DNA of 48,332 nucleotides from an uncultured Candidatus Saccharibacteria bacterium. Lineage in GTDB: Bacteria; Patescibacteriota; Saccharimonadia; Saccharimonadales; Saccharimonadaceae. Of the stretch, positions 1 through 48,332 are shown piece by piece (position 1 is the first letter of the stretch; each line of letters begins with the position of its first letter). Both the position numbers and the translations under genes were made by a program. The notes beneath the pieces are model-generated. The model made no database searches. It was given only the letters and a program-made list of their open reading frames with translations, and had not been told where the DNA came from. The stretch is taken from positions 1 to 48,332 of the forward strand of contig CAMVEA010000004.1 in NCBI GenBank assembly GCA_947166405.1, in the 5' to 3' direction.

Positions 1-650
1 CTGCCTCTTGACGATTCACATCAGTTACAAAGAATGGCGAAGAGTACCCCTTATCATATGAGAAACCTTCTACGATTTCCTGTTCCATCTCAAGCCCTTG
101 CCCAGCTTCCACCGTCACAACACCATCCTTACCAATCTTTGAGATAACCTCCGCAATCAATTCGCCAATCTCGGCATCACCTGCAGAAATCGTCGCGACC
201 TCCGCAACCTTATTCGATTTCCCTTCAATCTGCTCTGCCGACTTATCAATCTCAGCTACTATCTCAGTTCCAGCCTTTTCAATACCACGTCGAAGCTCCA
301 TCGGATTCACCCCTGCTGCAATCAGCTTATTTGCTTCGCTCAAAATATTATAAGTTAGTACAGTTACCGTAGTTGTACCATCACCAGCCGCCTTGTTCAA
401 CTTCTGCGCCGCAGTCTTGATCAACTTAGCACCCACGGCCTCACCAAGCGAATCTTCCTTATTAGGCAATTCTACGGCTTCTGCCACTGTTACACCATCA
501 TGAGTTATCACCGGTGCACCATATTCTTTTTCAATTACAACATTCTTACCCTTCGGACCAAATGTCACTTTCACTGCATCATACAGCTGCTTTGCCCCAG
601 ATAGCACTTTCTCTCGCGCCTCTGCTTCGTAGTATATTTTCTTTGCCATG
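1..650 (-). CDS. groEL: Chaperonin GroEL, N-terminal part (runs off the window)
   Basis: Large subunit of the GroEL/GroES ATP-driven folding chamber in the cytoplasm. About 216 codons are present, reading from an ATG at 650 to the left edge, so the gene is cut by the window rather than broken. The protein begins MAKKIYYEAEAREKV. The family ATP-site motif AGDGTTT is present at about residues 88-94, with its Asp at about 90, and NPMELRRGIE follows in the equatorial domain as expected. A ribosome site (AAGGAG) lies just upstream of the ATG. It follows groES on the same strand after a 122-bp gap, so the CIRCE-controlled groES promoter probably also drives it. Identity is certain. Confidence 0.97.
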
Positions 651-749
651 TTTTACTCCTTTTTTCGTAAACTCCGCTCATTTAGAGCAAACGTCCACAT
701 TATTTTTAATCTTAATAATTCTTAGTCCCACCCCTATATAAATGCATAC

Positions 750-769
750 TTTTCCACAAGTTTTCCACA
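750..769. repeat. Paired TTTTCCACA motif between groES and groEL
   Basis: Two direct copies of TTTTCCACA start at 750 and 761, about one helical turn apart, in the groES-groEL gap. The motif differs from the DnaA box TTATCCACA by one base. The same spaced pair recurs at 1639/1651 and 39068/39080, and single copies occur near dnaA. Binding by DnaA or another regulator is only a suggestion. Confidence 0.4.
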
Positions 770-772
770 ATT

Positions 773-1027
773 CTACAAAGTTGCCAGTATGTCCTCTTCC
801 TTCAAGATAATATAATCCGTCTCATCCACTTTTATCTCAGTCGTAGAATACTCTTTATATACAATCTTATCCCCCTTCTTTACCGATTTTACCTCTGGAC
901 CAACTGATTCGACTACAGCGTATGCTGGTTTTTCCTTCGCTTCTCCGAGCAATATTCCAGATTTTGTTTTTTCAAGCGGCTTTTCTACTACCGCCACTAC
1001 TCTATCTTTTAATGGTTTTAGTGACAT
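773..1027 (-). CDS. groES: Co-chaperonin GroES
   Basis: Ten-kilodalton lid of the GroEL chamber. The product is 84 residues (MSLKPLKDRVVAVVEKPLE...), somewhat short but complete, ending in the usual ILKEEDILATL-type strand. The start at 1027 is chosen because AAGGAG lies 7 bases upstream. A longer in-frame start at 1102 overlaps the -10 box of the promoter and would add a low-complexity Arg/Lys tail not found in the family. The gene precedes groEL on the same strand. The 5' untranslated region carries two copies of an AGAAAAGGAGAAAA element, only the second of which is placed to serve this start. Confidence 0.96.
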   Translation of the reverse strand: MSLKPLKDRVVAVVEKPLEKTKSGILLGEAKEKPAYAVVESVGPEVKSVKKGDKIVYKEYSTTEIKVDETDYIILKEEDILATL

Positions 1028-1100
1028 AGTTTTTTCTCCTTTTCTGCGCTCACGCATCCACACCCGATACGCACTACGCTTTTCTCCTTTTCTACCCTCC

Positions 1101-1128
1101 ATTATATCACAAAAATTAGCACTTGCAA
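1101..1128 (-). promoter_or_regulatory. groES promoter
   Basis: On the minus strand a -35 TTGCAA (1128-1123) and a -10 TATAAT (1106-1101) are separated by 16 bp. The -35 box lies inside the CIRCE inverted repeat, so a bound repressor would block RNA polymerase. Predicted transcription start is near 1094. Confidence 0.75.
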
Positions 1129-1142
1129 CCCCCGAGTGCTAA
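1116..1142. promoter_or_regulatory. CIRCE operator (HrcA site)
   Basis: The inverted repeat reads TTAGCACTT, then 9 bases, then GAGTGCTAA. This matches the CIRCE consensus (TTAGCACTC-N9-GAGTGCTAA) with one mismatch in one arm. CIRCE is the binding site of the heat-shock repressor HrcA. Its place over the groES promoter implies heat-inducible, HrcA-controlled chaperonin expression. hrcA itself is not in the window. Confidence 0.92.
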
Positions 1143-1157
1143 TTATTCTTCAAATCA

Positions 1158-1826
1158 CTAAAGACAAACTAATCTAAAACCTCTATTATCCAGATCGCCC
1201 CACTCATCCACCGCTTTCCTCACTCCAGGTAGCGCCGGATTACTATAATCATGTACCACCACTACTCCACCAAGAGCCATCCTCGGCACTACCAGCCTCA
1301 GCGAATCCTTAATCGATTCATAAAAATCCCCATCAAGAAACGCAAACGCAATCCGCTCCGGCAAATCCTCCTCCGACAAATCAGCAAACCACCCCTTTTT
1401 AATCACAGGCACTGGTAATCCAGCCCGCAAGAATCTCTCTTTCACTTCTCGCTTCGTCACCGCCAATTCCCCACCCCTAAAAGCCAACCCCAATACCGAC
1501 TCATCCACCTCACTCTTCTCTGGTAACCCTTCAAATGAATCATATATCCACAGCCTTTTCCGATTATTTCCACTAATCCCCTCTTCCACATCATTTCCAC
1601 CATTTTTGCCCAGCTTTTTCACAGATTCATCCACAGACTTTTCCACATAGTTTTCCACAGCTCCACCCCTATTATAATCCCTCAAAACCTCCGCCAGCAA
1701 CAGCGACGTATCTCCCCTATAACACCCCAATTCCACAAAATCCCCCTCTACGCCCAATGCACCCCTCGCAAGTTCAAGTATCTTCGCCGTCTCCCCACTC
1801 GTCACCTGATCATTTTTCCAACTCAT
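1158..1826 (-). CDS. TylF/MycF-like SAM-dependent O-methyltransferase
   Basis: Predicted class I methyltransferase of 222 residues. The SAM-binding motif I region VELGCYRGDTS is at residues 31-41. It is followed by LWIYDSFEGLPE, and the FLDGDFYES and VVVVHDYSNPA segments are typical of the TylF (macrocin O-methyltransferase) family, where Asp residues bind the metal. Members methylate sugar hydroxyls; the substrate here is unknown. The start ATG overlaps the stop of the preceding deaminase gene (ATGA), showing translational coupling. Residues of about 50-90 form a low-complexity Val/Glu/Lys/Asn/Gly insertion encoded by repeated GTGGAAAA-like units, probably a surface loop. Family assignment is good, function is open. 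Confidence 0.82.
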   Translation of the reverse strand: MSWKNDQVTSGETAKILELARGALGVEGDFVELGCYRGDTSLLLAEVLRDYNRGGAVENYVEKSVDESVKKLGKNGGNDVEEGISGNNRKRLWIYDSFEGLPEKSEVDESVLGLAFRGGELAVTKREVKERFLRAGLPVPVIKKGWFADLSEEDLPERIAFAFLDGDFYESIKDSLRLVVPRMALGGVVVVHDYSNPALPGVRKAVDEWGDLDNRGFRLVCL

Positions 1827-3148
1827 AATCCCACTTCCATCCCCAGCCTCTTCGCCATCGCATTACATCTCTCATACACTTCCTCCTCATCAAACGTCAA
1901 TATCTTCCTATCTTCCATCACCACTTCACCATTCACCATCATTGTCGTCACCTCCGACCCATTCGCACTATAGCACAATGCACTCACCAAATTGTTCCTC
2001 GGCACAAACTCCGGCTCTGTCAAATCAATCAAAATCAAATCCGCCAACGCTCCCTTAGCAACGACCCCAAGCAACCCCTCCATTCCGAGAGCTTTCGCCC
2101 CGCCAATCGTCGCAAACCTCACCACGTCCTCCGCATCCACACACTTCGCCCGTCCCGTATTACCCTTGTACACTAAACTCGCAAAATTCATCTCCTGAAA
2201 TAGATTCTGCGTATTATTACTACCATCGCCATCTGTCCCTAGACAAAGGTTCACCCCGGCCGCCAACATTTTATCTACCGGCGCAAACCCATTCCCAAGC
2301 TTCATATTACTCCGCGGATTAATTGCCACACTCACCCCTTTTTCCCGTAAAATCTCAATGTCCGAATCTGTCGCCTTCACTAAATGTGCAGCCACCACCG
2401 GTAAATCAAACAATCCAGTCTCCGCCACATACTCCACCGGTGACATCCCGAAGTCACGCCGAATCCCCTCAACCTCCGCATCGCTCTCGGCAATATGTAT
2501 CGTCGCAGGTATCCCACGCTCCAGCCCCACTCCTCTTACCAACTTCAACAAACTCATCGGCGCAGAATACGGCGCATGCGGCGCCAAGATAAACTTCACC
2601 CTGTCATTTCCAGCATAAGATTCCATATCCGCCAAAAACTCATTTAGCCGCCTCTGCGCCCCAGGCGTTTCTGCTTCCTCCACCAGACCTCTACCAATAT
2701 AAGCTCTCATTCCGCTATCATTCACTGCCCCCGACACCGCCCCCTCAGGACCAGCCACAGCCCTACCACTCCGCATACACATATCCACAAAACACGTCGT
2801 CCCAGTTTTCATCATCTCGATAATCGAAAGTAGCGACGCCCAATAGCAATCCTCCTCCGTCATCTCATCCTCTACCTTCTCAACCTTATGCAGCCAATCA
2901 AAAAACTCCAGATCATCTGCATAATTCCTAAAAATACTCATATACGCATGCGTATGCGCATTAATCAGCCCCGGCATCACCAACTTATCCGTCGCATCAA
3001 TCACTTTGTCAAACTCTTCATCCCTAACTTCACCAGGCTTCAAAACCTCGCAAATATATTTATCCTCCACCACCACATCGCGAAGAACCACCGCAAAATC
3101 CTCCCCCTCCATCACCAGCACTTCCCCATTCTTAATCAATGTTCTCAT
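1823..3148 (-). CDS. mtaD: 5-methylthioadenosine/S-adenosylhomocysteine deaminase-type amidohydrolase
   Basis: Zinc-dependent amidohydrolase of 441 residues, the usual length. Metal-binding NAHTHAYMS gives His65 and His67. The downstream APHAPYS, HIAESDAEVEG and LGTDGDGSNN motifs are those of the MtaD/SsnA/TrzN group. The family deaminates MTA or SAH to inosine analogues, but related enzymes act on guanine or other amino-heterocycles, so substrate is inferred. It overlaps its upstream neighbour by 4 bp (ATGA) and its downstream methyltransferase neighbour by 4 bp. A SAM-using methyltransferase directly after a SAH/MTA-type deaminase is a sensible by-product-removal pairing. Confidence 0.85.
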   Translation of the reverse strand: MRTLIKNGEVLVMEGEDFAVVLRDVVVEDKYICEVLKPGEVRDEEFDKVIDATDKLVMPGLINAHTHAYMSIFRNYADDLEFFDWLHKVEKVEDEMTEEDCYWASLLSIIEMMKTGTTCFVDMCMRSGRAVAGPEGAVSGAVNDSGMRAYIGRGLVEEAETPGAQRRLNEFLADMESYAGNDRVKFILAPHAPYSAPMSLLKLVRGVGLERGIPATIHIAESDAEVEGIRRDFGMSPVEYVAETGLFDLPVVAAHLVKATDSDIEILREKGVSVAINPRSNMKLGNGFAPVDKMLAAGVNLCLGTDGDGSNNTQNLFQEMNFASLVYKGNTGRAKCVDAEDVVRFATIGGAKALGMEGLLGVVAKGALADLILIDLTEPEFVPRNNLVSALCYSANGSEVTTMMVNGEVVMEDRKILTFDEEEVYERCNAMAKRLGMEVGL

Positions 3149-4368
3149 CTATCCTCCTTTTTTAATTCTCTCAAAAATTCTGGCAAATACTTCTTCACCA
3201 CCCCATTTTCCTCATCACCGTTCCCCTGTTCCAAAGTCAATACATACTTTGGGTAGTTATCAGCAATCCCACCAAAAGCTCCAAACTCTCTCGCTCTAGT
3301 TTCCGCACTAGAAATCCCCAAAGCCACCTGCAGATACATCTTCTGCCCCTTCTTCTCCACTACAAAATCAATCTCTTTATCGTCGTTTTTGCCGATATGC
3401 ACATCATAGCCCTTCGAAATTAGTTCCAAATATACGATGTTTTCTAGTACTCCATTCCTATAACTATCCTTCCGCCCATTCAAAGCGTATAATAACCCCA
3501 CATCCCCCAGGTAATACTTCTCTTGAGTTTTGAGTTGTGCCTTCCCCCGCACATCATATCGCTTCACCTCATACACTACAAACACCTCTTTCAACAATTC
3601 AATAAATTTATAAACCGTCTCCACATCCACCTTGCGAAGCTCACTCTTAAAATAATCCGCCACCGACTTCGCCGAAAACACATTCCCCACATTATCAAAC
3701 AAAAACCTAATCACCCTAGCTAGAAGCTCTGTATTTCTTATCCCCTTACGCTCAATCAAATCGCGGTAAATAATCGAAGCATAGATATCTTCCACAATTT
3801 TATCGCCATCCTCCAAGCTATAATCAAAAGCATGCAAAATCGGAAACCCACCCTTCCATATATATTCGTCAAATTCCGCCCCCAAATCACCTAATTCCAG
3901 TCCTCTCGCTTCCTTAAACTCCAGCGCTTCTGTAAAACTCAGCGGATATACTCGTATCTCCACATAGCGTCCCGTCAAATATGTAGATAATTCGGTCGAT
4001 AATAGCTTCGAATTGCTTCCCGTAATATAAACATCGCTCTTGCCATCTGCTAGCAAACCATTTACCACTTCATCCCAACCATCCACCAACTGTACTTCAT
4101 CCAACAACACGTAGTATCGCCCATCGCCCCCAGTCAAGTCTCGCATCAAATCAATCATCTCTTCACGCGACCGTATCTTAGAATACTCCAAAGATTCAAA
4201 ATTCACTGTAATAATTTGTGACTCTTCCGCTCCTCGCTCCTCCAAAATATCTCTCACCTGCGTCAAAATCGATGATTTCCCAGCCCGGCGAATCCCCACC
4301 AAAATCTTCACCACCGGTTTATCTATAAATGGCTCTATCTGTTTGAGGTACAATGGTCGCTTTATCAT
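3145..4368 (-). CDS. AAA_14/DUF4143 ATPase
   Basis: Protein of 407 residues with an N-terminal P-loop domain. Walker A is GIRRAGKSS near residue 27, Walker B is YYVLLDEVQ near residue 85, and a sensor-like ITGSNSKLLS follows. The C-terminal half matches the DUF4143 nuclease-like fold region, with GYDVHIGKNDDKEIDFVV near residue 320 giving an acidic E-x-D pair. Such proteins are common in archaea, Bacteroidetes and CPR; their biological role is not settled. It is first in an operon with mtaD and the methyltransferase (4-bp overlaps) and has a strong promoter flanked by repeated palindromes, suggesting tight regulation. A toxin-antitoxin or defence role is only speculation. Confidence 0.85.
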   Translation of the reverse strand: MIKRPLYLKQIEPFIDKPVVKILVGIRRAGKSSILTQVRDILEERGAEESQIITVNFESLEYSKIRSREEMIDLMRDLTGGDGRYYVLLDEVQLVDGWDEVVNGLLADGKSDVYITGSNSKLLSTELSTYLTGRYVEIRVYPLSFTEALEFKEARGLELGDLGAEFDEYIWKGGFPILHAFDYSLEDGDKIVEDIYASIIYRDLIERKGIRNTELLARVIRFLFDNVGNVFSAKSVADYFKSELRKVDVETVYKFIELLKEVFVVYEVKRYDVRGKAQLKTQEKYYLGDVGLLYALNGRKDSYRNGVLENIVYLELISKGYDVHIGKNDDKEIDFVVEKKGQKMYLQVALGISSAETRAREFGAFGGIADNYPKYVLTLEQGNGDEENGVVKKYLPEFLRELKKEDR

Positions 4369-4389
4369 ATTGTTTTCTCCTTTTCATCC

Positions 4390-4417
4390 ATTATATCAAA
4401 TATCTCCCTTATGTCAA
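4390..4417 (-). promoter_or_regulatory. Promoter of the ATPase-deaminase-methyltransferase operon
   Basis: On the minus strand a perfect -35 TTGACA (4417-4412) and a perfect -10 TATAAT (4395-4390) are spaced 16 bp apart. A ribosome site AAGGAG precedes the ATG at 4368. The first of three palindromes ends 3 bp upstream of the -35 box, an ideal place for a regulator. Confidence 0.85.
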
Positions 4418-4420
4418 TAG

Positions 4421-4528
4421 TTTGTCGGGTTATAACCCGACAAACCTCCCATTTCTCCATACTTTATCGGATTATAACCCGACAAACCTCCCATTTGTCC
4501 ATACTTTATCGGATTATAACCCGACAAA
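4421..4528. repeat. Three tandem palindromic sites, 42-bp period
   Basis: The copy at 4421-4444 is a perfect 24-bp palindrome with half-site TTTGTCGGGTTA. Two further copies centre near 4475 and 4517. In each, one half-site is intact (TAACCCGACAAA) and the other is degenerate (TTATCGGATTA). The TATAACCC cores start at 4431, 4473 and 4515, exactly 42 bp apart, about four helical turns, which would put bound proteins on one DNA face. The spacers between copies are also almost identical, so the array arose by tandem duplication. It sits upstream of the ATPase promoter and is likely an operator array for an unknown regulator. Confidence 0.7.
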
Positions 4529-4603
4529 CCACCACACAATCTACAACAGTCCCGCCATATAAATCGGTAAATATAATACATCATCTTGCTCGTTCAAGTC
4601 CTT

Positions 4604-4730
4604 AATATTCCCCACTATTTGAATAATATTCCCAAATAGCATTCCCATATTCCCAAACTTTTCGTACAGAGGTGAAAACATATTCCCTGGGGAATATAAG
4701 GGAATATTTCAGGAATATTGCAGGAATATT
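4604..4730. repeat. TATTCCC / GGAATAT motif array
   Basis: This AT-rich gene-free stretch holds several TATTCCC words (near 4606, 4627, 4649 and 4681) followed by four GGAATAT words starting at 4691, 4701, 4712 and 4723, spaced 10-11 bp. At 4681-4696 the two orientations meet in a perfect 7+2+7 inverted repeat, TATTCCC-TG-GGGAATA. No coding potential is seen. Together with the palindrome array and the operon promoter it fills the 458-bp gap between the ATPase gene and the FISUMP gene. Confidence 0.45.
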
Positions 4731-4737
4731 AGCACCG

Positions 4738-4760
4738 AAAATCGCCCATCAGACGATTTT
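4738..4760 (-). terminator. Hairpin 3' of the first FISUMP gene, probable terminator
   Basis: AAAATCG and CGATTTT form a 7-bp stem around the 9-base loop CCCATCAGA. On the minus strand the stem ends in TTTT. An identical hairpin lies at the same distance (2076 bp offset) after the second FISUMP gene. It can act as a terminator, and its strict conservation with the variable region also allows a role in DGR targeting. Confidence 0.6.
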
Positions 4761-4826
4761 CCTTTATTCCCTGACTAGAGAATTCTTTGCCAATTAGGGC
4801 TCTGGAACGGCACAAAACTATAGAGC

Positions 4827-6674
4827 CTACGCGCCAGAGGCAACGCAGCGAATAGCCCACCCGCTATACTTGCTGCTGCCGCTCGTACCAGGGTAGACGC
4901 TGCTATTGTAGAAGTTCAGGTTGTAGGCGTTGAAGGAACTGCTCGCCGTAGACGACCAGTAGCGCCCGCGGGAGCCACGATAGTTCACCGAACCACTGTA
5001 GACGTAGCCGGAATAGACGAAGTTAACTGGATACTTACGCCATCGTAATGAGTCGGCTGCAGTGGATTGAGTTTGGCCAGTGCCACCCATTTTACGGTCT
5101 AAGTATGAGAATCCACCGACTTTGTTAGTTGTATCACTTTCTCCTTGTTCTATATCGCCTATGCTAGTGTTACCTAGTGGTATTTGCCAGCCAGTAGGGC
5201 AGATGGATGTAGTGTTGTGATCTCCACTGGTATAGTGTGTAGTATCTGCATTAGCAGCAGCCCAAGTGTAGTAGTTACCGTAGCTGTATGTATTGGCGCC
5301 TGTAGCAGGAGCAGAGGCTCTATCGGATGTATTTTGGTTGTTATAGCGTGGGAATCTATAACCTGCATTGCTAGTGCCGATGTTTATTGTATCGTCTGCA
5401 CCATCGGTGCTATATAGACTATTGGCAGTTGTAATGTTATTAGCCCATGGGGACTCAGGATTAGCTAGCCCTGCAAACTGACCGCCGTAGCCTTGGGCGA
5501 GTGAGCCGTCAGAATTGCCTGTGGCGGTGTTGTCTAGGCGCATATTTTCAATCATCCAGCATTTACCATCTGCAAGCTTAGCAATGGCATAGGTGTTGTT
5601 GTCACGCTGGTCGGTGAGGGCGGAGACGGAAGAGAGGTTAGCAGTGCCATCTATTGGGGCGGCGGTGAGAGAGTTACAGACAGTAGAGACTTTGGCTGAG
5701 TCTTGGAGATTACCTTGGCTCTTAACCCATACAGCGTAGAGCGAGAGGCCTGGGTTGGTGCCAGTGTAGTCGGCAGTGTTTAATGTGATGGTTTCATTTG
5801 GGCCATAGAACTTAGCCTCAGGATTCGTGGCATAGTCAAATTTATCACTCCATCCAGCGAAGCCATAGCCAGTGCGGCTGAAGTTGGATGGAAGGAGGGT
5901 GACTTCTGATGCAATGTCTTGGTCAGCCATAGTGCCTTGGTAGTCTAGTACATTAGCAAAGTAGCGAATCTTACCAGTTTCTGTAGATTGTGGCGTTATT
6001 GGAGCAGGTTTTGTAGATGGATGTACTAGCGTGTATTTCACTTTACCAGTGTAAGTATCTGCAGCTTGAGTGCCACTGATGTAGGCGGCATAAGTGGTCT
6101 CAATACTACTACCAGTTCCTCCTTCGGCGTCTGTAGTGTTGCCATAAGTTGCTACCTTTTCATAAGTGTCTGGTACTATGTGATAGTCTTCACTGTCGTA
6201 ATTGTTTTCAATTGTAGGAGCATAGGTACCCGTGACTGGAGTTATACGCATTGCCCATTGGCTGGTACCAGTCTTGGCTGTACCGGTACTTATCTTCTGG
6301 TTGGTATTGGTGCCGATGAGTTTAGTATGGTCATCACCAGTGTACTGATCTCCGGTGTAGCCAATAGCATAGATGGCATAACCACCTGAGTCATTGCAAT
6401 AAGCCGTAATAGTGGTCTTGCCGATATTATTCTGATAGGTATTTGGAGTAATTGATGCTGTATGTTCATTACCTGTAGCAATATTACCGCTCATAGTACA
6501 GGCACTGGGGACTGTAATACTAACTTCATCTACTGTATCAGTATCTGCATTTACTCTCACAGAAGACAAAACAGCTACAGAAATCAATGTTACTGCAACC
6601 ATACCACCAGCTATTATGAGTTCTGTTTTAATATTTGTATTATTCTCTATATAGTTATATTGTATACCTTTCAT
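4827..6674 (-). CDS. Secreted FISUMP-domain protein A, probable DGR variable protein
   Basis: A 615-residue membrane-anchored or secreted protein. A hydrophobic segment at about 18-40 is a signal or anchor. Residues 45-220 form a Thr/Gly-rich domain with Cys residues. Residues 258-318 (GYGFAGWSD... LYAVWV) resemble InlB-type Listeria-Bacteroides repeats. Residues ~350-612 are a FISUMP domain (DQRDNNTYAIAKL, GKCWMIENMRL, SICPTGWQIP, RYWSSTAS, AIRCVA), a C-type-lectin-like fold. The only close relative here is the gene at 6903-8783. The last ~50 codons differ from it almost only at first and second codon positions in AAC-type codons (residues 559-607), as in DGR targets. The promoter gives a message starting at the ATG, with no ribosome site. 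Ligand binding on the cell surface is likely; ligand unknown. Confidence 0.85.
   Translation of the reverse strand: MKGIQYNYIENNTNIKTELIIAGGMVAVTLISVAVLSSVRVNADTDTVDEVSITVPSACTMSGNIATGNEHTASITPNTYQNNIGKTTITAYCNDSGGYAIYAIGYTGDQYTGDDHTKLIGTNTNQKISTGTAKTGTSQWAMRITPVTGTYAPTIENNYDSEDYHIVPDTYEKVATYGNTTDAEGGTGSSIETTYAAYISGTQAADTYTGKVKYTLVHPSTKPAPITPQSTETGKIRYFANVLDYQGTMADQDIASEVTLLPSNFSRTGYGFAGWSDKFDYATNPEAKFYGPNETITLNTADYTGTNPGLSLYAVWVKSQGNLQDSAKVSTVCNSLTAAPIDGTANLSSVSALTDQRDNNTYAIAKLADGKCWMIENMRLDNTATGNSDGSLAQGYGGQFAGLANPESPWANNITTANSLYSTDGADDTINIGTSNAGYRFPRYNNQNTSDRASAPATGANTYSYGNYYTWAAANADTTHYTSGDHNTTSICPTGWQIPLGNTSIGDIEQGESDTTNKVGGFSYLDRKMGGTGQTQSTAADSLRWRKYPVNFVYSGYVYSGSVNYRGSRGRYWSSTASSSFNAYNLNFYNSSVYPGTSGSSKYSGWAIRCVASGA
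4854..5000 (-). other. Putative DGR variable repeat VR-A
   Basis: This 49-codon stretch aligns with 6930-7076 without gaps. Seventeen codons differ, sixteen of them changing the residue; examples are TAC/GTC, TAT/ggt, CGC/TAC, AAC/CTC, AGC/TAC, TAC/AGC, AGC/CAC and AGC/CTC. Twenty-six of 27 base differences are in codon positions 1 or 2, and all of those can derive from A in a common template. Flanking bases to 5024 and to 4738 are otherwise nearly identical. The location at the C-terminal end of a lectin-like domain is the standard DGR location. Confidence 0.82.
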
Positions 6675-6680
6675 ACTACT

Positions 6681-6686
6681 ATTTTA
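6681..6686 (-). promoter_or_regulatory. Extended -10 of FISUMP gene A
   Basis: On the minus strand TGT-TAAAAT ends 7 bp before the ATG at 6674, so transcription should begin at or next to the start codon. No ribosome site is visible. No convincing -35 was found. The gap 6687-6813 to the next gene holds only AT-rich sequence and the hairpin of gene B. Confidence 0.55.
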
Positions 6687-6813
6687 ACATAACTATTTTA
6701 AAAAATGGACACTTTTTCACTAACTCACTACATCGCTTACACTTTTTGTTTGTAAATAGTTATTCCAATGATAGCAAATATCAACCCGACTATCCCATTT
6801 TCTATAAATAAGA

Positions 6814-6836
6814 AAAATCGCCCATCAGACGATTTT
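6814..6836 (-). terminator. Hairpin 3' of the second FISUMP gene, probable terminator
   Basis: Same AAAATCG-(9)-CGATTTT hairpin as at 4738-4760, at the same distance from the stop codon. The roughly 66 bases between hairpin and stop codon are identical in the two loci except for one base. Confidence 0.6.
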
Positions 6837-6902
6837 CCTTTATTCCCTGACTAGAGAATTCTTTGCCAATTAGGGCTCTGGAACGGCACAAAACTATAGA
6901 AC

Positions 6903-8783
6903 CTACGCGCCAGAAGCAACGCAGCGAATAGTCCACCCGAGATACTTGTAGCTGTCGTGCGTACCAGGGCTGACGTAGCTATTGTAGAAGAGCAGGTAGT
7001 AGGCGAGGTAAGAACTGCTCGCCGTAGACGACCAGTAGTACCCGTGGGAGCCACGACCGTTCACCGAACCACCGACGACGTAGCCGGAATAGACGAAGTT
7101 GTTAGGATAAGCTCTAAGTTTATTTGAAGCGTCACTTCCTTCTGGAGTGCCTGTGTAGTATGGCTGGGTGCTGCTTTCGTAGTTGGCTGGATTAGTGCCA
7201 CCATTAATACCAGTAACGATAAGTGACCAGAATTCATTGTTAGCTTCATTGGATTTATTACCACCCTTCGGTAGATGCCAACTAGCTGGGCAGATTGAGG
7301 TAGTATTGTGGTCGCCACTGGTATAGTTTGTAGTGTCAGCAATAGCTGAAGCCCAAGTGTAGTAGTTACCGTAGCTGTATGTATTGACACCTGTAGCAGG
7401 AGCAGAGGCTCTATCGGATGTATTTTGGTTGTTATAGCGTGGGAATATATAACCTGCATTGCTAGTGCCGATGTTTATTGTATTGTCTGCACCATCGGTG
7501 CTATATAGACTATTGGCAGTTGTAATGTTATTAGCCCATGGGGATTCAGGACTAGCTAGCCCTGCAAACTGACCGCCGTAGCCTTGGGCGAGTAAGCCGT
7601 CAGAATTGCCAGTGGCGGTGTTGTCTAGGCGCATATTCTCAATCATCCAGCATTTACCATCTGCAAGCTTGGCGATGGCATAGGTGTTGTTGTCACGCTG
7701 ATCAGTAAGGGCGGAGACGGAAGAGAGGTTAGCAGTGCCGTCTATTGGAGCTGTGGTGAGGGAGTTACAGACACTTGCTACTTTGTCTGAGTCTTGGAGG
7801 TTACCTTGAGATTTAACCCATACAGCGTAGAGGGAGAGACCTGGGTTAGTGCCAGTGTAATCGGCAGTGTTTAGTGTGATGGTTTCATTTGGACCGTAGA
7901 AATGAGCGTTGGGATTCGTAGCATAATCAAAAGCATCGCTCCATCCTGCAAAGCCATAGCCATTGCGACTATAATTACTGGCAAGTAATGTGACTGAGGA
8001 GGATACATTTTGTTCGCCCATAGTACCCACTACTGCGCTACCATTTGGCCAGTAATGGATTTTACCAGTCGTGGTAGTTTCAGGATGAAGTGGGATTTCA
8101 GTATTAGGATGTACTAACGTATATTTAACTTTACCAACATAAGTATCCGCTACTTGAGTACCCGAGATATAGGCTGCGTAAGTGGTAGATAGTACTGAAC
8201 CTAGTGTCATATCGGTAGTAGATGTATAATTGGCTACTTTGGTGTAGGTGTCTGGGATGACGTTGTAATCATCATAACCGTTTTCTATGCTGAGGTTGGC
8301 TGGGTTATAACTCTGGGCAGAATCTGTGACTTTGGTAAGTTTCATTGCCCAGTTGGATGTACCGCCACTAGTAGCAGTACCTGTGGCAATCTTCTCACCT
8401 ACAGACTGCCCAATGAGTTTAGTATGGTCCTCGCCAGTATAACTATCACCAGTGTAGCCTATGGCGTAGATAGCATAGCCACTGTTATCATTACAGAAGG
8501 TAGCGATGGTGGTCTTACCGATACCATCAGCATAATCTTCTGTCCCACCAGAATATATACCATTAGCAAGAGTCGCATTGTGTGGAGTATCTAGTGTAGC
8601 CGTCATAGAACACGATGCCGCCACAGTAACTGAAGCGGTAGATACAGTAGTATCATTATCCTCTGCATTGACTCTAATGGATGATACTACTGTTCCACTA
8701 AGTACGGTTAGTCCAATTAGGCTTAGTACGCCTATATATAATATATAGTCACTATTTAACCTTTTAGTTTTAGCTTTTAACAT
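6903..8783 (-). CDS. Secreted FISUMP-domain protein B, probable DGR variable protein
   Basis: A 626-residue paralogue of the protein encoded at 4827-6674 with the same order: anchor or signal segment (~17-38), Thr-rich N-terminal domain, InlB-like repeat, FISUMP lectin-like domain. The core from LYAVWV to TSICP is almost identical to protein A. The next ~60 residues (GGNKSNEANNEFWS...) are unrelated to A, and identity returns abruptly at NFVYSGYV. The variable region is at residues 570-618 of 626. Unlike A, this gene has a strong ribosome site (AAGGAGG) before its ATG. It lies downstream of uvrA on the same strand behind its own promoter. Function is inferred as variable surface recognition. 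Confidence 0.85.
   Translation of the reverse strand: MLKAKTKRLNSDYILYIGVLSLIGLTVLSGTVVSSIRVNAEDNDTTVSTASVTVAASCSMTATLDTPHNATLANGIYSGGTEDYADGIGKTTIATFCNDNSGYAIYAIGYTGDSYTGEDHTKLIGQSVGEKIATGTATSGGTSNWAMKLTKVTDSAQSYNPANLSIENGYDDYNVIPDTYTKVANYTSTTDMTLGSVLSTTYAAYISGTQVADTYVGKVKYTLVHPNTEIPLHPETTTTGKIHYWPNGSAVVGTMGEQNVSSSVTLLASNYSRNGYGFAGWSDAFDYATNPNAHFYGPNETITLNTADYTGTNPGLSLYAVWVKSQGNLQDSDKVASVCNSLTTAPIDGTANLSSVSALTDQRDNNTYAIAKLADGKCWMIENMRLDNTATGNSDGLLAQGYGGQFAGLASPESPWANNITTANSLYSTDGADNTINIGTSNAGYIFPRYNNQNTSDRASAPATGVNTYSYGNYYTWASAIADTTNYTSGDHNTTSICPASWHLPKGGNKSNEANNEFWSLIVTGINGGTNPANYESSTQPYYTGTPEGSDASNKLRAYPNNFVYSGYVVGGSVNGRGSHGYYWSSTASSSYLAYYLLFYNSYVSPGTHDSYKYLGWTIRCVASGA
6930..7076 (-). other. 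Putative DGR variable repeat VR-B
   Basis: Counterpart of VR-A at a constant 2076-bp offset. Variable codons in this copy include GTC, GGT, CAC, TAC, CTC, AGC and GAC where the other copy has a different outcome, each reachable from AAC, AAT, CAC, TAC or GAC by changes at A only. Invariant framework words such as TGGTCGTCTACGGCGAGCAG are kept base for base. No template repeat with A at these positions was found in the window. Confidence 0.82.
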
Positions 8784-8842
8784 TAATTTACCTCCTTATA
8801 CTATGCTATCAGAAAACTTGAATGGTTTTATTCATTACCATT

Positions 8843-8851
8843 ATTATATCA
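8843..8851 (-). promoter_or_regulatory. Extended -10 promoter of FISUMP gene B
   Basis: The minus strand reads TGA-TATAAT, an extended -10 element (TATAAT at 8848-8843). The leader is about 50 nt and ends with AAGGAGG close to the ATG at 8783. Confidence 0.65.
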
Positions 8852-8928
8852 CAGCTCCCATCATGCAAGTGGTTTTTTCGCTGTATTTTTTTGGCTGTGG
8901 TTACTCTGGACTAATGTGTATCATCCAT

Positions 8929-9054
8929 GGGCGGGTGACGGACTTGGAGGGGGACCCCCAAAATGTTTTGCGAAGCAAAAATTTTGGGGGAGGAAAGTCC
9001 GGCAGGACCCGCCCAGAAAATGAACAGAAAGGCTCCAACAGGACCCGCCCAGAA
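8929..9054. repeat. Nested inverted repeat with a 36-bp direct repeat, uvrA 3' region
   Basis: Three nested arms can pair: GGGCGGGT (8929-8936) with ACCCGCCC (9007-9014), CGGACTT (8939-8945) with AAGTCCG (8995-9001), and CCCCCAAAAT (8955-8964) with ATTTTGGGGG (8981-8990), capped by TTTTGC-GAA-GCAAAA. The word CAGGACCCGCCCAGAA occurs twice, at 9003 and 9039, so either copy could close the outer stem. It fills the gap between uvrA and FISUMP gene B. It may be a terminator or a dispersed structured repeat. No gene is supported here. Confidence 0.6.
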
Positions 9055-9065
9055 GAACAAAAGTC

Positions 9066-11990
9066 TTATAGATACTTCCTCAAATACTCCCCAGTTGGTG
9101 TCTTGGCTGACCTCGCTAGCTCCTCCGGCGTCCCTTCCGCCACCACCTGACCACCTTTAATTCCCCCCTCCGGCCCCATATCAATCACCCAGTCAGCCGA
9201 CTTAATCACATGCAAATTATGTTCAATAATAATCATCGTATTTCCCCCGTCCACCAACCGACTCAGTATCGTAAGTAGTCTCTTCACATCGTCCGAATGC
9301 AACCCCGTTGTCGGCTCATCAAGAATATACAAAGTCTTACCAGTAGACCGCCGCGCAAGCTCAGTCGCAAGCTTAATTCTCTGCGCCTCACCTCCCGAGA
9401 AAGTCGTTGCCGGCTGGCCCAACCGAATGTATCCCAACCCCACCTCTTGAATAGTCTTCAGCTTCCCCACAATCGCCGGTATCGATCCAAAGAATTCCAC
9501 CGCTTCGTCAATCGTCATCTCTAGCACCTGTGATATATCCTTCCCCTTGTATTTTACCTCAAGCGCCTCTGCATTATATCGTCGCCCATGACATTTAGGA
9601 CACGTCACATACACATCAGGCAAGAAATGCATCTCTATTTTATTCACCCCATCCCCCTGACAATGTTCGCATCTCCCACCTTTCACATTGAAAGAAAACC
9701 TTCCGGCCTTATAACCACGCAATTCCGCTTCTGGCTGCCCTGCGAATAGTTCCCGTATCGCCGTAAATACCCCAGTATACGTCGCCGGATTCGACCTCGG
9801 TGTCCGTCCAATCGGCGATTGATCAATCACAATCACCTTATTCAAATTCTCAATTCCATCAATTCTCTCATGCGTCCCCGACACCGTCTGTGCCCGATTT
9901 AATCTTGCCGATAGCTCATTTGCCAATATCGAGTTTACTAAAGTCGACTTACCCGACCCTGATACACCCGACACCACCGTCATCACCCCCAGCGGAAAAT
10001 GCACATCAATATTCTTCAAGTTATTCTCTCTCGCACCCACTACTACCAACTCTTGTCCTCGCTTCGCCTTCCGCCGTTTTTTGGGCACCGGAATAGTCAT
10101 CTCCCCCGACAAATACTTCCCCGTCACAGAATCAGGATTCGCCATTACTTCTTCTGGCGTACCCGAAGCCACTAATCGCCCACCTCTTGACCCTGCGCCA
10201 GGTCCAATATCAATAATATAATCCGAAGCCAACATCGTATCCTCATCATGTTCCACTACCAACACTGTGTTCTTCAAATCCCGGAGATGCTTCAAAGTTG
10301 CAATCAGCTTATCATTATCCCTCTGATGTAACCCAATCGACGGCTCATCTAGAACATACAACACCCCAGTGAGTCCCGACCCAATTTGCGTCGCGAGCCG
10401 TATCCTCTGCGCCTCACCACCACTCAGAGTATTAGCCGCTCGCCCCAGCTCCAAATACCCTAGTCCCACATCTTGCATAAACTTCACCCGTTCACGAATC
10501 TCTTTTAATATTGGCCCAGCAATCAACATGTCCGCCTCCGAGAATCCCAAATCCTGCGACAACACCTCGAGCGTCGCATCCACATCGAGGTTACACATAT
10601 CTACGATATTCAAATCATGCACCGTCACCGCAAGCACTGCCGGCTTGAGCCTCGCACCATGACACTCCTGACACTGCCTCACCCTCATAAACCTCTCGAT
10701 ATCGTGTTTCGTAAACTCACTCACCTTCGGATCATGATATCGCCTCTCCAGCATCGGTATCACCCCCTCATAAGTCGTCTCATACACTGTTCCATCCGCA
10801 AATCGCCCCGACCCGCTAATCTTCATTTCATACTTTTCATCGCCTGTTCCGTACAGAATCATATGCCGCACATCCTCAGACAACTCCCCTATCGGCGTGT
10901 ACACATTAAAATTATGCTTCACCCCCACTGCCATCAATCGCTTCAGCCACCACGATTCCTGCCCTACCCTATTAAATGGCCGAATTCCTCCTTCCGCAAT
11001 CGTCAAATTCTTATTAAACACTAGTCCAGGATCAATTTCCATCCTCGTCCCAAGCCCCGTACACACCGGACAAGCCCCCTCTGGCGCATTAAACGAAAAC
11101 AATCTCGGCGAGAGCTCCGGTATCAATTCATCTGGATGCTCCGGACAAGCATACCGTTGCGAATAAGTCAGCACTTCCGAGTTCTCAGATGAAATCCGAT
11201 TCTCTCCCACTGCCGTAGCATTGTCCGTCACCCTAAGCAGTTGCATCAGCCCCTGCCCCATCTCGAGCGCCTGCTCTATCGAACCCGATATCCGTGCATG
11301 CATTTCAGGCGACAGCACAAACCTATCCACCACTATCTCAATATTATGCCTCTCATTCTTGTTCAAATCCGGAAACTCATCGAGTGCATATATAATTCCA
11401 TCCACTCTTACCCGCGAGAAGCCCTTAGCAATATACTGTTCTGGTATATGCGCAAATTCCCCTTTCTTTGCCGACACAATCGGCGCCAAGCACATACACT
11501 TCGAGCCAAGCGGCAGCTTCATCACTTCATTCACAATATCCTCTACCGATCTCCTCGACACCTGTCTTTTACAAATCGGACAATGCGGCACCCCCACTCG
11601 TGCAAACAACAATCTCAAATAATCATACACCTCCGTCACCGTCGCCACTGTCGAACGCGGGTTCCGTGATGTTGATTTCTGATCTATCGAAATTGCAGGA
11701 GACAGACCCGTAATCGAATCCACATCCGGCTTATCCATAATCCCAAGGAACATCCTCGCATATGACGACAACGACTCCACATATCGCCTCTGCCCTTCCG
11801 CATACACCGTGTCAAAAGCAAGCGATGACTTTCCCGACCCTGACAAGCCAGTAATAATCACCAACTTATCCCGCGGAATATCTACATCCAAATTCTGCAA
11901 ATTATTCTGCCTCGCCCCCCTCACTCTAATTACGTTTTCATTACCAAAAATCTCCCCCTGCACTTCTTTTTCCCTCTCCTCTGCATTCAT
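9066..11990 (-). CDS. uvrA: Excinuclease ABC subunit A
   Basis: Damage-recognition ATPase of nucleotide excision repair, 974 residues, complete. It has two ABC modules. The first has Walker [10 protein letters not shown] near residue 50, zinc-finger cysteines and signature [14 protein letters not shown]. The second has GVSGSGKST, a CEHCQGDGV...CPKCHGRR zinc finger and [14 protein letters not shown]. The product acts with UvrB and UvrC, which are not in this window. It has its own promoter, divergent from the gtrA-like gene. No LexA-type operator was recognised in the 78-bp divergent gap. Confidence 0.98.
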
Positions 11991-12017
11991 GTATATTTCT
12001 TCCGCTTAAACCCTTAT

Positions 12018-12046
12018 ATTATACACCTTTTCTTCGCTTTTGTCCA
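12018..12046 (-). promoter_or_regulatory. uvrA promoter
   Basis: On the minus strand a -35 TGGACA (12046-12041), 17-bp spacer and -10 TATAAT (12023-12018). The predicted leader is about 20 nt. Confidence 0.7.
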
Positions 12047-12053
12047 TTGCATA

Positions 12054-12062
12054 TGATAGAAT
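12054..12062 (+). promoter_or_regulatory. Extended -10 for the GtrA-like gene
   Basis: TGA-TAGAAT ends 6 bp before the ATG at 12069, giving a leaderless transcript. It lies immediately beside the uvrA -35 box, so the divergent promoters are packed back to back. Confidence 0.55.
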
Positions 12063-12068
12063 AATACT

Positions 12069-12593
12069 ATGAAAAAGAATCATCAAACCTCCTCTTCTCA
12101 CAAAGAACAATTCATTTCCAAAAAAACCAATCGTTATCTCATTGTTGGCATCATCTTATCAGTTTTTAACTACGGCCTTTATATAATCATCGCCAGTTTT
12201 ATCGATAACCCTAAAAATCTCTGGCTTTCATCCCTCATTGCCAACACCTTTACTACAATACTAGCTTTTATCCTCCATTCTCATATAACCTGGAAGAAGA
12301 AAAACATTACCATAATTGCTAAAGTAAAATTCTTCATCTGGAATATCATTACCGCCCAATTAATCGGTCCCTTTCTTATACAAGTGTTCAGTCTTATAAC
12401 CCCAATCTACGAATTTGCTTACAATATTTCTGCAGCAATCCATCTACCATTCGACTATTCATTCATTCAAGCCACCGGCACATTTGTTTTTACCTCCGTC
12501 ATTACTATGACCATTAACTATCTGTTTTATGATAAATTCGTCTTCGGAGAGCCCAAGCCTATCCAGCCAAAGCATACGACCACCGACCAATAA
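12069..12593 (+). CDS. GtrA-like membrane protein
   Basis: Integral membrane protein of 174 residues with four predicted helices, at about 22-45, 52-72, 85-110 and 135-160. The pattern YLIVGIILSVFNYGLYI near the N-terminus and the closing NYLFYDKFVF motif match the GtrA/PF04138 family. Relatives help flip undecaprenyl-linked sugars or accompany polyprenyl-phosphate glycosyltransferases. It sits at the head of the glycan region, consistent with that role. A cytoplasmic Lys/Ser/Gln-rich tail of ~20 residues precedes the first helix. Confidence 0.8.
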   Translation: MKKNHQTSSSHKEQFISKKTNRYLIVGIILSVFNYGLYIIIASFIDNPKNLWLSSLIANTFTTILAFILHSHITWKKKNITIIAKVKFFIWNIITAQLIGPFLIQVFSLITPIYEFAYNISAAIHLPFDYSFIQATGTFVFTSVITMTINYLFYDKFVFGEPKPIQPKHTTTDQ

Positions 12594-12627
12594 TCATCCA
12601 TTAATGCAAAGATTTTTACAAAAACAC

Positions 12628-14211
12628 CTACAAAACCACATCAAAATACTCAAGTATATCATTCCTTACCTCTTGCTCCCGAGTCGCCGCATCATTCCTC
12701 ATAATCTCAATCCATTGCTTCCATTCTTCATACTCTTCTGGAGTAGACCATAACTCTACTTGATGATCAATCTTCGCCTCTTCCTCATCAATAATCTTAA
12801 GCACATTTTCCGTCCTAAATGGCCCGTTAATCAACTCCCGCATAATTTCAATAAACCTATTTCTATAATACTCCGTCTCCATCACCTTAGGAAAAACCGA
12901 ATCTCTTCCGCCATATTTATTCTCCATTATAGATATAAAAGCATCTTCATTGATTCCTTCAAACCATTGTATGTTCTCATCAGAATAATATGTTATATCC
13001 ATATCATACAACAAAAACCTTGCTCTGCCGTCAGTATATTTATTATTTCCTTCATCTTTTCCTTCATATCGCCACGCACCATAATTATTTGTCGGCCAAT
13101 CCGTATTATTTACTAATATCTGAATAGCATAATACTTCAAAAAATTATCCATATCTATCTCTTCCTCCAAACGCCTACGCCCCTCAACGCTATCTAGATT
13201 CATCCACAAGTCATTTTCAATTCCCATTGCTTCAAAAACAAATTTTTCAGCACTCTTATATTTCCTGATATTCTTTTTCTTTTCTATTCCATACTTTCTT
13301 TGCATGTTAACCTCCGAGAAAGTATCTTGCATATCAAAAATACCATAGAACTCTCCATTCAAAAACACCACAACTCGCTCAGTACTCACTCCACCTTCAA
13401 ACCCACTCTCTTCAGCTAATCTACTTACAAGACTTGATCTTATATTACCGCTAAACTGATCTTGACTCCCAGAACGCAATTTAAAAGTTTCTTCTCGAAA
13501 GTTTTCACCATCTTCAATATACATCGACACCTTCAAAGATTTTGTAGAATACGCAGAAGACGTCCACCCAGAAACCCCCAAATACCCATATTGGTCAATC
13601 AAAGAAGCGCCATCCGTATCAAACATTGTTATATAAGCATCTCTCATCCATTTTTTACCCCGATTATTATAGTTTCCCAATACATATTCCCCTTCCTCAG
13701 TTAAATCTCTATACATATCATAAGTCGCCCCTCCAACCATAATTCCAGTATAATAATCATCCAAATCATTTTGCGAACAATTAACATTAATAATCTTCAA
13801 TGTAGCATCTTCATCTATGTTATGGCCAAGGACATAGCTCTTAACTACAGGCTCAGTGCAGTTTCCATCATTGTCACAAGCCATAGCTGACAAAGTATAT
13901 AGATCATATGCTGTCTCCGGAACTTCTAACCTAATTGCACCATTATAATCTTCACCTTCCGTATTTAAAACATTACCATTCATATTATACTTAATAAACA
14001 CAGGAGAATTAATTGAAAAACCTTCAATACCTATGTTCACGTCAATCGAATCATCATAAAAGCCACTTTTTTTATCAAACACAATACTTACACCCCTAAG
14101 ACCAAAATGAAAATAAACAAAAAATGAGACCAAAGATATAATAATCGCCAAAAGAATTCCCGTCACACCCAACCAGTACTTCATATTCTTATTCAAGCGA
14201 CCACGTTTCAT
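12628..14211 (-). CDS. CotH-kinase-like membrane-anchored protein
   Basis: About 527 residues with one N-terminal membrane helix (KYWLGVTGILLAIIISLV) and a large outer domain. Motifs typical of CotH are present: LRSGSQDQ, VVVFLNGEFYGIFDMQD, MDNFLKYYAIQILVNNTDWP, and RARFLLYDMDITY. CotH of Bacillus spores is a secreted atypical protein kinase. Many relatives are surface proteins of unknown substrate. A start at 14220 would lie only 1 bp from the -10 box, so the ATG at 14211 (MKRGRLNKN) is preferred. It is convergent with the GtrA-like gene and divergent from the exporter. Confidence 0.82.
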   Translation of the reverse strand: MKRGRLNKNMKYWLGVTGILLAIIISLVSFFVYFHFGLRGVSIVFDKKSGFYDDSIDVNIGIEGFSINSPVFIKYNMNGNVLNTEGEDYNGAIRLEVPETAYDLYTLSAMACDNDGNCTEPVVKSYVLGHNIDEDATLKIINVNCSQNDLDDYYTGIMVGGATYDMYRDLTEEGEYVLGNYNNRGKKWMRDAYITMFDTDGASLIDQYGYLGVSGWTSSAYSTKSLKVSMYIEDGENFREETFKLRSGSQDQFSGNIRSSLVSRLAEESGFEGGVSTERVVVFLNGEFYGIFDMQDTFSEVNMQRKYGIEKKKNIRKYKSAEKFVFEAMGIENDLWMNLDSVEGRRRLEEEIDMDNFLKYYAIQILVNNTDWPTNNYGAWRYEGKDEGNNKYTDGRARFLLYDMDITYYSDENIQWFEGINEDAFISIMENKYGGRDSVFPKVMETEYYRNRFIEIMRELINGPFRTENVLKIIDEEEAKIDHQVELWSTPEEYEEWKQWIEIMRNDAATREQEVRNDILEYFDVVL

Positions 14212-14221
14212 TCTATACATG

Positions 14222-14244
14222 ATTATATCAAATTATGCTATAAT
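14222..14244. promoter_or_regulatory. Divergent extended -10 elements for cotH-like and wzm-like genes
   Basis: The minus strand has TGA-TATAAT (14227-14222) for the CotH-like gene; the plus strand has TGC-TATAAT (14239-14244) for the exporter permease. The plus -10 ends 6 bp before the ATG at 14251, so that message is leaderless. Both promoters fit in 39 bp between start codons. Confidence 0.7.
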
Positions 14245-14250
14245 TAAACA

Positions 14251-15069
14251 ATGGCAATACCAAATTTCTTATATAAGAACAACCGAGTTCTACTAAAAGA
14301 ACTAACCAAGACTGATTTCAAGCTTCGTTATCAAGGCTCCATTCTCGGTTATCTCTGGGCCTTACTCCGTCCGCTCATGATGTTTGCAATACTCTATCTA
14401 GTATTCGGCCAATTACTAAAATTTGGAAACGATATTCCACATTACCCAGTTTACCTTCTTATAGGTACTACTATTTGGAGCTTCTTCTCCGAATGCACTT
14501 CACAAGGCATTCAAGCAATTGTCAATCGAGGCGAACTCCTCCGCAAAGTCTGTTTCCCAAAATACATAGTTGTAGTCTCTGCAACCCTAACCGCCGTCAT
14601 AAACCTACTCATCAACTTTATCGTTATAATTATTTTCGCCCTCATCGACGGCATCACGCCGACCTGGACCTGGCTCATTGTCCCAATTGTCCTCTTTGAA
14701 CTCTACATGCTCTCTCTCGGAATCTCTTTTCTCTTAGGAGCCATCAATGTCAAATACCGCGATATTACATCTATCTGGGATGTCCTTATGCAAGCTTTAT
14801 TCTATGCCATTCCAATTATTTATCCTATTTCCATGATCGCAGAGACAAACACAACTGCCGCCAAAGTCCTCCTCCTTAACCCTATCGCCCAAGTCATACA
14901 AGACGCTCGCTACTGCATGGCAACCACCAAAACAGACACCTCATGGAATTACTTAAGCGAAAGTGAACTTATTTTCAAATTCATACCCATCTGTATTGTA
15001 ATAATCATGCTAGTATGGGGTTCATGGTATTTTCGCAAGAAATCTAAAAAATTTGCAGAGGAAATCTAA
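14251..15069 (+). CDS. ABC-2 polysaccharide/teichoic-acid exporter permease (Wzm/TagG type)
   Basis: Permease of 272 residues with six predicted helices. The conserved entry segment FKLRYQGSILGYLWALLRPL at about 20-40 is the family signature. With the ATPase encoded next (TAATG overlap), it should export lipid-linked glycan chains across the membrane. The neighbourhood of glycosyltransferases supports a surface glycan substrate. Exact polymer cannot be read from sequence. Confidence 0.9.
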   Translation: MAIPNFLYKNNRVLLKELTKTDFKLRYQGSILGYLWALLRPLMMFAILYLVFGQLLKFGNDIPHYPVYLLIGTTIWSFFSECTSQGIQAIVNRGELLRKVCFPKYIVVVSATLTAVINLLINFIVIIIFALIDGITPTWTWLIVPIVLFELYMLSLGISFLLGAINVKYRDITSIWDVLMQALFYAIPIIYPISMIAETNTTAAKVLLLNPIAQVIQDARYCMATTKTDTSWNYLSESELIFKFIPICIVIIMLVWGSWYFRKKSKKFAEEI

Positions 15070-15857
15070 TGACAAATCAACCAAACACCACAGATATCAA
15101 CACTCCACACAATAATGAGCCAATAGTAATATCTGTTAAAAATGTCCACAAAAGCTTCAAACTCCCCACCGAACGTGCTTGGGGACTCAAACAAGCAATC
15201 CTCAATCGTTTCAAAGGAATTAAAGGCTACAAAGAACTCAAAGTCTTAAACGGCATCAGTTTTGATATTCATCGCAACGAATTTATCGGTATCGTAGGTC
15301 GCAATGGCTCTGGCAAATCTACGCTTCTCAAAACACTCGCTAAAATCTACTTCCCAGAAAAAGGCTCTGTCGAGATCAATGGCACACTCATTCCCTTCAT
15401 CGAACTCGGTGTCGGTTTTAATCCCGATCTTTCAGGTCGAGAGAATATCTACTTAAATGGAGCTTTGCTAGGCTTCAGCAACAAAGAAATGGACGCCATG
15501 TATGATAAAATAGTTGATTTCGCCGAGCTACGCCCTTTTATGGATCAGAAGCTCAAAAACTATTCATCTGGCATGCAAGTTCGTCTCGCTTTTTCTATCG
15601 CTATTCGCGCAAAAGGCGATGTACTACTTCTCGATGAAGTTCTCGCCGTTGGTGATGCAGCTTTTCAAAAAAAATGTTCCGACTATTTTGCATCAATCAA
15701 AGGCCAACAAACAGTCATTTTAGTCACTCATAACATGGACAACGTCATCAAATATTGTGATCGCGCTATTCTCATCGAGAATGGCAGAATAAAACTAAAC
15801 GGGAACCCCAAAGAGGTTGCCGAAGCCTACAATAACTTATGGAACGAGCAAAAATAG
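15069..15857 (+). CDS. ABC exporter ATP-binding subunit (Wzt/TagH type)
   Basis: ATPase of 262 residues that pairs with the preceding permease. Walker A is GRNGSGKST, signature motif is YSSGMQVRL, Walker B is VLLLDEVLAVGD, and the switch His is in ILVTHNMD. The protein ends soon after the ATPase domain, so it lacks the extra carbohydrate-binding C-terminal domain of long Wzt proteins. That points to export not coupled to recognition of a chain-end modification. Its 3' end overlaps the next gene by 19 bp. Confidence 0.92.
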   Translation: MTNQPNTTDINTPHNNEPIVISVKNVHKSFKLPTERAWGLKQAILNRFKGIKGYKELKVLNGISFDIHRNEFIGIVGRNGSGKSTLLKTLAKIYFPEKGSVEINGTLIPFIELGVGFNPDLSGRENIYLNGALLGFSNKEMDAMYDKIVDFAELRPFMDQKLKNYSSGMQVRLAFSIAIRAKGDVLLLDEVLAVGDAAFQKKCSDYFASIKGQQTVILVTHNMDNVIKYCDRAILIENGRIKLNGNPKEVAEAYNNLWNEQK

Positions 15858-17734
15858 ATAAACATAGTCTAAGACCGCACAAGAAAAAGATAATCTTGGG
15901 CATAATCAGCATAATATCATGTCTTATAATTAGTGTTCTAATTGAATGCTTTTATTATAATTATAAAACCCTAACCCTATCCGATTCGGAGCAATCAATT
16001 CAATCTGTTCCATTTGAAAAGAAAAGAAACGACAAAAAAATCATACTCAACCTAGATGTCAAAGATCATTACATACGCAAGCTCATCATCGATTACGAAG
16101 CCAATAACGACACCAATTATTCTATTTCCTACACATATAATGATTTATACAATAGCCAAACTGATGACACCATTACAGACAGACTAGAAAGCACATTCAA
16201 TAAACTAATTACCAATATCGATAAAGACATTTCAACAATCGCAATCGAATTTGAAGATGGCAAAAACCTCAAAATCAATAACATCACAATCGACAACAGC
16301 TTTCACTTTAATCTCCGTCGGGCAATGTTTATTTTCCTATTCTTAATTCTAATATGTTGCGCGTTATTCTTCTTTCGCTCCGGATTTAAGACCGAAAAAA
16401 TCCATATTTATTTTGCCACCTTCGCCTCCATCATTGGACTAATGTTCTTAATATCACAACCAATCGGCGTCTTTTATTCGTGGGATGATCAGACCCATTT
16501 TCAAAGAGTAGTTGATTGCTTTGGAGGAAAAATCTCCTACAGCAATGGAGAATATAATTATACAGATACCGATATCGCAAATAGCGTCGGACGCGATGCC
16601 ATCAACTCCTCAGAAGAGCAAGCAATTCAAAACGATTACATTGACTCCGACATCAATCCAAACTATGAAAAAAGTCTCGGCCGTCTTAGAAACTATAGCC
16701 GCATCCCATACCTCCCGATGATTATTGGCTATCACACCGCAAAACTCTTCTCTCTTCCATTTAATGTCTGCTTTATGGCCGGCAAGATACTCAATCTCAT
16801 TTGCTATATCGTACTCATGAGCTACGCTATCAAAACCCTCTTTTCAGGCAAACGCCTTCTAGCCATAATTGCTTTACTACCCACAAACCTCTTCTTAGCC
16901 TGCCAATATTCCTACGACCCCGTTGTTTTTGCCGGACTAACAGTTTTCTTAGTAAAACTGTTTAACATCTTTTTAGACAAAAAAGCCACCCTCGATCGCA
17001 AAAGTATTATCATCATGGCAACATCAATTTCCTTCGCATGTCTCGCTAAAGCCGTATACGCCCCCTTCCTCCTTCTAGTATTTCTAATTCCCAAGGCCAA
17101 GTTCAAGACGGCAAAACACTCGCGAATCATCAAAATAGGCTCTCTAGTATTATTCTTCATACTGCTAAGCACAATGGCCCTACCTGCCATTGGTGGCTCA
17201 TATGACGATTCACGAGGTGGCGACACATCGGTCACTAGACAGCTCGTTTCAATAATAACACACCCAATTGATTATCTAATAATGCTAAAAAACACCGTTT
17301 TTACAGAATTTCTACCCAAATTATTCACCTCATATACATACTCAAATTTTGCCTATATGGGTCCCCTAGACAGTTATTCCAATACCTCAATCATTCTATT
17401 CATCCTCATCATATTTGCTTGCCTAACCGATAACGCACGAAACACATTAAGCAAACAAAAACGTATCGCAACGCTACTTGCAACTCTCATTATTATCTTG
17501 CTAATTTGGAACGCCCTATATCTTTCTTTCACCCCAGTAGGGTACAGTACTATAAACGGAGTACAGAACCGCTACTTCCTGCCATTACTGTTCCCTATAC
17601 TATTCTGTATCCAAACTCAAAAAATCAAATCAAATATTTCACCCAAAGTATACAACGCTATAATACTAATAATACCAGCTATATTATCGTGTTTTCTAAT
17701 CTATGATTTCATACTAACCCCATACAGTTTCTAA
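15839..17734 (+). CDS. DUF2142 family polytopic membrane protein
   Basis: Protein of 631 residues. An N-terminal helix at about 19-38 is followed by a ~110-residue outer domain, then about ten more helices. The block PIGVFYSWDDQTHFQRV near residue 205 and the downstream layout match DUF2142, whose members resemble GT-C glycosyltransferases using lipid-linked sugar donors. The acidic WDD pair in the first outer loop is in the place of the GT-C catalytic Asp. Its start lies inside the exporter ATPase gene, indicating coupling. A glycan-modifying role is likely but unproven. Confidence 0.75.
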   Translation: MERAKIDKHSLRPHKKKIILGIISIISCLIISVLIECFYYNYKTLTLSDSEQSIQSVPFEKKRNDKKIILNLDVKDHYIRKLIIDYEANNDTNYSISYTYNDLYNSQTDDTITDRLESTFNKLITNIDKDISTIAIEFEDGKNLKINNITIDNSFHFNLRRAMFIFLFLILICCALFFFRSGFKTEKIHIYFATFASIIGLMFLISQPIGVFYSWDDQTHFQRVVDCFGGKISYSNGEYNYTDTDIANSVGRDAINSSEEQAIQNDYIDSDINPNYEKSLGRLRNYSRIPYLPMIIGYHTAKLFSLPFNVCFMAGKILNLICYIVLMSYAIKTLFSGKRLLAIIALLPTNLFLACQYSYDPVVFAGLTVFLVKLFNIFLDKKATLDRKSIIIMATSISFACLAKAVYAPFLLLVFLIPKAKFKTAKHSRIIKIGSLVLFFILLSTMALPAIGGSYDDSRGGDTSVTRQLVSIITHPIDYLIMLKNTVFTEFLPKLFTSYTYSNFAYMGPLDSYSNTSIILFILIIFACLTDNARNTLSKQKRIATLLATLIIILLIWNALYLSFTPVGYSTINGVQNRYFLPLLFPILFCIQTQKIKSNISPKVYNAIILIIPAILSCFLIYDFILTPYSF

Positions 17735-17742
17735 TAATCTGT

Positions 17743-17748
17743 TATAAT
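17743..17748 (+). promoter_or_regulatory. -10 element of the DPM1-like glycosyltransferase gene
   Basis: A TATAAT at 17743-17748 lies 9 bp before the ATG at 17758, so the transcript would start within about 3 nt of the start codon. No ribosome site is present. Confidence 0.5.
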
Positions 17749-17757
17749 ATATAATAT

Positions 17758-18459
17758 ATGAAAGTGTTATTAATTGTTCCAGCGTATAACGAAGAAGGTT
17801 CAATAGAGAAAACTATCGAAAGCATATCTAAAGCAAATTATGACTACATAATTATAAATGACGGGTCATCCGATCACACACACGCAATCATAGAAAAAAA
17901 CAATTACAACCATATCGACCTTATTTTTAATCTAGGAATCGGCGGCGCTGTCCAGACCGGCTACAAATACGCTTTTGAAAACAACTATGACATTGCCATC
18001 CAATTCGACGCTGATGGTCAACATGACGTTTCGTACATCGATAAGCTCATCGATCCAATCAAAAACAATAAAGCAGACCTCGTCATCGGCTCATGCTTCA
18101 TCAATAAATCATCAAATAACTTACGCTCCTCCAAAATTCGTCGCCTCGGTATCCATTTCCTGTCAAACGTCATCAAGCTCTTCTCCGGCAAACGCATTCA
18201 CGACCCCACCTCAGGCTTTCGCGCCGCCAACGCCAAAGTAATCGCCAAATTCGCCAATAACTATCCTCAAGAATATCCAGAGCCAGTCTCCAATTTCGAA
18301 ATCCTAAGATACTCCAATCTCAGAATCAAAGAGGTTCCCGTCAAAATGAATAAGCGCACAGCAGGCAAATCCAGCATTCATTCTTGGAAGACCCTCTACG
18401 CCGCCCTCAATGTCCTATTATCAATAATCATTATCAGCATTAGGAGAAAATCATCATGA
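17758..18459 (+). CDS. GT2 polyprenyl-phosphate sugar transferase-like (DPM1 type)
   Basis: Glycosyltransferase of 233 residues, GT-A fold. LLIVPAYNEEGSIEKTI opens the domain, IINDGSSDHT binds the nucleotide, and FDADGQHD is the metal-binding DxD. The IHDPTSGFRAAN motif is typical of dolichyl/undecaprenyl-phosphate mannosyl- or glucosyltransferases. Such enzymes load a sugar on undecaprenyl phosphate for use by GT-C enzymes and GtrA-like flippases, both present nearby. Overlaps the next gene by 4 bp (ATGA). Confidence 0.87.
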   Translation: MKVLLIVPAYNEEGSIEKTIESISKANYDYIIINDGSSDHTHAIIEKNNYNHIDLIFNLGIGGAVQTGYKYAFENNYDIAIQFDADGQHDVSYIDKLIDPIKNNKADLVIGSCFINKSSNNLRSSKIRRLGIHFLSNVIKLFSGKRIHDPTSGFRAANAKVIAKFANNYPQEYPEPVSNFEILRYSNLRIKEVPVKMNKRTAGKSSIHSWKTLYAALNVLLSIIIISIRRKSS

Positions 18460-18800
18460 CAAACATCCAAATCGAAATGACTATAGCAACTATCATATTA
18501 TTCATTATTATCATGACATCTCTCAAACACAATTCCATGTCCATCAAGAATTCCATCTCTTGGCTACTACTACCTATCATTTTTGCGCTGATCGCCATCT
18601 TCCCTAATCCTCTTACTGCATTAGCTCATTGGCTTGGCTTTGAGACGCTCTCTAATTTCATCTTCCTTGTTACAATCGCTCTATTAATAGTTCTTTGTTT
18701 CTCTCTCACACTAACGGTTAGCAAACAACAACAACAAATCACAAAGCTCATTCAAGAATTATCAATTATGAAGAAAAGGGACAAAAAGGATGAAAAATAA
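18456..18800 (+). CDS. DUF2304 small membrane protein
   Basis: Small protein of 114 residues with three predicted helices (about 8-22, 33-50, 64-88) and a charged, Gln/Lys-rich C-terminal helix (SKQQQQITKLIQELSIMKKRD). This layout and its place straight after a DPM1-like transferase match DUF2304 proteins, which commonly form pairs with such transferases. A role as membrane partner of that enzyme is inferred. Translation is coupled on both sides. Confidence 0.75.
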   Translation: MTNIQIEMTIATIILFIIIMTSLKHNSMSIKNSISWLLLPIIFALIAIFPNPLTALAHWLGFETLSNFIFLVTIALLIVLCFSLTLTVSKQQQQITKLIQELSIMKKRDKKDEK

Positions 18801-19584
18801 TATTCACACATTCGTCATACTCGCATACAAAGAAAGCCCTTTCCTAGAAAACTGCGTCAAATCCATTCTTAACCAATCAAAATCAAGTAGCGTATTAATC
18901 GCCACCACTACACCCAATTCCTACATCTCAAGAATAGCTAACAAACATCATATCAAAATCGTAACAGGCCGACACACAAACATAGGAGGAGATTTCGACT
19001 TTGCCATTCACTCTGCCGTCACTCCACTCGTCACCGTCGCACACCAAGATGATGTTTATAAGAATAATTATGCAGAGCAAGTAATAACTGCATACGAAAA
19101 ACATCCAAATTCCAGCATTATCTTCACTGATTATTTTGAAATCCGCGATAACACAAATATCTACACTAACACCAATCTCAAGATCAAACGCATTCTCCTC
19201 ATCCCAATTCGCCTCAAAAAATCACTCAAATCATCCCTAGCAAAAAGGCAAATACTCCGCTTTGGTTGTACAATATGTTGCCCATCTGTAACATTTGTCG
19301 CCAAAAACTGCCCATCAAAAATTTTCAGTTCTAACTTCCAATGCAACGTCGATTGGCACGCATGGGAAAAACTCAGCAAACAAAAAGGTGCCTTCACATA
19401 CATCCCTACTCCCCTCATGGGCCATCGCATTTCTCAAGAAACCACCACTACAGACATCATCAAACAAGGCATTCGCACAAAAGAAGATTATGAATTATTT
19501 CGTCGTTTTTGGCCTAAACCAATCGCAAGAGTAATAACAAAGCTTTACAAAACCAGCGAAAAGTCTAATTCTCTAGAGCATTAA
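18790..19584 (+). CDS. GT2 family glycosyltransferase
   Basis: Protein of 264 residues. FVILAYKESPFLENCVKSIL opens a GT-A domain, and VTVAHQDDVY supplies a DD metal site in place of the classical DxD. NVDWHAWEKLSK resembles the acceptor-side ED/DW region of family 2 enzymes. Its start overlaps DUF2304 by 11 bp. Its 3' end overlaps the convergent rmlD gene by 20 bp, an unusually tight arrangement. Acceptor and donor are unknown. Confidence 0.8.
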   Translation: MKNNIHTFVILAYKESPFLENCVKSILNQSKSSSVLIATTTPNSYISRIANKHHIKIVTGRHTNIGGDFDFAIHSAVTPLVTVAHQDDVYKNNYAEQVITAYEKHPNSSIIFTDYFEIRDNTNIYTNTNLKIKRILLIPIRLKKSLKSSLAKRQILRFGCTICCPSVTFVAKNCPSKIFSSNFQCNVDWHAWEKLSKQKGAFTYIPTPLMGHRISQETTTTDIIKQGIRTKEDYELFRRFWPKPIARVITKLYKTSEKSNSLEH

Positions 19585-20464
19585 TATATCGTTCCACCGC
19601 CGTCTTCCACTCGGGCAACGGTTCGAACCCAACCTCAACCAACTTCGACTTATCAAGCCGTGAATTAAATGGTCTCTTCGCCACAGTCTTTCCCGCAATC
19701 TTCTCATACTCTTCGGTCGACACGCGCTCAACTTTCACATCCATTCCAGCCACTCGATAAATCTCCTCGGCAAAGTCCGCCCACGAAATATATCCCCCTT
19801 CATTCGTCGCATGATAATATCCATATTTATCCGTCTCAATCATGTCCACCAACAACCTTGCCAAATCATACGTATAAGTCGGTGTCCCGATCTGATCATT
19901 TACCACCTTCACCACAGGATGAGTCTTTCCTACATTAATCATCGTTTTTATAAAGTTCTTTCCGTTCTTCCCAAATACCCAAGCAATTCGCACAATAAAG
20001 TATTTATCCAAAATCCGAGCCACTTCCAACTCACCATCCAGCTTAGACTGACCATATACATTTATCGGGGCGTAATTCTTATCATCTGGTTCCCATGGTC
20101 TTTCTCCAGTACCATCAAACACGTAGTCAGTCGATATATACACTAGCTTCGCGTCCATTTCTTTTGCCGCAAGTGCCAAATTCCTCGTGCCATCCACATT
20201 CACTGCGCGCACCACCTCCAAATTCGCAGGATCTTCTGCTCCATCCACGTTTGTCCATGCCGCACAATGCACAATCACATCCGGCTTCACTTCGCGCACC
20301 ACATCCATCACCTTATCTGCATCGGTAATATCAAGTATTACATGCTCAAACTCTGCATCAGATTCAGCCCTATCAGCCCCCACCGCCTCATATCCTCTCC
20401 GAGCCAGCTCCCCCATTACATCATGCCCCAACTGCCCACTCGTACCAGTCACCAATACTTTCAT
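19565..20464 (-). CDS. rmlD: dTDP-4-dehydrorhamnose reductase
   Basis: Last enzyme of dTDP-L-rhamnose synthesis, reducing dTDP-4-keto-L-rhamnose with NAD(P)H. It has 299 residues: GTSGQLGHDV is the Rossmann dinucleotide motif, VYISTDYVFDG contains the catalytic Thr/Ser region, and YGQSKLDGE gives the YxxxK pair. The ATG follows the rmlB stop codon with no gap (TAGATG), and its ribosome site GGAGG lies within the rmlB end. Confidence 0.95.
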   Translation of the reverse strand: MKVLVTGTSGQLGHDVMGELARRGYEAVGADRAESDAEFEHVILDITDADKVMDVVREVKPDVIVHCAAWTNVDGAEDPANLEVVRAVNVDGTRNLALAAKEMDAKLVYISTDYVFDGTGERPWEPDDKNYAPINVYGQSKLDGELEVARILDKYFIVRIAWVFGKNGKNFIKTMINVGKTHPVVKVVNDQIGTPTYTYDLARLLVDMIETDKYGYYHATNEGGYISWADFAEEIYRVAGMDVKVERVSTEEYEKIAGKTVAKRPFNSRLDKSKLVEVGFEPLPEWKTAVERYINALEN

Positions 20465-21493
20465 CTATTTACCTCCATACATCTTTTCGTAATATTCTTG
20501 GTAATCACCTGATATGATTTCTTCCCACCAATCTTTGTGATCAAGATACCACTTAATTGTTTTCACAATCCCATTCTCAAACTTTGTCTCCGGTTCCCAC
20601 CCCAGTTGTGTCTTAATCTTCGTTGGATCAATCGCATACCTCCTATCATGCCCCTTCCTATCTTCTACAAACTCAATCAGTGACTCTGGCTTGCCCAACT
20701 CTTTCAAAATCAACTTCACAATATCAATGTTCGCCATTTCATTGTGCCCACCCACGTTATACACTTCCCCTACACAATCAGCATGAATAATCATATCGAT
20801 TGCCTTGCAGTGATCATCTACATACAACCAATCTCGTACGTTCAACCCATCACCATACACCGGTAACTTTTTATCATGCAAAGCATTAATAATCATCAAA
20901 GGAATCATCTTCTCAGGAAAATGATATGGTCCATAATTATTCGAACACCGCGATATCGTCACCGGTAACCCATACGTCCTATGGTATGCCAACGTCACCA
21001 AATCAGCCGAAGCTTTCGATGCCGAATATGGCGATGACGCATGTAAATTCGTCGTCTCCGTAAAGAATAAATCTGGCCTATCAAGTGGTAAATCACCATA
21101 CACCTCATCCGTAGATACCTGATGATATCGCAAAACACCATGTTTTCTACAAGCCTCCATCAACACCTGTGGACCCATAATATTAGTCTCAAGAAACGCT
21201 CGTGGATTCACGATCGATCTATCTACATGCGACTCTGCCGCAAAATTTACTACAATATCAGGCTTCTCCTCCTCGAACAGTTTATCCACCAACTCTGCAT
21301 CCGTAATATCGCCTTTTACAAAGCGAAAGTTTTCATTCTCCATTGCTTTTTTCAGCGTTGACATGTTCCCCGCATATGTCAATGCATCCAAACACACAAT
21401 CCTGTAATTAGGGTATTTCTTCAGCATATAATACACAAAATTCGACCCAATAAACCCCGCTCCACCAGTTACAATTATTGTTTTCTTTTCCAT
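20465..21493 (-). CDS. rmlB: dTDP-glucose 4,6-dehydratase
   Basis: Second enzyme of the rhamnose pathway, 342 residues. TGGAGFIGSNFV binds NAD, VSTDEVYGDLP carries the conserved Thr-Asp-Glu active-site triad typical of RmlB, and YSASKAS gives the catalytic YxxxK. It lies third in the rmlA-rmlC-rmlB-rmlD operon with a GGAGG site before its ATG. Confidence 0.96.
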   Translation of the reverse strand: MEKKTIIVTGGAGFIGSNFVYYMLKKYPNYRIVCLDALTYAGNMSTLKKAMENENFRFVKGDITDAELVDKLFEEEKPDIVVNFAAESHVDRSIVNPRAFLETNIMGPQVLMEACRKHGVLRYHQVSTDEVYGDLPLDRPDLFFTETTNLHASSPYSASKASADLVTLAYHRTYGLPVTISRCSNNYGPYHFPEKMIPLMIINALHDKKLPVYGDGLNVRDWLYVDDHCKAIDMIIHADCVGEVYNVGGHNEMANIDIVKLILKELGKPESLIEFVEDRKGHDRRYAIDPTKIKTQLGWEPETKFENGIVKTIKWYLDHKDWWEEIISGDYQEYYEKMYGGK

Positions 21494-21515
21494 TAACCTC
21501 CTCTAGGTCTCTACC

Positions 21516-22070
21516 CTATATTTTAAATTTAAAATCAAGCTCAGCTAGCTTTGGATGCTTCAAATCTTTCTCGGATAGTATCAGCTCACCATCAATTTCC
21601 GGCCAGTCAATACCCGCAGAATCATACATAATTCCACCTTCATCCTCAGGATGATAAAAATCATCACATTTATATGCAAACTCAGCCGTTTCAGACACCA
21701 CCACAAACCCATGCGCAAACCCCCTTGGTATCATCAACTGCTTATGATTCTCGGCTGACAACAATTCTCCAACCCACTTCCCATATGTAGGTGACCCCTC
21801 ACGTAAATCTACCGCCACATCAAACACTTCACCCGACAATACTCTCACGAGCTTAGCCTGAGGGTGTTCTTTCTGAAAATGTAGCCCCCTTAGCACCCCT
21901 TTCCGTGACGACGACTGATTGTCTTGCACAAACGTATAATCAAGCCCCGCCTCACGAAACGCCTTTTCGCTATACGTCTCCATGAAATACCCACGCTCAT
22001 CGCCAAATACTTTTGGCTCAATTACAAACACATCGTCAATCTCGGTTGGTGTAAAAACAAAATTACCCAT
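21516..22070 (-). CDS. rmlC: dTDP-4-dehydrorhamnose 3,5-epimerase
   Basis: Cupin-fold epimerase of 184 residues, full length. Family motifs include DERGYFMETYSEKAF, FVQDNQSSSRKGVLRGLHFQ, with the catalytic His, and IPRGFAHGFVV. Its ATG overlaps the rmlA stop codon (TAATG), showing translational coupling. Confidence 0.95.
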   Translation of the reverse strand: MGNFVFTPTEIDDVFVIEPKVFGDERGYFMETYSEKAFREAGLDYTFVQDNQSSSRKGVLRGLHFQKEHPQAKLVRVLSGEVFDVAVDLREGSPTYGKWVGELLSAENHKQLMIPRGFAHGFVVVSETAEFAYKCDDFYHPEDEGGIMYDSAGIDWPEIDGELILSEKDLKHPKLAELDFKFKI

Positions 22071-22954
22071 TAGTCTTTCATCTTCCCTTCTGCCACATTG
22101 TATAAATGCTGACCATAAGATGATTTCCTATACTTTCTCGCCGACTCCAACAGTTCCTCTGTAGAAATCCATCCTTTCTTATACGCCACCTCCTCAGGAG
22201 CCGCAATCTGCACACCTTGTCGTTTTTGTACTACTCGCACAAAATCCGATGCATCCGCAAGTGAATCCATAGTCCCAGTATCAAGCCACGCAAATCCGCG
22301 ACTAAGCAACTGCACATCTAGCTTCTTTTTCTCCAAATACATTTCATTAAGTGTAGTAATCTCTAGCTCACCCCTATCCGACGGCTCAACTTTTTTTGCC
22401 ATCTCGGCCACGCCCTTCGGATAGAAATATAATCCCGTCACTGCGTAATTACTCTTCGGCTCCTTCGGCTTCTCTTCAATCGATACTGCATGCCAATTAT
22501 CATCAAATTCCACCACACCAAACCTCTCTGGATCATTCACATGATAGCCAAACACCGTCGCACGACCATTCTCAGCATTTTCCACCGCTTCATTTAAAGT
22601 CTTCGTAAACCCACCACCATAAAATATATTATCCCCTAGCACCATCGCACACGCATCATCGCCAATAAAATCCTCACCAAGTATAAATGCCTGCGCCAGC
22701 CCATCCGGTGATGGTTGCACAGTATAATAAATATCAAGCCCCATCGCTTTCCCATCCCCAAGCAATCTTTGGAAATTAGGCATATCATCCGGCGTCGAAA
22801 TAATCAAAATATCCCTTATCCCAGCCAACATCAACGTCGACAACGGATAATAAATCATCGGCTTATCATACACTGGCAACATTTGCTTCGATGTCCCTAG
22901 TGTCAACGGGTAAAGCCTCGTCCCCGAACCCCCTGCCAAAATAATACCTTTCAT
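22070..22954 (-). CDS. rmlA: Glucose-1-phosphate thymidylyltransferase
   Basis: First and normally feedback-regulated enzyme of dTDP-L-rhamnose synthesis, 294 residues. The nucleotide-binding loop is [11 protein letters not shown], followed by [18 protein letters not shown] and VLGDNIFYG with the metal-binding Asp. It heads the rml operon behind a recognisable promoter. Rhamnose is probably used by the adjacent glycosyltransferases. Confidence 0.96.
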
Positions 22955-22980
22955 ATAAACTCCCTGCTTATCTTACCCCA

Positions 22981-23009
22981 ATTTTACCATAAACTACATT
23001 AAGTCTCAA
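22981..23009 (-). promoter_or_regulatory. rml operon promoter
   Basis: On the minus strand a -35 TTGAGA (23009-23004), 17-bp spacer and extended -10 TGG-TAAAAT (22986-22981). The leader is about 20 nt. Confidence 0.65.
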
Positions 23010-23049
23010 GCATAAGCAATCTAGAGCAACCCAAGGCGTCATTTTAAAT

Positions 23050-23907
23050 TCACCGCAACCTCGCTTTTATTCGTTCCCTCTCATTCTTCATAGCTTTTAA
23101 CACGCTATCACCCAAATCATACTCCCTAGCAAAATAATCGTGCATTTTCTCCACTTCATTGTAATGTTTATCCCCCTTCTTCGACTTTCCAGTCACACTC
23201 CCACTATGCACCCTAAACTTATTCAATGACTTCCGATTATACGCAATCTTTCCTCCCTCCAAGATCTTCACATAAAAATACCAATCCCCTACTTGAGTAA
23301 ATTCCAACGCCTCATCCAAATACTTCAAATAATTCTTATCTCGTTTTATTACTACGCTAGACACGTTCGGTATCGTACACCTAATCGCCATAATCTCTCG
23401 TATTTCATCTTTTCCATCTTTTATATAGCTTCTCTTATAGTGACCACTTTTTTCCTTATCTCTCGACCATCTAAAATTTGGAGCAACCATTAATCCCATT
23501 TTATTAATAATCATCGACTCAGTATAAGAAATCACAACATCCGGATCATCAAACCCCCTCATTACTTCGGTCAAGAACTTCCGACTCGACAAATCATCCG
23601 CCTCCGCAATCCATACATAATCCCCAGTCGCTAACTCAAATCCTTTTTTCCATTGCCGCATCGCTTTCCCCGAGTTCTTCTCATTCTTCACAATTCGCGT
23701 CTTAATCTCCGGATACTGTTTATTAATTTTTGCTAATTTCCTCTCAATCACCTCCACGCTATTATCACTCGAACAATCATCCAACACAATTAACTCATAT
23801 ATTGGATACGTCTGTCTCACTATCGAATCAAGCCTCTTCTCAATATACCTCGCATAGTTATAACTTGGCACCACTACCGACACCTTCTTATTTTGCGAAG
23901 TAGCCAT
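23050..23907 (-). CDS. GT2 family glycosyltransferase
   Basis: About 285 residues. VSVVVPSYNYARYIEKRLDS and IVLDDCSSDNS form the nucleotide-binding part, and WIAEADDLSS is the metal site. A C-terminal basic helix (MKNERERIKARLR) may lie at the membrane. An upstream TTG at 23919 is possible, but the ATG at 23907 preceded by GAGGAGG is preferred. It overlaps the upstream glycosyltransferase gene by 20 bp. Substrate unknown. Confidence 0.85.
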   Translation of the reverse strand: MATSQNKKVSVVVPSYNYARYIEKRLDSIVRQTYPIYELIVLDDCSSDNSVEVIERKLAKINKQYPEIKTRIVKNEKNSGKAMRQWKKGFELATGDYVWIAEADDLSSRKFLTEVMRGFDDPDVVISYTESMIINKMGLMVAPNFRWSRDKEKSGHYKRSYIKDGKDEIREIMAIRCTIPNVSSVVIKRDKNYLKYLDEALEFTQVGDWYFYVKILEGGKIAYNRKSLNKFRVHSGSVTGKSKKGDKHYNEVEKMHDYFAREYDLGDSVLKAMKNERERIKARLR

Positions 23908-24943
23908 AAGCCTCCTCAACCTCCTTTACAAACTCTTTTCCATAATAATGCTTCAGTGCATACGTTTTCGCACACTTCGCAATTTTCTGGTTTTCATCTG
24001 GATGGTTATATAAGTATTCCAATTTATCATACCATTCACCAGGCTTCGCTAAAAACCCATTTTCTCCATCTTTTATCGCCTTCTTATACGCATAAGTCGG
24101 CGAAGCAATCGTCGTCGTCTCCACCACCGCTGCTTCAAAGAATTTCAACTCCGACTTACAATTCGTAAAATCGTTTATCACGAGCGGAGCAATATTCACG
24201 TCCACCTCTGCAATCAATCGTTGCAACTTCAAATAATCCACAGGAGCTATCACCTCTACTCGCCCCGTATTAATCCAATTTTGCATATTATCCGAAAACT
24301 TCATATAACCAACCACTCTCAGCTTCACATCCTCATGCTTTTCCATGAATCGCACCAACTCCGGTTCCACCATAGCAAAATCCTTCCGATGCGTCGGCGA
24401 TCCAGAAAAATACCCCACAACAAATCCGTCATGTTTTTTCTTTGGCAAACACTCATTCGAGACTTCAACCTGCTCTTTATTCAACGAGTTTCGTATTACT
24501 TTGTAAGGTTTACCAAAACTCCGTTCAAGCTTCTTCCCCAAAAAATCATTCGTACAAATAAACCCATCCACTCTCTTCGCAATCCGCCTAATCCCCCATA
24601 TATACCCAGCCCAATAAACGAAATTACGACTCCCAGTTCCTCTCATCAATATTGGCAAATCCTTATAGTCAAACACTAAATCATCCAAATCAAATACCAC
24701 TTTTGGTTTTTTTCTTTTAGCTTCATTTATCACTTCAACAACAGTATTATCTTTGGCCGATTGTCTTTCCACTACGACTAAATCGCTTTCAATTAAACCT
24801 TTACCTTCTATCAAATCCTTTTTATATAACAATTCAACATTATACTCATTGTTTCCCTCCAACACCTGATACACATTCATACATCGATAACGATACTGTG
24901 CACTCTTTTTATCTTCTACTATATAAGAAATTTTCTTACCCAT
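23888..24943 (-). CDS. GT4-like (GT-B) glycosyltransferase
   Basis: About 351 residues. The N-terminal half carries KKISYIVEDKKSAQYRYR and VVFDLDDLVFDY; the C-terminal half has VVGYFSGSPTHRKDFAMV, NIAPLVINDFTNCKSELKFFEAAVV and the ENGFLA motif of GT-B enzymes. A longer reading frame starts at 25105 but would overlap the upstream gene by 170 bp and has no family support. The ATG at 24943 overlaps the upstream stop by 8 bp and is preferred. It probably adds a sugar to the same glycan as its neighbours. Confidence 0.85.
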   Translation of the reverse strand: MGKKISYIVEDKKSAQYRYRCMNVYQVLEGNNEYNVELLYKKDLIEGKGLIESDLVVVERQSAKDNTVVEVINEAKRKKPKVVFDLDDLVFDYKDLPILMRGTGSRNFVYWAGYIWGIRRIAKRVDGFICTNDFLGKKLERSFGKPYKVIRNSLNKEQVEVSNECLPKKKHDGFVVGYFSGSPTHRKDFAMVEPELVRFMEKHEDVKLRVVGYMKFSDNMQNWINTGRVEVIAPVDYLKLQRLIAEVDVNIAPLVINDFTNCKSELKFFEAAVVETTTIASPTYAYKKAIKDGENGFLAKPGEWYDKLEYLYNHPDENQKIAKCAKTYALKHYYGKEFVKEVEEAYGYFAK

Positions 24944-26756
24944 CTTTCTCATCCAACATATAGTATTTTTTTCTTGAATAATTTGGATTGTAAAATTCAT
25001 CGTTTTCAATTCTATTTTTCCATTTTTTTCGCATAAAATCTTGCTCATCATCAAAGCGTTTCTTTTTCTCTGGAGAATCATCTTTTCCTCTAGATTTAGA
25101 TTCATAATGATAGAGTTTTATCATTGGCAAAACAACATTATAGTAGCCTTTTTCGAGCAACTTTAGATTAAAATCAACATCATTATATGCCACTTTAAGC
25201 TCTTCTTCCATCCCCCCTACCTCATTCCATTTCTTTTTACTAACCACCAGACATGCCGCCGTCACAGCGCTATAATCAAATGGCACCGACAAACGCCCAC
25301 CCCAAGACACCTTTTCACCTTCTTCACCACAAAACACATGCGATGCTACTCCAAGACCAAGCACAACACCCGCGTGCTGGACAGTCCCATCCGGATACAA
25401 AAGTTTTGCCCCAACCGCACCTATATGTTTTTGCATAGCATAGCCCACCATCATACCCAACCAATTTGAGGAAATCACTTCTATATCATTATTAAGCAAT
25501 ACAAGATAATCACCCGCAGATTTTTTTACCGCCATATTATTAATCTTTGCATAATTGAATTCATAATCAGCTTTTAATACTTTGAAATTGTTAAACCTCT
25601 TTTTGTATTCATCAAATAACTCAAAACTTTCTTTTTCTACACTATTATTATCAACCACAATCACTTCATAATTTGAATAATCCGTTTTTTCATAAACCGA
25701 TTCCAAGCATTTCCTCGTCATTTCTGCTTTGTCCTTCATCGGCACAATAATAGATACTTTTGGTTCAATATCAATCTTATATTCAATATAATAATATGGA
25801 CAGTTATCTGCAATTTTCGCTTCCCCTTTAATACCTCTACGCCTTAATGCATCTTCTAGCGCCAGCCTTCCCCTCTCAAGAGCGTAGTCTTTATTCTCCA
25901 TTGTTACTGCGGTAGAACCCTTCACCATCCGCCAATGATACAAGACCTTGGGGATATGATGTATTCTATCCGTTTGCTCAGTAAATCTTAAATACAAATC
26001 ATAATCTTGCGCCCCCTCAAACCCAACTCTAAACCCCCCAATTTTATCTACAATACTTTTTCTTAAAACGCCCAAATGCGATATATAATTACTGCTCAAT
26101 AGCGAATCAGGTGCCCAATCAGATTTAAAATTAGGATCGCAACGCCTTCCACGTTCAGTTATCTTATCTTCGTCCGAATAAACCATGTCTATCTTTTTAT
26201 CATTATCTAATACCTTGGCAACCTCATAAAGAGCATTTTCAGATAACAAATCATCATTATCCATTAATACAATGTATTCTCCGCTCGCCATTGCTAAAGC
26301 ATCGTTTGTCGCACGTGAAATATGCCCATTTTGTTTTCGATATTTTATCTTAATTTTCTCATTTCCTTCATATTCCTTCAAAACTCCTAGCGTCTCCCTC
26401 GAAGTCGAAGCATCGTCGACCACACAAATCTCATAATTATCATACTCTTGTTTCAACACCGAATCCAAGCATTCCCTTAAATACTTTCCCTTCACATTAT
26501 AAACTGGAATCAAAACGGAAAACAAAGGCCGATATTTCAACTCTTCATATTCACCACCTGCCTCTCCATATTTCAACCATTCATTATAATCTTCAATGTC
26601 AAGTGGGTTCAACAAAGATTTATTTACAATTATTCTTCCAAAATTACCTATTTTCTTCTTTAAAACCCTCGGCGGTACCAAAAAATGATAATCTCTCCAC
26701 AAAGACATTATTCCATGTCGCAACAGAATCGCAGTTTTTTTCATCTTTTTTATCAT
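24936..26756 (-). CDS. Tandem GT2 glycosyltransferase (two catalytic domains)
   Basis: About 606 residues with two GT-A domains. The first (from about 78) has FSVLIPVYNVKGKYLRECLD, CVVDDASTS and VLMDNDDLLS. The second (from about 335) has VSIIVPMKDKAEMTRKCLES, VVDNNSVE, VLLNNDIEV and AYNDVDFNLKLLEKGY. This double layout is typical of O-antigen or rhamnan-type polymerising enzymes. The start at 26756 is chosen because an upstream start at 26777 precedes the -10 box. The message is nearly leaderless. Confidence 0.87.
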   Translation of the reverse strand: MIKKMKKTAILLRHGIMSLWRDYHFLVPPRVLKKKIGNFGRIIVNKSLLNPLDIEDYNEWLKYGEAGGEYEELKYRPLFSVLIPVYNVKGKYLRECLDSVLKQEYDNYEICVVDDASTSRETLGVLKEYEGNEKIKIKYRKQNGHISRATNDALAMASGEYIVLMDNDDLLSENALYEVAKVLDNDKKIDMVYSDEDKITERGRRCDPNFKSDWAPDSLLSSNYISHLGVLRKSIVDKIGGFRVGFEGAQDYDLYLRFTEQTDRIHHIPKVLYHWRMVKGSTAVTMENKDYALERGRLALEDALRRRGIKGEAKIADNCPYYYIEYKIDIEPKVSIIVPMKDKAEMTRKCLESVYEKTDYSNYEVIVVDNNSVEKESFELFDEYKKRFNNFKVLKADYEFNYAKINNMAVKKSAGDYLVLLNNDIEVISSNWLGMMVGYAMQKHIGAVGAKLLYPDGTVQHAGVVLGLGVASHVFCGEEGEKVSWGGRLSVPFDYSAVTAACLVVSKKKWNEVGGMEEELKVAYNDVDFNLKLLEKGYYNVVLPMIKLYHYESKSRGKDDSPEKKKRFDDEQDFMRKKWKNRIENDEFYNPNYSRKKYYMLDEKDG

Positions 26757-26765
26757 TACGATATG

Positions 26766-26771
26766 ATTATA
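26766..26771 (-). promoter_or_regulatory. -10 element of the glycosyltransferase operon
   Basis: TGT-TATAAT on the minus strand (TATAAT at 26771-26766) ends 9 bp before the ATG at 26756, placing the transcript start within about 3 nt of the start codon. Confidence 0.6.
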
Positions 26772-26829
26772 ACACACAAACGATCATTCTAATTGACCAG
26801 TCTTCATATTTCACTGCCTGGTCCACAAT

Positions 26830-26857
26830 TTGACTTTTTCCTTCTATTTGATATAAT
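26830..26857 (+). promoter_or_regulatory. prs promoter (leaderless)
   Basis: A -35 TTGACT (26830-26835), 16-bp spacer and extended -10 TGA-TATAAT (26852-26857) precede the ATG at 26866 by 8 bp. The transcript should begin at the ATG. No ribosome site is present. Confidence 0.75.
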
Positions 26858-26865
26858 ACCCATCA

Positions 26866-27855
26866 ATGATAGTTAAAGATTTCAGTATTGTTAGTGGGGG
26901 CGTTTACCCAGAATTGGCAGAAGCCATTGCCAAAGAACTAGAGCAAAAGCTCTTATCTACCGAGTTAAAACGTTTCGCCAACGGCGAACGCTATGTTAGA
27001 TATGAGGAGTCAGTTCGCCAAAAGAACTTATTCATTATACAATCCTTCTCCGAAGTGAATGGCTATTCATTAAACGATGCCTTCATGGAACTATTGCTAT
27101 TGGTCGATGCCGCAAGACGCGCATCCGCCAACGAGATTACAGCAGTACTTCCTATCCTCCCATATGCCCGTCAAGACAGGAAGGCCCGCAACCGTGAACC
27201 TATTTCCACATCAGTTATTCTTCGAACTCTAGAAAACATCGGCGTAGATCGAATCATAACAGTTGACCTCCATTCTGCACAAACCCAAGCCATCTTTAAT
27301 CGTCCTTTTGACCATCTCATAGCTTCACCCATCATCAGCAAGACACTCCGCAAGCTCACCGCCAAGAACAAGTCATCATACATATTAGTCTCTCCTGATG
27401 CAGGCCGCGCCAAAGAAACAGAATCATACGCCGACGAGCTTGGCCTAGATTACGTCCACCTCCCCAAAACACGGGATCGTCAAAACTCATCACATATCAA
27501 CCGCCCAGCCAAAATCACCGGAGTCCAAGACAAAAGATGCATCATCATTGACGACATGATCGACACAGGTGGCACCCTAATCACCGCCGCCAACACTCTC
27601 AAAGATTCAGGAGCCAAAGACATCATCGTCGCCACAACTCACGGAATCCTCTCCAACAACGCAGCAGAGCGGTTCGACAAATCCCCAATCTCCAAACTCT
27701 ATATCATAGACACAATTTCGCAAAAACAAAACAAAGCCATACTAAAAGACAAGCTCGAAATAATGCCAATCGCACCGCTCATGGCAAAAGCCATCAAGAG
27801 AATTGCCTTAGGCGAATCACTAGACTTCATGTTTAACGGCAAAAACAACAAGTAG
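26866..27855 (+). CDS. prs: Ribose-phosphate pyrophosphokinase
   Basis: Makes PRPP from ribose 5-phosphate and ATP, the entry to nucleotide synthesis. It has 329 residues. DLHSAQTQAIF contains the metal-binding His region, YARQDRKARNREPIS is the flexible ATP loop, and IIIDDMIDTGGTLITAA is the PRPP-binding loop. It is a lone plus-strand gene between two minus-strand glycan operons, and its own promoter is a clear leaderless example. The 70-bp gap after it holds no obvious terminator. Confidence 0.95.
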   Translation: MIVKDFSIVSGGVYPELAEAIAKELEQKLLSTELKRFANGERYVRYEESVRQKNLFIIQSFSEVNGYSLNDAFMELLLLVDAARRASANEITAVLPILPYARQDRKARNREPISTSVILRTLENIGVDRIITVDLHSAQTQAIFNRPFDHLIASPIISKTLRKLTAKNKSSYILVSPDAGRAKETESYADELGLDYVHLPKTRDRQNSSHINRPAKITGVQDKRCIIIDDMIDTGGTLITAANTLKDSGAKDIIVATTHGILSNNAAERFDKSPISKLYIIDTISQKQNKAILKDKLEIMPIAPLMAKAIKRIALGESLDFMFNGKNNK

Positions 27856-27925
27856 TCAACTATAGCTAACTACAATCCCATCATACTAAAAAACAACCCA
27901 ACCATATCAAATCAGCTTAACACGA

Positions 27926-29929
27926 TTAACTCTTCTTAAAAGCAATCCTATTCTTAATCACCCTAATCGCTTTTCCTGGATGCCTCACGCCTTTTTTAAT
28001 ATAATCACGCTTCCTAAGTGGAGCCACAGCTCTACTGCCCAAATACGCCTCGAGCTTTTTCTTATGATTATTCCACTGTGTCTCCTCCTCAATCCCCTGC
28101 ACTATATAAGCATCCTTCCACATAGCCCTATGAATTTTCTCCAAAAATTCATCATAATGCGCAAAGATGTAATCCTCCTCATAGCTATCCAAATACATAT
28201 TTTTATTATTCGTATAAATTACGCTATTAGATAGTTCCGCAAATTCAATCAAATCCTCATAATCACGACGCTCAATCATCCTTTGGTAATTCGCGAGACA
28301 TTCATCAACACTTATATCCTCTAAATACTCAGCATACACTAAATACTTTTCAATTAATCCAATCGCTGCTTCTTGCAAACATTTCACTTTATCAGCATAA
28401 TCCTCATCGTCATCCAGAACAGCCACAATTTTACTGTTTTTTTCTTCCAATTTCACAGTTGTACCATGTGGAGCCGAAAAAACAAATTCATACATCATTG
28501 GAATATCAAATATTTTTGCATAACGGTTGTTCGGCATAGCCTCGTCAAAAGCATATCCCAATGAATTACTTAAAATATCAACTTTGTTGGTAGGAATAGT
28601 CCCAAAATAATAACCAAATACCTGCTTACCAGTCATTAACGCTATTGACTCCTGAATACTTCCGCCCCAACCAACATCCATAATATTTACTTTTTCATAG
28701 CCTAAAAGCCCTTCTTGTTTCAAATACTTTAAAACCTTTTTTTCAGCACTCTTTAATTCAGTCTCAATATCGTCATATATATATTTCAAAAAACCTTTTA
28801 TATTATAAAAACAATCCATGCCAACCGTATCAGTCTTTTTCTTAAACCCAAAAACCTTCAAAGTATCTTTATACTTCTCATATTCCAAATCCAAATTCTT
28901 TAGAATATCCCCAATTGTCACCTTATAATCATAACTATCATTTACTGCCGACAAAAAACTGATCGTCTCATCTTTCGTCTTATGAAGCAAAGCAGGAAGC
29001 TGAAATGATTTTCGGGAACAATACAAGTAATGCGTATCAATCTTTACCTTATATTTCTCTTTAAACATATCATAAACTTTCTTAATTATATAGCCATCCC
29101 TAGCCAAGAAAAACAAGTTATCCTTATCCTTAGTCAATTCAAAAAGCCAATTCGTAAAACCATAGTAAATCGGAGAAGCATACAAAACACCAAATTTTTC
29201 CCAATAAGCAACTTCTGCACCAGAATACAAATAATTATTCTGTATACCTCTCATAATCCTAGCCTCGATGCTTTTAGGTTTATCGAGTTTATCCTCGCTC
29301 CTGACGTTCTTACACAAAACGGCCTCAATCCCAAATTCTTTCGCCTTTTCATAATCACTTACTCGATTATCTCCAAAATGAACCCATTTATTCTTATCCA
29401 AACCCTCCTTTTCCAAAACGATTTCATATAGTTCAGTCGTGCCCTTGCTTCCATGTTGTTCACAAGAAACATAAATCGGAACATCCTTATACCCCACCTT
29501 CTTCAAAAAGCCCCTTATCACGTTGCTCGACAAATACATATCACTTATTAAAATGACCTTCTTCTTATTCTTCAATGCATAATCAAATATTTTCTTCATA
29601 AATGGATTAACATCCATAAACTCCAATTCCAATTCCAACTCTCGTTTTTTTATTTTATCGACATCTATCTCTGGCTCCCTCTTGCCAATCAAGTCATAAA
29701 TCTCATCAAGAGTAGTCTCATATTTATTCTCTTCACATCTAGAATTAGCCTCACATTCAGTTCTAAGCTTCAAGAAATCCACTTTCGGATATTTTTTCGA
29801 AATCTCTTTTGACATAATCCTAAAAATATCAGTCGGCTCATAGGTATTCCTGAGAATCAATGTATCAAAAATATCAAACGACACCACATCTTTTTTGTCA
29901 ACTTTTTTTCTTATTCTTTCTAAATCCAT
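27926..29929 (-). CDS. HAD-superfamily hydrolase with large C-terminal domain (COG5610-like)
   Basis: A 667-residue protein. Residues 1-200 form a HAD domain: VSFDIFDTLIL is motif I with nucleophile Asp19, ILISDMYLS is motif II, and HFGDNRVSDYEKA is motif IV. Motif I has Phe at the position where phosphatases keep the second Asp, as in some dehalogenase-type HADs, so the reaction is uncertain. The C-terminal ~450 residues match the uncharacterised region found with this HAD type in polysaccharide loci (LFFLARDGYIIKKVYD, NIMDVGWGGSIQESI). It overlaps the upstream gene by 32 bp. It likely takes part in building or modifying the capsule-like glycan. Confidence 0.72.
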   Translation of the reverse strand: MDLERIRKKVDKKDVVSFDIFDTLILRNTYEPTDIFRIMSKEISKKYPKVDFLKLRTECEANSRCEENKYETTLDEIYDLIGKREPEIDVDKIKKRELELELEFMDVNPFMKKIFDYALKNKKKVILISDMYLSSNVIRGFLKKVGYKDVPIYVSCEQHGSKGTTELYEIVLEKEGLDKNKWVHFGDNRVSDYEKAKEFGIEAVLCKNVRSEDKLDKPKSIEARIMRGIQNNYLYSGAEVAYWEKFGVLYASPIYYGFTNWLFELTKDKDNLFFLARDGYIIKKVYDMFKEKYKVKIDTHYLYCSRKSFQLPALLHKTKDETISFLSAVNDSYDYKVTIGDILKNLDLEYEKYKDTLKVFGFKKKTDTVGMDCFYNIKGFLKYIYDDIETELKSAEKKVLKYLKQEGLLGYEKVNIMDVGWGGSIQESIALMTGKQVFGYYFGTIPTNKVDILSNSLGYAFDEAMPNNRYAKIFDIPMMYEFVFSAPHGTTVKLEEKNSKIVAVLDDDEDYADKVKCLQEAAIGLIEKYLVYAEYLEDISVDECLANYQRMIERRDYEDLIEFAELSNSVIYTNNKNMYLDSYEEDYIFAHYDEFLEKIHRAMWKDAYIVQGIEEETQWNNHKKKLEAYLGSRAVAPLRKRDYIKKGVRHPGKAIRVIKNRIAFKKS

Positions 29930-31511
29930 ACTTTTTCCTTTTAAAATTTAACGCTCTAAGAACCGCTGTCATTTTCCAAGAGTAAGAATCCACCATCCCC
30001 TCAATCTCCTTTCTCAAGGCAACATTCTGCTCCTTACAATCATTGATTATACCACTTAATTGGTTATTTTCTTCTCTTTTTTCTCTTAATTCTTTTTCTA
30101 TTTCCTTTTTCTTTAAACTATCAGCTTCAAGCAATGATATATAATTCTCTAAATCAAACGATTCAACATACAGAGATTCATTGTAATAATGCAATTTTTT
30201 CTTCAAGCGCACATTCCCACATGGCATTTTATACAAAAAAACGTCCTGTCTATCCGCCCCAAAAATAATTTTTAAAAACCCAGAGAAAGCATAACTATCA
30301 CCTTTCTCCAAAGCTATACACTTTTTTCCGCAATAATCATCGCAATACCTTTTAACAATACTAAAATCCTCATCTTCTTCAACTACTTGATAATACTTCT
30401 TATAATCTTTAACATAATACTTCATCATTTGACAAAACAAACTATAATCCACATCAATCAGCTTAATTTTTTGTAACATTTTACCATTTTTAATACTATC
30501 AAGATATTTTACAATAGCAAAAATTTTGTTAATATCACAATACGCAGTATCTATCCCTTTATCAAAATTAATAATCTCATTTATTATTCCCTGCAAGCCA
30601 TACACCGAAGTAGACCAGTTTGTTATGCCCTTTTCAAATTTCCCATTTACCAAATAAGGCAACAATTCTGACGGCATATGTCGCTCAATTACCACCGCAT
30701 CACTAAACCATTTCTGATAATCCGGTTGTTTATCCGATGGGTGAGGCTTTATAAATAAAGCCTCCGATTCATCTCTGAAATAATCCACCAAGAAAGTAAA
30801 AAACTTTCTTTGTTCTTCCAAAGTCATAAAGCCCATATTATTATAATGCCACGTGAGTAAGATATCCTTTTTATTCCTCCCCAAATCATATCGTTTACAA
30901 TGATAGATTTGCAGTATTTTATCGATGTCCTTTTGGCTTAACTTCCTCAAGTTTTTCTTTACAGAAAAATCAACACAGTTCGTCTTATCAAAACCGACTC
31001 TTTGGCTGTCATAATCACAATAAATTCCTAAAACATATTCCGACCCACCACCCAAATTCAACTTTTTAACAATTTTATACCTATTTATATTTTCATCCTT
31101 TATTATTTCCATCAATAAAGCTTGGTTAGAATAAGAGCCACTAGCATCTTCAAAAAAATAATATTTTAGTTGGCTCGAAACCAAATATACTCCCAAAGAA
31201 TCGACATCCTGACCAACATAGATATTATTACATCCACGTATATAACTGCCATACTTTTTTTCAATCTTATTACGTATCAGTCTAATCTCTTTTTCAATAC
31301 TCACCTGTTTACTGTGAGAAAAAATGACTTCCTCGAAAACAATAACATCATCAAAAAATCCTACATTTTTAACATTTTCTATAATTGAAGGATTATTGTC
31401 CACCAAAAAACTCGACAAAAACAATACAGCCTTAGACGATTTATTCAAAATGGTTTTATGAATAATACACTCCAAAAGCTGATAATTTGTCATTGCATAA
31501 TACAGGTCCAT
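29898..31511 (-). CDS. Polysialyltransferase-like glycosyltransferase with coiled-coil tail
   Basis: A 537-residue protein. MDLYYAMTNYQLLECI, LFIKPHPSDKQPDY and TNWSTSVYGL match the layout of polysialyltransferase/GT52-like capsule enzymes, where the His-Pro motif binds CMP. Residues ~455-500 are a Glu/Lys/Asn-rich coiled coil, and the tail DSYSWKMTAVLRALNF is a motif often ending capsule glycosyltransferases. A CMP-activated sugar donor would agree with the KdsB-like enzyme two genes upstream. The assignment rests on motifs only. Confidence 0.6.
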   Translation of the reverse strand: MDLYYAMTNYQLLECIIHKTILNKSSKAVLFLSSFLVDNNPSIIENVKNVGFFDDVIVFEEVIFSHSKQVSIEKEIRLIRNKIEKKYGSYIRGCNNIYVGQDVDSLGVYLVSSQLKYYFFEDASGSYSNQALLMEIIKDENINRYKIVKKLNLGGGSEYVLGIYCDYDSQRVGFDKTNCVDFSVKKNLRKLSQKDIDKILQIYHCKRYDLGRNKKDILLTWHYNNMGFMTLEEQRKFFTFLVDYFRDESEALFIKPHPSDKQPDYQKWFSDAVVIERHMPSELLPYLVNGKFEKGITNWSTSVYGLQGIINEIINFDKGIDTAYCDINKIFAIVKYLDSIKNGKMLQKIKLIDVDYSLFCQMMKYYVKDYKKYYQVVEEDEDFSIVKRYCDDYCGKKCIALEKGDSYAFSGFLKIIFGADRQDVFLYKMPCGNVRLKKKLHYYNESLYVESFDLENYISLLEADSLKKKEIEKELREKREENNQLSGIINDCKEQNVALRKEIEGMVDSYSWKMTAVLRALNFKRKKYGFRKNKKKS

Positions 31512-31512
31512 C

Positions 31513-32016
31513 TTACGTCTCCAGTTTCAATAAATACTCACATAATTCCCGCACCGCGCCATGCCCACCATCATACTTTGATACATAATCTGAAATTTCC
31601 TTCACCTCCCCCATCGCATTCTTTGGACACACGGCAATCCGACACATTTTCATCGCATCCAAATCATTAATATCGTCACCTATAAAGGCAATCTCGTCTA
31701 AGGATAAACCCAATTCATTTGTCACCTCAATCAATTTAGATTTCTTATCCTCAACATTCATATACACATGCTCAATGTTCATTTCGCTCGCTCTGATTTT
31801 CACAATATTAGATTCTCTTCCTGTAATAATTATCGGAATAATACCATTCTTCACCAACTGCCTAACACCAACAGCATCATGCGCCCAAAATGCTTTCATT
31901 ATCTCACCATTATTACCTATATAAATACGCCCGTCAGTCAAAGTCCCATCCACATCCAACACTAAAGCTTTAATTTGACCACCACCCACCTTATTATCAC
32001 TATTACTAAGATTCAT
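31513..32016 (-). CDS. KdsC/YrbI-type phosphatase
   Basis: HAD phosphatase of 167 residues. ALVLDVDGTLTDGRI has both Asp of motif I, IIITGRESNIVKIRA is motif II, and IAFIGDDINDLDAM is motif IV. The family removes phosphate from 8-phospho Kdo or 9-phospho nonulosonic acids and is tetrameric without a cap domain. It overlaps the KdsB-like gene by 11 bp, so dephosphorylation and CMP activation act in sequence. Confidence 0.88.
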   Translation of the reverse strand: MNLSNSDNKVGGGQIKALVLDVDGTLTDGRIYIGNNGEIMKAFWAHDAVGVRQLVKNGIIPIIITGRESNIVKIRASEMNIEHVYMNVEDKKSKLIEVTNELGLSLDEIAFIGDDINDLDAMKMCRIAVCPKNAMGEVKEISDYVSKYDGGHGAVRELCEYLLKLET

Positions 32017-32743
32017 TTTTGCCCTTAATTATTTCTCTTACTCTCTCCAGGTCTTTTTTCGTATCAACCGATAAAGTCGTAGCATTAGTCATAACAAATA
32101 ATAATTTATGCCCATTTTCAATAAATCTAAATTCATCAATATCCTCTATACTCTCCAGAAAGCCCCTTTTAGTCTTTCCACAAAACTCCAAAGCTTTTTT
32201 CGTAAAACATTGTACTCCCACAAATTTCTTCAACTGATAGTCCGATCTTCCTTTCGGAAACGGTATTGGACTTCTTGCCAAATATAACCCATAGCTATTC
32301 ATATCTGTAGCTATCTTAATCTTAGAAGTATCAAAAGCATCAATGGGCTCCGAAAGCACCATCATTCCATTAGCAGCATAACTCGAATTTGGATCCACGC
32401 TTTTATCGGGTATCAAATCTTCTATGCATGAACTTTCTATCAAAGGTTCATCCCCATTAACATTTATGTAAAAATCCGCATCAACTTTCGTAGAAGCCTC
32501 ATAAAGTCTATCCAAATGCGTTTTATGCTCTACTGACGTCATTATCGTTTTTATCCCAAACCCTTTACAAACACTTTCTATCCTTTTATCGTCAGTAGCG
32601 ACGTAGACCTCATTTATCCTTTTTACCTTTTTTGCCTGTTCATATACCCACCAAATCATCGGTTTTCCACAAATGTCAGCCAAAGGCTTACCAGGAAACC
32701 TCGACGAACCGTAGCGAGCTGGAATAATTGCAACAATCTTCAT
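32006..32743 (-). CDS. KdsB-like CMP-sugar acid cytidylyltransferase
   Basis: A 245-residue enzyme. PARYGSSRFPGKPLADI is the CTP-binding motif, and NVNGDEPLI supplies the metal-binding Asp. It resembles 3-deoxy-manno-octulosonate cytidylyltransferase and should attach CMP to a 2-keto-3-deoxy sugar acid. No LPS genes are visible and the envelope appears monoderm-like, so the sugar is more likely part of a surface polymer than lipid A core. GGAGG lies just before the ATG. Confidence 0.87.
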   Translation of the reverse strand: MKIVAIIPARYGSSRFPGKPLADICGKPMIWWVYEQAKKVKRINEVYVATDDKRIESVCKGFGIKTIMTSVEHKTHLDRLYEASTKVDADFYINVNGDEPLIESSCIEDLIPDKSVDPNSSYAANGMMVLSEPIDAFDTSKIKIATDMNSYGLYLARSPIPFPKGRSDYQLKKFVGVQCFTKKALEFCGKTKRGFLESIEDIDEFRFIENGHKLLFVMTNATTLSVDTKKDLERVREIIKGKNES

Positions 32744-32750
32744 AGTCCTC

Positions 32751-34313
32751 CTACATATTCCTCGATGGAGTAATACTCTCTATTACCATTCCATCCCTTA
32801 ATATTTTAATATTATCTTTAATAGTTTTATTAAGCTCATTCACATAATTACTGTCTAACAGTAGTTCAAGAGAACTTTTATAGAAATTACCTTCTGTATT
32901 ATAACCATCAAAACCAGCCAGAGCAACTTCCCGAGCCCCCACATCTTTCAATATATTAAGCATCATCAACAAAGCATTATCCGAAACTCCACTGCCCCTA
33001 GCCAAGTATGAACCATAATTAAAAACAAGGCGTCTTTCTCCCGACTTCAATCCCATGTTCGAAGTAAGAAGTAATACCCCATCTCCTTCGTTCAAATCAA
33101 CGTCCCTATATCGTTTCTTATTACTGAAAAAAACCGCATCTCCTTCAATATCATACTTACCATTTACACCTATCACACATGGTTTTTCCTTTTTAATATA
33201 TTCATCGATTTTACTATTATATTTCTTTAACGTTTTTCCAGGTCCAATCAACAAAACCTTTCTACCATCTATAATTTCCATTAATTGCTTTTTGCTTTTT
33301 TCATCATCTATTATTTTATTATTATGAACATTATATAAATCCCGAGCATATTCCAAATCAAATTCCGCCTTTTTATCATCACTTATCATATCAATCAATT
33401 GTTTTATGTCACCAGAATCCTGCGTTTTTCTTTCCATAAAAGACAATATATAAGAAGGATGAACTCCATATACTCCAGATAGATAATAAGGCAAAGAATA
33501 CCCCCAGTTATTCCTTTCCTTGATTTCTAAAATCACATTATCCGCCACAGCCAATATTGCATCAATATTATAATCCTTCTTATATCTTCTATTTAAATAA
33601 CCCATCATTAATTCCGTAGGTAGATTACCAGCCCCTCTTCCCATTCCAAATATAGACGTATCTATTATAATTCGCCTTTTTTCATCCACACTTTCTATAA
33701 ACCTTATAGCATTTGCATAGGCATTCTGTAGATTATTATGCGCATGAAATGAAACCGCTATTTCCTTGTCAAGCACAACATCAAATAATCTCGCCACTTC
33801 ATCCACATCTTCAGGAGTCATCTGACCAAAAGTATCCACCACCGCAACACTAACAGGTTTCAGCTCATTGCATATCCTCAATAGCTCGATCAACTCACTC
33901 TTAGAATAAGACATCGTCACTGTTGGCTGGACAAACACTTTATAGCCTTTTTGCATCGCTACCCTAATCTTCTCAAAACCAACCTCTGCATGTTTCTTGT
34001 GAAATGATATCCTCAGATAACACTCATCATTCGGCGCAACAGGAAGCCTACGTATATCATACTTTTCCCCCAACAGCATCAAGATATTTCCCTTCTTTTG
34101 CTTCGTCAGCTTAGACAACTCATCAAAAGAACGATATTCGGTCTTATTTACATCAGCTGAATCCTTATCGTCCAAATAACCATACTCAATTAAATCTACC
34201 TTACTATTCTTTAAACCGTCTATAATATTCGAAATGTTTTTTTCACCAAAATCATTCCCATTCACATATCCACCATCTCTTAGAGTACAATCAAGTAATT
34301 CAATACTTCGCAT
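32751..34313 (-). CDS. HMGL-type DRE-TIM aldolase fused to a Rossmann-like domain
   Basis: A 520-residue protein and first gene of its operon. Residues 1-~290 are a DRE-TIM metallolyase barrel: LLDCTLRDGGYVNG gives the metal Asp and Arg, and SFHAHNNLQNA gives the two metal His. Relatives include 4-hydroxy-2-oxovalerate aldolase and HMG-CoA lyase. Residues ~350-510 (VLLIGPGKTLKKY, CVIGVNGKY, VALAGFDGY) form a second nucleotide- or sugar-binding-like domain reminiscent of DUF115/GT42 proteins. With KdsB- and KdsC-like genes next to it and no KdsA or NeuB, it may be the carbon-carbon bond-forming step. That function is inferred. Confidence 0.7.
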   Translation of the reverse strand: MRSIELLDCTLRDGGYVNGNDFGEKNISNIIDGLKNSKVDLIEYGYLDDKDSADVNKTEYRSFDELSKLTKQKKGNILMLLGEKYDIRRLPVAPNDECYLRISFHKKHAEVGFEKIRVAMQKGYKVFVQPTVTMSYSKSELIELLRICNELKPVSVAVVDTFGQMTPEDVDEVARLFDVVLDKEIAVSFHAHNNLQNAYANAIRFIESVDEKRRIIIDTSIFGMGRGAGNLPTELMMGYLNRRYKKDYNIDAILAVADNVILEIKERNNWGYSLPYYLSGVYGVHPSYILSFMERKTQDSGDIKQLIDMISDDKKAEFDLEYARDLYNVHNNKIIDDEKSKKQLMEIIDGRKVLLIGPGKTLKKYNSKIDEYIKKEKPCVIGVNGKYDIEGDAVFFSNKKRYRDVDLNEGDGVLLLTSNMGLKSGERRLVFNYGSYLARGSGVSDNALLMMLNILKDVGAREVALAGFDGYNTEGNFYKSSLELLLDSNYVNELNKTIKDNIKILRDGMVIESITPSRNM

Positions 34314-34330
34314 CAGAATCTCCTATTAAT

Positions 34331-34359
34331 AGAATACCACAAAACAACCAATCTTTCAA
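34331..34359 (-). promoter_or_regulatory. Promoter of the aldolase-kdsB-kdsC operon
   Basis: Minus-strand -35 TTGAAA (34359-34354), 17-bp spacer and extended -10 TGG-TATTCT (34336-34331). AGGAG precedes the ATG at 34313. Confidence 0.6.
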
Positions 34360-34388
34360 ATTTGTCACTCCAAACAGCTAACAATAAA

Positions 34389-36134
34389 TCATTTATTCAT
34401 AATTTTTATTTCAATTGCTTCAATCCTCTTAGCCTGCCCAGTCGTACCAGCTATTTCTCCATTCTTCACCCAACTCATCCACCCATAATCTTGCACATGT
34501 ACCCTATAATAAATATCGTATTTCAATTCCAAACCATTAGTCAATTCAATCATAATTGCCTCCATCCTCTTAGACAAACCAGTAGTACCACCAACATTTC
34601 CCCCAATTACCCAATCCATCCAACCAAAATCTTGCGCATGAACCTTATAACGCAAATTATTATTTGCCACCGAACCACTCAATTTTATATTAATTGCCTC
34701 CATTCTTTTCCACTGCCCAGTCGTACCAGCCAACTCTCCATTTCTTACCCAGTTCATCCAACCATAATCCTCTACGTGCCCAGCATACTCTACATTCACA
34801 TTTTCTTGTTTCTCCACAATCTTAATCTGAACAGCTTCTATTTTTAAAGATTGCCCAGTCGTACCAGCTACTTCCCCATTTCTCATCCAATCCATCCAAC
34901 CAATATTCTCTACATGAACCCTATAAAGGACATCATACTTTTTTGCCATCTCACCATAAAGATTAATCTGAACAGCTTCTATGCGCAATCCACTACCAGG
35001 CAGACCACTCGTCCCACCATCCCTTATCATGTTATTCTCCCATCCTATCTCCTGAATATGACTCCTGTACTCAATGCCAGACCCTTCTTTTAATTTAAGA
35101 CTTAGTGCCTCCATCCGTAAATTATGACCAGTCGTTCCCAACATTTTTCCTCCATCAATCACACCCAACCAACCATAATCCCTCACAAAAGCATTCTGCT
35201 CAAAAGCAACTGACGTAGATTCATCTGGAACTCTCACCATATTAGCCATAATTGATTGTATGCTAGGTAACTCTTTCGTCACCCCACCAAACCAATCCTG
35301 AAAATATGAATAAAAATTCCTATTCCCATAAGAAGAACATGCATCCCCAGTTCCATACCCAGCTGCAAGCGCCATTGCATTTGGCTGATATGGAGTATAT
35401 TGATACAATGAAGAAGTTGCACGATTTTTAATATTAACTACAGTTCCGCCACATCCAGCATTTGGATTATATTGCACATAATTATTTCCTACTGGATAAT
35501 AACGCGAACCATTATCCAAAACATAACGGTATAGTGCTGCAGCATTCCTTATTTGGTTTTTAAAACCATAATATTTAGACGAACATGCAGCCGTATCAGG
35601 ACAACCATATCCAGTCGCTTTCCTATAATCACTGTTATTCGGAATTCTATCCGTAATTAACCCAGTCTCTTTCTGCAATAACACCAACAACACTTGAGGA
35701 TTTATCCTATAATCCTGTGCTGCTTGCCATATTATATGAGCTGCACTTTCACCATACTGAAATCCAATCTCATTATCATTATTTCCAAATCTTTCCTCCG
35801 ACAAACATACAAAATGTCCATTATCCCAATGCCAAATATATTTTACATTTGCCGATAGTCTTTGATAATAACCATAATCCCTATTATCACAAGGATTTTT
35901 CGCCGTAAGCCAAGCCTGAATATCCGCTTCAGTCATTGAATTATAATTCCCCATTTGATAATCCGAAATAATATAACCAGGATCAAAACCAGCAAATGAA
36001 GCTGCGTCGGCATTATTGTCATCTTTATATCGTTGTGTCATAAAAACAAACAAAAAAACTCCAACAAAAATTCCAATCAACAAATACCTCAATCTCGTAT
36101 CGCGACGCCTTACAGCCAAACCAGAACTAGACAT
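34389..36134 (-). CDS. Secreted lysozyme-like protein with six ChW repeats, copy 1
   Basis: A 581-residue surface protein. A membrane/signal helix spans ~17-32. Residues ~40-285 form a compact Cys-containing domain whose INPQVLLVLLQKETGLI segment resembles the catalytic-Glu helix of lytic transglycosylase or glucosaminidase-like domains common in Gram-positive secreted proteins. Six tandem repeats with the GW...G...GTTG....EAI pattern follow (for example GWMDWMRNGEVAGTTG), matching clostridial hydrophobic W (ChW) repeats used in surface binding. The catalytic domain is DNA-identical to that of the gene at 36925-38673. It follows the 197-residue membrane protein gene by 3 bp. Wall remodelling or host adhesion are both possible. 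Confidence 0.78.
   Translation of the reverse strand: MSSSGLAVRRRDTRLRYLLIGIFVGVFLFVFMTQRYKDDNNADAASFAGFDPGYIISDYQMGNYNSMTEADIQAWLTAKNPCDNRDYGYYQRLSANVKYIWHWDNGHFVCLSEERFGNNDNEIGFQYGESAAHIIWQAAQDYRINPQVLLVLLQKETGLITDRIPNNSDYRKATGYGCPDTAACSSKYYGFKNQIRNAAALYRYVLDNGSRYYPVGNNYVQYNPNAGCGGTVVNIKNRATSSLYQYTPYQPNAMALAAGYGTGDACSSYGNRNFYSYFQDWFGGVTKELPSIQSIMANMVRVPDESTSVAFEQNAFVRDYGWLGVIDGGKMLGTTGHNLRMEALSLKLKEGSGIEYRSHIQEIGWENNMIRDGGTSGLPGSGLRIEAVQINLYGEMAKKYDVLYRVHVENIGWMDWMRNGEVAGTTGQSLKIEAVQIKIVEKQENVNVEYAGHVEDYGWMNWVRNGELAGTTGQWKRMEAINIKLSGSVANNNLRYKVHAQDFGWMDWVIGGNVGGTTGLSKRMEAIMIELTNGLELKYDIYYRVHVQDYGWMSWVKNGEIAGTTGQAKRIEAIEIKIMNK
35278..36021. repeat. 744-bp exact direct repeat, copy 1
   Basis: By line-by-line reading this segment is identical to 37820-38563 at a constant offset of 2542 bp. 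It covers the whole N-terminal domain of the ChW protein from just after the signal helix to the start of the repeats. Sequence on both sides diverges at once. This is a mark of recent gene conversion or partial duplication. Confidence 0.9.
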
Positions 36135-36137
36135 AAT

Positions 36138-36731
36138 CTATATATTAACCTTTCCTTGCAATAAACCTTTTCTTTCATCCGAGCCAATCTTGATAATAAT
36201 ATCAATCTCACCTCCCCCCAACGCTGACACAGGAACATTAAACCCATCACAAACCGATGTCGCAACACTACTTATAATACTAACCTCGGTATTATATATA
36301 ACGGTACCTCCACTTTCCAACACCAACTCACACTCACCTGTAGTTAAGTATTGATCAATATTGGTCCTTATTACTAGTTCACTACCAGATACTCCAGCAT
36401 ACGTTATTGCTCCAGTCAGACTTTCAGATGCATTAGGGTCATCTCCCTCATATTGTATAGTTTTTTCCTTTTCCACCACATCTGGAATAACTGGCTCATC
36501 GCTCTTATCATCCTCTTCTCTTATCTTTTCGTTTTCTTCTTTCTCTTTTTCCTTCACCAATTCATTCTTACCCACATCATCCCTATCATTAACAATAACG
36601 TCCTTTGTTCGAAAATAAGCATCCCACACAAAATAACAAATCACCACCACCCCTACAAAAAGCAACGCCATAAACAACCAATACAACCATCTTTTACCCC
36701 TATTTCTTTTTTGTTTTCGTTTTTGTGCCAT
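36138..36731 (-). CDS. Small single-pass membrane protein, hypothetical
   Basis: A 197-residue protein of no recognised family. A Lys/Arg-rich start (MAQKRKQKRNRGKRW) precedes one helix at about 17-38. A charged Glu/Lys/Asp linker (~48-88) and a beta-rich outer domain follow, with two Cys in CELVLESGG and SVCDGFNVP that could form a disulphide. The stop is 3 bp from the ATG of the ChW protein gene, so the two are co-translated and may act together. A short relic of a second copy lies upstream of the other ChW gene. Confidence 0.75.
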   Translation of the reverse strand: MAQKRKQKRNRGKRWLYWLFMALLFVGVVVICYFVWDAYFRTKDVIVNDRDDVGKNELVKEKEKEENEKIREEDDKSDEPVIPDVVEKEKTIQYEGDDPNASESLTGAITYAGVSGSELVIRTNIDQYLTTGECELVLESGGTVIYNTEVSIISSVATSVCDGFNVPVSALGGGEIDIIIKIGSDERKGLLQGKVNI

Positions 36732-36751
36732 AATTGTTTTCTCCTAATTTA

Positions 36752-36780
36752 ATAATAACACCAAATATTACTTTTGTAAA
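36752..36780 (-). promoter_or_regulatory. Promoter of the 197-residue protein/ChW copy 1 operon
   Basis: Minus-strand -35 TTTACA (36780-36775), 17-bp spacer and extended -10 TGT-TATTAT (36757-36752). AGGAG precedes the ATG at 36731. Nothing else is seen in 36781-36924. Confidence 0.6.
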
Positions 36781-36924
36781 CACCTAGAAACGTAGGTTCT
36801 TAAATAATTCACTCCGACTAGTGTGTTTTCTTCGAAAAATCATTGCTACCCCAGTTTAATGATTGAATTCAAAAATCCAAATCTAGAAATACCACTTTAT
36901 TATACAGAGTCTAAGACATACCTC

Positions 36925-38673
36925 TCATTTTTTTGTTATTCTAATCTCCAAAGCTTCCATTTGCCATCCTCTTCCAGTAGTTCCAGCTATTTGCCCGTTC
37001 TTTAGCCATGGTTGCCATCCTATATTCGCTACGTGCACTCGATAATTAACATCGTAATCTCTAGCCAAGCCTGCATCAAGTTGAATTTGTATTGCCTCCA
37101 TCTGCCTCGATTCGCCAACAGTCCCAGACATTCTCCCATTACTGGACCATCCTAACCACCCCCTACCAGAAACGTGAGTTCGATAATAAATACTATGACC
37201 ATTTGTCAATTCAATTGGAAGCTTAATCATTACAGCCTCCATTCTCCTCGATTCACCAACCGTACCCGCCATACCACCACTTCTCATCCAGCTTAACCAC
37301 CCATAGTCAGCTACATGCGCCTCATATAAAGGACCATAATCCTTTTTTATAATCTTTATTTGAATCGCCTCCAACTGTCTATACTCACCAGTGGTACCAG
37401 CCACTTCCCCATTTTTCATCCATTCCATCCAACCAATATTAGCAGCATGTACACGATAATAAATATCGTAGTTTTTTGACAACTCACTATTCAACCTAAT
37501 CTGCACAGCCTCAATTCTAAGCGAACGCCCCGTCGTTCCACTAACCTCACCATCCTTATGATAAACGTTTTCCCATCCAACATCCTGAATATGCGACCTA
37601 TATTCTATTCCTTTATATTCCTCAAGTGCAACCGCAAAGGCTTCCATCCTTATACCATATCCAACCGTTCCAGTCATCTCACCACCATTCACTGGTGGAT
37701 CCATCCAACCAAAATTTGCGACATGTGCATTGTATTTCATCGCCAAATCGTTTTGCTCATTTGGTACCCTAACCATGTTAGAACGGACTTCTTGAATTGT
37801 TATTTCCTTCCCTTCTTTTGTCACCCCACCAAACCAATCCTGAAAATATGAATAAAAATTCCTATTCCCATAAGAAGAACATGCATCCCCAGTTCCATAC
37901 CCAGCTGCAAGCGCCATTGCATTTGGCTGATATGGAGTATATTGATACAATGAAGAAGTTGCACGATTTTTAATATTAACTACAGTTCCGCCACATCCAG
38001 CATTTGGATTATATTGCACATAATTATTTCCTACTGGATAATAACGCGAACCATTATCCAAAACATAACGGTATAGTGCTGCAGCATTCCTTATTTGGTT
38101 TTTAAAACCATAATATTTAGACGAACATGCAGCCGTATCAGGACAACCATATCCAGTCGCTTTCCTATAATCACTGTTATTCGGAATTCTATCCGTAATT
38201 AACCCAGTCTCTTTCTGCAATAACACCAACAACACTTGAGGATTTATCCTATAATCCTGTGCTGCTTGCCATATTATATGAGCTGCACTTTCACCATACT
38301 GAAATCCAATCTCATTATCATTATTTCCAAATCTTTCCTCCGACAAACATACAAAATGTCCATTATCCCAATGCCAAATATATTTTACATTTGCCGATAG
38401 TCTTTGATAATAACCATAATCCCTATTATCACAAGGATTTTTCGCCGTAAGCCAAGCCTGAATATCCGCTTCAGTCATTGAATTATAATTCCCCATTTGA
38501 TAATCCGAAATAATATAACCAGGATCAAAACCAGCAAATGAAGCTGCGTCGGCATTATTGTCACTACAATACCATTGCGTAATAACAAACACAAATACCA
38601 CAATAAAAAATACTATATTTCCAAATCTAATCTTCTTATTACAACGGCACGCATAATAACTAGAAATAAACAT
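36925..38673 (-). CDS. Secreted lysozyme-like protein with six ChW repeats, copy 2
   Basis: A 582-residue paralogue of the protein at 34389-36134. The membrane helix (~17-33) and its flanks are diverged, the ~250-residue N-terminal domain is identical, and the six ChW repeats are clearly diverged (for example GWMEWMKNGEVAGTTG and GWLGWSSNGRMSGTVG). So the enzymatic part is fixed while the binding part differs. Its ATG lies inside a 40-codon upstream reading frame in another frame, which has its own ribosome site and could couple translation. Confidence 0.78.
   Translation of the reverse strand: MFISSYYACRCNKKIRFGNIVFFIVVFVFVITQWYCSDNNADAASFAGFDPGYIISDYQMGNYNSMTEADIQAWLTAKNPCDNRDYGYYQRLSANVKYIWHWDNGHFVCLSEERFGNNDNEIGFQYGESAAHIIWQAAQDYRINPQVLLVLLQKETGLITDRIPNNSDYRKATGYGCPDTAACSSKYYGFKNQIRNAAALYRYVLDNGSRYYPVGNNYVQYNPNAGCGGTVVNIKNRATSSLYQYTPYQPNAMALAAGYGTGDACSSYGNRNFYSYFQDWFGGVTKEGKEITIQEVRSNMVRVPNEQNDLAMKYNAHVANFGWMDPPVNGGEMTGTVGYGIRMEAFAVALEEYKGIEYRSHIQDVGWENVYHKDGEVSGTTGRSLRIEAVQIRLNSELSKNYDIYYRVHAANIGWMEWMKNGEVAGTTGEYRQLEAIQIKIIKKDYGPLYEAHVADYGWLSWMRSGGMAGTVGESRRMEAVMIKLPIELTNGHSIYYRTHVSGRGWLGWSSNGRMSGTVGESRQMEAIQIQLDAGLARDYDVNYRVHVANIGWQPWLKNGQIAGTTGRGWQMEALEIRITKK
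37820..38563. repeat. 744-bp exact direct repeat, copy 2
   Basis: Second copy of the segment at 35278-36021. The repeat ends exactly where the membrane helix and the ChW region begin to differ between the two genes. Confidence 0.9.
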
Positions 38674-38735
38674 AAATATCTATTAACCTTTCCACGCAAA
38701 ACCCCTCGCATTTCTGCGCTATTATTAATATTCAT
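38613..38735 (-). CDS. Short leader ORF, relic of the 197-residue protein gene
   Basis: A 40-codon frame (MNINNSAEMRGVLRGKVNRY...) preceded by GGGAGGAGAG, a strong ribosome site. Its RGVLRGKVN matches the end of the 197-residue membrane protein (KGLLQGKVN), which in the other cassette precedes the ChW gene. The frame continues past that point and overlaps the first 61 bp of the ChW copy 2 gene. It is probably the surviving 3' end of a deleted gene, now perhaps acting as a coupling leader. A possible promoter upstream has -35 TTGACT (38857-38852), 18 bp, -10 TATTAT (38833-38828). Confidence 0.45.
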   Translation of the reverse strand: MNINNSAEMRGVLRGKVNRYLCLFLVIMRAVVIRRLDLEI

Positions 38736-38901
38736 ATTTATCTCTCCTCCCAAGCTCCATATTTTAGAACAAATAACCCCCCTCAAATGATTGTTGCAAC
38801 GGTTCTAATTTGGCTATACTAGATACAATAATAACACCACCCCACCCCAAAAGTCAATAAGAATACTGCAATATGTTCTTTCTAATCAAATATCTTCCAA
38901 T

Positions 38902-39228
38902 CTATTCCAAATCTAACCCCAATATCTCAGCCGCAGCTACCAACACTTTTCGCGCCTCATCGGTACAATCCAACATCTTCGCCTTAAATAACCCCACCGT
39001 CTCCTCATGTTTATAATCCAACACTTCAAGTGAACGCGCTGCTCCTGGCACTTTACGCAAAACACCTTTTTCCACAAGGTTTTCCACATGTTCTGCCACA
39101 GCCGACACAGAAGATAATCCAAGTCCAGCCATAATTTCTCGATAAGACGGTGAATAACCATTCTCCTCTGTAAAATCCTGCAAGAAGTTCAAAACCGCTA
39201 ATTGTTTTTTTGTGATTTTCACTGCCAT
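38902..39228 (-). CDS. LexA DNA-binding-domain-only regulator
   Basis: A 108-residue protein starting MAVKITKKQLAVLNF. Residues 4-70 match the LexA winged-helix domain (FTEENGYSPSYREIMAGLGLSS, VENLVEKGVLRK). The S24 peptidase half with its cleavage site and Ser/Lys dyad is absent; instead ~35 residues of a charged C-terminal helix follow. It therefore should not self-cleave with RecA. A longer reading start at 39336 would run through the divergent gene's start and is rejected. It shares a 19-bp intergenic gap with the LCP gene and may regulate that promoter. Confidence 0.8.
   Translation of the reverse strand: MAVKITKKQLAVLNFLQDFTEENGYSPSYREIMAGLGLSSVSAVAEHVENLVEKGVLRKVPGAARSLEVLDYKHEETVGLFKAKMLDCTDEARKVLVAAAEILGLDLE
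39080..39088. repeat. TTTTCCACA, second of a pair (39068 and 39080)
   Basis: Two copies of TTTTCCACA start at 39068 and 39080 inside the LexA-like gene. They repeat the 11-12-bp spaced arrangement seen at 750/761 and 1639/1651. In this gene they encode part of NLVEKG, so coding constraint alone could explain them. Confidence 0.3.
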
Positions 39229-39233
39229 TATGC

Positions 39234-39243
39234 TATAATTATA
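39234..39243. promoter_or_regulatory. Overlapping divergent -10 boxes
   Basis: The 10-bp sequence TATAATTATA holds a plus-strand TATAAT (39234-39239, preceded by TGC) and a minus-strand TATAAT (39243-39238). The plus box ends 8 bp before the LCP ATG at 39248, the minus box ends 9 bp before the LexA-like ATG at 39228. Both messages would be leaderless or nearly so, and polymerase cannot occupy both boxes at once. Confidence 0.7.
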
Positions 39244-39247
39244 TACA

Positions 39248-41248
39248 ATGGATAAAAATAAATCAATTGACGGCCTTACTGTTCGACGCCCACAAAAATC
39301 AGTGGCTTCTTCTCCTAACTCTTCTAATAGCTCCAATCAAACCAATACTGCCAAAGGTCCCAAATCCACCCCCAAGAACAAAGCAAAATCTACCGCCAAA
39401 GTCACCAAAGCTACTAAGACTACCAAAGCTACCAGAACTAACCAAATCACCAAATCAACTAAGGCAACCAAATCCCCAAAATCCCCAGTTCGCTCCACCA
39501 AACCCACACGCAAAGCCTCCCCCAAAAAAATAACCTCCCCCAAGTCCAAACCATCCTCAACGCCCAAGCCACTCCCAGAAGCTACAACAAGCAAAACAAC
39601 GCTTATTGACGATGTGTACTCTCAAATACGTCCACATCACAAATCAGACATCGACCAATCCACCACACCCACACCATCACCCAATGAGCTCCAACCAACA
39701 CAACCTGCTCAAGATATACCAGAGCCACTAGCCGACTCTAGTGACTTTCTTTCACCTGTCCAATCGTTTAGTTTCGACGAACAAACCGGCAAGCTAGAAG
39801 CGATTGACCCTAACACAATCCAACAGTCCATCACCGACGACCAAGACACTACCAACCAAAACGACACCGATGACAGCAATCCACTTACTCAATCTACAAA
39901 ACCCAAGAAAGTGAAGAAAAAAATGTCAAAAAAACGCAAAATAATTATTAGCGTCATCTTTTCCATCATTCTAATTCTACTAGCAGGTCTTACTTGGCTT
40001 ATTCTCTGGGGCAACGACATCATCGCGCGCATCACTGGAGGCCAAGGAAACGTATTCGACTTGCTTACATTTATGGATGATAAATACGAGCCACTCAAGA
40101 CAGATAAAAACGGTCGCACTAATATCCTAGCATTTGGCACCAGCGGATACAATATGGAAGGTGACGAAGGCAACGGTACCCATGACGGCGCGCAACTTAC
40201 CGATTCCATCATGATTATTAGTCTCAATCAAGAGACTGGAGACATCGCAATGCTTTCCCTCCCTCGCGATCTCAAAGTATCTTCCACCTGCACGGCCACT
40301 AGTAAAATCAACGAGTTATACTGGTGCAACAACATGGAGGGCAATAACGAACAAGCCGGCGCAGAAGCGCTTATAGAAGAAGTGAGTGAAATATTAGATA
40401 TCGATTTTCAATACTTCGCTCACCTCAACTGGGGTTCACTTGTTCAAATAGTCGATACCTTAGGTGGCATCAAAGTCACTCTAGACGAAGGAATATACGA
40501 TTACTATTACACCAAAGCCGTATTTGAACCGGGCGTAGAATACTCTATTGATGGCGCTCAAGCACTCGGTCTCGCTCGAGCTCGCCACGGCACCGAATCA
40601 GGCGACTTTTCTCGTGGCGCTTCCCAGCAAAAAATCCTCATCGGCATTAAAGACAAACTCCACGAGAAGAACCTATCCATCACTGAACTCACCGACTTAG
40701 CCGGAACACTTGGTGACAACCTTCGCACCAACTTCAACGTCGAGGAGCTTAAAACATTCGCTCACCTAATCTCTACTCTCGACCTCAATACAATGCGACA
40801 AGTTTCACTCATCGACCCAGAACCACTTATGACCACTGGCTCTATTAATAATATTTCTTATGTACTCCCAGCAGGAGGTGCTAACTACTACACCAAGATT
40901 CAAAACCACGTCGCCAAAATGTTCTCCAACGATCCACGAGACCGTGAAGACTCCTCCATCCTCATCTTAAACGGCACCGAAACACCAGGCCTAGCATCAT
41001 CCGAAAAAGAAACCCTCACAACCGATGGTTACGATAATTTATATATTGACGACGCCCCAGCAGGAGAATACACTAATCAATATACTCTATATTACCTCAC
41101 CGACACAGCACCCGAGACAAAAAAGCTCCTCGAATCCAAATACAGTATCACAGCCCTAACAGCCAATGACCTCCCAGCCGGTATCAACACTAATTACGAC
41201 TTCGTCCTAATCCTCGGCACCCCGCCCAACACTTCAACCGACAATTAA
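39248..41248 (+). CDS. LytR-CpsA-Psr (LCP) family glycopolymer transferase
   Basis: A 666-residue membrane protein that likely transfers a lipid-linked glycan to the cell wall. Residues 1-110 are an extremely basic Lys/Thr/Ser/Pro/Ala tail with histone H1-like KATKTTKAT units; 110-215 are acidic and Thr/Asp/Gln-rich. One helix spans 231-254. The outer LCP domain (~290-500) has DSIMIISLN, LSLPRDLKV with the family's catalytic Arg/Asp region, LNWGSLVQIVDTLGGIKV and RARHGTESGDFSRGASQQ. Residues ~575-660 are a LytR_C domain. The cytoplasmic tail is far longer than usual. The 207 bp after the gene hold nothing recognised. Confidence 0.88.
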   Translation: MDKNKSIDGLTVRRPQKSVASSPNSSNSSNQTNTAKGPKSTPKNKAKSTAKVTKATKTTKATRTNQITKSTKATKSPKSPVRSTKPTRKASPKKITSPKSKPSSTPKPLPEATTSKTTLIDDVYSQIRPHHKSDIDQSTTPTPSPNELQPTQPAQDIPEPLADSSDFLSPVQSFSFDEQTGKLEAIDPNTIQQSITDDQDTTNQNDTDDSNPLTQSTKPKKVKKKMSKKRKIIISVIFSIILILLAGLTWLILWGNDIIARITGGQGNVFDLLTFMDDKYEPLKTDKNGRTNILAFGTSGYNMEGDEGNGTHDGAQLTDSIMIISLNQETGDIAMLSLPRDLKVSSTCTATSKINELYWCNNMEGNNEQAGAEALIEEVSEILDIDFQYFAHLNWGSLVQIVDTLGGIKVTLDEGIYDYYYTKAVFEPGVEYSIDGAQALGLARARHGTESGDFSRGASQQKILIGIKDKLHEKNLSITELTDLAGTLGDNLRTNFNVEELKTFAHLISTLDLNTMRQVSLIDPEPLMTTGSINNISYVLPAGGANYYTKIQNHVAKMFSNDPRDREDSSILILNGTETPGLASSEKETLTTDGYDNLYIDDAPAGEYTNQYTLYYLTDTAPETKKLLESKYSITALTANDLPAGINTNYDFVLILGTPPNTSTDN

Positions 41249-41455
41249 GTGCTAGTTTAATATTTCTCACCAAACCAACAACCAACTCGTAACAAATAAA
41301 ATCAAACAGCAATTATTCTACAACACTAAGTATAACAAATAAATAGAAACCTTCAGAATCAAAAGTTTAACACTATCACAAGTAGATAAAAACCACATAC
41401 TTTTGTAGGCTCACCCAGAAGCTAATTATTCGTACGATTATTTCTTACAAATCAT

Positions 41456-42205
41456 TTAACGTTTTTTCAAAAATAACCGAACACCATAAGCAACACCAGA
41501 CAACAATACAATTACTCCAGCCGAGTACAATAAAGGACTCACATTATCGATATAAGAAACTGTATTTAAGCCAGTATCAGGACTCTCAGGGGTAGCAACC
41601 TCCGTAGAAGATGAACTACTGGAATTATCAGCAACACCATCCTCTGAATCATCTGGAACCACAACAGGCTCAGAGTCCTCCTCTTCCCTAGCATATGCAA
41701 GAAGGTGAAGACTAAACGCACCATTACTATGTTCATTACTAAGTTCACTACTTAAAACAATCTCAGTAAACAAAGGCTCTGTCACATCACCTACGGCAAG
41801 TTTTGTTGCATAATCATAGCAATTCCCAGAAGCGGGATCCGAAGAATCATTTATCGAGTTATCATTAAGGCTCCAATTCTCATTAATATTAATCCCAAAA
41901 GTATTCGATGGAAGACTAATTAACTCTCCATTCCCACCAATCGCCGACTCCGACAAGCACATTTGCACAAACACCGGCACCGATCCATCATTCCTAACTC
42001 GAGGAATCGCACTATAAGTCATCCCAGGCATCGCATCAGTAATATCCTCCCAATATTTATATCCTCCACTTCCATCCTCAACCAACTCTACTATACTGAT
42101 ATCCACCGACCCACTCGCAAAGACAGGAACAGAAACAAAACCACCAACCGTTCCAGCCAATAAAACACTCGCCGCACAAAGGCAAAATCTTCTTTCTTTG
42201 GTCAT
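41456..42205 (-). CDS. Camelysin/TasA-like surface protein with SPDTG sorting-type tail
   Basis: A 249-residue exported protein. A signal peptide occupies ~1-30 (LCAASVLLAGTVGGFVSVPVFA). A beta-rich domain with DISIVELVEDGSGGYKYWEDI and RNDGSVPVFVQMCLSES resembles the camelysin/TasA core. An acidic Ser-rich linker (~175-205) leads to SPDTG at 208-212, a hydrophobic helix at 224-242 and FLKKR. That tripartite tail is like a sortase signal but with P-D-T-G in place of LPxTG. No sortase gene is in the window. It is last in the SipW/TasA-type operon, after a GC-rich hairpin. Confidence 0.72.
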   Translation of the reverse strand: MTKERRFCLCAASVLLAGTVGGFVSVPVFASGSVDISIVELVEDGSGGYKYWEDITDAMPGMTYSAIPRVRNDGSVPVFVQMCLSESAIGGNGELISLPSNTFGININENWSLNDNSINDSSDPASGNCYDYATKLAVGDVTEPLFTEIVLSSELSNEHSNGAFSLHLLAYAREEEDSEPVVVPDDSEDGVADNSSSSSSTEVATPESPDTGLNTVSYIDNVSPLLYSAGVIVLLSGVAYGVRLFLKKR

Positions 42206-42252
42206 CTTATTCCCTTTCCTCTCTCAATTAAAGTATTACTACCCCCATAGAA

Positions 42253-42276
42253 GGTCGGCCAGTTCCCTAGCCGACC
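42253..42276 (-). terminator. GC-rich hairpin between two operon genes
   Basis: GGTCGGC and GCCGACC form a 7-bp stem with a 10-base loop, in the 87-bp gap between the TasA-like gene and the SPDTG protein gene. No T-run follows on the minus strand, so it is more likely a partial attenuator or an RNA-stabilising structure that sets the ratio of the two products. Confidence 0.5.
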
Positions 42277-42292
42277 CATGTTTGTTCTAATA

Positions 42293-43249
42293 TTAAAGAG
42301 CGTTGATAGCTTCAACGGCATCACCAAATGTCCTAGCCTGGATAGCTTTTGCTTCAACATCAATATTGAAAACAAACCCAGGTTCAACATAAGTAGCAGT
42401 TGCAGTACTATCTGACCTTTGAATATCACTATTAAGCTTAATAGTATTCACTGGGCTCCAGAAAGTCATCTCACCCGGTTTAAGAGCCTTCTTGGTCACG
42501 GCAGAATACACCATAAAGTCACCTTCTTCGTAACCCTTATAAGCCTTTAGTTCAGCTTTTGTCATTGTCCTTTCTTCATAGTTATCGCCAACCTTTTCAA
42601 CTACGGCAAAGTAAGGGTTTACACCATCAGCTTCCGCATCAGCATCTTCAAGAAATGGAGTACTTGGAATATTTACTGTAAGCTTATTATTGAGATCCTT
42701 AGGAACCTTATAACTAATCATTACATAAGCATCACTAGCCTCTTCATTATTTTGAACATAAGAAAACTTACGAATATTCTGACCAGGAACAATGTCACTA
42801 GCAACGTCTGTCAAATAACCGGTCTGGTAGGTCTGTGCATCGGTTTTAATGGTTTCGTCGCTATAACCCCAATTCCTACCAGCATTAGTCATACTCTTAC
42901 CAATAGCAGAAATTGCATCCTCCCTACTAACTTCATTCATATTTGGTGTACAATAAGCAGCTTTATCATAAGAACCACTAATCAAAGTACTATCACCTGC
43001 AGTTGTCTCAACGGTAGCATTCCAATCACAATAATGCTCATCTGAAGCCAAAGCTGGGAAATTACCCATACGGCCAGAGTTCTGACGATGTAATTGTGAC
43101 TCATACAAAGTAATATCTACATCACCAACAGTAAAGGTATTTCTTGCCGTATCAGTATCTGTAAAATACGCAATCGTCCCACCAGCTACAAGTGCTGCTG
43201 CGCCAAGTACTGCTGCTGTTGATAAAACTGTTCTTCTATTGATTTTCAT
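42293..43249 (-). CDS. TasA-like protein with SipW-type signal peptide
   Basis: A 318-residue exported protein. The N-terminus RRTVLSTAAVLGAAALVAGGTIAYFTDTDTARNTFTVGDVDI has the exact layout of SipW-dependent signal peptides, with cleavage expected near GGTIA-YFTD. The remaining domain carries four Cys and the TasA/camelysin-like pattern YVMISYKVPK. Relatives form matrix fibres in Bacillus. It follows a second TasA-like gene and a SipW-like peptidase gene on the same strand. AAGGAG precedes the ATG. Fibre formation here is inferred. Confidence 0.8.
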   Translation of the reverse strand: MKINRRTVLSTAAVLGAAALVAGGTIAYFTDTDTARNTFTVGDVDITLYESQLHRQNSGRMGNFPALASDEHYCDWNATVETTAGDSTLISGSYDKAAYCTPNMNEVSREDAISAIGKSMTNAGRNWGYSDETIKTDAQTYQTGYLTDVASDIVPGQNIRKFSYVQNNEEASDAYVMISYKVPKDLNNKLTVNIPSTPFLEDADAEADGVNPYFAVVEKVGDNYEERTMTKAELKAYKGYEEGDFMVYSAVTKKALKPGEMTFWSPVNTIKLNSDIQRSDSTATATYVEPGFVFNIDVEAKAIQARTFGDAVEAINAL

Positions 43250-43293
43250 TATAATAACTCCTTATATTATTAATTATTATTTAACAAATTAAA

Positions 43294-43974
43294 TTAATAT
43301 GTTTCCGCTAAGTTCTCGAAGGCTTGTATTGCATTCGTAAACCCAGTAGTCTGAATTACATCTGAATAGGCTTTTACACCAAATGAACATTTATTAGCAT
43401 CGTTACTCTCGCATGTTGCGATACTATCGAAATCCTCGACACTCGAAATGTTACCCACCGCGATTGCCGAAGTTGGCCACTCGCTAGTCTTCGCACCAAC
43501 TTCTAGTACATTATTACTCAAAATGTAATATTCAGCATAAGTTGGCTCATTATTAACATCTACAGATTTATCATAAATAACACTATAATTTGCATTATTA
43601 CATCTACTTATATCTGTATCAGTTTCATCTACAACTAACGAACAGTTATCCATCTTTAGTGTCAGCACATCAGCTAATTTAATTGGAATCACTACGCGGA
43701 ATCTCTGATACAATGGAATATTACCATTATTAGTCGCCTGTAAATAGTATGATACATCTTTCATACCATCAGTCAACGGATTCAATCCTGTTGTATCAAA
43801 CGGCGTACCATAGACATCTTTATAAACCACAAGTTCCGTCGAAGCATTACCAATCGTAAAATCATTCTGCTTACTATCAGAATCAGTAAAATACGACAAT
43901 GTCCCAGCAGAACTTAGTACACAAACAGTCATTAGTACTAATGAAACCACCGTGATTCTAATCTTGTAATACAT
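43294..43974 (-). CDS. TasA-like protein with SipW-type signal peptide
   Basis: A 226-residue exported protein, paralogous in layout to its downstream neighbour. The signal reads ITVVSLVLMTVCVLSSAGTLSYFTDSDSKQNDFTIG. The mature part has four Cys, including CNNANYS and CESNDANKCSFG, which may form disulphides. GGAGG lies three bases before the ATG, a strong site. Both proteins are natural clients of the signal peptidase encoded upstream. Confidence 0.78.
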   Translation of the reverse strand: MYYKIRITVVSLVLMTVCVLSSAGTLSYFTDSDSKQNDFTIGNASTELVVYKDVYGTPFDTTGLNPLTDGMKDVSYYLQATNNGNIPLYQRFRVVIPIKLADVLTLKMDNCSLVVDETDTDISRCNNANYSVIYDKSVDVNNEPTYAEYYILSNNVLEVGAKTSEWPTSAIAVGNISSVEDFDSIATCESNDANKCSFGVKAYSDVIQTTGFTNAIQAFENLAETY

Positions 43975-44018
43975 TCACCTCCTTTCTCCACACTTATATT
44001 TATATCCACCCCATTTTT

Positions 44019-44789
44019 TTACGCTACACTTTTTCTCGCAGTTTTCCTCCTTTCTTCCAGTGTACCTGGTAAAAACGTCCACGCTAGTAGGAGAGTTCCC
44101 ACCACTAGTGCGATATATATTCCAGGCGGCCGCTGTATATTATATGCAAAAAACCCAATTAGCGGAATAGTAATCACAGGCGTACCCAGTACATTCTTAT
44201 AATGCACTAGCTTCGCATCTGCTGATGTATTTGCATCCCCCTTCGTCCTAAAACGCCATATACTTGAATCAATACTATCAATCTCAATCTCAGCAATCCT
44301 ATGCGTCACCACAGTCTTATCATCATTTGCTACAAACGATATTACATCCCCTACTTTGAGTTCACGATAATTCACCGGCTTCACATAAATCAAAGAGCCT
44401 ACCGAATATTCAGGGGTCATCGATCCAGACATCACAGTAAAAGTTCGAAACCCAGCCAAACGAAGCCCAACTAGCACCGCAGCGCAAATCGCAATCATTG
44501 TCACAGCAACCGTTCCTAACCTAGAACGCCATATTCTGAAGCGACGCCTCTCTGTTTTTACCTCAGCAGATTTCTCTATCACGTTAACTATTACGGGTTC
44601 ATGCCTATCCACAACATTATTATCTATTAAATCCTCATCCCGAACCTCGGTCACATTTATCACCCTGGAATTCTTAATAACATCAATCTTTTCTGACTCA
44701 TTAGTCAAATTCTTTTTTATTACAGAAACCACAGGATAATAAATCTCATCATGGGCTTCAACCGCTAGTTTTACCTTTACTCCACTCAT
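44019..44789 (-). CDS. sipW: SipW/ER-type signal peptidase I
   Basis: A 256-residue membrane peptidase. A charged N-terminal cytoplasmic stretch of ~85 residues precedes a helix at ~88-110. FTVMSGSMTPEYSVGSLIYV has the catalytic Ser, and VVTHRIAEIE has a His in place of the bacterial Lys, as in SipW and eukaryotic/archaeal signal peptidases. Two more helices close the protein. The start at 44789 is chosen because a longer one at 44801 overlaps the -10 box. It is first in the operon with two TasA-like genes, the same pairing as in Bacillus tasA-sipW. Confidence 0.88.
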   Translation of the reverse strand: MSGVKVKLAVEAHDEIYYPVVSVIKKNLTNESEKIDVIKNSRVINVTEVRDEDLIDNNVVDRHEPVIVNVIEKSAEVKTERRRFRIWRSRLGTVAVTMIAICAAVLVGLRLAGFRTFTVMSGSMTPEYSVGSLIYVKPVNYRELKVGDVISFVANDDKTVVTHRIAEIEIDSIDSSIWRFRTKGDANTSADAKLVHYKNVLGTPVITIPLIGFFAYNIQRPPGIYIALVVGTLLLAWTFLPGTLEERRKTARKSVA

Positions 44790-44799
44790 TAATATAACC

Positions 44800-44805
44800 A
44801 TTATA
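44800..44805 (-). promoter_or_regulatory. -10 of the sipW/TasA-like operon
   Basis: TATAAT on the minus strand (44805-44800) ends 10 bp before the ATG at 44789. Predicted leader is about 3 nt, so translation is leaderless or nearly so. Confidence 0.55.
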
Positions 44806-44889
44806 AATCATTTATATTTTTAACGCAAGCATATTTTTTACCATTTTTTATCTTACGACCCCATTAATTACATTATAATAATCACATCA

Positions 44890-44915
44890 AAAACCCTCCG
44901 TCTCCGGAGGGTTTT
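44890..44915. terminator. Rho-independent terminator after jag
   Basis: AAAACCCTCCG and CGGAGGGTTTT form an 11-bp stem with a 4-base loop, followed by T residues on the minus strand. It closes the rpmH-rnpA-yidC-jag operon 8 bp after the jag stop codon. Confidence 0.9.
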
Positions 44916-44922
44916 ATCTAAT

Positions 44923-45384
44923 CTATTCAGCGATCTTAGTTATTATCAACTTCCTTTCTCTTCCCTCCCCCTCCGAGTGTGTCTCTATATCAGAATAATC
45001 TTGTGCGAGTTTATGTACCACTCTCCTATCTGCAGCATTCAAATTTACCTCCATTGGTTCACCGGTTCTTCTTACTTTTGCAATCCAACCCTCTGCTTTA
45101 TCCGCAATCCTATCCGCCCTTTGTCTTTTGTAATTCGCTACATCCACATTCACGCGTGTCACTTCCGCTCCTTTCGCCACCAAAGCCATTGACACAATAT
45201 GTTGCAAAGCTCTCAGATTATCTGCATTCTTACCAATCAATAATGAATTAAGTGATGTTGACGGAACAGATAATTGTATTACCTCGTCATCAATCGTCGA
45301 ATACACTGCCACATTTATCCCAAAGAAACTCAGTAAATCTTCAAGATACCTCGAAGCAAATCTTATTGATTCATCTTTATTCAT
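44923..45384 (-). CDS. jag: RNA-binding protein Jag/KhpB (KH-R3H)
   Basis: A 153-residue cytoplasmic protein. A KH domain (VPSTSLNSLLIGKNADNLRALQHIV) is followed by an R3H domain (VNLNAADRRVVHKLAQDYSDIETHSEGEG). The N-terminal Jag_N domain of larger relatives is absent. Jag/KhpB binds RNA and affects cell envelope growth in Gram-positives. Its ribosome site is made by the codons for the last residues of YidC; the ATG is 4 bp past that stop. Confidence 0.93.
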   Translation of the reverse strand: MNKDESIRFASRYLEDLLSFFGINVAVYSTIDDEVIQLSVPSTSLNSLLIGKNADNLRALQHIVSMALVAKGAEVTRVNVDVANYKRQRADRIADKAEGWIAKVRRTGEPMEVNLNAADRRVVHKLAQDYSDIETHSEGEGRERKLIITKIAE

Positions 45385-45387
45385 ATT

Positions 45388-46497
45388 TTATCTCCTTTTC
45401 TTTTTAATATCACGTGCGGAGATTTTTGTAATTTTTGTTCCTGTTTTTTTATTTTCTATAACTTCTGCTTCCTTAATATTACGAAGTTCTTTTAATACTG
45501 CCTTATCAGTCATCGCATCAATTTCATCTTCAACTTTCCTAAATACAATTTTCTGCTGTATTATAGAAATAATATTGTTTAAGAAATAATAAAACGCAAG
45601 AGCCCCATTGAGGTTAAACATTATCACAAACATCATTACAGGCATCATCATCGACATCTGTCCAGTAGCCATACTGGAAACATCCGACTCATCGATTTCC
45701 TTACCTTCTTTTGCCTTATTCAATAATTCGCGAAATGTCTTCTTCTTTTCTGACTTACCAGAAGGCATCTGTTGCTTAGTTGCATAATACTGCAACACAG
45801 AAGCAAGTATTGCACACATCAGTATAAATAATGCTGACCACGAAAAATCACCCATTAATACATCACTCGCCTTCACATCTAATCGTATAACACCAAATAA
45901 TTGTGGATAAAAATCATAGGTCATCTTATCTTCCACAGGAATAGAATCATTCGTTAAATCCTCAAGATACAGCTTCTGTTTCTCTTCCAAATCCTTAATC
46001 TCCGAACCTTCATATGCCACAATACCATACGCACGATTCATTAAATTATCTTGTGGCAATGGAGTAGCAATTACTCTAATTGCAGAAAAAATCGCAATAA
46101 AAATAGGTAATTGTATTAGAATCGTCAGAATAGAAGCAAATGGTTTCACATTATACCGCTTATATAAATCCATAGTTTGCAGCGATTCCAATTGCTTATT
46201 CCCTTTACAATTCTTTTTTATCTGCGTCAACTCTGGCTGTAGTTTTCGCATTAGCTTAGTCTGATTAAACTGCTTCTTAGTAAGTGGCCACATGCATAAT
46301 TTCACTAGAATTGTGAAAATAATAATCGCCCAACCAAAATCATGTACTATATTAAAAATTACAAACAATATATTTACTATCGGACGCACCACAATTACAT
46401 CTATCAGATTAAAAGGACTTCCCGCTATGATAGAACCCACCACAAAAGATATAAACAACCCCCAATAAACATACTTTTTTACACTCTTCTTATCCAT
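45388..46497 (-). CDS. yidC: Membrane protein insertase YidC/Oxa1
   Basis: Inserts proteins into the inner membrane, alone or with Sec. It has 369 residues and about five helices. The family segments DFGWAIIIFTILVKLCMWPLTKKQFNQTKLM, LQPELTQIKKNCKGNKQ and MPVMMFVIMFNLNGALAFYYFLNNI are all present. The Gram-positive/Oxa1 form is seen: no large periplasmic domain as in E. coli. Overlaps rnpA by 8 bp. Confidence 0.95.
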   Translation of the reverse strand: MDKKSVKKYVYWGLFISFVVGSIIAGSPFNLIDVIVVRPIVNILFVIFNIVHDFGWAIIIFTILVKLCMWPLTKKQFNQTKLMRKLQPELTQIKKNCKGNKQLESLQTMDLYKRYNVKPFASILTILIQLPIFIAIFSAIRVIATPLPQDNLMNRAYGIVAYEGSEIKDLEEKQKLYLEDLTNDSIPVEDKMTYDFYPQLFGVIRLDVKASDVLMGDFSWSALFILMCAILASVLQYYATKQQMPSGKSEKKKTFRELLNKAKEGKEIDESDVSSMATGQMSMMMPVMMFVIMFNLNGALAFYYFLNNIISIIQQKIVFRKVEDEIDAMTDKAVLKELRNIKEAEVIENKKTGTKITKISARDIKKKRR

Positions 46498-46849
46498 TCT
46501 TTTTATTATAGCATATTTTAGCTTCAGATATCAACCCATTAATCATCTTTTTCAACTCATCAAACTTCATCTTACCGACATCTTTTGAATACACAACAAA
46601 AATGTAATCAACCCCTCTTGGTACAGTATCAAAATTCGTCCTAATAGCTTCGTATATTCTTCGACGAATAAAATTTCTCCCAACTGCAGTTTTCATTACT
46701 TTTTTAGAAACCACAACAGCAACACGTGTAAATCCTCTCGTATTTTTCACAAAAACCAAAGAAACACGAGCAGATCTCACCGTCTTCCCATGTTGATACA
46801 CATACCGCACTCCCCCACGTGAATGAAACCTATACTTCTTATTCAGCAT
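46490..46849 (-). CDS. rnpA: Ribonuclease P protein component
   Basis: A 119-residue basic protein that helps RNase P RNA mature tRNA 5' ends. RVSLVFVKNTRGFTRVAVVVSKKV and the RNR motif VGRNFIRRRIYEAIR are diagnostic. It lies between rpmH and yidC in the conserved order. The 106-bp gap to rpmH is AT-rich and contains nothing clear. The RNase P RNA gene was not found in the window. Confidence 0.95.
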   Translation of the reverse strand: MLNKKYRFHSRGGVRYVYQHGKTVRSARVSLVFVKNTRGFTRVAVVVSKKVMKTAVGRNFIRRRIYEAIRTNFDTVPRGVDYIFVVYSKDVGKMKFDELKKMINGLISEAKICYNKKNG

Positions 46850-46955
46850 ATTATATATTATATATTAAAAAACTACGAGACACAAAATAAGCCACAAAAT
46901 AACATCATAATCAGAATATTATACTAATTTCACCATTATATTAATGGCTGATATA

Positions 46956-47093
46956 TTACACAGCAAGCTTCAATCTACCCTTTAAACGCCTTCGTGTCAA
47001 AACTTTCTTACCATTCTTTGTCGCATTTCTCTTCATGAATCCATGCTCTTGCTTTCGTTGCCTCTTATGAGGTTGATATGTTCTCTTTGGCAT
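46956..47093 (-). CDS. rpmH: 50S ribosomal protein L34
   Basis: A 45-residue, very basic ribosomal protein beginning [19 protein letters not shown], with [21 protein letters not shown] following, and ending in KLAV. This is the full L34 pattern. It starts the rpmH-rnpA-yidC-jag run and is divergent from dnaA. Confidence 0.97.
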
Positions 47094-47136
47094 AATATTA
47101 TTCCTTAAATTTTAATTATTTTCAAATTCTTTATAT

Positions 47137-47165
47137 AGTATACCTCATTTTTCCACAATTTTCAA
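47137..47165 (-). promoter_or_regulatory. rpmH promoter
   Basis: Minus-strand -35 TTGAAA (47165-47160), 17-bp spacer and -10 TATACT (47142-47137). A DnaA-box-like TTTTCCACA falls inside the spacer and another just upstream, so DnaA binding could repress it. Confidence 0.65.
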
Positions 47166-47277
47166 GAAGTTTTCCACACATATTAATGGGATGGTCATTA
47201 GAATGTGGATAATTCCATCCCTGTAATCCAAAAACATATTACAACACATTATTTTTACCATCAAAACCTGTGGAAAA
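47149..47277. promoter_or_regulatory. DnaA-box cluster in the rpmH-dnaA gap
   Basis: A perfect DnaA box (TGTGGATAA, reverse of TTATCCACA) is at 47204-47212. One-mismatch boxes TTTTCCACA are at 47149-47157 and 47170-47178, and TGTGGAAAA is at 47269-47277. The 231-bp AT-rich gap is a classical site for dnaA autoregulation or part of the origin. Confidence 0.65.
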
Positions 47278-47289
47278 CCACACATTTCA

Positions 47290-47315
47290 TGCTATAATAA
47301 AAAATACGAAGGAGG
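47290..47315 (+). promoter_or_regulatory. dnaA promoter -10 and ribosome binding site
   Basis: Extended -10 TGC-TATAAT (47290-47298) is followed by AAGGAGG at 47309-47315, 9 bp before the ATG at 47325. Unlike several plus-strand genes in the window, dnaA has a real leader. Confidence 0.7.
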
Positions 47316-47324
47316 TTTACATCA

Positions 47325-48332
47325 ATGTACGACGTTTGGAAAAACGCACTTGCTGAAATAGAACAGCAAATATCTGCAGCTAATTTTTCAACTTGGTTTC
47401 AAGATACATCACTAATATCCACCGAAAATGGAAACATCGTAATAGGTGTCAAGAATACTTTCTTTGTCAAACAACTACGAAATCGCTACTCAGACATCAT
47501 CAAAAAATCTCTTGAGAACAACAATCTCCAAGTTAATAATCTAGATTTCGAAGTACAAAACAACACCAAAGCCAAAATTCGTTCCCGTGAAATCACCAAG
47601 AGCGAATCCGCCATCAAAGACCACATCCGTGCTATTCGTAAATCAACTAGTAACCCAAAATCAAATTTAAACGATACCGGCCTCAACCATAAATACACTC
47701 TTGATAATTTTGTAGTTGGCTCCAATAATGACCTCGCTGTTTCAGCAGCTCGTAGTATCATAGATTCCCCTGGCGATCGCTACAATCCATTCTTCCTCTA
47801 TGGTGGACCAGGACTCGGCAAAACGCATCTCATCCAGGCCATCGGCAATGCACTTCTCGCCAAAGACCCTTCCCTCAAAGTTTTCTATACTCCTATTTCC
47901 CATTTCTATTCCGACTTCATCGATTCAGTTAAGTTAGGTAAAGGCAAAGAATTCAACCTAAAATTCCGCAAACTCGACGTCCTAATCATAGACGATTTCC
48001 AATTCATCGTTGGTAAAGAAAAATCCCAAGAAGAATTCTTCAATATCTTCAATGATCTTTACCAACTCAACAAACAAATCATTGTCACTAGCGACCGACT
48101 CCCTTCCCAGATTAAATCCGTTGACGAACGCCTCGCTTCTCGCCTCACCTGGGCAGGCGCCTTCGATCTCCAACTCCCCAAATTTGAAGATAAATGCGCC
48201 ATCCTTCGCGCCAAAGCCGAATTAATGGGCGTAGATATCGAACCCAAAGCAATTGAATACATCGCAGAAAACGTTAATACCAACATCCGTGATCTCGAAG
48301 GAGAATTCTCCACTATTTTATTGATGTCCGAA
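47325..48332 (+). CDS. dnaA: Chromosomal replication initiator DnaA, N-terminal part (runs off the window)
   Basis: Initiator ATPase; 336 codons are present and the reading frame is open at the window edge. Domain I spans about 1-80 (VWKNALAEIEQQISAANFSTWFQ). A short linker precedes the AAA+ domain, which opens with YTLDNFVVGSNNDLAVSAAR. Walker A is GGPGLGKTHLI, Walker B is VLIIDDFQFI, and the sensor and arginine-finger region VTSDRLPSQIKSVDERLASRL is intact. The DNA-binding domain IV lies beyond the window. Identity is certain. Confidence 0.98.
   Translation, partial: MYDVWKNALAEIEQQISAANFSTWFQDTSLISTENGNIVIGVKNTFFVKQLRNRYSDIIKKSLENNNLQVNNLDFEVQNNTKAKIRSREITKSESAIKDHIRAIRKSTSNPKSNLNDTGLNHKYTLDNFVVGSNNDLAVSAARSIIDSPGDRYNPFFLYGGPGLGKTHLIQAIGNALLAKDPSLKVFYTPISHFYSDFIDSVKLGKGKEFNLKFRKLDVLIIDDFQFIVGKEKSQEEFFNIFNDLYQLNKQIIVTSDRLPSQIKSVDERLASRLTWAGAFDLQLPKFEDKCAILRAKAELMGVDIEPKAIEYIAENVNTNIRDLEGEFSTILLMSE

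Follow-up and report, generated by a model that had tools for sequence, protein, structure and literature searches.

Matched DGR variable repeats in two FISUMP genes of a Saccharibacteria genome with a large set of VR-ended genes

Two FISUMP genes of a gut-type Saccharibacteria bacterium end in variable repeats (VR1 and VR2) that differ at 27 of the 64 columns where a template repeat (TR) from another contig of the genome has adenine, and at only one of the other 125. An earlier note on this DNA had proposed that the two genes carry a matched pair of DGR-type variable repeats, and these counts bear it out. We conclude, with a probability of about 0.93, that VR1 and VR2 are DGR variable repeats, that the three loci of this genome combining a reverse transcriptase (RT) with a TR serve a large set of FISUMP genes, and that the template for the VR subtype found here acts in trans.

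The window, meaning the whole stretch of DNA that was analysed (48,332 nucleotides), is contig C4 of a Saccharibacteria MAG assembly (1,075,560 bases, 95 contigs, completeness 97.9%). The features of the window that concern us are the following.

4827..6674, minus strand: FISUMP gene 1, 615 amino acids, an open reading frame matching TIGR02145 (FISUMP) at 51.5 bits, above the cut-off; an N-terminal hydrophobic segment is followed by the body and by a C-terminal FISUMP domain with VR1 at its end
4827..5024, minus strand: VR1, encoding NFVYSG...IRCVASGA, with 124/125 non-A and 37/64 A-position identity to VR2
4780..4826, minus strand: 3′ flank beyond the stop of gene 1, common to gene 2 (BLAST homology to 6856-6902), with the hairpin GGCTCT...AGAGCC (hairpin scan)
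5025..5260, minus strand: gene 1 segment directly upstream of VR1, whose body type differs from that of gene 2 (the two are 64% identical across 240 nt)
6903..8783, minus strand: FISUMP gene 2, 626 amino acids, an open reading frame with the architecture of gene 1 and VR2 at its end (TIGR02145, 58.2 bits)
6903..7100, minus strand: VR2, from homology and the comparison of A and non-A columns with VR1
6856..6902, minus strand: 3′ flank of gene 2, common to gene 1 (BLAST homology)

Both genes exceed the NCBIfam cut-off for TIGR02145 (41.65 bits), and in both the VR occupies the 3′ end of a FISUMP-family target gene. The flank with the hairpin at 4780..4826 is possibly IMH-side sequence. The hairpin scan found post-stop flanks and short hairpins shared among VR ends, but these are non-uniform across VR types, and an Rfam search near the FISUMP genes returned no match. 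The predicted structure of the FISUMP domain (pLDDT 38) was too poor for fold assignment, and a profile search of the PDB with this domain gave no match; the putative C-type-lectin fold of the VR-bearing domain rests on FISUMP family membership.

The differences between the two repeats are concentrated at adenines. Alignment of 4833-5021 against 6909-7097 (189 nt) gave 28 differences: codon positions 1 and 2 have 13 each, and position 3 has two. One copy has A at 22 of them, where base composition predicts 37% (p=9e-6). The counts of the earlier note were recovered from this alignment: 27 differences over 49 codons (147 nt), the 28th falling outside that stretch; 26 of the 27 in codon positions 1 or 2, with one synonymous third-position change; and A in one copy at 22. 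The TR of contig C7 provided an independent test, since this template comes from another contig. Its A columns (64/189) take 27 of the 28 differences (Fisher p=5e-14). As a control, 150 conserved codons from the bodies of genes 1 and 2 showed 29 differences, of which 19 were in third positions and 12 involved A. The gene bodies therefore show the opposite pattern, indicating that the adenine pattern is special to the repeat, and the view that it resembles neither drift nor ordinary positive selection holds (third positions take 19/29 differences in the body and 2/28 in the VR).

The homology of the repeats sets in abruptly at ...NFVYSG (5024 and 7100, respectively) and extends beyond the stop codons to about 4780 and 6856. 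The 240 nt upstream of VR1 and VR2 share just 64% identity, against near-complete identity at the non-A columns of the repeats. This is not what a simple duplication would leave, and it indicates that one template was written into two different gene bodies.

A DGR-type RT, which the earlier note proposed to look for in the full genome, is present three times over, each time with an A-bearing template. Three RTs above the Pfam RVT_1 cut-off were found, on contigs C7, C29, and C37, all with the IGNLTSQ and YVDD motifs and each with an adjacent TR. The best PDB match of the C7 RT is the BPP-1 bRT (8ub7, E=2.5e-23), and an RT match to phrog_1423 was also obtained (E=9e-74). All three complete DGR loci display the same order: the target gene comes first, then the accessory gene and the RT, and after these an A-rich TR in convergent orientation. 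The TRs adjoining the RTs are the following.

C7, 17318-17506, minus strand: TR
C29, 6154-6339, minus strand: TR
C37, 1594-1782, plus strand: TR

Each TR is a short open frame; that of C7 translates as NVNSGSVNNRGSNGNYWSSTANNNNNAYNLNLNSTNVNPGTNNNNKYNG, and those of the other loci are close variants. Comparison of cis VRs with their own TRs revealed changes at 20/64 A positions and 0/125 others in C7, and at 13/59 A positions and 0/127 others in C29. In the coding sense the variation affects A rather than T, so the template RNA would have to be transcribed in the opposite direction to the RT gene. As a separate observation, the sheep ileum Saccharibacteria L114 has two tandem TR-like repeats beside one RT (2301-2510 and 2920-3129, minus strand), which differ at a few positions.

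The accessory gene of these loci encodes a protein of about 340 amino acids with an N-terminal XRE-type HTH. Its predicted fold (pLDDT ~80) consists of an alpha/beta middle part, which may resemble MutS domain I, and a C-terminal four-helix bundle. The bundle matched the Avd of BPP-1 (4dwl, Z 13.5; 8ub7, Z 13.4) and, at Z 14-16, a pair of small proteins from bacteria, of which one belongs to the S23 family; unrelated bundles scored lower, at ~11. For helical bundles, Z values like those for Avd are near the level that may reflect a shared arrangement only. The Avd-like part had no match among Pfam or NCBIfam families. We predict that the accessory protein is an HTH / alpha-beta / Avd-like fusion, and both its position and its context favour a role as Avd. 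No account of an HTH-Avd fusion turned up in the literature searched, the coverage of which was incomplete.

The VRs of the window belong to a subtype with five members: VR1, VR2, and those of C34 (1811-2014), C37 (7347-7550), and C44 (6338-6541). Searches of the 95-contig assembly for a TR of this subtype, using DNA and two patterns, matched these five VRs only. The TRs of C7, C37, and C29 were rejected as donors, with non-A identities of 74-76%. The end of contig C42 was likewise rejected as a TR: it holds 62 nt of the 3′ part of the repeat but has no RT downstream, unlike the other TR loci. Nevertheless, the sister species G152 has a closely similar TR adjoining an RT (FVYSGNVNGGSVNNRGSNGNFWSSTANSSNNAYNLNLNSSNVNPGTNNNNKYNGRTVRCVAPGV). 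Hence, of the A-bearing template expected to match both window VRs, a close version exists in this relative, while the exact window type was not found in the assembly. The cis VR of G152 agrees with its own TR at 144/144 non-A positions and has 21 A changes. From the A columns of this TR one can predict which columns vary in the window subtype (39/50 vs 11/139, p=1.4e-20). In another relative, G105, uvrA and an amidohydrolase gene flank a FISUMP gene, an arrangement also seen in the window, and this FISUMP gene ends in a VR of the same kind. Since the template of their own type is missing from the assembly and the G152 TR predicts their variable columns, we infer that diversification of the window genes occurs in trans, from a template that either escaped assembly or was lost recently.

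One could instead regard the window VRs as fossils, left fixed after the DGR TR, and perhaps the RT, disappeared from the lineage. The absence of their own TR type from a 98%-complete assembly speaks for this, as does contig C80, where an RT remnant in another frame directly follows a FISUMP gene (363-476 and 508-2313, minus strand), a decayed DGR locus indicating that such loci do decay in this genome. Even so, the single non-A difference between VR1 and VR2 among 125 columns argues that both were written recently from one template. Contigs also break at VR-type repeats, as in C44, whose copy begins where the contig does, and in C42, which terminates within the repeat type of the window; the TR locus may thus simply have escaped assembly. 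We consider the fossil explanation possible but unlikely.

The VR types are decoupled from the gene bodies that carry them. Gene 1 and a gene of C15 are 92% identical directly upstream of the VR and 70% at VR non-A positions; likewise, the C37 gene at 7347 and a gene of C17 are 90% identical upstream and 66% at these positions. Genes 1 and 2 display the reverse, with 64% upstream and 99% at VR non-A positions. This would fit retrohoming or recombination into non-cognate targets. The 3′ flanks at C42 6500-6609 and C61 579-830 resemble junctions of two VR flank types, and look as if the VR of one template type had entered a target of another. Recombination may therefore contribute, and the shuffling of VR types among bodies, together with the junction-like flanks of C61 and C42, might be read as gene conversion among paralogue VRs without reverse transcription. 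However, conversion moves differences jointly and cannot yield A-only differences in otherwise identical copies, and we judge it very improbable as the source of the pattern. Ordinary paralogue divergence under positive selection at a binding site would suit the fact that most changes alter amino acids within a predicted binding domain, but it is almost certainly wrong, since it would neither choose adenines (27 of 28 differences are at template-A columns and the other columns are 124/125 identical) nor freeze third positions, at which the neighbouring gene body drifts normally, and it is contradicted by the 33 A and zero non-A changes of the cis TR-VR pairs.

The set of genes open to DGR action is large. 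Searching the genome with a profile built on the VR end (68 aa) gave 66 matches, among them the three TRs. Leaving these out and retaining matches with E below 1e-22, we catalogued 43 VR-ended FISUMP genes, which are scattered over the chromosome and together occupy ~74 kb (6.9% of the assembly) when truncated genes are counted. For 24 of the 43, at least 75% of changes against an assembled TR fall at A, the filter that Roux et al. apply to candidates that fall outside the main DGR clade in the tree (PMC8144416). The C29 template type comprises 19 VR-ended genes and the C7/C37 type eight; eight genes with an 'LMG' end and the five of the window subtype lack a close TR among the assembled contigs. 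Genome-wide, Fib_succ_major had 57 matches, including multi-domain proteins of ~970-1240 amino acids (C7, C3, C32), and the more divergent Fib_succ_major ends are unlike the VRs of the assembled TRs. The system is also present in relatives. Among the RT relatives, those whose records are named come from Candidatus Saccharibacteria MAGs (S16M_St_32, roe deer rumen, sheep ileum), and an RT match was found in 24 of 35 sampled relatives within the genus. FISUMP ends matching the VR profile occur in 116 of 118 genus genomes, counted as profile matches and not as individually confirmed VRs. Most of the relatives' loci that were read follow the order target, accessory, RT, convergent TR.

Based on these findings, we postulate that an A-rich TR RNA would be reverse transcribed by the DGR RT with errors at adenines, assisted by the HTH/Avd-like accessory protein, and that the cDNA would replace the 3′ end of any FISUMP gene with a matching repeat and flank, in cis or in trans. 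The outcome would be the conversion of mostly AAC/AAT codons into NNY codons, and the three assembled RT/TR loci would act on many genes across the chromosome. Judging from the sequences, the DGRs may still be active in this genome. The varied face of the FISUMP proteins is probably outside the cell, since these proteins have an N-terminal hydrophobic segment and carry the VR at the other end, and the varied binding surfaces would most plausibly serve to attach to host bacteria or to escape from phage or host defence. A broader proposal, to which we give even odds, is a genome-wide multi-template DGR network: ~43 surface-type genes (~7% of the assembly) would act as interchangeable recipients for four or more template types, VRs would be swapped between bodies, and the HTH-Avd fusion would couple DNA binding to mutagenic retrohoming, creating an antigenic-variation-like repertoire for host and phage interactions.

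These results have implications for the biology of Saccharibacteria, whose host-range determinants are largely unknown: the ~43 catalogued rewritable proteins and their templates are testable candidates for host binding and phage evasion. Spending ~7% of a 1-Mb genome on DGR targets speaks against the picture of genomes reduced to essentials, and surveys conducted contig by contig overlook most DGR targets.

Other loci of the window encode exported-type proteins. Two tandem secreted-type proteins (34389-36134 and 36925-38673, minus strand) have a 250-aa stretch in common (748/750 nt identical), which may reflect a recent N-terminal duplication or conversion, and differ in their repeat-rich, ChW-like C-termini (GW.W...GE..GTTG). 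Meanwhile, a cluster at 41456-44801 (minus strand) comprises an apparent signal peptidase (44019-44801), camelysin/TasA-like exported proteins (42293-43249 and 43294-43974), and another exported protein, and is possibly a fibre or matrix system.

The kind of system described here is already known, while its scale is unusual for a 1-Mb parasite-like bacterium. It is reminiscent of the BPP-1 DGR (bRT, Avd, TR, mtd VR) in its sequence-related RT, A-specific changes from TR to VR, 3′-terminal position of the VR in the target gene, and Avd-like helical bundle. Unlike that system, it is cellular, its TR is convergent to the RT, its Avd-like domain is fused to an HTH, and it has many FISUMP targets where BPP-1 has one, Mtd. 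Thiohalocapsa PB-PSB1, termed exceptional, has nine DGR loci, and its 14 diversified targets are linked with conflict systems of the NACHT/MoxR type (PMC10907252). Both genomes hold several DGRs, and trans action in Thiohalocapsa follows from targets that match a remote TR at all non-A sites; here, in contrast, a genome of 1.08 Mb has three assembled loci and ~43 FISUMP genes with VR ends. Cellular DGRs are significantly commoner in CPR bacteria, and fragmented assemblies hide remote DGR targets (PMC8144416). The present system is cellular like those of Patescibacteria/CPR (clade 2 and others), but here a whole-genome search recovered a large remote target set. FISUMP/Fib_succ_major and the similar DUF1566 are already among the DGR target domains of human metagenomes (PMC4159848, Table 2), with nine Fib_succ_major proteins across metagenomes, whereas here the family is expanded within one genome and its genus. 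For certain DGRs, Yan et al. report VR copies numbering from a dozen to hundreds (PMC6642488), and thus we claim no record for the number of targets.
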